A stretch of 64,000 bases of DNA from Eutreptiella sp. 'Long Island Sound 2002'. Lineage: Eukaryota > Euglenozoa > Euglenophyceae > Eutreptiales > Eutreptiaceae. The DNA lies in the NCBI GenBank assembly GCA_964036045.1, contig OZ038380.1:186384298-186448297 (forward strand), given 5' to 3'. Positions 1-64,000 of this stretch are shown here, one piece after another. The translations under genes and the position numbers were made by a program. Each line of letters begins with the position of its first letter. Positions within the stretch are counted from its first letter, which is position 1. Below the pieces are notes generated by a model that saw only the letters and a program-made list of their open reading frames with translations, ran no database searches and was not told the DNA's origin.

Positions 1-3000
1 CAGGGGTTATGTAGCCACCTTGCCCACTTGAGGGCCACCTGTGATTGTGCCCCCCGCTCTGAAGCGGTGGGGACCCCCCCGGGGGCACGGGTTATGTCGC
101 CACCTTGCCCACTTGTGGGCCACCTCTGCATTCGCCCCCCGCTCTGAAGCGGTGGGGACCCCCCAGGCAGCGTGTTATATAGCCACCTTGCCCACTCGTA
201 GGCCATCTCTTATTGTGCCCCCCGCTTTGAAGCGTCGGGGATCCCTCAGGCGGCAGGGGTAATGTAGCCACTTTGCCCACTTGTGCGCCACTTGTGATTC
301 TGCCCCCCCCCCCGCCCCTGCTGAAGCGCTGGGATCCTTGGGCGGTAGGGGTTACGTAGGCACCTTGCCCACTTGTGGGCCACTTCTGATTCTGCCCCCC
401 CTGCTGAAGCGGTGGGGACCCCCCAGGTGGCAGGAGTTATGTAGCCACGTTGCCCACTTGTGGGCCACCTCGCATTCTGCCCCCCGCTCTGAAGCGGTGG
501 AGACCTTGCCCACTTGAAGGCCACCTCTAATTCTGCCCCCCGCTTTTAAGCGGTGGGGACCTCCAGGCAGCAGGTGTTATGAAGCCACCTTGTCCACTAG
601 TGGGCCACCTCTAATTCTGCCCCCCGCTCTGAAGCGGTAGGGATCCCACAGGCAGCAGGGGTTATGTAGCCACCTTGCCCACCTGTGGGCCCCCTGTGAT
701 TCTGCCCCCCGCTTTGAAGCGGTGGGGACCCCCCAGGTGGCAGGGGTAATGTAGCCACTTTGCCCACTTGTGGGCCACTTCTCATTCTGTTCCCCCGCTC
801 TGAAGCGGTGGGAATCCTCTAGGCGGTAAGATTTATGTAGCCACCTTGCCTACTTGTAGGCCACCTCTGACTGTGCCCCCCGCTCTGAAGCGGTGGGGAC
901 CCCCTAGGCGGCAGGGGTTATGTAGCCACCTTGCCCACCTTTGGGCCACCTCTGACTTTGCCCCCCGCTTTGATGCGGTGGGGACCCCCGATGCGGCAGG
1001 GGTAATGTAGCCACTTTGCCCACTTGTGGGCCACTTCTCATTGTGCCCCCCGATCTGAAGCGGTGGGGATCCCTAGGCAGCAGGGGTTGTGTAGGCACTT
1101 TGTCCGCTTGTGGGCCACTTTTGATTCCGATCCCCGTTCTGAAGCGGTGGGGACCCTTAGGCGGCAGGGGTTATGTAGCCACCTGGCCCACTTGTGGGCC
1201 ACCTCGGATTCTGCCCCCCGGTTCTGAAGCGATGAGGACCGCCCCAGGCAGCAGGTGTTATGTAGCCACCATGTCCACTTGTGGGCCACTTCTCATTCTG
1301 CACCCCGCTCTGAATCGCCGGGGACCCCCCAAGCGGCAAGGATTATGTAGCCACCTTGCCCACTTGTGGGCCACCTCTGATTGTGCCCCCGGCTCTGAAG
1401 CGGTTGGGATCCCCCAGGCGGCAGGGGTTATGTAGCCACCTTGTCCACTTGTGGGCCACCACAGATTATGCCCCTCCGCTCTGAAGTGGTGGGGACCTTG
1501 TTCAGTTGAGGGTCACCTCTGACTCTGCCCCCTGCTCTGAAGTGTTGGGGACCCCCCCAGGCGGTAGGGGTTATGTAGCCACCTTGCCCAGTTGTGGGCC
1601 ACCTCTGATTCTGCCCCCCGTTGTGAAGCGATGAGGACCCCACTCAGGCAGCAGGTGGTATGAAGCCACCATGTCCACTAGTGGGCCACTTCTGATTCTG
1701 CCCCCCGCTCTGAAGCCCCGGGGACCCCCCAAGCAGCAGGGGGTATGTAGCCACCTTGCCCACTTGTGGGCCACTTGTGATTATGCCCCCCGCTCTGAAG
1801 CGGTGGGGACCCCCTAGGCGGCAGGAGTATGTGCAGCGACCTTGCCCACTTGTGGGCCACCTCTGACTGTGCCCCCCGCTCTGAAGCGGTGGGGACCTTG
1901 CCTAGTTGAGGGTCACCTCTGACTCTGCCCCCCGCTCTGAAGTGGTGGGGACCCCACCAGGCGGTAGGGGTTATGTAGCCACTCTGCCCGCTTGTGGGCC
2001 ACTTATGATTCTGCCTCCCCTGCTGAAGCGATGAGGACCCCCCCAGGCAGCAGGTGTTATGAAGCCACCATGTCCACTAGTGGGCCATTTCTGATTCCGC
2101 CACCCGCTCTTCACCGGTGGGGACCCCCTAGGCGGCAGGAGTTATGTAGCCACCTTGCCCACTTGTGGGCCACCTCTGATTCTGCCCCCCGCTCTGAAGC
2201 AGTGGGGACCCCCCTGGCGGCAGGGGTAATGTAGCCACTTCTCATTGTGCCCCCCGCTCTGAAGCGGTGGGGACCCCAAAGGCCGCAGGGGTTATGTAGC
2301 CACCATGTCCACTTGTGGGCCACTTCTAATTGTGCCCCCTGCTCTGAAGCGGTGGGGACCTTGCCCACTTGTGGGCCACCTCTGACTCTGCCCCCCGCTC
2401 TGAAGTGGTGGGGACCCCCCAAGGCGGTAGGGGTTATGTAGCCACCTTGCCCACTTGTGGGCCACCTCTGATTCTGCCCCCCGTTCTGAAGCGATGAGGA
2501 CCCCCCCAAGGAGGAGGTGTTATGAAGCCACCATGTTCACTTGTGGGCCACTTCTGATTCTGCCCCCCGCTCTGAAGCGGTGGGGACCCCCCCAGACGGC
2601 AGGGGTTATGTAGCCACCTTGCCCACTTGTGGGCCACTTCTGATTCTGCCCCCCGTTCTGAAGCGATGAGGACCCCCCCAGGCAGCAGGTGTTATGTAGC
2701 CACCATGTCCACTTGTGGGGCACTTCTGATTCTGCCCCCCGCTCTAAAGCGGTCGGGACCCCCCCCAGGCGGCAGGGTTTATGTAGCCACCTTGCCCACT
2801 TTGGGCCACCACGGATTATGCCCCCCCGCCCTGAAGCAGTGGGGACCTTGCCAGGTTGACCGTCACCTCTGATTTTGCCCCCCGCTCTGAAGTGGTGGGG
2901 ACCCCCCCAGGCGGTAGGGGTTATGTAGCCACCTTGCCCGCTTGTGGGCCACCTCTGATTGTGCCTCCCGCTCTGAAGTGGTGGGGACCTCCAGGCGGCA

Positions 3001-6000
3001 GGGTTTATGTAGCCACCTTGCCCACTTGTGGGCCACCTCTGATGGTGCCCCCCGCTCTGCAGCGGCGGGGGGGGGGGGGGCAAAGGCGGCAGGGGTTATG
3101 TAGCCACCTTGCCCACCTTTGGGCCACTTGTAACTGTGCCCCCCGCTCTGAAGCGGTGGTGACCCCCTAGGCGGCAGGGGTTATGTAGCCACCTTGCCCA
3201 CTTGTGGGCCACCTCTGACTGTGCCCCCAGCTTTGAAGCGGTGGGGACCCCTGAGGCGGCAGAGGTAATGTAGCCACTTTGCCCACTTGTTGGCCACTTC
3301 TCATTGTGCCCACCGCTCTGAAGCGGTGGGGACCCCCCCCAGGCGGTAGGGGTTATGTAGCCACCTTGCCCGCTTGTGGGCCACCTCTGATTGTGCCCCC
3401 CGCTCTGAAGCGGTGGGGACCCCCCAAGCGGCAGGGTTTATGTACCCACTTTGCCCACTTGTGGGCCGCCTGTGATGGTGCCCCCCGCTCTGCAGCGGGG
3501 GGGGGGGGCACAGGCGGCAGGGGTTATGTAGCCACCTTGCCCACCTTTGGGCCACCTGTAACTGTGCCCCCCGCTTTGAAGCGGTGGGGATCCCTAGGCG
3601 GCAGGGGTTGTGTAGGCACTTTGCCCGCTTGTGGGCCACTTACGATTCTGCTTCCCGCTTTGACGCGGTTGGGATCCCCCAGGGGGCAGGGGTAATGTAG
3701 CCACTTTGCCCACTTGTGGGCCACTTCTTATTGCCCCCCCCGCTGCGAAGCGGTGGGGACCCCAAAGGCCGCAGGGGTCGTGTAGGCACCTTGCCCGCTT
3801 GTGGGCTACTTCTGATTCTGCCCCCTACTACGAAGCGGTCGGGACCCCCAGGCGGCAGGGGTTGTGTAGCCACCTTGCCCACTTGTGGGCCACGTCGGCT
3901 TTTGCCCCCCGCTAGGAAGCGGTGGGGACCTTGCCCACGTGAGGGCCACTTCTGATTGTGCCCCCCGCTCTGAAGCGGTGGGGACCCCCCGGGCCGCAGG
4001 GTTTATGTAGCCACCTTGCCTACTTGTGGGCTACTTGTGATTGTGCGCCCCGCTCTAAAGCGGTCGGGACCCCCCAGGCGGCAGGGGTTATGTAGCCACT
4101 CTGCCCACTTGTGGGCCACTTCTCATTCTGCCCCCCGCTCTGAAGCGCTGGGGATCCCTAGGCCGCAGGAGGCGGCAGGGGTTGTGTAGGCACTTTGCCC
4201 ACTTGTGGGGCAACTCTGCCCCCCCTGCTGAAGCGATGAGGACCACCCCAGGCAGCAGGTGTTATGAAGCCACCATGTCCATTAGTGGGCCTCTTCTGAT
4301 TCTGCCCCCCGCTCTTCAGCAGTGGGGACCCCCCACGCGGTAGGAGTTATGTAGCCACCTTGCCCACTTGTGGGCCACCTCTGACTGTGCCACCCGCTCT
4401 GAAGCGGTGGGGACCCTCCAGGCGGCAGGGGTTATGTAGCCACCTTGCCCACTTGTGGGCCACCTGTGACTGTGCCCCCGGCTTCGAAGCGGTGGGGACC
4501 CCTGAGGCGGCACAGGTAATGTAACCACTTTGCCCACTTGTGAGCCACTTCTCATTGTGCCCCCCGCTCTGAAGCGGTGGGGACCCAAAGGCCGCAGGGG
4601 TTGTATAGGCACTTTGCCCGCTTGTGGGCCACTTTTGATTCTGCCCCCTGCTCCGAAGCGGTCGGGACCCCCCAGGCGGCAAGGGTTATATAGCCACCTT
4701 GCCCACTTGTGGGCCACCTCGGATTTTGCCCCCCGCTAGGAAGCGGTGGGGACCTTGCCCACTTGAGGGCCACTTCTGATTATGCCCCCTGCTCTGAAGT
4801 GGTGGGAACCTTGCCCAGTTGAGGGTCACCTCTAACTTTGCCCCCCGCTCTGAACCGGTGGGGACCCCCCCTGGGGGTAGGGGTTATGTAGCCTCCTTGC
4901 CCACTTGTGGGCCCCCTCTGATTCTGCCTCTCGTTGTGAAGCGATGAGGACCCCCCCCCGAGGCAGCAGGTGTTATGAAGCCACCATGTCCACTAGTGGC
5001 CCACTTCTAATTGTGCCCCCCGCTTTGAAGCGGTCGGGACCCCCGGGACGGCAGGGTTCATGTAGCCACCTTGCCCACTTGTGGGCGACCTCTGATTGTG
5101 CCCCCCGCCCTGAAGCGTTGGGGATCCCCCAGGCGGCAAGCGTTATGTAGCTACGTTGCCCACTTGTGGGCCTTTTTTGATTGTGCCCCCTGCCCTGCAG
5201 CGGTGGGGACCCCCCAGGCGGCATGGGTTATGTAGCCACCTTGCCCACTTGTGGGCCACGTGTGATTATGCCCCCCGGTCTGAAGCGGTGGGGACCCCCC
5301 CAGGCGGCAGGGGTTATGTAGCCACCTTGGCCACTTGTGGAACAACTCTGACTCTGCCCCCCGCATTGAAGCGGTGGGGACCCGCCAGGCGGTAGGAGTT
5401 ATGTAGCCACCTTGCCCATTTGTGGGCCACTTGTGATTATGCCCCCCGGTCTGAAGCGGTGGTGACCCCCTAGGCGGCAGGGGTTATGTAGCCACCTTGC
5501 CCACTTGTGGGGCAACTCTGACTCTGCCCCGCGCCTTGAAGCGGTGGGGACCCCCCAGGCGGCAGGGGTAATGCAGCCACTTTGCCCACTTGTGGGCCAC
5601 TTCTCATTCTGCCCCCCGCTGTGAAGCGATGAGGACCCCCCAGGCAGCACGGGTTATGTAGCCACTATGTCCACTAGTGGGCCACTTCTGATTCTGCCCC
5701 CCGCGTTGAAGCGTTGGGGACCCCCCAGGCGGCAGGGGTTATGTAGCCACCTTGCCCACTTGTGGGCCACCTCGGATTCTGCCCCCCGCTCTGAAGCGGT
5801 GGCGACCTTGCCCAGTTGAGGGTCACCTTTGACTCTGCCCCCTGCTTTGAAGTGGTGGGGACCCCCCCAGGCGGTAGGGGTTATGTAGCCACCTTGCCCA
5901 CTTGTGGGCCACCTCTGACTGTGCCCCCCGTTCTGAAGCGATGAGGACCCCCCCAGGCAGCAGGTGTTATGTAGCCACCATGTCCACTTGTGGGCCACCT

Positions 6001-6180
6001 CTGACTCTGCCCCCCGCTCTGAAGCGGTGGGAACTCCCCCAAGCGGCAGGGTTTATGTAGCCACCTTGCCCACTTGTGCGCAACTTCTGATTCTGCCCCC
6101 CCCTGTGAAGTGAATTCGTCCCCCAGGCGGCAGGGGCTATGTAGCCACCTTGCCCACTTGTGGGCCACCTATAACAGTGC
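1..6180. repeat. Minisatellite of ~85-bp hairpin-bearing units
   Basis: About 70 diverged head-to-tail units of roughly 82-90 bp fill this block. A typical unit runs TTATGTAGCCACCTTGCCCA, then CTTGTGGGCCACCTCTGATT, a C-run, GCTCTGAAGCGGTGGGGAC and CCCAGGCGGCAGGGG. Each unit has two short foldbacks: GCCCAC-TT-GTGGGC, and CCGCT-CTGA-AGCGG inside a C-run/G-run. Shortened units that jump from GGGGACC straight to TTGCCCACTTG occur repeatedly (for example near 505, 1495, 1895, 2360, 3930 and 4750). The open frames through this block are periodic artefacts: they appear on both strands and contain only unit translations. No gene was seen. Confidence 0.93.
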
Positions 6181-6288
6181 GCCCCGCTCTGAAGGGGTGG
6201 TTGAAGGTTGAGTCCTACGCGCCGTCGGTCACCTTTCTCTCCGGCCATGAAGGCACTGCCCTGGCCAATCTAGCGGATCCAATCTAGT
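6181..6288. other. Junction between minisatellite and 5S array
   Basis: About 110 bp of apparently unique sequence separates the last recognisable minisatellite unit from the first 5S array unit. No coding capacity or RNA motif was seen. The array begins abruptly at TAGTCACCCATATACTG, directly after the point where the spacer hairpin would stand in a complete unit. Confidence 0.6.
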
Positions 6289-6486
6289 AGTCACCCATAT
6301 ACTGAAATGAGCTCAAAACGTCGTGGGCAGCGGGTTGGCGTGGAAGGGGGCCGCCAGGAGCCTGGCCGTACGCAGTGGCACATGTGCCATGTGTGCACGT
6401 TTGGGAGGGAGGGGGGGAATCGGAACGGGGGGGGCGTGTGGGGGTGGACCGCGGGGGGGTGCCGGAAAAAGGCAAAAAAATAAAAA

Positions 6487-6604
6487 GCGTACAGCACCCA
6501 GTGTTCCCAAGTGGTCACCCACCTCAGTACTAACTGGGCCTGGCCAGGCTTAACTCCTGAAATCGGACGGGTTCAGGTGTATTCCCAGTAGTATGGCCGT
6601 ACAC
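6487..6604 (-). rRNA. 5S rRNA, array copy 1
   Basis: First gene of the array. The RNA strand begins with a GYGTACGGCCATACTACTGGG-like 5' end and ends ...GGGTGCTGTACGC followed by T-runs; the 5' and 3' ends pair as in a 5S helix I. Plus-strand differences from the array consensus are CCTGGCC for CCTGACC, ACTCCT for ACTGCT, and a terminal ACAC for ACGC that weakens helix I. Confidence 0.93.
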
Positions 6605-7371
6605 ATTAGCCATGGGCGGACGTTTGGTCCGCGGGCGGGGGGTGGACCGCGTCCCGAAGGGCGACCGATGAAAAATTCAGCGAAAAGGGACGCACATGGG
6701 GGACAAGGCGATAAAGACGCCCCGAAAACGGGGAAGACGGGCTCAAGTGCTGAAAAGTACGCGCAAATGGGTGCAAGCGGGCCGAAAAAAATGGCCTCAA
6801 TGGGACCCCCCCCCCATCCCCCCGTAACCCAAGCCGGAGGGACACGGACAAACCCCACCCCTAGCGGGGGGGGGGGGGGGTACGAAATGGGAGGGACACG
6901 ATCAACCCCTACCCCTAGGGCGGGGAGGAGGGCACATACACGTTGGGCAGGACATGTATCTAACGCGGAATGCACCAGTACAGCGCAGTTCCAAAGCAAA
7001 ACATGTTTGCATGAAGAGGGGTTTGAAGTCAGGACATTTGGAGGGATATGGCCCAATTGGCCTCCACAAAGTGGTGCGTTAGCACACGTGATTGCTTATG
7101 GAAGGGTAATCATACCGAAAAAAAATAGACGCTCAAGAAGTGTACCCCTGCATGGCGTGTGCGTGGCATAGCGCGTTGTCTGGGTCAGTTTACGTGCATT
7201 GCGGGGTTTTTTTAGGACCCCCCACCGCTCATTAGGACCCCTCCATAAACTCGACGCCAGTGTCTCGGATTGGCCAAATGAGTGAAGTTTTGGATTCAGC
7301 GACCCCGAAATAGGGGGGTTACTGTGTTTTCCATGTCAATTTGGTACAAATAGCCCATTTTAGTCCATGCG

Positions 7372-7421
7372 CGACTCGGTAGGATCTGCCCGGTTAGGAA
7401 CAGGCGGATCCTACCGAGTCA
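7372..7421. repeat. Spacer hairpin with 19-bp stem, one per unit
   Basis: CGACTCGGTAGGATCTGCC and GGCGGATCCTACCGAGTCG form a 19-bp stem around a 12-nt loop (CGGTTAGGAACA). The only non-Watson-Crick position is a T opposite G, and it is a perfect pair in the unit near 15262. Other copies start about 8507, 9640, 10775, 11909, 13044, 14126, 15262, 16345, 17427, 23921, 25057, 26188, 27321, 28460, 29600, 32376, 33503, 34632, 35768, 36904, 38040, 39180, 40315, 41440, 42575, 43715 and 44855. It could be a small RNA, a processing or boundary signal, or a recombination site; no known RNA family was recognised. Confidence 0.85.
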
Positions 7422-7624
7422 GTAATAGTCACCCATATACTAAAATGAGCTCAAAACGTCGCGGGCAGCGGGTTGGCGTGGAAGGGGGCCGCCAGAAGCC
7501 TGGCCGTACGCATTGGCACATGTGCCATGTGTGCACGTTTGGGAGGGAGGGGGGGAATCGGAACGGCGGGGGCGTGTGGGGGTGGACCGCGGGGGGGTGC
7601 CAGAAAAAGGCAAAAACATAAAGA

Positions 7625-7742
7625 GCGTACAGCACCCAGTGTTCCCAAGTGGTCACCCACCTCAGTACTAACTGGGCCTGACCAGGCTTAACTGCTGAAA
7701 TCGGACGGGTTCAGGTGTATTCCCAGTAGTATGGCCGTACGC
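7625..7742 (-). rRNA. 5S rRNA, array copy 2
   Basis: Matches the array consensus at every position read. The downstream Pol III T-run nearest the gene is interrupted here (plus strand CATAAAGAGCG instead of CATAAAAAGCG); the second T-run is intact. Confidence 0.94.
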
Positions 7743-8759
7743 ATTAGCCATGGGCGGACGTTTGGTCTGCGGGCGGGGGGGGGACCGCGTCCCGAAGGGC
7801 AATCGATGAAAAATTCAGCGAAAAGGGACGCACATGGGGGACAAGGCGATAAAGACGCCCCGAAAACGGGCAAGACGGGCTCAAGTGCTGAAACGTACAA
7901 TGCAAATTGGTGCAAGCGGGCCGAAAAAAATGGCCTCAATGGGACCCCCCCCCCATCCCCCCGTAACCCAAGCCGGAGGGACACGGACAAACCGTACCCC
8001 TAGCGGGGGGGGGGGTACGAAATGGGAGGGACACGATCAACCCCTACCCCTAGGGCGGGGAGGGGGGCACATACACGGTGGGCAGGACATGTATCTAACG
8101 CGGAATGCACCAGTACAGCGCAGTTCCAAAGCAAAACATGTTTGCATGAAGAGGGGTTTGAAGTCAGGACATTTGAAGGGATATGGCCCAATTGGCCTCC
8201 ACAAAGTGGTGCGTTAGCACAGGTGATTGCTTATGAAAGGGAAATCATACCAAAAAAAAATAGACACTCAAAAAGTGTACCCCTGCATGGCGTGTGCGTG
8301 GCATAGCGCGTTGTCTGGGTCAGTTTACGTGCATTGCGGGGTTTTTTTAGGACCCCCCACCGCTCATTGGGACCCCCCCATAAACTCGACACCAGTGTCT
8401 CGGATTGGCCAAATGAGTGAAGTTTTGGATTCAGCGACCCCGAAATAGGGGGGTTACTGTGTTTTCCATGTCAATTTGGTACAAATAGCCCATTTTAGTC
8501 CATGCGCGACTCGGTAGGATCTGCCCGGTTAGGAACAGGCGGATCCTACCGAGTCGGTAATAGTCACCCATATACTAAAATGAGCTCAAAACGTCGCGGG
8601 CAGCGGGTTGGCGTGGAAGGGGGCCGCCAGGAGCCTGGCCGTACGCAGTGGCACATGTGTCATGTGTGCACGTTTGGGAGGGAGGGGGGGAATCGGAACG
8701 GCGGGGGCGTGTGGGGGTGGACCGCGGGGGGGTGCCGGAAAGAGGAAAAAACATAAAAA

Positions 8760-8877
8760 GCGTACAGCACCCGTTGTTCCCAAGTGGTCACCCACCTCAG
8801 TACTAACTGGGCCTGAACAGGCTTAACTGCTGAAATCGGACGGGTTCAGGTGTATTGCCAGTAGTATGGCCCTACGC
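8760..8877 (-). rRNA. 5S rRNA, array copy 3
   Basis: Four plus-strand differences from consensus: CCCGTTG, CCTGAACAGG, ATTGCCAG and GGCCCTACGC. The last changes a residue near the RNA 5' end. Confidence 0.92.
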
Positions 8878-9879
8878 ATTAGCCATCGGCGGACGTTTGG
8901 TCCGCGGGCGGGGGGTGGACCGCGTCCCGAAGGGCGACCGATGAAAAATTCAGCGAAAAGGGACGCACATGGGGAACAAGGCGATAAAGACGCCCCGAAA
9001 ACGGGGAAGACGGGCTCAAGTGCTGAAAAGTACGCGCAAATGGGTGCAAGCGGGCCGAAAAAAATGGCCTCAATGGGACCCCCCCCCCATCCCCCCGTAA
9101 CCCAAGCCGGAGGGACACGGACAAACCCTACGCCTAGCGGGGGGGGGGGGTACAAAATGGGAGGGACACGATCAACCCCTACCCCTGGGGCGGGGAGGGG
9201 GGCACATACACGGTGGGCATGACATGTATCTAACGCGGAATGCACCAGTACAGCGCAGTTCCAAAGCAAAACATGTTTGCATGAAGAGGGGTTTGAAGTC
9301 AGGACATTTGAAGGGATATGGCCCAATTGGCCTCCACAAAGTGGTGCGTTAGCACAGGTGATTGCTTATGGAAGGGAAATCATACCGAAAAAAAATAGAC
9401 ACTCAAGAAGTGTGCCCCTGCATGGCGTGTGCGTGGCATAGCGCGTTGTCTGGATCAGTTTACGGGCATTGCGGGGTTTTTTTAGGACCCCCCACCGCTC
9501 ATTAGGACCCCCCCATAAACTCAACGCCAGTGTCTGGGATTGGCCAAATGAGTGAAGTTTTGGATTCAGTTTCCGAGATAGGGGGGTTACTCTGTTTTCC
9601 ATGTCAATTTGGTACAAATAGCCCATTTTAGTCCATGCGCGACTCGGTAGGATCTGCCCGGTTAGGAACAGGCGGATCCTACCGAGTCGGTAATAGTCAC
9701 CCATATACTAAAATGAGCTCAAAACGTCGCGGGCAGCGGGTTGGCGTGGAAGGGGGCCGCCAGGAGCCTGGCCGTACGCAGTGGCACATGTGCCATGTGT
9801 GCACGTTTGGGAGGGAGGGGGGGAATCGGAACGGCGGGGGCGTGTGGGGGTGGACCGCGGGGGGGTGCCGGAAAAAGGC

Positions 9880-9892
9880 AAAAACATAAAAA
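9880..9892 (-). terminator. Pol III terminator of 5S gene (type copy)
   Basis: On the minus strand the 3' end of the 5S gene is followed at once by TTTTTATGTTTTT, two T5 tracts separated by ATG. This is the canonical RNA polymerase III stop arrangement and is present with small changes downstream of nearly every 5S copy. Confidence 0.85.
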
Positions 9893-10010
9893 GCGTACAG
9901 CACCCGTTGTTCCCAAGTGGTCACCCACCTCAGTACTAACTGGGCCTGACCAGGCTTAACTGCTGAAATCGGACAGGTTCAGGTGTATCCCCAGTAGTAT
10001 GGCCGTACGC
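9893..10010 (-). rRNA. 5S rRNA, array copy 4
   Basis: Plus-strand differences from consensus: CCCGTTG (shared with copy 3), GGACAGG and GTATCCCCAG. Confidence 0.93.
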
Positions 10011-11027
10011 ATTAGCCATGGGCGGACGTTTGGTCCGCGGGCGGGGGGTGGACCGCGTCCCGAAGGGCGACCGATGGAAAATTCAGCGAAAAGGGACGCA
10101 CATGGGGGACAAGGCGATAAAGACGCCCCGAGAACGGGCAAGACGGGCTCAAGTGCTGAAAAGTACGCGCAAATGGGTGCAAGCGGGCCGAAAAAAATGG
10201 CCTCAATGGGACCCCCCCCCATCCCCCCGTAACCCAAGCCGGAGGGACACGGACAAACCCTACCCCTAGCGGGGGGGGGGGGGGTACGAAATGGGAGGGA
10301 CACGATCAACCCCTACCCCTAGGGCGGTTAGGGGGGCACATACAAGATGGGCAGGACATGTATCTAACGCGGAATGCACCAGTACAGCGCAGTTCCAAAG
10401 CAAAACATGTTTGCATGAAGAGGGGTTTGAAGTCAGGACATTTGGAGGGATATGGCCCAATTGGCCTCTACAAAGTGGTGCGTTAGCACACGTGATTGCT
10501 TATGAAACGGAAATCATACCGAAAAGGGAAGACACTCAAGAAGTGTACCCCTGCATGGCGTGTGCGTGGCATAGCGCGTTGTCTGGGTCAGTTTACGTGC
10601 ATTGCGGGGTTTTTTTAGGACACCCCACCGCTCATTAGGACCCCCCCATAAACTCGACACCAGTGTCTCGGATTGGCCAAATGAGTGAAGTCTTGGATTC
10701 AGCGACCCCGAAATAGGGGGGTTACTGTGTTTTCCATGTCAATTTGGTACAAATAGCCCATTTTAGTCCATGCGCGACTCGGTAGGATCTGCCCGGTTAG
10801 GAACAGGCGGATCCTACCGAGTCGGTGATAGTCACCCATATACTAAAATGAGCTCAAAACGTCGCGGGCAGCGGGTTGGCGTGGAAGGGGGCCGCCAGGA
10901 GCCTGGCCGCACGCAGTGGCACATGTGCCATGTGTGCACGTTTGGGAGGGAGGGGGGGAATCGGAACGGCGGGGGCGTGTGGGGGTGGACCGCGGGGGGG
11001 TGCCGGAAAAAGGCAAAAACATAAAAA

Positions 11028-11145
11028 GCGTACAGCACCCAGTGTTCCCAAGTGGTCACCCATCTCAGTACTAACCGGGCCTGACCAGGCTTAACTGCTG
11101 AAATCAGACAGGTTCAGGTGTATTCCCAGTAGTATGGCTGTACGC
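11028..11145 (-). rRNA. 5S rRNA, array copy 5
   Basis: Plus-strand differences: CACCCATCTC, ACTAACCGGG, AAATCAGACAGG and GGCTGTACGC. Confidence 0.92.
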
Positions 11146-12161
11146 ATTAGCCATGGGCGGACGTTTGGTCCGCGGGCGGGGGGGGGACCGCGTCCCGAAG
11201 GGCGACCGATGAAAAATTCAGCGAAAAGGGACGCACATGGGGGACAAGGCGATAAAGACGCCCGGAGAACGGGCAAGACGGGCTCAAGTGCTGAAAAGTA
11301 CGCGCAAATGGGTGCAAGGGGGCCGAAAAAAATGGCCTCAATGGGACCTGCCCCCCCATCCCCCCGTAACCCAAGCCGGAGGGACACGGACAATCCCTAC
11401 CCCTAGCGGGGGGGGGGTACGAAATGGGAGGGACACGATCAACCCCTACCCCTAGGGCGGGGAGGGGGGCACATACACGGTGGGCAGGACATGTATCTAA
11501 CGCGGAATGCACCAGTACAGCGCAGTTCCAAAGCAAAACATGTTTGCATGAAGAGGGGTTTGAAGTCAGGACATTTGAAGGGATATGGCCCAATTGGCCT
11601 CCACAAAGTGGTGCGTTAGCACACGTGATTGCTTATGGAAGGAAAATCATACCAAAAGAAAATAGACACTCAAGAAGTGTACCCCTGCATGGCGTGTGCG
11701 TGGCATAGCGCGTTGTCTGGGTCAGTTTACGTGCATTGCGGGGTTTTTTTAGGACCCCCCACCGCTCATTAGGACCCCCCCATAAACTCGACGCCAGTGT
11801 CTCGGATTGGCCAAATGAGTGAAGTTTTGGATTCAGCGACCCCGAAATAGGGGGGTTACTGTGTTTTCCATGTCAATTTGGTACAAATAGCCCATTTTAG
11901 TCCATGCGCGACTCGGTAGGATCTGCCTGGTTAGGAACAGGCGGATCCTACCGAGTCGGCAATAGTCACCCATATACTAAAATGAGCTCAAAACGTCGCG
12001 GGCAGCGGGTTGGCTCGGAAGGGGGCCGCCAGGAGCCTGGCCGTACGCAGTGGCACATGTGCCATGTGTGCACGTTTGGGAGGGAGGGGGGGAATCGGAA
12101 CGGCGGGGGCGTGTGGGGGTGGACCGCGGGAGGGGGCCGGAAAAAGGCAAAAACATAAAAA

Positions 12162-12279
12162 GCGTACAGCACCCAGTGTTCCCAAGTGGTCACCTACCTC
12201 AGTACTAACTGGGCCTGACCAGGCTTAACTGCTGAAATCGGACAGGTTCAGGTGTATTCCCAGTAGTATGGCCGTACGC
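12162..12279 (-). rRNA. 5S rRNA, array copy 6
   Basis: Two differences from consensus: CACCTACCTC and GGACAGG. Confidence 0.93.
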
Positions 12280-13296
12280 ATTAGCCATGGGCGGACGTTT
12301 GGTCCGCGGGCGAGGGGTGGACCGCGTCCCGAAGGGCGACCGATGAAAAATTCAGCGAAAAGGGACGCACATGGGGGACAAGGCGATAAAGACGCCCCGA
12401 AAACGGGCAAGACGGGCTCAAGTGCTGAAAAGTACGCGCAAATGGGTGCAAGCGGGCCGAAAAAAATGGCCTCAATGGGACCCCCCCCCCATCCCCCCGT
12501 AACCCAAGCCGGAGGGACACGGACAAACCCTACCCCTAGCGGGGGGGGGGGGGGTACGAAATGGGAGGGACACGATCAACCCCTACCCCTCGGGCGGGGA
12601 GGGGGGCACATACAGGGTGGGCAGGACATGTATCTAACGCGGAATGCACCAGTACAGCGCAGTTCCAAAGCAAAACATGTTTGCATGAAGAGGGGTTTGA
12701 AGTCAGGACATTTGGAGGGATATGGCCCAATTGGCCTCCACAAAGTGGTGCGTTAGCACACGTGATTGCTTATGGAAGGGAATCATACCAAAAAAAAAAG
12801 ACACTCAAAAAGTGTACCCATGCATGGCGTGTGCGTGGCATAGCGTGTTGTCTGGGTCAGTTTACGTGCATTGCGGGGTTTTTTTAGGACCCCCCACCGC
12901 TCATTAGGACCCCCCCATAAACTCAACGCCAGTGTCTCGGATTGGCCAAATGAGTGAAGTTTTAGATTCAGCGACCCCAAAATAGGGGGGTTACTGTGTT
13001 TTCCATGTCAATTTGGTACAAATAGCCCATTTTAGTCCATGCGCGACTCAGTAGGATCTGCCCGGTTAGGAACAGGCGGATCCTACCGAGTCGGTAATAG
13101 TCACCCATATACTAAAATGAGCTCAAAACGTCGCGGGCAGCGGGTTGGCGTGGAAGGGGGCCGCCAGGAGCCTGGCGGTACGCAGTGGCACATGTGCCAT
13201 GTGTGCACGTTTGGGAGGGAGGGGGGGAATCGGAACGGCGGGGGCGTGTGGAGGTGGACCGCGGGGGGGTGCCGGGAAAAGGCAAAAACATAAAAA

Positions 13297-13414
13297 GCGT
13301 ACAGCACCCAGTGTTCCCAAGTGGTCACCCACCTCCCTACTAACTGGGCCTGACCAGGCTTAACTGCTGAAATCGGACGGGTTCAGGTGTATTCCCAGTA
13401 GTATGGCCATACGC
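13297..13414 (-). rRNA. 5S rRNA, array copy 7
   Basis: Differences: CCTCCCTAC for CCTCAGTAC, and GGCCATACGC. The spacer on its 5' side (13600-13680) is the first short-type unit. Confidence 0.92.
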
Positions 13415-14378
13415 ATTAGCCATGGGCGGACATTTGGTCCGCGGGCGGGGGGTGGACCACGTCCCGAAGGGCGACCGATGGAAAATTCAGCGAAAAGGGA
13501 CGCACATGGGGGACAAGGCGATAAGAACGCCCCGAAAACGGGGAAGACGGACTCAAGTGCTGAAAAGTACGCGCAAATGGGTGCAAGCGGGCCGAAAAAA
13601 TGGCCTCAATGGGACCCCCCCCCCATCCCCCCGTAACCCAAGCCGGAGGGACACGGACAAACCCTACCCCTAGGGCGGGGAGGGGGGCACATACACGGTG
13701 GGCAGGACATGTATCTAACGCGGAATGCACCAGTACAGCGCAGTTCCAAAGCAAAACATGTTTGCATGAAGAGGGGTTTGAAGTCAGGACATTTGGAGGG
13801 ATATGGCCCAATTGGCCTGCACAAAGTGGTGCGTTAGCACACGTGATTGCTTCTGGAAGGGAAATCATACCGAAAAAAAACAGACACTACAAAAGTGTAC
13901 CCCTGCATGGCGTGTGCCTGGCATAGCGCGTTGTCTGGGTCAGTTTACGTGCATTGCGGGGTTTTTTTAGGACCCCCCCCGCTCATTAGAACCCCCCCAT
14001 AATCTCGACGCCAGTGTCTCGGATTGGCCAAATGAGTGAAGTTTTAGATTCAGCGACCCCGAAATAGGGGGGTTACTGTGTTTTCCATGTCAATTTGGTA
14101 CAAAAAGCCCATTTTAGTCCATGCGCGACTCGGTAGGATCTGCCCGGTTAGGAACAGGCGGATCCTACCGAGTCGGTAATAGTCACCCATATACTAAAAT
14201 GAGCTCAAAACGTCGCGGGCAGCGGGTTGGCGTGGAAGGGGGCCGCCTGGAGCCTGGCCGTACGCAGTGGCACATGTGCCATGTGTGCACGTTTGGGAGG
14301 GAGGGGGGGAATGGGAACGGCGGGGGCGTGTAGGGGTGGACCGCGGGGGGGTGCCGGAAAAAGGCAAAAACATAAAAA

Positions 14379-14496
14379 GCGTACAGCACCCAGTGTTCCC
14401 AAGTGGTCACCCACCTCAGTACTAACTGGGCCTGACCAGGCTTAACTGCTGAAATCGGACGGGTTGAGGTGTATTCCCAGTAGTATGGCCGTACGC
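14379..14496 (-). rRNA. 5S rRNA, array copy 8
   Basis: One difference from consensus, GGGTTGAGG for GGGTTCAGG. Confidence 0.94.
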
Positions 14497-15514
14497 ATTA
14501 GCCATGGGCGGACGTTTGGTCCGCGGGCGGGGGGGGGGCCGCGTCCCGAAGGGCGACCGATGAAAAATTCAGCGAAAAGGGACGCACATGGGGGACAAGG
14601 CGATAAAGACGCCCCGAAAACGGGGAAGACGGGCTCAAGTGCTGAAAAGTACGCGCAAATGGGTGCAAGCGAGCCGAAAAAAATGGCCTCAATGGGACCC
14701 CCCCCCCATCCCCCCGTAACCCAAGCCGGAGGGACACGGACAAACCCCACCCCTAGCGGGGGGGGGGGGGTACGAAATGGGAGGGACACGATCATCCCCT
14801 ACCCCTAGGGCGGGGAGGGGGGCACATACACGGTGGGCAGGACATGTATCTAACGCGGAATGCACCAGTACAGCGCAGTTCCAAAGCAAAACATGTTTGC
14901 ATGAAGAGGGGTTTGAAGTCAGGACATTTGAAGGGATATGGCCCAATTGGCCTCCACAAAGTGGTGCGTTAGCACACGTGATTGCTTATGGAAGGGAAAT
15001 CATACCAAAAAAAAATAGACACTCAAGAAGTGTACCCCTGCACGGCGTGTGCGTGGCATAGCGCGTTGTCTGGGTCAGTTTACGTGCATTGCGGGGTTTT
15101 TTTAGGAGCCCCCACCGCTCATTAGGACCCCCCCATAAACTCGACGCCAGTGTCTCGGATTGGCCAAATGAGTGAAGTTTTGGATTCAGCGACCCCGAAA
15201 TAGGGGGGTTACTGTGTTTTCCATGTCAATTTGGTACAAATAGCCCATTTTAGTCCATGCGCGACTCGGTAGGATCCGCCCGGTTAGGAACAGGCGGATC
15301 CTACCGAGTCAGTAATAGTCACCCATATACTAAAATGAGCTCAAAAGGTCGCGGGCAGCGGGTTGGCGTGGAAGGGGGCCGCCAGGAGCCTGGCCGTACG
15401 CAGTGGCACATGTGCCATGTGTGCACGTTTGGGAGGGAGGGGGGGAATCGGAACGGCGGGGGCGTGTGGGGCTGGACCGCGGGGGGGTGCCGGAAAAAGG
15501 CAAAAACATAAAAA

Positions 15515-15632
15515 GCGTACGGCACCCAGTGTTCCCAAGTGGTCACCCACCTCAGTACTAACTGGGCCTGACCAGGCTTAACTGCTGAAATCGGACGGGT
15601 TCAGGTGTATTCCCAGTAGTATGGCCGTATGC
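15515..15632 (-). rRNA. 5S rRNA, array copy 9
   Basis: Differences GTACGGCAC and CGTATGC. The adjacent spacer (15818-15900) is of the short type. Confidence 0.93.
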
Positions 15633-16597
15633 ATTGGCCATGGGCGGACAATTGGTCCGCGGGCGGGGGGTGGACCCCGTCCCGAAGGGCGACCGATGAA
15701 AAATTCAGCGAAAAGGGACGCACATGGGGGACAAGGTGATAAAGACGCCCCGAAAACGGGCAGGACGGGCTCAAGTGCTGAAAGGTACGCGCAAATGGGT
15801 GCAAGCGGGCCGAAAAAATGGCCTCAATGGGACCCCCCCCCCATCCCCCCGTAACCCAAGCCGGAGGGACACGGACAAACCCTACCCCTAGGGCGGGGAG
15901 GGGGGCACATACACGGTGGGCAGGACATGTATCTAACGCGGAATGCACCAGTACAGCGCAGTTCCAAAGCAAACCATGTTTGCATGAAGAGGGGTTTGAA
16001 GTCAGGACATTTGGAGGGATATGGCCCAATTGGCCTCCAAAAAGTGGTGCGTTAGCACACGTGATTGCTTATGGAAGGGAAACCATACCAAAAAAAAATA
16101 GACACTCAAAGAGTGTACCCCTGCATGGCGTGTGCGTGGCATAGCGCGTTGTCTGGGTCAGTTTACGTGCATTGCGGGGTTTTTTTAGGAGCCCCCACCG
16201 CTCATTAGGACCCCCCCATAAACTCGACGCCAGTGTCTCGGATTGGCCAAATGAGTGAAGTTTTGGATTCAGCGACCCGTAAATAGGGGGGTTACTGTGT
16301 TTTCCATGTCAATTTGGTACAAATAGCCCATTTTAGTCCATGCGCGACTCGGTAGGATCTGCCCGGTTAGGAACAGGCGGATCCTACCGAGTCGGTACTA
16401 GTCACCCATATACTAAAATGAGCTCAAAACGTCGCGGGCAGCGGGTTGGCGTGGGAGGGGGCCGCCAGGAGCCTGGCAGTACGCAGTGGCACATGTGCCA
16501 TGTGTGCACGTTTGGGAGGGAGGGGGGGAATCGGAACGGCGGGGGAGTGTGGGGGTGGACCGCGGGGGGGTGCCGGAAAAAGGCAAAAACATAAAAA

Positions 16598-16715
16598 GCG
16601 TACAGCACCCAGTGTTCCCAAGTGGTCACCCACCTCAGTAGCAACTGGGCCTGTCCAGGCTTAACTGCTGAAATCGGACGGGTTCAGGTGTACTCCCAGT
16701 AGTATGGCCGTACGC
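16598..16715 (-). rRNA. 5S rRNA, array copy 10
   Basis: Differences: CAGTAGCAACT, CCTGTCCAGG and GTGTACTCC. The adjacent spacer (16905-16985) is of the short type. Confidence 0.92.
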
Positions 16716-17678
16716 ATGAGCCATGGGCGGACGTTTGGTCCGCGGGCGGGGGGTGGATCGCGTCCCGAAGGGCGACCGATGAAAAATTCAGGGAAAAGGG
16801 ACGCACATGGGGGACAAGGCGATAAAGACGCCCCGAAAACGGGCAAGACGGGCTCAAGTGCTGAAAAGTACGCGCAAATGGGTGCAAGCGGGCCGAAAAA
16901 ATGGCCTCAATGCCCCCCCCCCCCATCCCCCCGTAACCCAAGCCGGAGGGACATGGACAAACCCTACCCCTAGGGCGGGGAGGGGGGCACATACACGGTG
17001 GGCAGGACATGTATCTAACGCGGAATGCACCAGTACAGCGCAGTTCCAAAGCAAAACATGTTTGCATGAAGAGGGGTTTGAAGTCAGGACATTGGGAGGG
17101 ATATGGCCAAATTGGCCTCCACAAAGTGGTGCGTTAGCACACGTGATTGCTTATGGAAGGGAAATCATACCAAAAAAAAATAGACACTCAAGAAGTGTAC
17201 CCCTGCATGGCGTGTGCGTGGCATAGCGCGTTGTCTGGGTCAGTTTACGTGCATTGCGGGGTTTTTTTAGGACCCCCCACCGCTCATTAGGACCCCCCCC
17301 TAACCTCGACGCCAGTGTCTCGGATTGGCCAAATGAGTGAAGTTTTGGATTCAGCGACCCCGAAATAGGGGGGTTACTGTGTTTTCCATGTCAATTTGGT
17401 ACAAATAGCCCATTTTAGTCCATGCGCGACTCGGTAGGATCTGCCCGGTTAGGAACAGGCGGATCCTACCGAGTCGGTAATAGTCACCCATATACTAAAA
17501 TGAGCTCAAAACGTCGCGGGCAGCGGGTTGGCGTGGAAGGGGGCCACCAGGAGCCTGGCCGTACGCAGTGGCACATGTGCCATGTGTGCACGTTTGGGAG
17601 GGAGGGGGGGAATCGGAACGGCGGGGGCGTGTGGGGATGGACCGCGGGGGGGTGCCGGAAAAAGGCAAAAACATAAAA

Positions 17679-17785
17679 ACATACAGCACCCAGTGTTCCC
17701 AAGTGGTCACCCACCTCAGTACTAACTGGGCCTGACCAGGCTTAACCGCTGAAATCGGACGGGCCCAGGTGTATTCCCAGTAGTA
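17679..17785 (-). pseudogene. 5S rRNA, 3' part, interrupted by element
   Basis: Residues 12-118 of the 5S gene remain; the first 11 residues are replaced by the element beginning at 17786. Its 3' end reads CATAC instead of CGTAC, and it carries AACCGCT and GGGCCCAGG changes found in no other copy. With the 5' part at 23088-23155 it duplicates 5S residues 12-68. Confidence 0.88.
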
Positions 17786-17990
17786 CTTGGGCGTCACAAG
17801 TTGCTCACCCTCTAGGACCCCATATACGCGCGATTTGACAATATTCTACATTTCTACTTTGAGTATGTTATTTGACGTATGTGACCAAAGTTGTTGGCAG
17901 AGCTGTGTGACACCCGTTGAAATACGTGTTGATGTGTTAGCCTTGTGTATACCCGTCCTCTAGTGTGTTGTATTTGACGTTTTTCTGAAG

Positions 17991-18291
17991 CTGGCCGAAA
18001 TTTCGGCCAGGTTTTGGGTAACATTGCAAACAACTATGTGTATATGCAGTTTTTGACCCTTCTGGCCGAAATTTCGGCCAGCTTTTTGGTTTCCTGGTGA
18101 ATAGGCATGATTATTTTCATTTTTCTTAGGGCTGGCCGAAATTTCGGCCAGCTTTTTGGTCTGTTCACTATTCAAGCACTTATATTCTGGTTTTTGGGTG
18201 GGCTGGCCGAAATTTCGGCCAGCTTTTCCTATTGTTGAACATGTAAGCAATTATTTCCCCTTTGAACACACCTGGCCGAAATTTCGGCCAG
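17991..18291. repeat. Cluster of five palindromic 20-mers at ~70-bp spacing
   Basis: Five exact copies of CTGGCCGAAATTTCGGCCAG lie at 17991, 18062, 18132, 18203 and 18272. They are separated by 51, 50, 51 and 49 bp of non-matching, T-rich sequence. The cluster ends about 70 bp before the start codon of the first coding block. The spacers share only a tendency to start with CTTTT. The layout resembles a CRISPR array, but no cas-like gene is present and the host is eukaryotic. Confidence 0.93.
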
Positions 18292-18362
18292 CTTGCAATT
18301 GTCGTTGTTCATGAGTATTACACCATACACTGCTACATAACTGTTTTCTTGTCTCAGCATTA

Positions 18363-20572
18363 ATGTCTTCTGCTATTACTGTCAATGTTGTACATGCTGC
18401 AGTTACTGGTGCTTTTGCTACTACAGCCAAAGGGCTGTTGCGAAATGCATTACGTGGTGGGACTCTGCAAAAGCTTTTGCAATTCTGCCTCTTCTTGCGG
18501 AAGAATCGCAGGAGCCGGCACTCCCTGACACAGTTGAAGGCCGCCGCCACTGAGAAGAAGCCCCCACGATGGTACTTGACATTTTTGTCACAGTTCCATG
18601 CCCTATACTGCCTGCTGCGCCGTATGGCCCTCCCATACTCTAACTGTGGGTCTGGTTACAACTGGGGTATTATGTCCTGCCGCCAACGCCGTAAGGTAGG
18701 AGTCCTTGCTCAGTGTAACACTAAGCAGCAGTCCATTCACCATCGTGCTGGACTAGCAGCACACAACTTGTGGAACACCATGCAACGTAGGCAAGTTTGT
18801 ATATGGTTTGATAACCTGAGGCGTTACAGGTCGGGAGCTGATCCCCATTCACCCGACTTAACCCTAAATTGTACAGCTGTTGCTGTTTTGCACACTACTG
18901 CCCTACCTGCATACCGGGGTCTGCCGGAGCTGGCCGAAATTGAGGCCAGGGTACCAAAGGTTGCTGATGACATCTTTCGCTCACACAGAGCATTGTTTGA
19001 TCGTATTGATGTTGCCAACCAAGGTATTCAGAGAGTTTGGGTTCGTGCTCTTTTGGATATTGCCAGAAAAAATGTTCGTTCCCTCAACTGGAGACCCTTC
19101 TTCTTGTCTGAGCTCCGCTCCGGCACACACAAAGATTTTTTTGCAACTCGTGGTTGATTTGTCATGTGTGGAACACCGCACCAGACACTGTGTTCCGCTG
19201 CTTGTGGACATGAAAATACACGTTGCCCTACTTACTGTGTTATGGTGCTGCTTATGTTCCCTGGAATGTACCACAATTACTGTTGGGTTTTCCCTTGGTG
19301 TACGGAGTATGGCATAGCTATAAGTATTGCGTTGAATTGATCTACAGGGCGTTCCTACCGTTCATTAAGTTTTTGGAGCAGGGGAACAGCCTTCAGGTTG
19401 GGTCTATCCTCCCTCGCAAGGTCAAGGTCATCCATATGGAGAAGACGTTGCTTGGACTCATGCTAGCCACATCGTCCAATAGAGGCAGACTAGATGAGCG
19501 CGTCACTTCCCTGCTCAATAGCCAGCGGGACCTGCCACCCATTCAGCGCAAGGGTTTGCGTATTTTATTAGCCCTTAAGGCTTTGCTGTACACATACTGT
19601 CCAGCTGCTTTCAGCATTGGGACTTTGATTCGTGAGTGCAACTGGGAGGGACGGGGGGCAGGTTCCGGTATTGTAGCTAAGCAGGCACTTGAGATGTCCC
19701 TACTGCTCATGCTGAACATCCTAAAGCCCGAGGAACAGTTAACCACGGAGTATGTGAAAACCACCGCTGTTGCTCTTTTGTTTTGGAGTCAGTGGCATTC
19801 CGCCTCCCTAGGGTGTATCCACTCTGAGGAGCTGGGTGAGGCACTTCTGAGTCGGTTCTCAGCCCACTGTCGCCGCAACACTGCCTGTACTAGTGTCCAA
19901 CAGTCGTCTGATTTATTTCTGACACTTCCCCCTGTCCAACCGGGAGAGAAAGTTTTGCGTGGTGTGCTGACTGAGAGATCCGTGGCAATGTTCTCTGCCA
20001 ATCTTAAACAATTCATCTTGACAGCCCATACAAAGAGCCTGCCCATTTGTGTTCCCGTTCCGGACTATAAAGTTGAGGTGAGAAGACTGGATGCAGTTGA
20101 GGGTTTGACGTTTCCAGGTACCATGTCTAGGACACGAATCACCACAGACCGTTTAAAAGTGGTTCTGTTGCATGCAATGCAAAATCTGGTTGCGCGTACC
20201 AGGGTTCTTGAGGGTGTTGAGGATTTTTTACAGACAAATGCACCTGCCCGCACTGCTGCCGAGCAAGGGGTGTTTCGTACTGCACATGCTTCTATTCGCG
20301 CTGCCAACCGTGCACCGCCTACTGCTGCTGCTGCTGCTCCTGGTGGAATTGCCTTGCCCCCAAAGCCACCCCCAAAGCCCCGAGCCAGAGGCCCCCCAGT
20401 ACACCCCCCGGCCCCCCCCCGCCCAGTACCCGCCCCCGCTCTTGATGATTCCATTGCTGTCGACTCTTGTGATAGTGACCAGGATATTGATTGTGATGCA
20501 GACAGCGTTGCCTCCTTTGAAGCCCTAGATGAGGCGGAACAGATCGGTGTGGATACCCAGGATTGGGACTGA
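18363..20572 (+). CDS. Unrecognised element protein, frame broken by two indels
   Basis: Three consecutive reading frames appear to be one gene of about 735 codons. Frame one runs from ATG 18363 into ...SELRSGTHKDFF and stops at 19157. An extra T in the T7 run at 19136-19142 would explain the jump to the frame reading LQLVVDLSCVEH. An extra A in the A4 run at 19213-19216 would explain the return to the frame that stays open to 20572. The N-terminal part is basic, the middle contains WFDNLRRYRSGADP and PLVYGVWHSYKYC, then comes an Ala/Pro-rich linker (about 20300-20440) and an acidic C-terminal tail ending DTQDWD. No catalytic motif was recognised. A degenerate palindrome copy lies in frame at 18930. 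The indels may be mutations or homopolymer sequencing errors; the lack of other stops over 2.2 kb favours recent loss or error. Confidence 0.6.
18930..18949 (+). repeat. Degenerate palindrome copy inside coding sequence
   Basis: CTGGCCGAAATTGAGGCCAG differs from the palindrome only at central positions and reads in frame as LAEIEA within the first coding block. It may be an exonised copy or a chance match under coding constraint. Confidence 0.6.
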
Positions 20573-20664
20573 TTTCTGTTTGCAGCTGTGTTTGTCACTG
20601 TGGTATGGGTTCTGCCACGCATTGCCAGTGATTTTGGTGTGTCTATTTGCTGTTTCATGTTTTT

Positions 20665-20823
20665 CTGGCCGAAATTTCGGCCAGACTTGTTGTTTTGTCA
20701 TATGGCTACCACCAGAACACGAATGACTTAAGGTTCTGGCCGAAATTTCGGCCAGCCTCTCAGAATGGTATTTGTACACAGTGGTTTGACATGCAGAGCA
20801 GTACTGGCCGAAATTTCGGCCAG
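20665..20823. repeat. Second palindrome cluster, three copies
   Basis: Exact copies of the 20-mer lie at 20665, 20736 and 20804, separated by 51 and 48 bp of unique sequence, in the interval between the first and second coding blocks. Spacing equals that of the upstream cluster although the spacer sequences differ. Confidence 0.92.
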
Positions 20824-20942
20824 GTTTTCCGAATTTCCTGTCAGGCAGTCCGTTTTGGTCCTTTTTTGTTTGATCTGTGCTTGTTATTTGCTATCTGGGA
20901 ACTCTCCCCTTCATGAAATGTTGCCCTGTAGCCCTTTATTTT

Positions 20943-22360
20943 ATGACTGAGCCTGGAGGGGTATCGCAGGACATGGCTGTTTCGCCAGATGGTGAGCCTG
21001 CAGCAGACAATGGGCAATCTCAAGTGCAATCCCAGTCTCAAGAGGACCAGGCGAGCACACCGGGACTCCAAAAGATGCCTAAGGCCGCACCAAAGAAAAA
21101 TTCATCATCCTCCATCAAGTTATCCGACTGGGTTACGTCAACGACGAAAATAAAGGTTCGGTGGGATCAGATTATTATCGACCACGACCGAAAATTTGGT
21201 CAGGTCCGTAGGATTTCGGACGATCGCGTGCAACGCCGCTACGACGATCTGAAGGCAGCCCCGCCTGTGGATTACATCCAGGATCTTCTTTTTTATAAAG
21301 TCACTCGTATGTGTGTTGTGGTATTCTTCTCGATAGTACCGTTTTCGCGTCTGAATTTTGGACCCTGCTGTTACGAATATCCCTGTTGCACAGCCACTCG
21401 CTGGGTTCTGTTGGGGGGTCAGCATGTTTACACTGCTGCCCAAAAACACAAGACCGAATTTGAGATGAAAAATATGGAGACTCCGGATTGGACCCTGGTA
21501 TTTGGTGGTTATGAAGTCAAACAGGACTGCCCCCTGCGGACTAGGCGCCGCCTTGCAGGCTTACATCAAATCCAGACCACTGCTGGGTGAGCATCCACCA
21601 CATCGGAGCAAATGTCCCTACTCCTGGATAGGCTTGAGGATGAGGATGCCAATGAGTACACCCTGTACCATCACATTACTGTTATGCTTGAAGAGTGTGG
21701 TGTTACTGCCGAGGAAGGCACTGTGGTGTGTTTCATTTATTAATTGGGTTTTGTCGATCGACCTGGCCGAAATTTTGGCCAGCTTCTGTCTTCCACACGT
21801 TCTCCTGTGCAGAGTGCTGTTGCCAAACGGTGGGGTGGCGTTGGGCGTTTGGTGAAATTTGTGGGTCTTCCTTCAGTAGACGCCATGGCAGCCATGGAAA
21901 AGCGTGGACTACATCCCGCACTGGGTACGTTCAAGGAAGTGGAAGGCATCACGCCTGACCGACTTCGCGAGATCGTAGGTTACATGGATGGGACAAAAAG
22001 TACCCTACCTGGTCTCAAAAAAATTATAAAAGATGTTAACAAGGCCCAGATGTGGTCCTGGCACATTCTTCATCCTGAGGCGGCTACCAATGGGCTTGGG
22101 AACAACACCAGAGGTAAGTTTTGGTCAAACAGGGGTTTGTATTCGAATAAATCGACCGACCTGGCCGAAATTTCGGCCAGCTTGTGTGTCGTTCAATTAA
22201 TGCACAATAGGGGCCCACCCTGTGCTACCACCTGTCTGCAGCTACACTTGGTACTATCGAGATGGCCAAAAGGCAGTGCGCTATTGCATCACACCTGAAG
22301 GTAGCCTATGGCAGTTGGACCTGGACTGAAGAAAACCCCTGGCCCCGTGGTCAGCAGTAA
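20943..22360 (+). CDS. Multi-exon element protein with GGQH (ParB-like?) motif
   Basis: Starts at ATG 20943 (MTEPGGVSQDM). Introns inferred from GT-AG ends and phase: 21307-21393 (87 nt), 21726-21812 (87 nt, holds a palindrome variant) and 22114-22241 (128 nt, holds an exact palindrome). An in-frame TGA at 21588 is removed if 21587-21631 is a 45-nt intron; otherwise an indel is present. The N-terminus is Gln/Ser-rich and low-complexity. The next exon reads RWVLLGGQHVYTAAQKHK and later RRRLAG, reminiscent of the GGQH-x3-A pattern of ParB/sulfiredoxin-fold domains; this is inference from motif only. The last exon ends EENPWPRGQQ then TAA. Alternatively, splicing 22301-22354 joins it in frame to the following block. 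Confidence 0.55.
21763..21782. repeat. Palindrome variant inside intron
   Basis: CTGGCCGAAATTTTGGCCAG, one base off the perfect palindrome, sits in the middle of the 87-nt intron 21726-21812. Confidence 0.85.
22161..22180. repeat. Palindrome inside intron
   Basis: Exact copy of the 20-mer within the intron 22114-22241, 47 nt after the GTAAGT donor. It is preceded by CGATCGAC/CGACCGAC-type sequence, as is the copy at 21763 (TCGATCGAC versus TCGACCGAC), suggesting the two intron copies share a longer origin. Confidence 0.9.
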
Positions 22361-23088
22361 TTAAGGCCCCTCTTTGGAAAGAACCCAAATATGAGGGGTT
22401 GCGGGGATTGTTGCAGAAGCCTGTTGCTAAGCCTGTTTGTGAAAAATCTGATACTGGTCTGGTCAGTATCCAGTGTGCTAGGGAGTCCCTCGTTGAGTCA
22501 AGCACAGGCAAACTCATTGCAGAGTCAGGCCGTGTGGAACTGATGGCAATGCGTTGTGGAGTCCCTGTTCCCAGTATCATTAGTTCACTGCCCTTTGCTG
22601 CTTGTATCATTGAGGTGCCCGGCCTCTATACAGCTGGTTTGCATAACCTGGTTGCGCAGCTGCTTTTGTCCGGTGTGCCTGTGTTCATTGCGGGTGAGTC
22701 TGCTGATGTGAAAGCCACTGTTGCTGCTTTGAAGGCCAGTGTGGCTGAGGATATGTATCAGTGTGATGTTGCACTTTACAATTTGTCAAGCAAGACCCCG
22801 CTGTACACTTCTACGTCCCATCTGGTTTCCATTTGTTCTGCCACTGCCTTTGATAACAGGCTTCCCCGTTACGTGGCTTTTACTGAAGGACCCATGTCGT
22901 CTGTGATGCCTGTTGAAATATTCTCATTTCTTTTGAGCCTGGTTCCGGTCCCAGAACGGGCAGGCAACTGGTTTTTGCTGGGGACTCTGTCTGTGTATTT
23001 TGCAAGCATGATGTGTACCAGGGTTTCCAAGGACTGTAATGTTGTGTGTGCCCTTTTGGGTGAGGAGACTGTTGTGCCCGATGACTAG
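22330..23088 (+). CDS. Third element coding block, possibly end of preceding gene
   Basis: Open for about 250 codons from just after an in-frame TGA at 22327 to TAG at 23086-23088. No ATG lies near its start; the first in-frame ATGs are around 22543. It therefore probably continues the preceding gene, either through a 54-nt GT-AG intron (22301-22354) that would remove the TGA and keep frame, or after an indel. The product is soluble-looking, with hydrophobic alternations such as SLPFAACIIEVPGLYTAG and LSVYFASMMCTRV, and ends EETVVPDD. Family not recognised. The stop codon overlaps the first base of the right 5S fragment, so the natural 3' end of the gene may be missing. Confidence 0.55.
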   Translation, partial: RKPLAPWSAVIKAPLWKEPKYEGLRGLLQKPVAKPVCEKSDTGLVSIQCARESLVESSTGKLIAESGRVELMAMRCGVPVPSIISSLPFAACIIEVPGLYTAGLHNLVAQLLLSGVPVFIAGESADVKATVAALKASVAEDMYQCDVALYNLSSKTPLYTSTSHLVSICSATAFDNRLPRYVAFTEGPMSSVMPVEIFSFLLSLVPVPERAGNWFLLGTLSVYFASMMCTRVSKDCNVVCALLGEETVVPDD

Positions 23089-23155
23089 GCCTGACCAGGC
23101 ATAACTGCTGAAATCGGACGGGTTCAGGTGTATTCCCAGTAGTATGGCCGTACGC
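23088..23155 (-). pseudogene. 5S rRNA, 5' part, right of element
   Basis: Residues 1-68 of the 5S gene. It carries the CATAAC variant (consensus CTTAAC), which occurs in copies 15, 16 and 20-23 but not in the left fragment, so the two sides of the element belong to different sequence subfamilies. Confidence 0.88.
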
Positions 23156-24173
23156 ATTAGCCATGGGCGGACGTTTGGTCCGCGGGCGGGGGGTGGACCG
23201 CGTCCCGAAGGGCGACCGATGAAAAATTCAGCGAAAAGGGACGCACATGGGGGTCAAGGCGATAAGAACGCCCCGAAAACGGGGAAGACGGACTCAAGTG
23301 CTGAAAAGTACGCGCCAATGGGTGCAAGCGGGCCGAAAAAAATGGCCTCAATGCCCCCCCCCCCCCCATCCCCCCGCAACCCAAGCCGGAGGGACACGGA
23401 CAAACCCTACCCCTAGCGGGGGGGGGGGGTACGAAATAGGAGGGACACGATCAACCCCTACCCCTAGGGCGGGGAGGGGGGCACATACACGGTGGGCAGG
23501 ACATGTATCTAACGCGGAATGCACCAGTACAGCGCAGTTCCAAAGCAAAACATGTTTGCATGAAGAGGGGTTTGAAGTCAGGACATTTGGAGGGATATGG
23601 CCCAATTGGCCTCCACAAAGTGGTGCGTTAGCACACGTGATTGCTTATGGAAGGGAAATCATACCGAAAAAAAAAAGACACTCAAGAAGTGTACCCCTGC
23701 ATGGCGTGTGCGTGGCATAGCGCGTTGTCTGGGTCAGTTTACGTGCATTGCGGGGTTTTTTTAGGACCCCCCACCGCTCATTAGGACCCGCCCATAAACT
23801 CGACGCCAGTGTCTCGGATTGGCCAAATGAGTGAAGTTTTGGATTCAGCGACCCCGAAATAGGGGGGTTACTGTGTTTTCCATGTCAATTTGGTACAAAT
23901 AGCCCATTTTAGTCCATGCGCGACTCGGTAGGATCTGCCCGGTTAGGAACAGGCGGATCCTACCGAGTCGGTAATAGTCACCCATATACTAAAATGAGCT
24001 CAAAATGTCGCGGGCAGCGGGTTGGCGTGGAAGGGGGCTGCCAGGAGCCTGGCAGTACGCAGTGGCACATGTGCCATGTGTGCACGTTTGGGAGGGAGGG
24101 GGGGAATCGGAACAGCGGGGGCGTGTGGGGGTGGACCGCGGGGGGGTGCCGGAAAAAGGCAAAAACATAAAAA

Positions 24174-24291
24174 GCGTACAGCACCCAGTGTTCCCAAGTG
24201 GTCAGCCACCTCAGTACTAACTAGGCCTGACCAGGCTTAACTGCTGTAACCGGACGGGTTCAGGTGTATTCCCAGTAGTATGGCCGTACGC
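24174..24291 (-). rRNA. 5S rRNA, array copy 12
   Basis: Plus-strand differences: GTCAGCCACC, AACTAGGCC and CTGTAACCGG. Confidence 0.92.
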
Positions 24292-25309
24292 ATTAGCCAT
24301 GGGCGGACGTTTGGTCCGCGGGCGGGGGGTGGACCGCGTCCCGAAGGGCGACCGATGAAGAATTCAGCGAAAAGGGACGCACATGGGGGATAAGGCGACA
24401 AAGACGCCCCGAAAACGGGGAAGATGGGCTCAAGTGCTGAAAAGTACGCGCAAATGGGTGCAAGCGGGCCGAAAAAATGGCCTCAATGCCCCCCCTCCCC
24501 AATCCCCCCGTAACCCAAGCCGGAGGGACGCGGACAAACCCTACCCCTAGCGGGGGGGGGGGGGGTACAAAAAGGGAGGGACACTATCAACCCCTACCCC
24601 TAGGGCGGGGAGGGGGGCACATACAAGGTGGGCAGGACATGTATCTAACGCGGAATGCACCAGTACAGCGCAGTTCCAAAGCAAAACATGTTTGCATGAA
24701 GAGGGGTTTGAAGTCAGGACATTTGGAGGGATATGGCCCAATTGGCCTCCACAAAGTGGTGCGTTAGCACACGTGATTGCTTATGGAAGGGAAATCATAC
24801 CGAAAAAAAATAGACACTCAAGAAGTGTACCCCTGCATGGCGTGTGCGTGGCATAGCGCGTTGTCTGGGTCAGTTTACGTGCATTGCGGGGTTTTTTTAG
24901 GACCCCCCACCGCTCATTAGGACCCCCCCATAAACTCGACGCCAGTGTCTCGGATTGGCCAAATGAGTGAAGTTTTGGATTCAGCGACCCCGAAATAGGG
25001 GGGTTACTGTGTTTTCCATGTCAATTTGGTACAAATAGCCCATTTTAGTCCATGCGCGACTCGGTAGGATCTGCCCGGTTGGGAACAGGCGGATCCTACC
25101 GAGTCAGTAATAGTCACCCATATACTAAAATGAGCTCAAAAGGTCGCGGGCAGCGGGTTGGCCTGGAAGGGGGCCGCCAGGAGCCTGGCCGTACGCAGTG
25201 GCACCTGTGCCATGTGTGCACGTTTGGGAGGGAGGGGGGGAATCGGAACGGCGGGGGCGTGTGGGGGTGGACCGCGGGGGGGTGCCGGAAAAAGGCAAAA
25301 ACATAAAAA

Positions 25310-25427
25310 GCGTACAGCACCCAGTGTTCCCAAGTGGTCACCCACCTCAGTACTAACTGGGCCTGACCAGGCTTAACTGCTGAAATCGGACGGGTTCAGG
25401 TGTATTCCCAGTAGTATGGCCGTACGC
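25310..25427 (-). rRNA. 5S rRNA, array copy 13
   Basis: Identical to the array consensus as read. Confidence 0.95.
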
Positions 25428-26440
25428 ATTAGCCATGGGCGGACGTTTGGTCCGCGGGCGGGGGGTGGACCGCGTCCCGAAGGGCGACCGATAAAAAATT
25501 CAGCGAAAAGGGACGCACATGGGGGACAAGGCGATAAGAACGCCCCGAAAACGGGGAAGACGGACTCAAGTGCTGAAAAGTACGCGCAAATGGGTGCAAG
25601 CGGGCCGAAAAAAATGGCCTCAATGCCCCCCCCCCCATCCCCCCGTAACCCAAGCCGGAGGGACATGGACAAACCCTACCCCTAGCGGGGGGGGGGTACG
25701 AAATGGGAGGGACACGATCAACCCCTACCTTTAGGGCGGGGAGGGGGGCACATACACGGTGGGCAGGACATGTATGTAACGCGGAATGCACCAGTACAGC
25801 GCAGTTCCAAAGCAAAACATGTTTGCATGAAGAGGGGTTTGAAGTCAGGACATTTGAAGGGATATGGCCCAATTGGCCTCCACAAAGTGGTGCGTTAGCA
25901 CACGTGATTGCTTATGGAAGGGAAATCATACCGAAAAAAAATAGACACTCAAGAAGTGTACCCCTGCATGGCGTGTGCGTGGCATAGCGCGTTGTCTGGG
26001 TCAGTTTACGTGCATTGCGGGGTTTTTTTAGGACCCCCCACCGCTCATTAGGACCCCCCCATAAACTCGACGCCAGTGTCTCGGATTGGCCGAATGAGTG
26101 AAGTTTTGGATTCAGCGACCCCGAAATAGGGCGGTTACTGTGTTTTCCATGTCAATTTGGTACAAATAGCCCATTTTAGTCCATGCGCGACTCGGTAGGA
26201 TCTGCCCGGTTAGGAACAGGCGGATCCTACCGAGTCGGTAATGGTCACCCATATACTAAAACGAGCTCAAAACGTCGCGGGCAGCGGGTTGGCGTGGAAG
26301 GGGGCCGCCAGGAGCCTGGCCGTACGCATTGGCACATGTGCCATGTGTGCACGTTTGGGAGGGAGGGGGGGAATCGGAACGGCGGGGGCGTGTGGGGCTG
26401 GACCGCGGGGGGGTGCCGGAAAAAGGCAAAAACATAAAAA

Positions 26441-26558
26441 GCGTACAGTACCCAGTGTTCCCAAGTGGTCACCCACCTCAGTACTAACTGGGCCTGACCA
26501 GGCTCAACTGCTGAAATCGGACGGGTTCAGGTGTATTCCCAGTAGTATGGCCGTACGC
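26441..26558 (-). rRNA. 5S rRNA, array copy 14
   Basis: Differences ACAGTACCC and GGCTCAACT. Confidence 0.93.
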
Positions 26559-27573
26559 ATTAGCCATGGGCGGACGTTTCGTCCGGGGGCGGGGGGTGGA
26601 CCGCGTCCCGAAGGGCGACCGATGAAAAATTCAGCGAAAAGGGACGCAAATGGGGGACAAGGCGATAAAGACGCCCCGAAAACGGGGAAGACGGGCTCAA
26701 GTGCTGAAAAGTATGCGCAAATGGGTGCAAGCGGGCCGAAAAAAATGGCCTCAATGGGACTGCCCCCCCATCCCCCCGTAACCCAAGCCGGACGGACACG
26801 GACAAACCCTACCCCTAGCGGGGGGGGGGTAAGAAATGGGAGGGACACGATCAACCCCTACCCCTAGGGCGGGGAGGGGGGCACATACACGGTGGGCAGG
26901 ACATGTATGTAACGCGGAATGCACCAGTACAGCACAGTTCCAAAGCAAAACATGTTTGCATGAAGAGGGGTTTGAAGTCAGGACATTTGGAGGGATATGG
27001 CCCAATTGGCCTCCACAAAGTGGTGCGTTAGCACACGTGATTGCTTATGGAAGGCAAATCATACCGAAAAAAAATAGACACTCAGGAAGTGTACCCCTGC
27101 ATGGCGTGTGCGTGGCATAGCGCGTTGTCTGGGTCAGTTTACGTGCATTGCGGGGTTTTTTTAGGACCCCCCACCGCTCATTAGGACCCCCCCATAAACT
27201 CGACGCCAGTGTCTCGGATTGGCCAAATGAGTGGAGTTTTCGATTCAGCGACGCCGAAATAGGGGGGTTACTGTGTTTTCCATGTCAATTTGGTACAAAT
27301 AGCCCATTTTAGTCCATGCGCGACTCGGTAGGATCTGCCCGGTTAGGAACAGGCGGATCCTACCGAGTCGGCAATAGTCACCCATATACTAAAATGAGCT
27401 CAAAACGTCGCTGGCAGCGGGTTGGCGTGGAAGGGGGCTGCCAGGAGCCTTGCAGTACGCAGTGGCACATGTGCCATGTGTGCACGTTTGGGAGGGAGGG
27501 GGGGAATCGGAACGGCGGGGGCGTGTGGGGGTGGACCGCGGGGGGGTGCCGGAAAAAGGCAAAAACATAAAAA

Positions 27574-27691
27574 GCGTACAGCACCCAGTGTTCCCAAGTG
27601 GTCACCCACCTCAATACTAACTGGGCCTGACCAGGCATAACTGCTGAAATCGGACGGGTTCAGGTGTATTCCCAGTAGTATGGCGGTACGC
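27574..27691 (-). rRNA. 5S rRNA, array copy 15
   Basis: Differences CCTCAATAC, GGCATAACT and GGCGGTACGC; the first two define a subfamily also seen in copies 16, 20 and 21. Confidence 0.93.
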
Positions 27692-28712
27692 ATTAGCCAT
27701 GGGCGGAAGTTTGGTCCGCGGGCGGGGGGTGGACCGCGTCCTGAAGGGCGACCGATGAAAAATTCAGCGAAAAGGGACGCACATGGGGGATAAGGCGATA
27801 AAGACGGCCCGAAAACGGGGAAGACGGGCTGAAGTGCTGAAAAGTACGCGCAAATGGGTGCAAGCGGGCCGAAAAAAATGGCCTCAATGGGACCCCCCGC
27901 CCCCATCCCCCCGTAACCCAAGCCGGAGGGACACGGACAAACCCTACCCCTAGCGGGGGGGGGGGGGTACGAAATGGGAGGGACACGATCAACCCCTACC
28001 CCTAGGGCGGGGAGGGGGGCACATACACGGTGGGCAGGACACGTATCTAACGCGGAATGCACCAGTACAGCGCAGTTCCAAAGCAAAACATGTTTGCATG
28101 AAGAGGGGTTTGAAGTCAGGACATTTGGAGGGATATGGCCCAATTGGCCTCCACAAAGTGGTGTGTTAGCACACGTGATTGCTTATGGAAGGGAAATCAT
28201 ACCGAAAAAAAATAGACACTGAAGAAGTGTACCCCTGCATGGCGTGTGCGTGGTATAGCGCGTTGTCTGGGTCAGTTTACGTGCATTGCGGGGTTTTTTT
28301 AGGACCCCCCACCGCTCATTAGGACCCCCCCTATAAAATCAACGCCAGTGTCTCGGAAGGGCCAAATGAGTGAAGTTTTGTATTCAGCGACCCCGAAATA
28401 GGGGGGTTACTGTGTTTTCCATGTCAATTTGGTACAAATAGCCCATTTTAGTCCATGCGCGACTCGGTAGGATCTGCCCGGTTAGGAACAGGCGGATCCT
28501 ACCGAGTCGGTAATAGTCACCCATATACTAAAATGAGCTCAAAACGTCGCGGGCAGCGGGTTGGCGTGGAAGGGGGCCGCCAGGAGCCTGGCAGTATGCA
28601 GTGGCACATGTGCCATGTGTGCACGTTTGGGAGGGAGGGGGGGAATCGGAACGGCGGGGGCGTGTGGGGCTGGACCGCGGGGGGGTGCCGGAAAAAGGCA
28701 AAAACATAAAAA

Positions 28713-28830
28713 GCGTACAGCACCCAGTGTTCCCAAGTGGTCACCCACCTCAATACTAACTGGGCCTGACCAGGCATAACTGCCGAAATCGGACGGGTTC
28801 AGGTGTATTCCCAGTAGTATGGCGGTACGC
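28713..28830 (-). rRNA. 5S rRNA, array copy 16
   Basis: Shares all three copy-15 changes and adds CTGCCGAAAT. The neighbouring spacers of copies 15-17 also share rare variants, pointing to local duplication. Confidence 0.93.
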
Positions 28831-29852
28831 ATTAGCCATTGGCGGACGTTTGGTCCGCGGGCGGGGGGTGGACCGCGTCCCGAAGGGCGACCGATGAAAA
28901 ATTCAGCGAAAAGGGACGCACATGGGGGACAAGGCGATAAAGACGCCCCGAAAACGGGGAAGACGGGCTGAAGTGCTGAAAAGTACGCGCAAATGGGTGC
29001 AAGCGGGCCGAAAAAAATGGCCTCAATGGGACCCCCCGCCCCCATCCCCCCGTAACCCAAGCCGGAGGGACACTGACAAACCCTACCCCTAGCGGGGGGG
29101 GGGGGGGTACGAAATGGGAGGGACACGATCAACCCCTACCCCTAGGGCGGGGAGGGGGGCACATACACGGTGGGCAGGACATGTATCTAACGCGGAATGC
29201 ACCAGTACAGCGCAGTTCCAAAGCAAAACATGTTTGCATGAAGAGGGGTTTGAAGTCAGGACATTTGGAGGGATATGGCCCAATTGGCCTCCACAAAGTG
29301 GTGTGTTAGCACACGTGATTGCTTATGGAAGGGAAATCATACCGAAAAAAAATAGACACTGAAGAAGTGTACCCCTGCATGGCGTGTGCGTGGTATAGCG
29401 CGTTGTCTGGGTCAGTTTACGTGCATTGCGGGGTTTTTTTAGGACCCCCCACCGCTCATTAGGACCCCCCCTATAAAATCGACGCCAGTGTCTCGGAATG
29501 GCCAAATGAGTGAAGTTTTGGATTCGGCGACCCCGAAATAGGGGGGTTACTGTGTTTTCCATGTCAATTTGGTACAAATAGCCCATTTTAGTCCATGCGC
29601 GACTCGGTAGGATCTGCCCGGTTAGGAACAGGCGGATCCTACCGAGTCGGTAATAGTCACCCATATACTAAAATGAGCTCAAAACGTCGCGGGCAGCGGG
29701 TTGGCGTGGAAGGGGGCCGCCAGGAGCCTGGCAGTATGCAGTGGCACATGTGCCATGTGTGCACGTTTGGGAGGGAGGGGGGGAATCGGAACGGCGGGGG
29801 CGTGTGGGGGTGGACCGCGGGGGGGTGCCGGAAAAAGGCAAAAACATAAAAA

Positions 29853-29970
29853 GCGTACAGCACCCAGTGTTCCCAAGTGGTCACCCACCTCGGTACTAAC
29901 TGGGCCTGACCAGGCTTAACCGCCGAAATCGGACAGGTTCAGGTGTATTCCCAGTAGTATGGCCGTACGC
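29853..29970 (-). rRNA. 5S rRNA, array copy 17
   Basis: Differences CCTCGGTAC, AACCGCCGAAAT and GGACAGG. The non-LTR element lies in the spacer upstream of this gene (in its own sense). Confidence 0.92.
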
Positions 29971-30180
29971 ATTAGCCATGGGCGGACGTTTGGTCCGGGG
30001 GCGAGGGGTGGACCGCGTCCCGAAGGGCGACAGATGAAAAATTCAGCGAAAAGGGACGCACATGGGGGACAAGGCGATAAAGACGCCCCGAAAACGGGGG
30101 AGACGGGCTCAAGTGCTGAAAAGTACGCGCAAATGGGTGCAAGCGGGCCGAAAAAAAATGGCCTCAATGGGACCCCCCCC

Positions 30181-30192
30181 CCATCCCCCCGT
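30181..30192. repeat. Left target-site duplication of non-LTR insertion
   Basis: CCATCCCCCCGT, normal spacer sequence, is repeated exactly at 31818-31829 on the other side of the insertion. Confidence 0.85.
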
Positions 30193-31395
30193 GTCCCAGC
30201 ACAGCATGACAGCCACGCCACTCACCTCCTGGCGATCCTCAACCGGGAATCCCATCAGTTGGCAGCCCGCGGGGCCGCTGCCCCCACCCCCTGGGCAGTG
30301 CCCCTGCCCCACCTCCTCCCTGACCCCCTCGTTCTGCACTACCGCGGCAGCATGCTCGTGGAGCCGCAATTGGGTCTGGACGCGGCCTACGATGCCACCA
30401 CCACCTCCGCCTACTTCTCCGGCCGTCGAGCTCATCTCCTTCGCCCCGATGGTACGATTTTCCACGAACTGCTGGAAGCGGACGACATCCCAACCCGTGC
30501 CATCAAGCGCGCCCTTGCATACCGGGTGCTCGAATGGCAACCGCCCCCGGAGCCAAACATCCCCATGGAGTGCCACTTCTGCGGCGCCGCCGAGCACCAA
30601 CTCTGGCGCCACGTCCGCAGCCGGTGCCCCGCGGCCTTCCTCCATCTTCGCCGTGCCCAAGCCCTCCTCCTCCACGCCACGACCCCCACTCCAGCCGCCA
30701 CCGTCACGGGGGACGGACACCTACTCGACGGTCAAGGGCGGCCGGTACTGAGCTGTACATGGGACTCACACTTCACGTCAGAGGACGCCGGCATGGGTGA
30801 CGTCCTCACTCTCTCCGGCCTATGGTACGCTTCCCCCGATGGGGGTGGGGCCTTCCTCACCGCGGCCACTCGGCGCCGCATAACGAAGGACGTAGTAAGT
30901 GCCCTGGCCCAGCCAGTCCTGACCCCCTCTGACCTCCTAGCCCTCTGGGCCACACTCCCGTATCCTCACCGCACGCCGGACCAGCCCCCGCCGCAACCTC
31001 CCACGGTCTCCGTGCTGGATCACCAGAGCTACCTACCGTGGGACTACTCCCTGGTCACGGCTTACCTGGTGCGGGGTCTGCCGTCCTGGCAAGTGCGCTG
31101 TGCAGCACAGCTAAATATTTCCCTGCCTGTAGAGCCCCAGTGGCACCATGGAGCCCCAGTGCTCCTCATCGTCGCGCCGCCGGCGGCTTTATATTGGGCC
31201 CTTGCCCTGCTTGCCCAGGCTGGTGTACCTCCCCTGTGGGCTGGCGTAGCCTTGCTCACGGCTGTGCCCCCAGGAGACAGCACCCTGGCGCTGCCCCAGC
31301 TCATGACTCCGTATGCCTGTGGCACGCTGTGGGTGTACACCACAGCAGGTGTGTCCCACCGCTGGGCCCTCGCGCCCGCCGCCGCGACTCAGTGA
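30193..31395 (+). pseudogene. C-terminal part of a retrotransposon ORF
   Basis: About 400 codons, open from the left junction (fused by chance to a spacer frame) to TGA at 31393-31395. A CCHC-type cysteine-histidine motif, CHFCGAAEHQLWRHVRSRCP, is encoded about 120 codons from the junction; such motifs are common downstream of the reverse transcriptase domain in non-LTR elements. The remainder (for example DAGMGDVLTLSGLWYASPDG and VSVLDHQSYLPWDYSLVTAY) was not recognised. About 420 bp of apparent 3' untranslated sequence follow before the tail. Assignment to non-LTR elements rests on the motif plus the insertion structure. Confidence 0.55.
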
Positions 31396-31817
31396 CGAGC
31401 CGCCGAAACGCCGTGGCGTCCCCGTGTTGTGCCAGTGTAGGGCCGGCAGAGGTAAGTCAGAGCCCCCCCCCCCCCAGAGCCCAGAGCAAGGGGTTGAGCC
31501 CAGCCTAGGGACCCCCCCCTGCGTGACTGACTGGTCCGGGGCCGGGCCAGGCGCGGCACTGCCGTGTGACCCGACGTGCCTCGCAGCCCAGCCAGTCCAC
31601 GCCCCACACCCACCTGCAGCGCGCGCGCCCCATACACACAGGTACGGCGGCATCTCCCTCCCGCGTGTGCCACCGCGGGGTACGGGGGCGGTCATCAGTC
31701 CGGTAGGCCTTGAGACCGGACAACCGAGCACCCACCGGACCAGATGTGACGCGCAGGGAAGGGCGACGTCCGTGGTCCCGGAGGTCCGGATGAGGCCTTG
31801 ACCCAACCCAACCCAAA
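30193..31817 (+). mobile_element. 5'-truncated non-LTR retrotransposon
   Basis: A 1625-bp insertion in a 5S spacer, bounded by the 12-bp duplication CCATCCCCCCGT. The 3' end is a short tandem tail (ACCCA repeats then AA) directly before the duplication. The 5' end starts in mid-protein. These are the marks of target-primed reverse transcription of a 5'-truncated copy. The reverse transcriptase and endonuclease core would lie upstream and are missing here. Confidence 0.75.
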
Positions 31818-31829
31818 CCATCCCCCCGT
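31818..31829. repeat. Right target-site duplication of non-LTR insertion
   Basis: Second copy of CCATCCCCCCGT; normal 5S spacer sequence resumes immediately afterwards. Confidence 0.85.
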
Positions 31830-32628
31830 AACCCAAGCCGGAGGGACACGGACAAACCCTACCCCTAGCGGGGGGGGGGGGGGGTACGAAATGGGAGGTA
31901 CACGGTCAACCCCTACCCCTAGGGCGGGGAGGGGGGCACATACACGGTGGGCAGGACATGTATGTAACGCGGAATGCACCAGTACAGCGCAGTTCCAAAG
32001 CAAAACATGTTTGCATGAAGAGGGGTTTGAAGTCAGGACATTTGGAGGGATATGGCCCAATTGGCCTCCACAAAGTGGTGCGTTAGCACATGTGATTGCT
32101 TATGGAAGGGAAATCATACCGAAAAAAAATAGACACTCAAGAAGTGTACCCCTGCATGGCGTGTGCGTGGCATAGCGCGTTGTCTGGGTCAGTTTACGTG
32201 CATTGCGGGGTGTTTTTAGGACCCCCCACCGCTCATTAGGACCCCCCATAAAACTCGACGCCAGTGTCTCGGATTGGCCGAATGAGTGAAGTTTTTGATT
32301 CGGCGACCCCGAAATAGGGGGGTTACTGTGTTTTCCATGTCAATTTGGTACAAATAGCCCATTTTAGTCCATGCGCGACTCGGTAGGATCTGCCCGGTTA
32401 GGAACAGGCGGATCCTACCGAGTCGGTAATAGTCACCCATATACTAAAATGAGATCAAAATGTCGCGGACAGCGGGTTGGCGTGGAAGGGGGCTGCCAGG
32501 AGCCTGGCTGTACGCAGTGGCACATGTGCCATGTGTGCACGTTTGGGAGGGAGGGGGGGAATCGGAACGGCGGGGGCGTGTGGGGGTGGACCGCGGGGGG
32601 GTGCCGGAAAAAGGCAAAAACATAAAAA

Positions 32629-32746
32629 GCGTACAGCACCCAGTGTTCCCAAGTGGTCACCCACCTCAGTACTAACTGGGCCTGACCAGGCTTAACTCCT
32701 GAAATCGGACGGGTTCAGGTGTATTCCCAGTAGTATGGCCGTACGC
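32629..32746 (-). rRNA. 5S rRNA, array copy 18
   Basis: One difference from consensus, AACTCCTGAAAT, shared with copy 1. Confidence 0.94.
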
Positions 32747-33755
32747 ATTAGCCATGGACGGACGTTTGGTCCGCGGGCGGGGGGTGGACCGCGTCCCGAA
32801 GGGCGACCGATGAATAATTCAGCGAAAAGGGACGCACATGGGAAACAAGGCGATAAAGACGCCCCGAAAACGGGGAAGACGGGCTCAAGTGCTGAAAAGT
32901 ACGCGCAAATGGGTGCAAGCGGGCCGAAAAAAATGGCCTCAATGGGACCCCCCCCCCCATCCCCCCGTAACCCAAGCCGGAGGGACACGGACAAACCCTA
33001 CCCCTAGCGGGGGGGGGGTGTGAGGGACCCAATCAACCCCTACCCCTAGGGCGGGGAGGGGGGCACATACACGGTGGGCAGGACATGTATCTAACGCGGA
33101 ATGCACCAGTACAGCGCAGTTCCAAAGCAAAACATGTTTGCATGAAGAGGGGTTTGAAGTCAGGACATTTGAAGGGATATGGCCCAATTGGCCTCCACAA
33201 AGTGGTGCGTTGGCACACGTGATTGCTGATGGAAGGGAAATCATACCAAAAAAAAATAGACACTCAAAAAGTGTACCCCTGCATGGCGTGTGCGTGGCAA
33301 AGCGCGTTGTCTGGGTCAGTTTACGTGCATTGCGGGGTTTTTTTAGGACCCCCCACCGCTCATTAGGACCCCCCCATAAACTCGACGCCAGTGTCTCGGA
33401 TTGGCCAAATGAGTAAAGTTTTGGATTCAGCGACCCCAAAATAGGGGGGTTACTGTGTTTTCCATGTCAATTTGGTACAAATAGCCCATTTTAGTCCATG
33501 CGCGACTCGGTAGGATCTGCCCGGTTAGGAACAGGCGGATCCTACCGAGTCGGTAATAGTCACCCATATACTAAAATGAGCTCAAAACGTCGCGGGCAGC
33601 GGGTTGGCGTGGAAGGGGGCCGCCAGGAGCCTGGCAGTACGCAGTGGCACATGTGCCATGTGTGCACGTTTGGGAGGGAAGGGGGGAATCGGAACGGCGG
33701 GGGCGTGTGGGGGTGGACCGCGGGGGGGTGCCGGAAAAAGGCAAAAACATAAAAA

Positions 33756-33873
33756 GTGTACAGCACCCAGTGTTCCCAAGTGGTCACCGACCTCAGTACT
33801 AACTGGGCCTGACCAGGCTTAACTGCTGAAATCGGACGGGTTCAGGTGTATTCCCAGTAGTATGGCCATACGC
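33756..33873 (-). rRNA. 5S rRNA, array copy 19
   Basis: Differences: GTGTACAGC at the 3' end of the RNA, CACCGACCTC and GGCCATACGC. The first and last fall in or next to helix I. Confidence 0.92.
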
Positions 33874-34886
33874 ATTAGCCATGGGCGGACGTTTGGTCCG
33901 CGGGCGGGAGGTGGACCGCGTCCCGAAGGGCGACCGATGAAAAATTCAGCGAAAAGGGACGCACATGGGGGACAAGGCGATAAAGACGCCCCGAAAACGG
34001 GGAAGACGGGCTCAAGTGCTGAAAAGTACGCGCAAATGGCTGCAAGCGGGCCGAAAAAAATGGCCTCAATGCCCCCCCCCCCCCATCCCCCCGTAACCCA
34101 AGCCGGAGGGACACGGACAAACCCTACCCCTAGCGGGGGGTACGAAATGGGAGGGACACGATCAACCCCTACCCCTAGGGCGGGGAGGGGGGCACATACA
34201 CGGTTGGCAGGACATGTATCTAACGCGGAATGCACCAGTACAGCGCAGTTCCAAAGCAAAACATGTTTGCATGAAGAGGGGTTTGAAGTCAGGACATTTG
34301 GAGGGATATGGCGCAATTGGCCTCCACAAAGTGGTGCGTTAGCACACGTGATTGCTTATGGAAGGGAAATCATACCGAAAAAAAATAGACACTCAAGAAG
34401 TGTACCCCTGCATGGCGTGTGCGTGGCATAGCGAGTTGTCTGGGTCAGTTTACGTGCATTGCGGGGTTTTTTTAGGACCCCCCACCGCTCATTAGGACCC
34501 CCCCATAAACTCGACACCAGTGTCTCGGATTGGCCAAATGAGTGAAGTTTTGGATTCAGCGACCCCGAAATAGGGGGGTTACTGTGTTTTCCATGTCAAT
34601 TTGGTACAAATAGCCCATTTTAGTCCATGCGCGACTCGGTAGGATCTGCCCGGTTAGGAACAGGCGGATCCTACCGAGTCGGTAATAGTCACCCATATAC
34701 TAAAATGAGCTCAAAATGTCGCGGGCAGCGGGTTGGTGTGGAAGGGGGCCGCCAGGAGCCTGGCAGTACGCATTGGCACATGTGCCATGTGTGCACGTTT
34801 GGGAGGTAGGGGGGGAATCGGAACGGCGGGGGCGTGTGGGGGTGGACCGCGGGGGGGGGTGCCGGAAAAAGGCAAAAACATAAAAA

Positions 34887-35004
34887 GCGTACAGCACCCA
34901 GTGTTCCCAAGTGGTCACCCACCTCAATACTAACTGGGCCTGACCAGGCATAACTGCTGATATCGGACGGGTTCAGGTGTATTCCCAGTAGTATGGCCGT
35001 ACAC
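34887..35004 (-). rRNA. 5S rRNA, array copy 20
   Basis: Differences: CCTCAATAC, GGCATAACT, CTGATATCGG and a terminal GTACAC. Confidence 0.92.
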
Positions 35005-36021
35005 ATTAGCCATGGGCGGACGTTAGGTCCGCGGGCAGGGGGTGGACCGCGTCCCGAAGGGCGACCGATGAAAAATTCAGCGAAAAGGGACGCACATGGG
35101 GGACAAGGCGATAAAGACGCCCCGAAAACGGGGGAGACGGGCTCAAGTGCTGAAAAGTATGCGCAAATGGGTGCAAGTGGGCCGAAAAAAATGGCCTCAA
35201 TGCCCCCCCCCCCCCCATCCCCCCGTAACCCAAGCCGGAGGGACACGGACAAACCCTACCCCTAGCGGGGGGGGGGTACGAAATGGGAGGGACACGATCA
35301 ACCCCTACCTTTAGGGCGGGGAGGGGGGCACATACACGGTTGGCAGGACATGTATCTAACGCGGAATGCACCAGTACAGCGCAGTTCCAAAGCAAAACAT
35401 GTTTGCATGAAGAGGGGTTTGAAGTCAGGACATTTGGAGGGATATGGCCCAATTGGCCTCCACAAACTGGTGCGTTAGCACACGTGATTGCTTATGGAAG
35501 GGAAATCATACCAAAAAAAAATAGACACTCAAGAAGTGTACCCCTGCATGGCGTGTGCGTGGCATAGCGAGTTGTCTGGGTCAGTTTACCTGCATTGCGG
35601 GGTTTTTTTAGGACCCCCCACCGCTCATTAGGACCCCCCCATAAACTCGACGCCAGTGTCTCGGATTGGCCAAATGAGTGAAGTTTTGGATTCAGCGACC
35701 CCGAAATAGGGGGGTTACTGTGTTTTCCATGTCAATTTGGTACAAATAGCCCATTTTAGTCCATGCGCGACTCGGTAGGATCTGCCCGGTTAGGAACAGG
35801 CGGATCCTACCGAGTCGGTAATAGTCACCCATATACTAAAATGAGCTCAAAATGTCGCGGGCAGCGGGTTGGTGTGGAAGGGGGCCGCCAGGAGCCTGGC
35901 AGTACGCATTGGCACATGTGCCATGTGTGCACGTTTGGGAGGTAGGGGGGGAATCGGAACGGCGGGGGCGTGTGGGGGTGGACCGCGGGGGGGGTGCCGG
36001 AAAAAGGCAAAAACATAAAAA

Positions 36022-36139
36022 GCGTACAGCACCCAGTGTTCCCAAGTGGTCACCCACCTCAATACTAACTGGGCCTGACCAGGCATAACTGCTGAAATCG
36101 GACGGGTTCAGGTGTATTCCCAGTAGTATGGCCGTACAC
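36022..36139 (-). rRNA. 5S rRNA, array copy 21
   Basis: Differences CCTCAATAC, GGCATAACT and terminal GTACAC, all shared with copy 20; the two whole units are near-identical and are likely a recent duplication. Confidence 0.93.
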
Positions 36140-37158
36140 ATTAGCCATGGGCGGACGTTAGGTCCGCGGGCGGGGGGTGGACCGCGTCCCGAAGGGCGAC
36201 CGATGAAAAATTCAGCGAAAAGGGACGCACATGGGGGACAAGGCGATAAAGACGCCCCGAAAACGGGGGAGACGGGCTCAAGTGCTGAAAAGTATGCGCA
36301 AATGGGTGCAAGTGGGCCGAAAAAAATGGCCTCAATGGCCCCCCCCCCCCCATCCCCCCGTAACCCAAGCCGGAGGGACACGGACAAACCCTACCCCTAG
36401 CGGGGGGGGGGGTACGAAATGGGAGGGACACGATCAACCCCTACCCCTAGGGCGGGGAGGGGGGCACATACACGGTTGGCAGGACATGTATCTAACGCGG
36501 AATGCACCAGTACAGCGCAGTTCCAAAGCAAAACATGTTTGCATGAAGAGGGGTTTGAAGTCAGGACATTTGGAGGGATATGGCCCAATTGGCCTCCACA
36601 AAGTGGTGCGTTGGCACACGTGATTGCTTATGGAAGGGAAATCATACCAAAAAAAAAAAGACACTCAAGAAGTGTACCCCTGCATGGCGTGTGCGTGGCA
36701 TAGTGCGTTGTCTGGGTCAGTTTACCTGCATTGCGGGGTTTTTTTAGGACCCCCCACCGCTCATTAGGACCCCCCCAATAAACTCGACGCCAGTGTCTCG
36801 GATTGGCCAAATGAGTGAAGTTTTGGATTCAGCGACCCCGAAATAGGGGGGTTACTGTGTTTTCCATGTCAATTTGGTACAAATAGCCCATTTTAGTCCC
36901 CGCGCGACTCGGTAGGATCTGCCCGGTTAGGAACAGGCGGATCCTACCGAGTCGGTAATAGTCACCCTTATACTAAAATGAGCTCAAAACGTCGCGGGCA
37001 GCGGGTTGGCGTGGAAGGGGGCCGCCAGGAGCCTGGCAGTACGCAGTGGCACATGTGCCATGTGTGCACGTTTGGGAGGGAGGGGGGGAATCGGAACGGC
37101 GGGGGCGTGTGGGGGTGGACCGCGGGGGGGGTGCCGGAAAAAGGCAAAAACATAAAAA

Positions 37159-37276
37159 GCGTACAGCACCCAGTGTTCCCAAGTGGTGACCCACCTCAGT
37201 ACTAACTGGGCCTGAGCAGGCATAACTGCTGAAATCGGACGGGTTCAGGTGTATTCCCAGTAGTATGGCCATACGC
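37159..37276 (-). rRNA. 5S rRNA, array copy 22
   Basis: Differences: GTGGTGACCC, CCTGAGCAGG, GGCATAACT and GGCCATACGC. Confidence 0.92.
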
Positions 37277-38292
37277 ATTAGCCATGGGCGGACGTTTGGT
37301 CCGCGGGCAGGGGGTGGACCGCGTCCCGAAGGGCGACCGATGAAAAATTCAGCGAAAAGGGACGCACATGGGGGACAAGGCGATAAAGACGCCCCGAAAT
37401 TGGGGGAGACGGGCTCAAGTGCTGAAAAGTACGCGCAAATGGGTGCAAGCGGGCCGAAAAAAATGGCCTCAATGCCCCCCCCCCCCATCCCCCCGTAACC
37501 CAAGCCGGAGGGACACGGACAAACCCTACCCCTAGCAGGGGGGGGGGTACGAAATGGGAGGGACACGATCAACCCCCACCCCTAGGGCGGGGAGGGGGGC
37601 ACATACACGGTGGGCAGGACATGTATCTAACGCGGAATGCACCAGTACAGCGCAGTTCCAAAGCAAAACATGTTTGGATGAAGAGGGGTTTGAAGTCAGG
37701 ACATTTGGAGGGATATGGCCCAATTGGCCTCCACAAAGTGGTGCGTTAGCACACGTGATTGCTTATGGAAGGGAAATCATACCGAAAAAAAATGGACACT
37801 CAAGAAGTGTACCCCTGCATGGCGTGTGCGTGGCATAGCGCGTTGTCTGGGTCAGTTTACGTGCATTGCGGGGTTTTTTTAGGACCCCCCACCGCTCATT
37901 AGGACCCCCCCCATAAACTCGACGCCAGTGTCTCGGATTGGCCAAATGAGTGAAGTTTTCGATTCAGCGACCCCGAAATAGGGGGGTTACTGTGTTTTTC
38001 ATGTCAATTTGGTACAAATAGCCCATTTTAGTCCATGCGCGACTCGGTAGGATCTGCCCGGTTAGGAACAGGCGGATCCTACCGAGTCGGTAATAGTCAC
38101 CCATATACTAAAATGAGCTCAAAACGTCGCAGGCAGCGGGTTGGCGTGGAAGGGGGCCGCCAGGAGCCTGGCCGTACGCAGTGGCACATGTGCCATGTGT
38201 GCACGTTTGGGAGGGAGGGGGGGAATCGGAACGGCGGGGGCGTGTGGGGGTGGACCGCGGGGGGGTGCCGGAAAAAGGCAAAAACATAAAAA

Positions 38293-38410
38293 GCGTACAG
38301 CACCCAGTGTTCCCAAGTGGTCACCCACCTCAGTACTAACTGGGCCTGACCAGGCATAACTGCTGAAATCGGACGGGTTCAGGTGTATTCCCAGTAGTAT
38401 GGCCATACGC
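38293..38410 (-). rRNA. 5S rRNA, array copy 23
   Basis: Differences GGCATAACT and GGCCATACGC only. Confidence 0.93.
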
Positions 38411-39432
38411 ATTAGCCATGGGCGGACGTTTGGTCCGCGGGCGGGGGGTGGACCGCGTCCCGCGGGGCGACCGATGAAAAATTCAGCGAAAAGGGACGCA
38501 CCTGGGGGACAAGGCGATAAAGACGCCCCGAAAACGGGGAACTCGGGCTCAAGTGCTGAAAAGTACGCGCAAATGGGTGCAAGCGGGCCGAAAAAAAATG
38601 GCCTCAATGGGACCCCCCCCCCCCCATCCCCCCGTAACCCAAGCCGGAGGGACACGGACAAACCCTACCCCTAGCAGGGGGGGGGGGGTACGAAATGGGA
38701 GGGACACGATCAACTCCTACCCCTAGGGCGGGGAGGGGGGCACATACACGGTGGACAGGACATGTATCTAACGCGGAATGCACCAGTACAGCGCAGTTCC
38801 AAAGCAAAACATGTTTGCGTGAAGAGGGGTTTGAAGTCAGGACATTTGGAGGGATATGGCCCAATTGGCCTCCACAAAGTGGTGCGTTAGCACATGTGAT
38901 TGCTTATGGAAGGGAAATCATACCGAAAAAGAATAGACACTCAAGAAGTGTACCCCTGCATGGCGTGTGCGTGGCATAGCGCGTTGTCTGGGTCAGTTTA
39001 CGTGCATTGCAGGGTTTTTTTAGGACCCCCCACCGCTCATTAGGACCCCCCCATAAACTCGACGCCAGTGTCTCGGATTGGCCAAATGAGTGCAGCTTTG
39101 AATTCAGCGACCCCGAAATAGGGGGGTTACTGTGTTTTCCATGTCAATTTGGTACAAATAGCCCATTTTAGTCCATGCGCGACTCGGTAGGATCTGCCCG
39201 GTTAGGAACAGGCGGATCCTACCGAGTCGGTAATAGTCACCTATTTACTAAAATGAGCTCAAAGCGTCGCGGGCAGCGGGTTGGCGTGGAAGGGGGCCGC
39301 CAGGAGCCTGGCAGTACGCAGTGGCACATGTGCCATGTGTGCACGTTTGGGAGGGAGGGGGGGAATCGGAATGGCGGGGGCGTGTTGGGGTGGACCGCGG
39401 GGGGGTGCCGGAAAAAGGCAAAAACATAAAAA

Positions 39433-39549
39433 CCGTACAGCACGGAGTGTTCCCAAGTGGTCACCCACCTCAGTACTAACTGGGCCTGACCAGGCTTAAC
39501 TGCTGAAATCGGACGGGTTCAGGTGTAGCCCAGTAGTATGGCCGCACGC
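39433..39549 (-). rRNA. 5S rRNA, array copy 24 (divergent)
   Basis: 117 nt: one base is lost at GTGTAGCCCAG. Further changes are CCGTACAG, GCACGGAGTG and GGCCGCACGC. Possibly a pseudogene. Confidence 0.85.
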
Positions 39550-40567
39550 ATCAGCCGTGGGCGGACGTTTGGTCCGCGGGCGGGGGGTGGACCGCGTCCC
39601 GAAGGGCGACCGATGAAAAATTCAGCGAAAAGGGACGCACATGGGGGAGAAGGCGATAAAGACGCCCCAAAAACTGGGAAGACGGGCTCAAGTGCTGAAA
39701 AGTACGCGCAAATGGGTGCAAGCGGGCCGAAAAGAATGGCTCAATGGGACCCCCCCCCCCCATCCCCCCGTAACCCAAGCCGGAGGGACACGGACAAACC
39801 CTACCCCTAGCGGGGGGGGGGGGTACGAAATGGGAGGGACACCATCAACCCCTACCCCTAGGGCGGGGAGGGGGGCACATACACGGTGGGCAGGACATGT
39901 ATCTAACGCGGAATGCACCAGTACAGCGCAGTTCCAAAGCAAAACATGTTTGCATGAAGAGGGGTTTGAAGTCTGGACATTTGAAGGGATATGGCCCAAT
40001 TGGCCTCCACAAAGTGGTGCGTTAGCACACCTGATTACTTATGGAAGGGAAATCATACCGAAAAAAAATAGACACGCAAGAAGTGTACCCCCGCATGGCG
40101 TGTGCGTGGCATAGCGCGTTGTCTGGGTCAGTTTACGTGCATTGCGGGGTTTTTTTAGGACCCCCCACCGCATATTAGGACCCCCCCATAAACTCGACGC
40201 CAGTGTCTCGGATTGGCCAAATGAGTGAAGTTTTGGATTCAGCGACCCCGAAATAGGGGGGTTACTGTGTTTTCCATGTCAATTTGGTACAAATAGCCCA
40301 TTTTAGTCCATGCGCGACTCAGTAGGATCTGCCCGGTTAGGAACAGGCGGATCCTACCGAGTCGGTAATAGTCACCTATTTACTAAAATGAGCTCAAAAC
40401 GTCGCGGGCAGCGGGTTGGCGTGGAAGGGGGCCGCCAGGAGCCTGGCAGTACGCAGTGGCACATGTGCCATGTGTGCACGTTTGGGAGGGAGGGGGGGAA
40501 TCGGAACGGCGGGGGCGTGTGGGGGCGGACCGCGGGGGGGTGCCGGAAAAAGGCAAAAACATAAAAA

Positions 40568-40685
40568 GTGTACAGCACCCAGTGTTCCCAAGTGGTCACC
40601 CACCTCGGTACTAACTGGGCCTGACCAGGCTTGACTGCTGAAATCAGGAGGGCTCAGGTGTAAGCCCAGTAGTATGGCCGTATGC
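40568..40685 (-). rRNA. 5S rRNA, array copy 25 (most divergent)
   Basis: Changes: GTGTACAG, CCTCGGTAC, CTTGACTG, AAATCAGGAGGGCTC, GTGTAAGCCC and CGTATGC. The cluster in the RNA 5' half makes this the likeliest full-length pseudogene of the array. Confidence 0.82.
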
Positions 40686-41692
40686 ATTAGCCATGGGCGG
40701 ACGTTTGGTCCGCGGGCGGGGGGTGGACCGCGTCCCGAAGGGGGACCGATGAAAAATTCAGCGAAAAGGGACGCACATGGGGGACAAGGCGATAAAGACG
40801 CCCCGAAAACGGGGAAGACGGGCTCAAGTGCTGAAAAGTACGCGCAAATGGGTGCAAGCGGGCCGAAAAAAATAGCCTCAATGGGACCCCCCCCCCATCC
40901 CCCCGTAACCCAAGCCGGAGGGACACGGACAAACCCTACCCCTAGCGGGGGGGGGGGTACGAAATGGGAGGGATACGGTCAACCCCTACCCCTAGGGCGG
41001 GGAGTGGGGCACATACACGGTGGGCAGGACATGTATCTAACGCGGAATGCACCAGTACAGCGCAGTTCCAAGACAAAACATGTTTGCATGAAGAGGGGTT
41101 TGAAGTCAGGACATTTGAAGGGATATGGCCAAATTGGCCTCCACAAAGTGGTGCGTTAGCACACGTGATTGCTTGTGGAAGGGAAATCATAATGAAAAAA
41201 AAAGACACTCAAAAGGTGTACGGCGTGTGCGTGGCATAGCGCATTGTCTGGGTCAGTTTACGTGCATTGCGGGGTTTTTTTAGGACCCCCCACCGCTCAT
41301 TAGGACCCCCCCATAAACTCGACGCCAGTGTCTCGGATTGGCCAAATGAGTGAAGTTTTGGATTCAGCGACCCCGAAATAGGGGGGTTACTGTGTTTTCC
41401 ATGTCAATTTGGTACAAATAGCGGATTTTAGTCCATGCGCGACTCGGTAGGATCTGCCCGGTCAGGAACAGGCGGATCCTACCGAGTCGGTAATAGTCAC
41501 CCATATACTAAAATGAGCTCAAAACGTCGCAGGCAGCGGGTTGGCGTGGAAGGGGGCCGCTAGGAGCCTGGCAGTACGCAGTGGCACATGTGCCATGTGT
41601 GCACGTTTGGGAGGGAGGGGGGGAATCGGAACGGCGGGGGCGTGTGGGGGTGGACCGCGGGGGGGTGCCGGAAAAAGGCAAAAACATAAAAA

Positions 41693-41810
41693 GCGTACAG
41701 CACCCAGTGTTCCCAAGTGGTCACCCACCTCAGTACTAACTGGGCCTGACCAGGCTTGACTGCTGAAATCAGACGGGTTCAGGTGTAAGCCCAATAGTAT
41801 GGCCGTACGC
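41693..41810 (-). rRNA. 5S rRNA, array copy 26
   Basis: Shares CTTGACTG and GTGTAAGCCC with copy 25 and adds AAATCAGAC and CCAATAG, showing sequence spread between neighbours. Confidence 0.88.
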
Positions 41811-42827
41811 ATTAGCCATGGGCGGACGTTTGGTCCGCGGGCTGGAGTTGGACCGCGTCCCGAAGGGCGACCGATGAAAAATTCAGCGAAAAGGGACGCA
41901 CATGGGGGACAAGGCGATAAAGACGCCCCGAAAACGGGGGAGACGGGCTCAAGTGCTGAAAAGTACGCGCAAATGGGTGCAAGCGGGCCGAAAAAAATGG
42001 TCTCAATGCCCCCCCCCCCCCCCATCCCCCCGTAACCCAAGCCGGAGGGACACAGACAAACCCTACCCCTAGCGGGGGGGGGGTACGAAATGGGAGGGAC
42101 GCGATCAACCCCTACCCCTAGGGCGGGGAGGGGGGCACATACACGGTGGGCAGGACATGTATCTAACGCAGAATGCACCAGTACAGCGCAGTTCCAAAGC
42201 AAAACATGTTTGCATGAAGAGGGGTTTGAAGTCTGGACATTTGAAGGGATATGGCCCAATTGGCCTCCACAAAGTGGTGCGTTAGCACACGTGATTACTT
42301 ATGGAAGGGAAATCATACCGAAAAAAAATAGACACTCAAGAAGTGTACCCCTGCATGGCGTGTGCGTGGCATAGCGCATTGTCTGGGTCAGTTTACGTGC
42401 ATTGCGGGGTTTTTTAGGGACCCCCCACCGCTCATTAGGACCCCCCCATAAACTCGACGCCAGTGTCTCGGATTGGCCAAATGAGTGAAGTTTTGGATTC
42501 AGCGACCCCGAAATAGGGGGGTTACTGTGTTTTCCATGTCAATTTGGTACAAATAGCCCATTTTAGTCCATGCGCGACTCGGTAGGATCTGCCCGGTTAG
42601 GAACAGGCGGATCCTACCGAGTCGGTAATAGTCACCCATATACTAAAATGAGCTCAAAACGTCGCGGGCAGCGGGTTGGCGTGGAAGGGGGCCGCCAGGA
42701 GCCTGGCCGTACGCAGTGGCACATGTGCCATGTGTGCACGTTTGGGAGGGAGGGGGGGAATTGGAACGGCGGGGGCGTGTTGGGGTGGACGTCGGGGGGG
42801 TGCCGGAAAAAGGCAAAAACATAAAAA

Positions 42828-42945
42828 GTGTACAGCACCCAGTGTTCCCAGGTGGTCACCCACCTGAGTACTAACTGGGCCTGACCAGGCTTAACTGCTG
42901 AAATCGGACGGGTGCAGGTGTATTCCCAGTAGTATGGCCATACGC
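42828..42945 (-). rRNA. 5S rRNA, array copy 27
   Basis: Differences: GTGTACAG, CCCAGGTGG, CCTGAGTAC, GGGTGCAGG and GGCCATACGC. Confidence 0.9.
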
Positions 42946-43966
42946 ATTAGCCATGGGCGGACGTTTGGTCCGCGGGCAGGCAGTGGACCGCGTCCCGAAG
43001 GGCGACCGGTGAAAAATTCAGCGAAAAGGGACGCACATGGGGGACAAGGCGATAAAGACGCCCCGAAAACGGGGAAGACGGGCTCAAGTGCTGAAAAGTA
43101 CGCGCAAATGGCTGCAAGCGGGCCGAAAAAAATGGCCTCAATGCCCCCCCCCCCCCCCATCCCCCCGTAACCCAAGCCGGAGGGACACGGACAAACCCTA
43201 CCCCTAGCGGGGGGGGGGGGGTACGAAATGGGAGGGACACGATCAACCCCTACCCCTTGGGCGGGGAGGGGGGCACATACACGGTGGGCAGGACATGTAT
43301 CTAACGCGGAATGCACCAGTACAGCGCAGTTCCAAAGTAAAACATGTCTGCATGAAGAGGGGTTTGAAGTCTGGACATTTGAAGGGATATGGCCCAATTG
43401 GCCTCCACAAAGTGGTGCGTTAGCACACGTGATTGCTTGTGGAAGGGAAATCATAATGAAAAAAAAATAGACACTCAAAAAGTGTACCTCTGCATGGCGT
43501 GTGCGTGGCATAGCGCGTTGTCTGGGTCAGTGTACGTGCATTGCGGGGTTTTTTTAGGACCCCCCACCGCTCATTAGGACCCCCCCCATACACTCGACGC
43601 CAGTGTCTCGAATTGGCCAAATGAGTGAAGTTTTGGATTCAGCGACCCCGAAATAGGGGGGTTACTGTGTTTTCCATGTCAATTTGGTACAAATAGCCCA
43701 GTTTAGTCCATGCGCGACTCGGTAGGATCTGCCCGGTTAGGAACAGGCGGATCCTACCGAGTCGGTAATAGTCACCCATATACTAAAATGAGCTCAAAAC
43801 GTCGCGGGCAGCGGGTTGGCGTGGAAGGGGGCTGCCAGGAGCCTGGCCGTACGCAGTGGCACATGTGCCATGTGTGCACGTTTGGGAGGGAGGGGGGGAA
43901 TCGAAATGGCGGGGTGTGTGGGGGTGGACCGCGGGGGGGTGCCGGAAAAAGGCAAAAACATAAAAA

Positions 43967-44083
43967 GCGTACAGCACCCAGTGTTCCCAAGTGGTCACCC
44001 ACCTCAGTACTAACTGGGCCTGACCAGGCTTAACTGCTGACATCGGCAGGTTCAGGTGTATTCCCAGTAGTATGGCCGTACGC
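43967..44083 (-). rRNA. 5S rRNA, array copy 28
   Basis: 117 nt: CTGACATCGGCAGG lacks one base relative to consensus. Confidence 0.88.
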
Positions 44084-45107
44084 ATTAGCCATGGGCGGAC
44101 GTTTGGTCCGCGGGCGGGGGTTGGACCGCGTCCGGAAGGGCGACCGATGAAAAATTCAGCGAAAAGGGACGCACATGGGGGACAAGGCGATAAAGACGCC
44201 CCGAAAACGGGGAAGACGGGCTCAAGTGCTGAAAAGTACGCGCAAATGGGTGCAAGCGGGCCGAAAAAAATGGCCTCAATGGGACCCCGCCCCCCCGCCC
44301 CATCCCCCCGTAACCCAAGCCGGAGGGACACTGACAAACCCTACCCCTAGCGGGGGGGGGGGGTACGAAATGGGAGGGACGCGATCAACCCCCATCCCTA
44401 GGGCGGGGAGGGGGGCACATACACGGTGGGCAGGACATGTATCTAACGCAGAATGCACCAGTACAGCGCAGTTCCAAAGCAAAACATGTTTGCATGAAGA
44501 GGGGTTTGAAGTCTGGACATTTGAAGGGATATGGCCCAATTGGCCTCCACAAAGTGGTGCGTTAGCACATGTGATTGCTTATGGAAGGGAAATCATACTG
44601 AAAAAAAATAGACACTCAAAAAGTGTACCCCTGCATGGCGTGTGCGTGGTATAGCGCGTTGTCTGGGTCAGTTTACGTGCATTGCGGGGTTTTTTTAGGA
44701 CCCCCCACCGCTCATTAGGACCCCCCCATAAACTCGACGCCAGTGTCTCGGATTGGCCAAATGAGTGAAGTTTTGGATTCAGCGACCCCGAAATAGGGGG
44801 GTTACTGTGTTTTCCATGTCAATTTGGTACAAATAGCCCATTTTAGTCCATGCGCGACTTGGTAGGATCTGCCCGGTTAGGAACAGGCGGATCCTACCGA
44901 GTCGGTAATAGTCACCCATATACTAAAATGAGCTCAAAACGTCGCGGGCAGCGGGTTGGTGTGGAAGGGGGCCGCCAGGAGCCTGGCCGTACGCAGTGGC
45001 ACATGTGCCATGTGTGCACGTTTGGGAGGGAGGGGGGGAATCGGAACGGCGGGGGCGTGTGGGGGTGGACCGCGGGGGGGTGCCGGAAAAAGGCAAAAAC
45101 ATAAAAA

Positions 45108-45225
45108 GCGTACAGCACCCAGTGTTCCCAAGTGGTCACCCACCTCAGTACTAACTGGGCCTGACCAGGCTTAACTGCTGAAATCGGACAGGTTCAGGTG
45201 TATTCCCAGTAGTATGGCCGTACGC
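45108..45225 (-). rRNA. 5S rRNA, array copy 29 (last)
   Basis: One difference from consensus, GGACAGG. It is the terminal gene of the array; the spacer beyond it (45600-45919) carries more unit-specific changes than internal spacers. Confidence 0.94.
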
Positions 45226-45919
45226 ATTAGCCATGGGCGGACGTTTGGTCCGCGGGCAGGCAGTGGACCGCGTTCCGAAGGGCGACCGGTGAAAAATTCA
45301 GCGAAAAGGAACGCACATGGGGGACAAGGCGATAAAGACGCCCCGAGAACGGGGAAGACGGGCTCAAGTGCTGAAAAGTACGCGCAAATGGGTGCAAGCG
45401 GGCCGAAAAAAATGGCCTCAATGGGACCCCCCCCCCATCCCCCCGTAACCCAAGCCGGAGGGACACGGACAAACCCTACCCCTAGCGGGGGGGGGGGTAC
45501 GAAATGGGAGGGACACGATCAACCCCTACCCCTAGGGCGGGGAGGGGGGCACATACACGGTGGGCAGGACATGTATCTAACGCGGAATGCACCAGTACAG
45601 CGCAGTTCCAAAGCAAAACATGTCTGCATGAAGAGGGGTTTGAAGTCAGGACAACTGAAGGGATATGGCCCAATTGGCCCCCACAAAGTCGTGCTTTAAC
45701 ACACGTGATTGCTTATGGAAGGGAAATCATACCAAAAAAAAGTAGACACTCAAACAGTGTAACCCGGCATGGCGTGTGCGTGGCATAGCGCGTTGTCTGG
45801 ATTAGTTAACGTGCATTGCGGGGTTTTTTTTAGGACCCCCCACCGCTCATTAAGACCCCCCCATAAACTCGACGCCAGTGTCTCGGATTGGCCAAATGAG
45901 TGAAGTTTTGGATTCAGCG

Positions 45920-47064
45920 TCTCCTACATCACCCATGAGTTCCGGTCCCATCCCGAACTCAGTATGTCCTGGGACTCTTGTTGTGGTCGACCTTCGCGGT
46001 AACACTTCCCATTCGGCATCATGAACAACTTCAGGATTTTGTGGTGGTATGCGATTGCCCCGCCGGGAAATCTGGATCTGTGCCGGCACTATCAGAAGGG
46101 TAACAAGTGTGATATCCCTCGGAGTCCGACGGAGCACTGAAGATCGGGAGTACAGGGCTCGGCGTCATTTCCATTGCCGATTCCGCAGCCCCCTTGGATG
46201 GTTGTGGCGAACCGCGTTTTCGGTTGCGCCGGGTCTTTGTGCCACTGCTGCAGCTCGTGACATCCTCGTCCGATGCTTCTAGCGGTACTCGGAGATGACA
46301 TTGTTTTCAACATGATCCTGGTGCTTTAGCGTGGCCGGGCTCCCCCAACTGCCCAGGTGGGCTCCCTTGGCAAGCCACTGCTCGTGGCTGTCCGGGAAAA
46401 GGGGTGCGGGCACAAAGAAAGGGCTGAGGTACAGGAGGACGCGTACCTCGCGCCAAACGTGGGTTCCGGCCTCCACAAGCATGGTGTTCGTTAGGCGCGG
46501 CACGCGAAACACGCCTTGCACGGATATGCAACACCTGTCATTCGGTTTCCAGAGACACAGCTAGAATCGAACGCTTAGAACACGTAACACGCGTAACACG
46601 CGCGGCACACGGAGCACGAAAGCCAAGGTACAGGCAACGGCACGATACGCTTCTCACATGGAAAGCGGTGGAAATGAACAAAACAGATGCTTCCACAACG
46701 TCCGGCACGTTCGGAAACCCCACGGACCAACAAAACTTTATGGATTCATTTTTGACGAACAAAAAACGTTGATTCCGTTCGGCGCGTGGCAGACAAAGGA
46801 ATATGCATGTTCGTGTGACACCGAACCAATTCCATGCATGCTAACCAGAGACAGATTGGGTAAGAAGATGTCACGGGTCACATGTGGAGACCTAGACCCG
46901 GCCCGCAGAGTGAGTGCACGAAGAGAGATATCCCGGGTCCAATGAGAGCACATCCATGGTGAGATTGTCCCATCCCAAGGAGAAGTAGTCCCGCACCGAA
47001 GAGAGATGGTCCTGCCCCGATCTAGGCCTTGAGAGAGATGGTACCGCCCCAATTCATGCCCGGA
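45920..47064. other. Gene-poor flank of the 5S array
   Basis: No convincing gene. Near 46075-46135 a plus-strand frame reads LCRHYQKGNKCDIPRSPTEH, resembling a damaged CCCH zinc finger (third cysteine absent). A minus-strand frame at 46279-46521 (RVPRLTNTMLVEAGTHVWRE) looks protein-like but has no identifiable start, partner exon or family. ACGCGTAACACGCG-type simple repeats occur at 46575-46610. Confidence 0.4.
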
Positions 47065-47160
47065 GGGAAGAGAACCTAACCAATCCATGGCCCAAGAGAG
47101 AGAACCTAACCAATCCATGGCCCAAGAGAGAGAACCTAACCAATCCATGGCCGAAGAGAG
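47045..47160. repeat. 30-bp tandem repeat, about three copies
   Basis: The unit, AGAGAACCTAACCAATCCAT plus GGCCCAAGAG, repeats about three times with almost no divergence; weaker related units (AGAGAGATGGTCCTGCC, GAGAGATGGTACCGCCCC) precede it from 46920. Confidence 0.85.
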
Positions 47161-47164
47161 ATAA

Positions 47165-48780
47165 CCTCACCAAAACGCAATCCCGAGAGGAGGCATGTGG
47201 CGAGAGAGTTTCGCCTAACCATGACCCAGGAGAGCATTAATGCACTTGGAATGATAATCTACAACTATGACCGAGGATTATCCCTTTATCCAATTGTCAA
47301 ATCAAGTGAACTAATGCCCTACTGCCTGCTGACCAACAGGAATAGAGGATCACCAACCAAATTTGATTAATGATATCAATTCACCGAAGGTCAATGAAGT
47401 AAGACGGCACATGAGAGTTTAGCAACTAGGGCACAAGTGCAATTCTCCACCTTTAGCATGCTCACCCACTGCACTTGCACACAACATGCTCAACACACGC
47501 AATCTCCAAAGATTGACCCTCTTTGATTCCATGGAAGATCAAGTTGTCACGGCACATATGCAAGGCAAACAAATGATAATCAAAAGAATGAAGAAGTGAT
47601 TTGCCTTGCGGAGCAACAACCAAGTTACTTTCTTCCCGCCCGGTGCGCCTACCTTAGCCACCTCCACTTCAACTCCTCTTCCACCAGGGCTCCTCCAGGA
47701 TCAAGGGACTCGTGATCCCCCATACGCGTAGGCGTGGCAAAAGCCGAAGCAAATGCGCGCATTAACGCGCACCAATCCCGTTTTACGGGGCTTGCCTGTG
47801 TGGGCGGAGGCACCACACTAGGGTTTAGCAAGATTATGATTCCGGGCATTCTATCAGCCACTGCAGTTGCCCTAGCTTCCGATTCGCATCCATTTTAGCA
47901 ACAGGATAGAACTAACACTATTAGCACCCGTGGGGAAGAATTTTCAGACGATCGGCCGGCATTGAAGAACAGACAGCACGAGCACGCCACCACGAACACG
48001 AGAAGGGCGCGCACACACACAGCGGGCCTGGTCTGAACCACAAATGTCATATTCCCCATCATGTGGATTATGGGTAGTACAAATTCGGAATCACCCTGAT
48101 ATTGTACCCGAAATCGCTAAAATCGCTGAAATCGAAGTGTAGGATAGAGTGCTGCGAAATGGGATCCAAACCGGCTTCACCCTGGACCCCCTAAGCCTAA
48201 CCCTAACCTCGACCCCCCTCCCAGAGCATTGTCACCTACTCGGAAAGACATAAAGAGGACGGGAGGATCCCGGTTGTTCCCCTGGCACCGCCTCATTGTG
48301 GGAGGGTGCCACATACACCGTGGCCACGCGCCCAAGTAATCGGGGTGAGGTAGGATAGGAACTCAACAGAATGAGGTCCCTCCAGTCACCACTAAACCTA
48401 AAGGCATAGGCTCGGCGGATCAAAGATAGACAAAAAGCAACGTCGTCGACTAGTGTAAATAAAAGACCACAAACAGGTATATCAACCCCTTGCATGACCC
48501 GCACTCCCACCAAAAGACCTCAGAGCTTTGGATCAGCTCCAGGAGACATGGGCACTCGTGGGAGGGAGATGACACTGCATCATGACAAGCGTACACACCA
48601 ACAATGGAGAAGTTTTTTGGTTTCGAAGAAAAAAATTTCCCAATTTTCTTTGTTCTTTTTGGGGGGGCAGTCCAACATTCCGAACCACGCTCCACGCGCG
48701 AGATGAGCTCGAACGGACGTCGCCATCGCGTCGTGCTCGCGAAAAAATGGTCGTGGATCCATATATCGCACGAAGTCGCC
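47165..48780. other. Non-coding unique stretch
   Basis: No gene, RNA or long repeat recognised. Short telomere-like CCTAACCCTAACC occurs once near 48197. Confidence 0.5.
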
Positions 48781-48785
48781 CCCCC

Positions 48786-49003
48786 CTACCTTGGAGGTAG
48801 GGGGGGGGGTTGGGGGGGGAGGGGGGGGGTAAGGGGCGGGTAGGGGGGGGGGTTGGGGGGGGGTAGGGGGGGGTAGGGGGGGGGTAGGGGGGGAGGTAGG
48901 GGGGGGAGGTAGGGGGGGGTAGGGGGGGGAGGTAGGAGGGGGTAGGGGGGGGAGGTAGGGGGGGGGTCGAGAAGGTAGGGGGGGGGTATGGGGGGGGAAG
49001 GCG
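48786..49003. repeat. G-rich degenerate tandem tract
   Basis: Variable units of the form GGTAGGGGGGG(A) run for more than 200 bp on the plus strand, with dozens of G-tracts of six or more. G-quadruplex formation is expected on this strand. A related tract is found at 49534-49584. Confidence 0.9.
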
Positions 49004-49475
49004 GTGCACACACAAGGCGGAACACACAAAAGGCGGCCTGTGGCCACCGCAGGAGTCTTGTTATTTAAGGGGCCACAGGCAAGGCGGTGCACACAGAAGG
49101 CGATGCACACACAAGGCGGAACACACAAAAGGCGGTCTGTAGCCACCGCAGGAGTCTTGTTATTTAAGGGGCGACAGGCAAGGCGGTGCATACAGAAGGC
49201 GGTGCACACACAAGGCGGAACACACAAAAGGCGGTCTGTAGCCACCGCAGGAGTCTTGTTTTTTAAGGGGCCACAGGCAAGGCGGTACACACAGAAGGCG
49301 GTGCACACACAAGGCGGAACACACAAAAGGCGGCCTGTGGCCACCGCAGGAGTCTTGTTATTTAAGGGGCCACAGGTAAGGCGGGACACACAAAAGGCGG
49401 TGCACACACAAGGCGGTGCACACAAAAGGCGGTCTGTGGCCAACGCAGGAGTCATGTTATTTAGGGGGGGTGCGG
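49004..49475. repeat. 99-bp satellite, about 4.5 units
   Basis: GGCGGYCTGTRGCCACCGCA begins units at 49032, 49131, 49230, 49329 and 49428, exactly 99 bp apart. Each unit also contains AGGAGTCTTGTTATTTAAGG and three to four AAGGCGGNRCACACA sub-repeats. Because 99 is a multiple of three, long frames stay open on both strands; they are not taken as genes. Confidence 0.95.
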
Positions 49476-49533
49476 GGGCTGGCCCCCGCGTCGAGCGAAA
49501 AGAGCCGTCTGTCGAGCGAAGCGGGCCGAAGGT

Positions 49534-49584
49534 AGGGGGGGGAGGTAGGGTGGGGGAGGTAGGGGGGGGAGGTAGGGGGGGGCA
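49534..49584. repeat. Second G-rich tract
   Basis: GGTAGGGGGGGGA-like units, the same motif as 48786-49003, so the 99-bp satellite is bracketed by this G-rich repeat. Confidence 0.88.
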
Positions 49585-49585
49585 A

Positions 49586-50900
49586 CTTCGTGCATACTAT
49601 CCGTGGATCCGGTTGGAATGTCCCAGGGTGCCCAAAATGCGGAGAAATGAGCGAAAAATGTTGTACTAAAAATAGTAACAAATTCGCTACTAAAAATAGC
49701 ACATGCGAAAAACTGAAATCTCCAAACTGAGGGACCCCGGAGGGCAACAGACCTCACCAATGCCACCGCGACACTTATCGGGTGGCTGTAGATTCAGACG
49801 AAACGCGAAACGGGGCCCGTGGGAACCAATTCTAAAAATGGAAATTTTGCTATTAAAAAAAGAACACGTGTGCTAAAAATAGAACGTGGTGTGCTAAAAA
49901 TAGAAATAGCAAGTGGGAAGGGATTTAGCACAACCGGTGGACCCCATTGCGTCCGGCAACCTACAAATAGATCCCATTGCTTCAAAGAGTGGCGAAAACA
50001 AAGCAACAAAGCAAAGTGGGTGAGGAGATCAAATCGAATTAATATCAACTTCATATCCCCCGCAGACCCTGGAATTCCAACCCAGAAGTCCAGGAACGAT
50101 CCCATATAGCGGGGGCGTCGCTCCCGTAGATGCACTTACCAAAGGCTCCACCCAACAAAATTGGAAAGAGGTGGGTTCCTGACAACCATGGTTCCGTGGG
50201 AATCCCCTAAGCAAGCAGCGACCGATTGTGCACACAAAAAAAATGAACATCATCCAAGACTCATCTTGGTTCCAGATGCTCGTCTCATGTCAAAGAAATC
50301 AGGGTGGGGGGTAGTTGGGAGGTTCTGAGCCATGGCACGTGAATCACTGTAACTATGAAGTAATGTTTCTCAGTAAACAGCAAAAATGAGACGCAAAAAT
50401 GGGGTAAAACTGAGGAAGTGGTCAAAAACATCATTTTGGTCAAAAATGAGTATGAAATTCAAATCTGGCATGCCAACAATACCCCCATTTTCCATGTTCT
50501 ATGTTGGAAACACCCAAGGTGGTCCCCTACCCCTACCCGCAGTGTTCTCTTGTACTTTCGAGGCCCGGTACTATGCTTGAGGGATTTTACTTGGTTTTTG
50601 TCTCCGTAAAAAGGCCCTTCTGCGTGCGTAAATTGCCCTTTTTACTTACCACGCTTTTTTCCACTCAGGACGCAAAACACCCCTTTTACCTACGCAAAAT
50701 CAGGGTAAATGCCTGCCCCCACCCCCTTACACCCAAACACAAACCCACATCCCGGGTCCAATGCATGCCATGCGTGCAAGCAGGCATGGAGGCAATTGCT
50801 AGGAGCTTTCTTGCCATTGTTCCAATCATTCAGTCACACATGTCCAAGTGGTATTCCACCACCAAACCTCCAGAGTATGCACAATAGACTTGTACCATTC
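49586..50900. other. Non-coding stretch with CTAAAAATAG motifs
   Basis: No gene recognised. The palindrome-like motif CTAAAAATAG, or close variants, recurs at about 49665, 49690, 49873 and 49897. The region 50600-50720 has several TACGCAAAA/TTTTACCTACGC-type short inverted motifs. Confidence 0.45.
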
Positions 50901-50922
50901 TAAGACAAACATGCGAGAAACC

Positions 50923-51105
50923 CTACAACTTCCCCTTACGCATCACCATTTCCAAGTACTGCTTGGCATTCCCATATGCCTCTTGGCGGGTCCAGGAAGG
51001 CTGCCAGACGTTGAACCCCCTAGCATACAACCCCCAGTCTAGGTTGTTGTTCTGAAGCACTTTGGCCCACCGCTTCCTCAGTGCTCGGCGTGCCCCCCCC
51101 TTGGT
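50923..51105 (-). pseudogene. Transposase-like gene, C-terminal fragment
   Basis: The minus-strand frame reads RRALRKRWAKVLQNNNLDWG, then LYARGFNVWQPSWTRQEAYG, and stops at 50923. It appears to continue the minus-strand gene fragment that ends at 52350, from which it is separated by the 1.24-kb inverted-repeat element. The family is not certain. Confidence 0.4.
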
Positions 51106-52349
51106 ACACGCTAGAATACCCAATCTCGTTCTAGCCCAGAACCAGCTAGAGCGGCTAGAACGAAAAAAAGAGGGGGATACCCCCCCTTCAGGGGGGTGGG
51201 TGGGGGGTCGGGGGGGCAGATGAGGTGTCTAACCTGGACCCGCCTATCCATACTCGGGGGCCCCTATTTTATTTTTCACAATTTCACTGTTTTCACCTGA
51301 TTTTGGAGTCCAAAAGTTTTTCGTTCTAGCGACGTTCTAGCGACGTTCGCTAGAACATCGCTAGAACATTCTAGCCTAGAACACAACTAGAACAAAAAAA
51401 TTCATGCATGTGTCGCATCTAAGGGACACCAAAGTGGGGGTGGGGTGGATGGGTAATACACATACACTAATAAAAACCAACACACTTGACGCATGCATAG
51501 TCATATGTGCCCCCCCCCCCCCACACACACACACTTTGGCATAGGCATATGCACAACGCAACACACAGCACAAGATGTCACGGGGGGGGCTGGGTGGACC
51601 AAAAAAGCACATATTTACAACAATGCTCGACAGGGAATAGCGCGTGTAGGCTATTGAAATGGCCACCTGGCGGCAACAATCATCAAACTGTCGAGAGGGG
51701 ACAGGATCATTGCAAATGCAGCCAGCCCTGGCGCCCCCTGCCGTGCCCTTCCCCCGCAGCTGAAGCTGAGATGTCCCACCCCCTGAACTACAACAAACAC
51801 GCCCTCAGTGTCAAGCTATCAGCCCCCCCCCCCCTCTTTCCATGTTGTGGTTTGGGTTGTGGGGCCCCTGCTTGTTTTGCCTAAGGTTGGGGAGGGTATC
51901 CATTTCCTCTTTGCAGGTGTGCTGGTTTTTTTTTTTATTGCAATGTGGATGTGAAGAAGTGGGTACACAGTGACACCAAGAGGTAGGTGTGTTACTCCTT
52001 CCCTCCTCCCTTGTGCGGTGCTTACTTAACCAATTGTTCTTGGCCTCTTACCCACCCTCCCCACCCTTGACATTGTATGTTGTGTGTTGTGTTGTGCATA
52101 TGCTTTTGCAAAACTGTGTGTATTCTAGGGGGGGGGGGGGTATGCGTATGCATGCGTCAAATGTGTTGGTTGCTATGAGTGTGTGTGTCATGCACCCCCC
52201 AACCCACTGTGATAATTTGTTTTTTTATGTTCTACCTATTCGGCCACTCCAGGCTAGAACGATCTATGTTCTAGGCTACAACGATTCTAGGCTAGAACGT
52301 TCTAGCTAGAGCGTTCTAGGCTAGAAAAAGATTGGGTCTTCTAGCGTGT
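51106..52349. mobile_element. 1.24-kb terminal-inverted-repeat element
   Basis: Ends match as inverted repeats over 30 bp with three mismatches. The left end reads ACACGCTAGAATACCCAATC then TCGTTCTAGC. The reverse complement of the right end reads ACACGCTAGAAGACCCAATC then TTTTTCTAGC. Both subterminal zones are packed with CTAGAAC/GTTCTAG motifs (51125-51400 and 52240-52330), typical of transposase-binding subterminal repeats. No transposase frame is inside, so it would be non-autonomous. It lies between two minus-strand coding fragments. No clear target-site duplication was seen. Confidence 0.75.
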
Positions 52350-53968
52350 GCCACGGGCCCGTAGGGGAGACCCCCGTTTCTTACATCCCCCCTTGAAGCT
52401 CCTCTTCCTAATCTCACTCTTCAACGACCGATGCCTCCCCTCACCCCCGAAAGCACTGAATGCGGATAGGGTGCCCCATTCCCTCGCAATTTCCTCCATG
52501 TGGTCCACCCAAAGGTGGGCCCACAGGGTCACAACAAACCCACAAGCTTTGGGCACGCCCCATCTCGGACAAAGCATTTTGCAACACATTCATATCGCTA
52601 AGGTCCAACCTCCCCTCCTTCCACAAAAGGTCACAGGTCGCTGCATATTTCTCTCCCCACAAGCGCCAACAAGCAGTCCATGTCATTGTAACCGCCCCCG
52701 CTTGCACCGGGATTTATAAAAGATTGTCCCCCTCCAAGTAGTCGGCAATGCAATCCCACCCTTGCCGTTTCACCCACGCCCCCGCGGCAGTTTGCTCCAA
52801 TCGCAGGGCCTTCTTTCCCGCCTTCTCTTGCTCACAATCGGCCGCCGTGGCCGTACGGCTCTCAACCCTGATGTCGTCCCAAAACCACTGCACCCAAACC
52901 AATGCCCTCCCCTTCGTCCACCCCTGGTGATGCATCAAAGCCTTAACCAACCCACTGCCCGCAAATTGCACCAAACGTGCACCCCATGGAGTCCAAAGTT
53001 GGGGGGTCTTTGGAAAGGGAGGAGTGCTGGCAACGTCACCCCCCCTCCATTGCCAAACCGTGAGCAAAATTTAATTTCCCTGCCCAAACGCACCCAAATA
53101 ATGAAGACGGTTCCCCCCGCAAAGCCAGCACACATGTGCCAAAGGATTAATACAGTGGAAATTGCGACACTCCTAGAGGGCAACTTGCGCCTTGGTGTCA
53201 GCAATATTCACACACACAACGGGAGTTGGATACCCTCCCTCATTACAAATTTGCATCGCATTCACAGCCAACACATCAAGGTCCAAATTTTCATGGTGGG
53301 CCAGGTCGCAAAGAATTTGGGTGGTCTCCGAGCCCTGGGGTGGCACCCATGAACCCAAAGGCAGACGGCTACCCAACTCCCCGACCGCAAAGTACTCAAA
53401 AGAGCGTTGCCAAAGTTTGGTGCCATCAATGGAAATCCCCACCAAAACTTCGTTACCTTGTGTTACCGCGGTGTTATGCTGCCACATAAGCTGCAGCTTC
53501 TCCTTCATATTCACCCTGGACCCAATCAACTCACTGCCGCCGGGAGTATGCAACACAAAATCAATGGGGTGGGGGCACCCAAGGTCTTTCGCACGGAGAC
53601 AATTTTCGCCCATGGGCTATACCAAGTGGATGTTGACCGGCTCTACTGCAGCCGCCCTACACTTTGACCCTCCTTCCTCGATTCCCACAACGCTGCCATG
53701 GCATCCAACTCCAAATCCACTTGATGATTCGTGGGGACATTTGTGTACACGTCCACCACAATTGTGACCCTACTCCGCATGCGCACATTCCAATCCTCTC
53801 CCATAATGTCACGCACTGCACGCTGCAAGCTGCTGATCCGGTCACCACGGCCCTTGCGATTGCCCAGGGCCAACTAGTGGAACTGCCATGGATGCAGCGG
53901 CATAATAGAGAAGGAACACCTGGGACGCATGTGGCACAAGCGCGTTGCAGTGCAGTTAGGAGACGCAA
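52350..53968 (-). pseudogene. Decayed transposase-like gene
   Basis: Minus-strand coding-like blocks follow one another with frame changes. 53873-53643 holds SSLQRAVRDIMGEDWNVRMR. 53613-53173 holds GNEVLVGISIDGTKLWQRSF and VCVNIADTKA. 53204-53095 holds LILWHMCAGFAGGTVFIIW, 53067-52714 holds ALVWVQWFWDDIRVESRTAT, and 52589-52350 holds HLWVDHMEEIAREWG and GEGRHRSLKSEIRKRSFKGG. An SIDGT block, a later DTK block, a W/C block and a terminal GEGRH block recall large eukaryotic DNA-transposon proteins (KDZ-like or related), but this is inference. Introns could account for some frame changes; an in-frame TAG near 53621 suggests real decay. Confidence 0.45.
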
Positions 53969-53981
53969 TTACCGCGTTTTT

Positions 53982-54019
53982 GCGTGCGTAATTGCGCCTA
54001 CAGGCGCATTTACGCACGC
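53982..54019. repeat. 17-bp-stem hairpin
   Basis: GCGTGCGTAATTGCGCC and GGCGCATTTACGCACGC pair with one mismatch around a TACA loop. Confidence 0.85.
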
Positions 54020-54086
54020 AAAATACATATATTCTATTGTCTACAGAGGGGACGTTTCTGTCTGGAAGCGCTCCGCGCGGCACAAT

Positions 54087-54124
54087 ACGTGCTGCGCGTG
54101 TTGCTTCATAACACGCAGCACGTG
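54087..54124. repeat. 14-bp-stem hairpin
   Basis: ACGTGCTGCGCGTGTT pairs with AACACGCAGCACGT, leaving a 2-nt bulge and a 7-8-nt loop. It lies 68 bp from the previous hairpin. Confidence 0.75.
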
Positions 54125-54417
54125 CAGAACGCAAACAACACACACATCACGCGCAAAAACGCGCAGAACGCGCAGGACGGCGTTCTAGAGGCATACTTAG
54201 AAGCAGACTTCCGGCACGCGCAAACGCGTAGCACGCGGAGCACGTCACTATTGCACACGCGCGCCCTTTTGGGGGGCCGCGTCCTCACAGTTTGGGTATG
54301 CAGCCTACGCGGTTGTCCCCCAGGGTTCGCACTGGTCCAATGGGTAGGGATGGCAGAGGCTTGGCGGCCATGAAGTTCACGATTGCACCACGCCCGCTGT
54401 CCACCACCTTCTCCTTC

Positions 54418-54885
54418 CTAATCTTCGTCATCCTGCATGTCCTCGTCCTCTTCCCTGTCACTCTCCTCCTCCTCCTCACTCTCTTCCTCCTCATCCTCCT
54501 CCTCCTCCTCCTCACTCTCCTCCTCCGTGTCATCCTCACTCTCCTCCCTCTCGCTTCCATCCTCCTCGGCCTCGTCGCCCTCCTCCTCCACATCCGCCTC
54601 TACCACCCCGGTCACCCCATGTGCCATGGCAAAGCACCCCACATGGTACCACATGCCGCACCCACAACAAACGTAGTGGGTCTTGCCCCGGTTGCAATGG
54701 GCGCACACCCGGCAGCCCGGCATGCGCACCGGCACGTAGATGGGCTTGGCCACTGCCACTGTACAAAAGCGGCGCCGGATAAGGTCCCACTCCTAGTCAA
54801 ACGTGGTACCCGTTCGGGCCTCCCCGAGGTACCGGCAGGTTGCGTATGCGTTGACCACAGCATACCGGAGGACGAACGCACGCAC
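54418..54885 (-). pseudogene. piggyBac-like transposase C-terminal remnant
   Basis: The minus-strand frame reads FVLRYAVVNAYATCRYLGEA, an in-frame TAG (54795-54797), then EWDLIRRRFCTVAVAKP, then a cysteine/histidine cluster (CRVCAHCNRGKTHYVCCGCG, then WYHVGCFAMAHG) and an extremely acidic Glu/Asp tail ending at 54418. The order 'helical VNAY segment, linker, C-x2-C...C-x2-C...H..C cluster at the C-terminus' matches piggyBac transposases. The DDE core upstream is missing. The stop and the truncation make it a pseudogene; alternatively it is an exon of an unrelated PHD/RING-like protein. Confidence 0.45.
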
Positions 54886-54889
54886 CGCA

Positions 54890-55260
54890 TGCGATCACGT
54901 CATCTGACGTCCTATCTGGCGCATCTGGAGCGCCATCTAGTTGACGCCATCCACCCCACGCTATAGCTGGCGGTAGCTGGCGACCACCGGGTTCACCTCA
55001 TTCCCGCTCCGGCGATGCACGGGTCCGGCTTGTGGGAAGTGGACGTTCGTGAGCATTGGCACTACTGAAGCGGTACCCAGAACCCCATGACCATGGTGGG
55101 GCATACAACTGGTCTCCGGTCCACTAACCCCATGTACGGAAGGGAAGACCGGTCTCCGGTCCACTAACCCCATGTACGGAAGACGCCCGTTGACGCCCGG
55201 TGCGAGCCCGGCGGGAGCGTGTTCCGTGCCGTAAAGCCCCGCATCGGCAACCGATGCACC
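54890..55260. other. Unique stretch with a 40-bp duplication
   Basis: A block beginning GGTCTCCGGTCCACTAACCC and continuing CATGTACGGAAG is present at 55111 and again at 55151. No gene recognised. Confidence 0.6.
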
Positions 55261-55261
55261 G

Positions 55262-57240
55262 CCAGCGGAGATTTATATATCAGAATATCAGGAATCAACA
55301 GGGTTTTATTTTCATATTTTTTCCGTCATTTTTTACGCTTCCGTTCTGATATTCACTGTTTTGACAGCTGGCGGTTAGCTCGCGACTTGAGCGTAACCGC
55401 CTGTTTAACTGTTATATACAGATATTTTAGCGCAAATCGTGACGAAAACTCTAAAGTCTTCAGGAATTGCATTGATGCATCCGCAATTTTCACATTCTAC
55501 ACTCGCAACCTTAATCCGAATTTTACAGGATGTCGAAATCGGATTTTCAACTTCGACATCCCCGCACTTGATTTGACCTCTTTCGAATGGACCTACGTGC
55601 TTCCCTATGCACGAATCAACTTTCCTTTAGTCTTGCCCTCCATTGGTCTTAGAGATATGGGCAAAACAAAGTTGATTCGTGAGGCCACTTGTGAGGGTCA
55701 TATCTCGTGCCGCTTGCGAGGAATGACAATAAGAAAACGTGGGATGTATTCACAATACTCCCAACGTAATTTAGGAAGCATTATACGCCTTGCGTTTCCA
55801 CACGTGCGCGCTAGCGTAATGGATCATGGTCAAGAGGGTAGAGTTTGCGTTATAACTCTTTGGCCATGATATTGCGTGCGTTAAGATAACTTTCGAGTGT
55901 AGCGCGCGAGTGTTGGTGTTGCATAGGAACTCTCCTTGAGTTCCTATGAGCGATTGACACAAAGTTATGCCCTTGGAGGGGCATGACATATCGTGGGGGG
56001 AGCTACCTTTTTGGGCAATATGGAGTATGTGCCTTGTGTTGTGTTGCGTGCCCATTTGGCGGGTCCATCGCTCCAAGCCAAACCCGCCAATGGACCTCAT
56101 ATTATGCAAGCCCCTTCTCCATACTCCCTACAATCAATTGCAAGCCTAACCTCCGTGAAGGGAAGCTTGTGTGGCGATCCCGAAGCGATGCGTTGGGAGC
56201 AAGGTGTGTGTTTTGCAATTTTCCATAATTTCATGTGCCCACTTGGGAAGTAGCGCTCGGGACCTTTCAAAGCGCCCCAAGTGGAGCACATATGTGGAAT
56301 CAAAGGTCATTGGTGTCAAGTCATTATGTTTAGAAGGATTAGTTGATTGCACGATCCAAGCCGAAGATATGATAATATAATTGTGCACCCTTCAAGGCAC
56401 TTTTGTGTATCTTAGTGCCAATTTTGCCGTTTTTGGCCCGTCATGATGTCAAGTGGCGACCATGTATTTCAACGTTGCGGTCAATTGACATCATGACCCA
56501 AGTATGATATGAGGGTACATACTTCGGTGCCCAACATATCTTGGACCCGGCGAATAACTCCTCTTGGGCTTGGCACACCGTGGCCGCCATGTTGGCGATT
56601 TGGGACTATCCCAAATCATGGGCTCACTTGGCGACCCTGCCATTCCCAAAACCAGAGGAGTTGGGCGACGCCCAAAAGATATGTTGGACACACATGACTT
56701 GATACCAATCGTATGGCACACTCTGGTCCAAGTCGGGCATGTGCCTCATTTGCCCCAACCATGAGTGTGCGCATTTTTGGCCATTCTGAGCAATTTTACA
56801 TATTTTCTGCCCGCCGTGCACTATGTTCAGCCCACCCGTGCAACCCGGACGCATGGACCAATTGACCATATATGACATGGGTGTTATGTATATTGGTCCC
56901 CATGGTTCACACACCACGTGGGCGAAGCGGAGCAACCTTCGTTAAGGCGCTAGCCCAAAGTGGGTGTGGGCAGTTTTGCCATTTAGGCATTTGTGGACGC
57001 AATTGGGATTGTCACCACGCCGAGTGGCATGGAGATCTATGAGAGCCAAGGGCATGGGAGTCTCTGTTGGACTCCCGATGGATGGCGTATGGAATGGCGG
57101 ATCCGATCTCCAAGCTGGCGTGGAGATACACTATTGGGAGCACCCCGAATTTTGGCTCATTTCAGGCAGCCAAAATGACCCACTTTTGGGACCCCAATTT
57201 CAACCCCCCGTGTGGTCAATTGGCGGCCCCATATCTCCAT
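55262..57240. repeat. Inverted-repeat-dense tract
   Basis: At least a dozen foldbacks occur in 2 kb. Arm pairs (start-end / start-end): 55283-55291/55346-55354; 55370-55381/55389-55401; 55513-55519/55539-55545; 55529-55537/55552-55560; 55610-55623/55668-55681 (14 bp perfect); 55737-55750/55754-55767; 55823-55836/55856-55870; 55922-55932/55938-55948 (11 bp perfect); 56052-56064/56082-56093 inside 56022-56029/56120-56127; 56232-56247/56276-56294; 56440-56452/56485-56497 (13 bp perfect); 56531-56605/56609-56687; 57031-57037/57115-57121 enclosing 57056-57062/57070-57076; 57149-57157/57168-57176. The 55260-55560 part is AT-rich. Open frames here (for example 55219-55869) show no family and are probably by-products. 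Confidence 0.8.
56531..56687. repeat. 157-nt foldback
   Basis: The outer arms CCAACATATCTTGG and CCAAAAGATATGTTGG, the middle arms AACTCCTCT and AGAGGAGTT, and the terminal arms GATTTGGGA and TCCCAAATC around a CTA loop are collinear, so the whole 75-nt left arm aligns to the reverse complement of the right arm with indels. It looks like an aged inverted duplication, a small foldback transposon, or a precursor-hairpin locus. Confidence 0.85.
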
Positions 57241-58523
57241 GCCCACAGGGAGCCCGGACCTAATTTCAAGTTGTGCACTCAGATAAAAGTCTCAGGTCCT
57301 GCCTCCTAACCTGTGAGCCATTGGCCTAGCGCTGGCCGGGCGAGCCACGCGTGGGATTGACGCCAATTGTGGTGATTCTGGCATCATGACCCCACTTGAC
57401 GAATCCGTGTTGCCCTGATGCCGGGACCTCAGAGGGAACCAGGTTGGGTGAGGGCTCAAGAAAGTTCGTACTCGAAGGGCATAGGGTCAGTTGCCTCGTC
57501 CCTACCTCTGGCGGGTCCGGACGAGGGGTCAATTTTGGAGATTTTGGAGCTAACATCAGTTTGGGCTGAAACAGCCCATTTTCAGCTACCAACTCCTAGG
57601 GGGTAATGGCGGAGCCATATCTCCAGCTCAGAGGGGAGTTGGAACCTGCCTTTCGGGGAGCATAGGAAACCACTGTAGGTTGGCCTTGGAGCTGCTTGGT
57701 TCCGAGGAACTCGCCTGTGGCTGGGCGGGACACCCCTCCTACTGGCAGGGTTTCAGGGTCTGGACTGAGCAGGGCATGGGTTGTGTTTGAGCCCCCGCCG
57801 CCACCAGCCACTGAGAGGGTGGGACCTGGGATTGGGACACGAGTTGGGACTGAGTGTCTATTATCCTGTGATACCCTTACCCCAGTCCAGTCTCAACCCC
57901 ATGTGTACATATCCTGATGTGTTGCTGTACATACTTTCGTTCCCTTGTTGCAGAGTGGCAAGGATCCTGAAACGCTTTGTCACATGACACGAGCGTATTG
58001 ATGCCCTTGTGAGCGTACTGCTTTGCCTGCCTCCTCACCTGTGCGTGTCACCGCAGCGTCCCGTGGCCGGCCCCCCACGGGAAGGCGTCAAAAGCGTTTC
58101 ACCGCCGCGGGGTTACCCATCCCCCGCGTGCCACTCGGGGCCACCAACCCCGTGCAGCGCAGCGCAGCAGCGCAGCAGCTCGCAGCTCGCAGCGCGCAGC
58201 GCAGCGCAGCGGCTCGCAGCGCCGCCCAGCGACAGCGCCGAGTGCGTCACGGAGCCCGCAGCGCCGTCCAGAGCATCGCCCTGACCGCGCCGCGACCGTG
58301 AAGGAAGTGGACTGACCAGGACTCCCTCATCAGCGAGTCCTATCGGCCGACCAGCAAGGCCGCACACCCAGTCGCGTCAACCACTTCCACAACCACCGGC
58401 CGACCAGCACCGGCCGCACTCCCATTCCAGTGCTGCAGCACCCGCCTCAACAACAATCACCAGTTCGTTGAGTGGAACGAGTGCACATCAAGGACCTCAA
58501 GACCAAGTACGCCCCCCGCTGCC
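57241..58523 (+). other. Upstream region of LTR retrotransposon (LTR/leader not delimited)
   Basis: Contains no gene. It should include the 5' LTR and leader of the element whose gag starts at 58524, but the 3' LTR is outside the window, so LTR borders cannot be set. A GCAGC-rich low-complexity run lies at about 58150-58235. No primer-binding site complementary to a recognisable tRNA 3' end was convincing. Confidence 0.4.
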
Positions 58524-61500
58524 ATGGTAAACTGGCAAGAAGCGGGTAAGACGTGGCCGCGGCCCCAACCACATGCAGCGCACCTACTGCGTGGGTTGGT
58601 TTGGGACCAGCACTACCGCCACAGCCACCCCCAGTGCGAAGGCGGCATGCCCGGGAGCTTCGAGCTCCGCACGAACATGGCCCCCGACCGCCTGCAGGCC
58701 GTGGAGGACTGGCTGCGGGCGGAAGGGTTTGCCTTCCGCTTCCAGCAGAGGCGCTGGAGGACCTGGACCCGGCCGGACAGGCCCGGCGAAGGGCTGCGCC
58801 CCGACGGGATTGAGGAGGACGAGAACTCCAACGAGTACCCGTCGGGCCCCTCGATCAATGTCTCCATGTGGGACATGATCGAGAAGGAGTTCCCGGCGTT
58901 GGGGAACGAGCGCAGGCTGCAGGGCAGCAGCAGCGCGTCTCCTGGGAAGGAGAAGCGTTCCGCCGGGGACAGGAGGCGGGACAGGAAGTGGCGGGAGTAC
59001 CAGGAGTACCTGGCCGCCGAAGCCGCCCAAGGCGCCAAGGGCGGAACCCCAGCCCACAGCCCCCAACGGGCCAATGGTGGTCACCACCCCGGCCACGCCA
59101 CCCTTGGTGACTTCATGGAAGTCGCCAAGCAGACCAAGGCCAAGCCCCGTCCGCTGCTCCTGAGGCCCCAGCAGGCCCCAGCAGGCCCCAGCAGCGACGT
59201 GGAGTCGGCCAACCGCGGGAGGATGCCGGCCGACCAGGCCAGCTCCAGCAGCAGCGCCGCTCCCGCCCAAGGGGACGTGGCGCGCGCCTGTGAGCGCGCC
59301 TGTGGGGTGCCCTGCAACCTTTGGGTTGCCCGGCAACGGGCCACGCAGCAGAACGGTGCCGTGGAGGGCGCCGTCAGCATCGCCCATGAGGAGGCCACCG
59401 AGTGGGGCAGAGGCATGGACTACCACGCCTCGAAAGTGGCAGCCATGGCGGCCGGTCTCACGGCTGCGGCCGCCCATGAGGCAGTGGCTGCCCGGATCAG
59501 GGCAACCGACGAGGAAGCCCGCCGGACGCAGGAGGCCATTGCCTGCAAGGAGGCCGAGGTGAAGGCGCTGGAAGAGGCGCTTGCCCAAGAGAGGGCAAAG
59601 AAGGAGGCTGAGGAAAGGGCCCACGCCGAAGCGACGGCCAAGGCCCAGGCGGACGCCGCCAAGAAGGACGCCATCGAGGCCGCGCGACGGAAGGTCGCTG
59701 AGGAGAGGGCCAAGACGGAGGCGGAGTTGGCGGCGTTGGAAGCGGAGAAGGCGCGGCTGCAGCAGGCCCGGGATGCCGAAGCGGCTCGTGCTCGGGAGGA
59801 AGCCGAAGTGCGGGCTGCCGCAGCCACCGCCGCCGCAATGGAGGAGGCAGAGGCCAAACTCCGCCGCCAGACTCCCCCGGGAGGATCACGTGTGGAGACC
59901 CTTCGAAAGCTTTTCGAAGGGGACGACTCCTCCAAGATGACGCTGGACGAGGCCGACACGGGCAGCAGTGGGAGCAGTGGCCCCACCGCCCAGCGACGGA
60001 GGAAGGGTAAGGGGAAGACCCCCGAGAGGCCACGGAGGCCAGCGGGCGGACACCCCCACGACAGTGACCCCTTCTTCACCGCCAGCGACGGGGATGAACG
60101 AGGCCGCCGACATCGCCAGGTGGTGGCTTGGACAGGCGGAGGAGGCGGAGACGTCCCCATGGAACCGGAAGGTGAGGATGAGGATCTCCCTCCTCCCTAC
60201 CGGAGCTCGGAGTCTTCCGAGACCGAGACGCCCAGGTGGGGCGACATGGACGAGGATGATGACATGGACTTCGGCATCACGAAGAAGCGCCCATCCTCGG
60301 ACCCCCCGAGGCGACCCGGCGGAGACCCACCGGGACCCCCTGGCGGAGGACCATCAGGACCCCCTGGAGGACGCCCACCAAGTGGACCCCCTGGAGGCGG
60401 ACCACCGGGCGGGGGAGGACCCCCTGGACCAGGCGGACCCGGCGGAGGCCCTCCTGGAGGACCCCCTGGAGACCCTGACGACCCACCAGGGAACGGCGAC
60501 CCGGATACCACCTGGCGGTGGATTGTCTACCTCCGCAGGAGGGTCCAGTTCCTCGAGCGCGAGGTGGACACTGGCAAGGGCGAGATGACTCGCATCGCCG
60601 GGGTCGCCGCGCGCGCGCAGAGAGAGCTGGACATCGCCAGGGCCGAGACCAGGTCGCTGACCACGGTTATCAGCGGCCTGCAGCAGAGGCTGGACGCGCT
60701 GGAAGCCCGTGGGAGCGTCAGCAGCGACCACCCACCCCTGGATTCTGGCTCGTCGGACGACGGCTGGGGACCCGGACCAGGTCCAGGCAGACCCCACGCC
60801 CCCGGCGGAGCCCCCAGGAGTCGCCCCAGCGCCAGTGCCCCCTCTCTCACCGCCCCCTCTCACCACAGCGCGGGCCGCCGCAACGAGCGCGTGCCGCCCG
60901 GCAGTGGCAGTGAGGATTGGCGTGATGAGTGGCTCAGCGCGGAGTACCGCAACCGCCGTGCTCCACCGCAGACACCGGTACGCCCCCGGCGCCCCGCACC
61001 AGCCCTGGAGCCAATCCCAATGGCTGGTGGACGTTATGGTGGACTCAGGGATGAGGTCCCCAGAGGAGACGTGGAGTGGGACTCCGGCGAAGGTGAGGAC
61101 CTGGACCTGGACCTGGAGGAGTTCGACATCAGCCTGCCGCGTGGTGTACGACGGGAGGCCGCTGAACGCAGCCGCCGGCGCCGTGATGAGGAGGCATACA
61201 TGGAAGGAGTACGGCGTGAACATCTGGGTTCAGCGTACATGGAGGAACCGCGGCGTAGCCACAGGGATTCCATGGAGGAGATGGACGTGGCGGCCGTGGG
61301 AGTCCGTGGGAGAGGCCGATGGGAACCTCGGTCGACCTCGCGGCCGGCGTTCATGGTCTCTAAGGCCGCGGATGCCGCCGTGTGGGAAGACTTGAAGGAC
61401 ATCAAGCCCCCCAGGTACGACGGCAACCCCGTCAACCTCGACCGCTTCTTGGAGAAGCTGGACGATTGGGGGGTAACCGTTACTGAGGACATGCATCCCG

Positions 61501-62837
61501 CTGATGCGGAGAAGTATGTCTTCAGACGGTTCAGGTACCGCCTGCCGGAAGTGCTCGGAGAGCTATACTTCGTGGCGACCAAGGAGGGGAGAATCAAGAC
61601 CCTCAAGGAAGCCAAGAAGTGGCTCAACGAGCAGGAGCGGGTGGACGCTCCGCAGGTGGCTGCCAAGCGGTGGAAGTCCATCAAGCTTCAGCATGATGGA
61701 CGGGAGATTCGCCTACGGGACTGGCGAGACTTCGGAGGGCATTACACCCTCCTCCACCGCAACGTGGAGGATTGGAACGAGGGTGACCAGCAGGCTCGCC
61801 TGCTCTCCATGCTGCCGGAGGCATGGATCAAGAGGGTCACCAAGGAGGAATCCAAGCGGGCCAAGTCCAACCACACGGTCAAGATGATGCTCCCCAAAGA
61901 GTATCATACGAACGTGGTGGCTTGGACGAGGAAGAAGGTGGCCCGGGATGTCAAACGGCACTCCCTGCGGAACGCTCTCCTCATCACCGTCTCGGGCGAT
62001 CGCGAGAAGACCGCGATGTGGCGCCCTGACGAGTGTGAGTTGAGCGGCCAGACCATCTGTCTGCAGGCCATCCCGGCGCGGATGAGCTGCGACGAGATCC
62101 TGGAGTGGGTTGGCGAGGAAGTACTCAAGGAGTACCGAAACCTCCACCACACCCGCGGGTTGAGGCCCGGCGACCGCGACGTCAACTACGTTGGCGAGGG
62201 ACCTGGCGGGGAAGCTGTCATGGACCCAGCGGGAGCCGACGGCGATGAGTCTCTCGTGGACGATGACGACGACGATGAGCCCGCCGAGGTGGCCGTTTGT
62301 GCCTTCGTGGCCAAGAACCTGAGCGCGGGGAGCAAACCGGGAAACTGGAAGCCCCTGCAGCAGGGTTGGAGGAAGCAGGAGAAGAGGGACCCTCGCCGTA
62401 TTGGCGACCCTCCGCTGTCCTTTGGGGAGTTCATACGAGCTCACCCTCAGGGCTGTTTCGTGTGTTATGGGAGGAAGAAAGGCTTCAATCATGACCACCG
62501 AACATGCCCCATCCACCAGGCCGACACGGAGGCCTACAAGAAGGTGCACGGGTCGAAGAAGTGTGCACCTGCGGGTATCCGGGAGGCCAAAGTGGAGGTG
62601 GACAAGGATGAGCTCTCCAAGCTGGTGTCGCAGGGGACCGAGTTGGCCAAGGAGATCCAGGAGATCAAGAGGAACTGGGTCCCCAGGTCGGACAACAAGA
62701 ACAAGGAGAACAACCAGAACGACCAGAACAAGGACAAGAACAAGACGACTAGAAGGGAAAGAAGGGAAAGGAAGAAGGGCGTCAACGAGGTTGATGCTGA
62801 GGAGACCTCCCCTACTTCCACAACCGACGCCCCCTAG
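58524..62837 (+). CDS. Gag-like polyprotein of Ty3/gypsy-type element
   Basis: 1437 residues; ATG in a GCCATGG context. Layout by residue: 1-120 tryptophan-rich N-terminus (RLQAVEDWLRAEGFAFRFQQ); about 300-450 Ala/Glu/Lys coiled coil; about 590-660 Pro/Gly-rich repeats (PPGGGPSGPPGG); about 665-735 second coiled coil; about 800-950 acidic and Arg-rich; about 955-1110 a retrotransposon-gag-like helical domain (PPRYDGNPVNLDRFLEKLDD; WRDFGGHYTLLHRNVEDW); a CCHC-type knuckle with Cys1311, Cys1314, His1323/His1325 and Cys1328; and a Lys/Arg/Asn-rich tail. Its role would be particle assembly and RNA packaging. It is much longer than typical Ty3 Gag, the extra length being coiled coil and low-complexity sequence. 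It is intact and GC-rich, and is followed in the same frame by pol sequence after TAG 62835. Confidence 0.75.
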   Translation: MVNWQEAGKTWPRPQPHAAHLLRGLVWDQHYRHSHPQCEGGMPGSFELRTNMAPDRLQAVEDWLRAEGFAFRFQQRRWRTWTRPDRPGEGLRPDGIEEDENSNEYPSGPSINVSMWDMIEKEFPALGNERRLQGSSSASPGKEKRSAGDRRRDRKWREYQEYLAAEAAQGAKGGTPAHSPQRANGGHHPGHATLGDFMEVAKQTKAKPRPLLLRPQQAPAGPSSDVESANRGRMPADQASSSSSAAPAQGDVARACERACGVPCNLWVARQRATQQNGAVEGAVSIAHEEATEWGRGMDYHASKVAAMAAGLTAAAAHEAVAARIRATDEEARRTQEAIACKEAEVKALEEALAQERAKKEAEERAHAEATAKAQADAAKKDAIEAARRKVAEERAKTEAELAALEAEKARLQQARDAEAARAREEAEVRAAAATAAAMEEAEAKLRRQTPPGGSRVETLRKLFEGDDSSKMTLDEADTGSSGSSGPTAQRRRKGKGKTPERPRRPAGGHPHDSDPFFTASDGDERGRRHRQVVAWTGGGGGDVPMEPEGEDEDLPPPYRSSESSETETPRWGDMDEDDDMDFGITKKRPSSDPPRRPGGDPPGPPGGGPSGPPGGRPPSGPPGGGPPGGGGPPGPGGPGGGPPGGPPGDPDDPPGNGDPDTTWRWIVYLRRRVQFLEREVDTGKGEMTRIAGVAARAQRELDIARAETRSLTTVISGLQQRLDALEARGSVSSDHPPLDSGSSDDGWGPGPGPGRPHAPGGAPRSRPSASAPSLTAPSHHSAGRRNERVPPGSGSEDWRDEWLSAEYRNRRAPPQTPVRPRRPAPALEPIPMAGGRYGGLRDEVPRGDVEWDSGEGEDLDLDLEEFDISLPRGVRREAAERSRRRRDEEAYMEGVRREHLGSAYMEEPRRSHRDSMEEMDVAAVGVRGRGRWEPRSTSRPAFMVSKAADAAVWEDLKDIKPPRYDGNPVNLDRFLEKLDDWGVTVTEDMHPADAEKYVFRRFRYRLPEVLGELYFVATKEGRIKTLKEAKKWLNEQERVDAPQVAAKRWKSIKLQHDGREIRLRDWRDFGGHYTLLHRNVEDWNEGDQQARLLSMLPEAWIKRVTKEESKRAKSNHTVKMMLPKEYHTNVVAWTRKKVARDVKRHSLRNALLITVSGDREKTAMWRPDECELSGQTICLQAIPARMSCDEILEWVGEEVLKEYRNLHHTRGLRPGDRDVNYVGEGPGGEAVMDPAGADGDESLVDDDDDDEPAEVAVCAFVAKNLSAGSKPGNWKPLQQGWRKQEKRDPRRIGDPPLSFGEFIRAHPQGCFVCYGRKKGFNHDHRTCPIHQADTEAYKKVHGSKKCAPAGIREAKVEVDKDELSKLVSQGTELAKEIQEIKRNWVPRSDNKNKENNQNDQNKDKNKTTRRERRERKKGVNEVDAEETSPTSTTDAP

Positions 62838-62903
62838 CGGAGCCCCTGCAGCCAAGGGCCCCAGCTAGGGCGGTCGCAGGATGGTGACGTGGGAAGCGCC
62901 TAA

Positions 62904-64000
62904 CCATCCCAGTCGGGAGTCGATAAACACAAGGGGACTGCCGCGGGCGGAAGGCCCGGTCCGGCACCCAGTCGCGGAGGCGGGGTGAGGGCAAGTGAAG
63001 GCACGAACCCTTGCACCCGTCCGTCCTTCGCGACCAAGAATGTGTTTGATGTACTTCAAGATCTATCCGAGAGTATCGGAGGATCACCCGGACTGCAGCT
63101 GGATGCTGCAGATGGGCAGCCTGAGCCCATTGTCCACGACCTGCACCAGTCGCTTGTTGAGCTTCTCGAACGGCCGGAGATCCTGAGTTTGCACGCCGTG
63201 CGCCGTGTCGGTCGCGAGCGGCAGTGGCATCTTAAGGTGTGTGCCTTATGCGGGGAAGTGGAAAAGGTTTTCGACGTGTTGGTCGACACGGGATCTCAAG
63301 TCAGCTTAGTCAAGGCTGGCCTGCTTCCACCAGAGTGTCTGACCGACAGTCGGAAACCTGTCAGGCTGAAGGTGGCGAACGGCCAGTACAAGGTGGGAGG
63401 CATGAAGGAAGCGGCCATCGGGCTGCAGTTGGTGAACCATCGTGAGCTGAGCCGCCCAGACCTCGGCAAGGAAATCCTCCTGCACGGTCGCTTCTACGAG
63501 GCCGAGATGGACTGGGACATGATGGTTGGGTACGACTTCATGATGGAGACGGACTCCGGCGTTCTCCCGGCCCAGGCCTCCATGACCCTGTACCAGGACG
63601 ACCAGCTCTCGTGGCTTTCGTCACCTGAGCACCATGTGGAATGCCAATGGATCCACCCCGAACGCAATCAGCTCAAAGTGGCCGCGCTGGACACTGAGCC
63701 AACTGGTCCTGCAAACCAGGAGTACGGCGTAATGCCGGAAGTGGCGAGCCGAGTTGTCGCGGACTTGGGAGCTTCGGATCTGGCCCTGGATGCGTTCTCT
63801 TCAGGAACCTCCGCCTATCTTCGCGTTTGTGAGAAGTACTGGAGCGCCCAGGACTCCGCGTGGAAGAAGCACTGGGGTCCGCATCAGGGATTGATGTGGA
63901 TCCATTGCCCCCGTTGGGACATTCCAAGAGCGATAGCGAAGATTCGCAAGGACCGCTCCAAGGCAGTGCTGGTTGTTCCTATGGGATGCACCGAGGAGGA
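62904..64000 (+). CDS. Pol start: aspartic protease and following domain (partial)
   Basis: Open from just after TAA 62901-62903 to the window end, in the same frame as gag and with no ATG before about 63402. The protease active site is FDVLVDTGSQVSLV (Asp codon at 63285), and the second protease signature-like stretch is MMVGYDFM near 63519. From about 63760 the frame reads VADLGASDLALDAFSSGTSA and later MWIHCPRWDIPRAIAKIRKD with AVLVVPMG. This pattern resembles a methyltransferase-fold-like or RNase-H-adjacent domain found in some protist retroelements; that part is inference. Reverse transcriptase and integrase would lie beyond the window. Expression would need readthrough of TAG and TAA, splicing, or internal initiation. 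Confidence 0.7.

Follow-up and report, generated by a model that had tools for sequence, protein, structure and literature searches.

A palindrome repeated at about 70-bp intervals in Eutreptiella is a conserved site of a terminal-inverted-repeat transposon and a probable protein-binding site

Why does a perfect 20-nt palindrome recur at nearly constant intervals in the DNA of a euglenophyte? The window, a 64,000-nucleotide stretch from Eutreptiella sp. 'Long Island Sound 2002', carries nine exact copies of the palindrome and a tenth with one mismatch, every one of them located as in the original prediction (Table 1), whereas 100 dinucleotide shuffles yielded no match. Neighbouring copies start 71, 70, 71 and 69 bp apart in the 5' array and 71 and 68 bp apart in the intergenic array, and the spacers are therefore 48-51 bp long. 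Genome-wide, the 20-mer has 6,168 exact matches in 2.28 Gb. Among the first 50 exact places listed, all 18 gaps below 130 bp measured 68-72 bp, in support of a preference for spacing of about 70 bp. As 69-71 bp is by simple arithmetic not a whole number of 10.5-bp helical turns, binding to one face of the DNA is not indicated.

The palindrome belongs to a TIR DNA transposon (class II) of about 6.5 kb with two genes. The family-A TIRs are 25 bp long and start with CTTAGGC, as seen in the full copy L027. Both TIRs are present in L025, L026, L027, L029, L030, L031 and the family-B copy L045, and the target-site duplication (TSD) of 5 bp is perfect in six of these seven copies and matches at four of five positions in L031. 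The earlier view of a eukaryotic mobile element with introns is supported, the GT-AG introns being predicted within ORF2. The copy in the window has lost its right end. It interrupts a 5S rRNA gene that belongs to a 5S/SL-RNA array, and remnants of this gene lie on both flanks (17679-17798 and 23073-23155). Its ORF1 reading frame is broken between about 19157 and 19214, and its ORF2 contains an in-frame stop at 21588 and is cut off by the truncation.

Table 1. Features of the transposon copy in the window
Feature	Position	Strand	Remarks
Truncated family-A TIR transposon	17786..23085	+	98% identity to two-ended L025-L027 as far as 23086
Left terminal inverted repeat, CTTGGGCGTCACAAGTTGC...	17786..17810	+	two differences in 20 from CTTAGGCGTCACAAGTTGCC
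5' array	17991..18291	.	five perfect 20-bp palindromes (17991, 18062, 18132, 18203, 18272); period 69-71 bp
ORF1	18363..20572	+	736 aa from ATG in L027; no known domain
Variant palindrome CTGGCCGAAATTGAGGCCAG	18930..18949	.	two mismatches; within ORF1 coding sequence
Intergenic array, ORF1-ORF2 gap	20665..20823	.	three perfect palindromes (20665, 20736, 20804)
ORF2, multi-exon	20943..23085	+	spliced model 761 aa in L027; no known domain
ORF2 intron 1	21307..21393	+	GT-AG by inspection; L027 model, same boundaries in window
ORF2 intron 2	21726..21812	+	contains one-mismatch palindrome 21763
ORF2 intron 3	22114..22241	+	contains perfect palindrome 22161

L027 holds 13 perfect palindromes, six of them internal rather than subterminal and none in the modelled coding exons, together with a two-mismatch copy in ORF1. 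The 5' array palindromes occupy identical positions in other copies of the element. The variant inside ORF1, CTGGCCGAAATTGAGGCCAG, is absent from the earlier list of sites; a scan of 21 other family-A loci found it 20 times with the same flanks. The last two sites in the window were placed in introns by the original prediction, and both fall inside predicted introns of ORF2, whose GT-AG boundaries come from the sequence alone. Intron 1 is free of palindromes in family A. The intron 3 site has a counterpart at the corresponding position in one family-B copy.

Neither transposon protein matched a Pfam or NCBIfam model. For ORF1, where a DDE-type transposase was also looked for, no Pfam family, the Tnp2 transposase domain included, was listed at E values up to 10 with HMMER filters that drop most weak matches, and its predicted structure (pLDDT 34.6, from 20 sequences) was too low in confidence for fold searches. 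The spliced N-terminal part of ORF2 gave no significant PDB match, and none of these searches recognised a DNA-binding domain in either ORF. An initial 790-aa model of ORF2 that still included intron 1 found no homologue, and exon 1 read through intron 1 matched 41 proteins with the source label 'ena'. The suggestion that ORF2 encodes a ParB-like product was an impression by eye, which Pfam, NCBIfam and, for the N-terminal part, PDB do not support. The transposon may represent a new superfamily.

The palindrome sites are constrained. Within family A, palindromes differ from L027 at 41 of 3739 bases and array spacers at 153 of 6051 (p=4e-7; 21 copies, of which L012 and L013 are near-identical). 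Between family A and its diverged relative C (L030), the differences are 13/220 in palindromes (5.9%) and 96/342 in spacers (28%; p=8e-12). Aligned pieces shorter than 300 bp, or than 200 bp for L030, were left out of both comparisons. Variation of the palindromes within family A (1.10%) is no lower than that of coding DNA (1.19%, p=0.64), and the difference from introns (1.59%, p=0.14) is not significant. L030 is without ORF1 and most of ORF2; it keeps both TIRs and, in 3.9 kb, 31 sites at up to six mismatches (11 exact) with arrays toward both ends. This retention of sites and TIRs matches the expectation of a cis requirement in transposition. The truncated ORF2 of C showed no selection (pN/pS 0.96) in 19 of 20 copies, L060 being left out, drawn from the lower part of the protein-score ranking. 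The A and C spacers are homologous, and since A-C blocks outside the arrays keep their length too, the conserved spacing may reflect merely a low rate of insertion and deletion.

In the distant family B, whose ORF1 is 42-50% identical to that of family A, the palindrome CTGGGCGAAATTTCGCCCAG is altered symmetrically on both arms, with position 5 changed from C to G in 54 of 59 sites and position 16 from G to C in 40 of 59. A de novo scan of 12 B loci for perfect 14-bp palindromes found only GGCGAAATTTCGCC repeatedly, 13 times in all, and four others once each. The symmetric double change has 127 exact sites genome-wide, more than the 47 of the one-sided form. In B, most of the 5' and 3' sites are not fully symmetric, and many B and C sites keep one arm and the centre and have lost pairing. 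Spacing is retained: 27 of the 40 gaps below 160 bp in the 12 loci are 69-70 bp, and in 7/12 loci the distance between TIR start and first site is 207 bp, compared with 206 bp in A (L027) and C (L030). The 5' non-coding DNA of one B copy aligns with A at the palindromes only, besides matches with E of at least 1.5, and two in-register spacers showed no similarity between B and A (z 0.7 and 1.2). Repeated subterminal sites form arrays toward both ends in the A, B and C copies read.

We propose that the 20-mer serves the element in cis as a conserved recognition site, probably bound by a protein, and we hold this mechanism as a whole to be likely. Weighing against it are the domain searches in both ORFs, the palindrome variation within family A relative to coding DNA and introns, the imperfect symmetry in B, the internal position of six L027 sites, the pN/pS value in C and the equally conserved lengths outside the arrays. 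By analogy with the subterminal repeats of En/Spm, the arrays are best read as predicted sites for a dimeric DNA-binding protein encoded by the element. This putative role, raised in the original prediction, is the one that fits best. In a soybean CACTA study, two subfamilies with different subterminal motifs and transposases are described, the motifs could form palindromes, and TNPA, the second protein of Spm/En, recognises subterminal motifs (PMC2613891). The CACTA superfamily resembles the present element as a TIR DNA transposon in which a short motif recurs many times toward both ends. Here, in contrast, the TIR begins with CTTAGGC instead of CACTA, the TSD is 5 bp instead of 3, each site is a 20-bp palindrome with a period of about 70 bp, further sites occupy introns and the stretch between the genes, and the search described above gave no Tnp2 match. 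The present sites also recall those of bacterial ParB-parS, in which a palindromic site occurs in several copies near genes, and a dimeric binder is proposed here too; however, the context is a transposon, and ORF2 is without a ParB match in the searches above. Baculovirus hr regions contain imperfect palindromes in a unit of about 70 bp and serve as enhancer and origin sites. The element here has the TIRs and TSDs of a transposon.

The period could be explained without any function if the arrays were old tandem satellite units in decay. The four 5' spacers do resemble one another faintly and in a register-dependent way (z 6.3 against dinucleotide shuffles and 4.2 against rotations; 0/1000 each). 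The similarity is not significant when compared with non-coding windows drawn at random from the element (59/1000), a null widened by overlapping windows. The two intergenic spacers have no mutual similarity, so that the description of the spacers as unrelated holds for this pair and not for the 5' four. We regard the 5' spacers as decayed tandem units of about 70 bp, and on this faint relatedness the placement of the sites looks inherited, not active. Decay of a larger repeated unit thus suits the 5' array. As a whole account it is very unlikely, as the palindromes diverge far less than the spacers and so appear selectively retained, changed symmetrically between families, and also occur as lone sites, both in introns and between genes. 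Placement by an active process, or seeding of the introner type, would fit the constant spacing and the two intronic sites. We give it hardly any credence, because site positions are inherited with the element, being common to the family-A copies read and largely to A, B and C, and because 11 of the 13 L027 sites lie outside introns and only two within. Nor are the arrays a CRISPR-like archive. CRISPR arrays likewise combine a palindromic repeat with even spacing, but here the family-A copies share homologous spacers with one another and with C, the sites are dispersed over the element, and family scans found neither a Cas protein nor any other domain in its ORFs.

Two further alternatives keep a function and change its agent. 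As RNA hairpins with an 8-bp stem and an AAUU loop, the palindromes would control splicing, processing or stability of element transcripts. The hairpin is strongly predicted (-13.9 kcal/mol, z about -5), the sites fall within presumed introns and UTRs, and the A-to-B change also preserves pairing. The loss of pairing at many B and C sites that keep one arm nevertheless disfavours this alternative, two such variants folding at only -3.6 and -5.3 kcal/mol. In B, moreover, conservation of the putative loop AATT equals or exceeds that of the stem (57 to 59 of 59 sites at each position), and the L030 arrays are expanded toward both ends, yet little coding sequence is left. We therefore consider RNA hairpins unlikely. 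A host chromatin, replication or transcription factor as the binder is, in our estimate, about as improbable or slightly more so. The lack of a recognised binding domain in both ORFs would agree with it, and the thousands of exact sites would suit an abundant host factor. However, A and B differ in their palindromes within one genome, which family-specific element proteins fit better than a single host factor, and the places chosen by palindrome alone and then read (L001-L004, L030, L031) all lie within elements of these families.

Under the preferred reading, a dimeric protein made by the element, more likely from ORF2 than from ORF1, would bind the dyad in the arrays toward the two ends, in the intergenic region and in introns. 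This might assemble a transposition complex, repress transcription of the element, or both, as a comparison with TNPA on En/Spm would suggest. The period of about 70 bp would have started at least partly by tandem duplication of a palindrome-bearing unit, after which the spacers would drift while the palindromes were kept, and site and protein would later change together between families. More tentatively, the second gene might encode a new dimeric DNA-binding protein coevolving with dispersed 20-bp palindromes, in a new superfamily with at least three families or subfamilies (A, B and C) in one genome. Possibly, and with no greater confidence, the B and C arm toward the nearer transposon end is kept and the inner arm relaxed; this would suggest that the protein assembles in one orientation from the ends inward.

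The transposon, from a eukaryotic group that has been little explored, has no match among the curated families searched, and it supplies thousands of identical palindromes to the chromosomes of its host. Sites and presumed binder seem to have changed in step from one family to another, so exchanging sites and proteins between A and B would offer a test of how binding specificity evolves.

Search of the window with the 20-bp palindrome CTGGCCGAAATTTCGGCCAG recovered nine exact copies and one with a single mismatch where the original prediction had placed them, against a chance expectation of none. An eleventh copy, with two mismatches, lies at position 18930 within ORF1, and this variant with identical flanks occurs 20 times in a scan of 21 other family-A loci. 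Genome-wide, we found 6,168 exact sites and 9,307 sites with at most one mismatch; the palindrome read backwards gave 0 sites in the same genome.

The palindromes in the window belong to a transposon copy that begins at 17786 and is truncated near 23085; its ORF1 frame is broken and its ORF2 has an in-frame stop. The full family-A copy used as reference, L027, is 6,530 bp long, with 25-bp TIRs and 13 perfect palindromes in all. Six copies have 5-bp TSDs (TCCTA, GGCTA, AAAAA, ACGAT, TACTA and AAATG), and the TSD of a seventh matches at four of five positions. Family-A ORF1 has at least 109 matches in the genome. No Pfam or NCBIfam model matches ORF1 or the scanned parts of ORF2, and none of the PDB matches, one for ORF1 (E 9.6) and four for the N-terminal part of ORF2 (E 0.32-1.2), is a ParB, which leaves the ParB-like product proposed earlier unsupported. 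Two proteins about 31-32% identical to ORF1 (P0053 and P0056) lie on small contigs of 4,748 and 2,501 bp, which are perhaps from other organisms.

Features of the reference family-A element and of the array hosting the window copy
Feature	Sequence	Position or length	Remark
ORF1	L027	736 aa	counted from its ATG
ORF2	L027	761 aa	spliced model from sequence alone, three GT-AG introns
Palindromes before ORF1	L027	206, 277, 347, 418, 487	element positions
Palindromes between ORFs	L027	2881, 2952, 3020	element positions
Palindromes in introns	L027	3979, 4377	element positions
Palindromes after ORF2	L027	5786, 6019, 6090	element positions
Long tandem 5S rRNA array	window	6486-45225	units of about 1.13 kb, also with spliced-leader-like sequence

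The window is a 5S rRNA gene tandem array, with 30 Rfam matches. Its spliced-leader-like sequence, the reverse complement of CGAAAAAAAATAGACACTCAAGAAGTGT, is co-oriented with the 5S genes and has 25 matches at up to three mismatches, and we take it to resemble the Euglena leader. For Euglena, PMC2784804 describes linked SL RNA and 5S genes in tandem repeats of 0.6 kb with one orientation; the unit here is longer than the one reported there for E. gracilis. Together with the 5S sequence, this linkage points to a probable euglenid host. A second GC-rich insertion within the array (30190-31810) contains, as judged by eye, an ORF with a Cys/His motif resembling a zinc knuckle, and may represent the 3' part of a retroelement.

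The predicted preference for a spacing of about 70 bp is supported: within the first 50 exact places of the genome listing, all 18 gaps shorter than 130 bp measure 68-72 bp. Between A and the distant family B, two in-register spacer pairs tested showed no similarity (z 0.7 and 1.2) and the block from TIR to first site only a faint one (z 3.5). The four 5' spacers of A, supposed to be unrelated, are alike in register: in the pairs listed, roughly one half to three fifths of the positions aligned agree, which points to tandem duplication of part of the 5' array. Between A and its diverged relative C, length is also conserved outside the arrays, so the constant period may reflect a low indel rate rather than selection, and family-C array spacing varies from 62 to 79 bp.

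Comparison of 21 family-A copies, mostly partial, with L027 revealed differences at 1.10% of palindrome bases (41/3739), 2.53% of array spacer bases (153/6051), 2.01% of other non-coding bases (210/10448), 1.59% of intron bases (25/1571) and 1.19% of coding bases (814/68164). Variation in the palindromes is thus lower than in spacers (p=4e-7) and in other non-coding DNA (p=2e-4); it is not lower than in coding DNA (p=0.64), and the difference from introns is not significant (p=0.14). L030, a 3.9-kb family-C element, has the same TIRs as A and about 80% identity over alignable parts, with a divergence of 5.9% in palindromes (13/220) versus 28.1% in spacers (96/342), 21.4% in coding (86/402) and 21.7% in other DNA. 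It carries 31 sites at up to six mismatches, and of ORF2 it retains no more than the first exon region. Eight places with this ORF2 piece, each read over 3.5 kb, hold 24 to 29 sites at up to three mismatches. Short family-C elements (L030:2719-3204; at least 150 places in the genome with this ORF2 piece) have an uninterrupted reading frame covering the first ORF2 domain, which continues across the intron they retain and the palindrome in it; selection on the piece was not seen among 19 copies.

Family B, whose ORF1 is 42-50% identical to that of A and has 77 matches in the genome, carries the TIR CTTAGGCCACGCTAACTACCC and the site CTGGGCGAAATTTCGCCCAG, in which one base pair per arm is swapped relative to A. 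Sites for this consensus were selected at up to five mismatches from the A site, a threshold at which 62 matches were obtained, compared with 0 or 1 for each of 12 composition-matched random palindromes. In a search of 12 B loci free of that bias, GGCGAAATTTCGCC alone recurred among perfect 14-bp palindromes (13 occurrences), with four others occurring once each. Genome-wide there are 127 exact B sites and 47 one-sided intermediates. Across the 12 loci, 27 of 40 gaps shorter than 160 bp measure 69-70 bp, and the distance from the start of the TIR to the first site is 207 bp in seven loci and 204, 213 and 181 bp in three more; this site was not detected in the other two. The intergenic pair is mostly 70 bp apart, the 3' pair, seen in two copies, is 69 bp apart and begins or ends within 430-436 bp of the right end, and one copy (L054) has a site at the position of A's third intron. 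At L045:1213-3854, the place of L034, a B copy has both TIRs and an open ORF1, with no ORF2 match and no sites downstream of ORF1.

The arms of the B sites differ in mean mismatches. At the four 5' sites the left arm has 0.30-0.82 versus 1.30-2.64 in the right, and the order is inverted at the 3' sites, with 2.50 versus 0.25 in four site copies of two elements. The values are 0.72 versus 0.28 at the intergenic sites and 2 versus 0 at the one intron site. L030 has a similar trend, although part of its 3' array duplicates its 5' array in inverted orientation. As copies share ancestry, a real arm polarity in B and C is suggested only. RNA structure as the selected trait is argued against by two arm-relaxed variants, which keep one arm and the centre and lose hairpin stability (predicted -3.6 and -5.3 versus -13.9 kcal/mol).

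To our knowledge, the closest studied mechanism is that of TNPA acting at En/Spm subterminal repeats. In soybean En/Spm-type subfamilies, according to PMC2613891, the subterminal motifs differ, as the palindromes do between A and B. The element is not assigned to CACTA, whose TIR, TSD and transposase features were not found in it; a literature search covering a minority of subscription papers recognised no described element as this one. A strongly conserved dyad that has changed symmetrically and throughout the element is consistent with coevolution with a putative dimeric DNA-binding protein.
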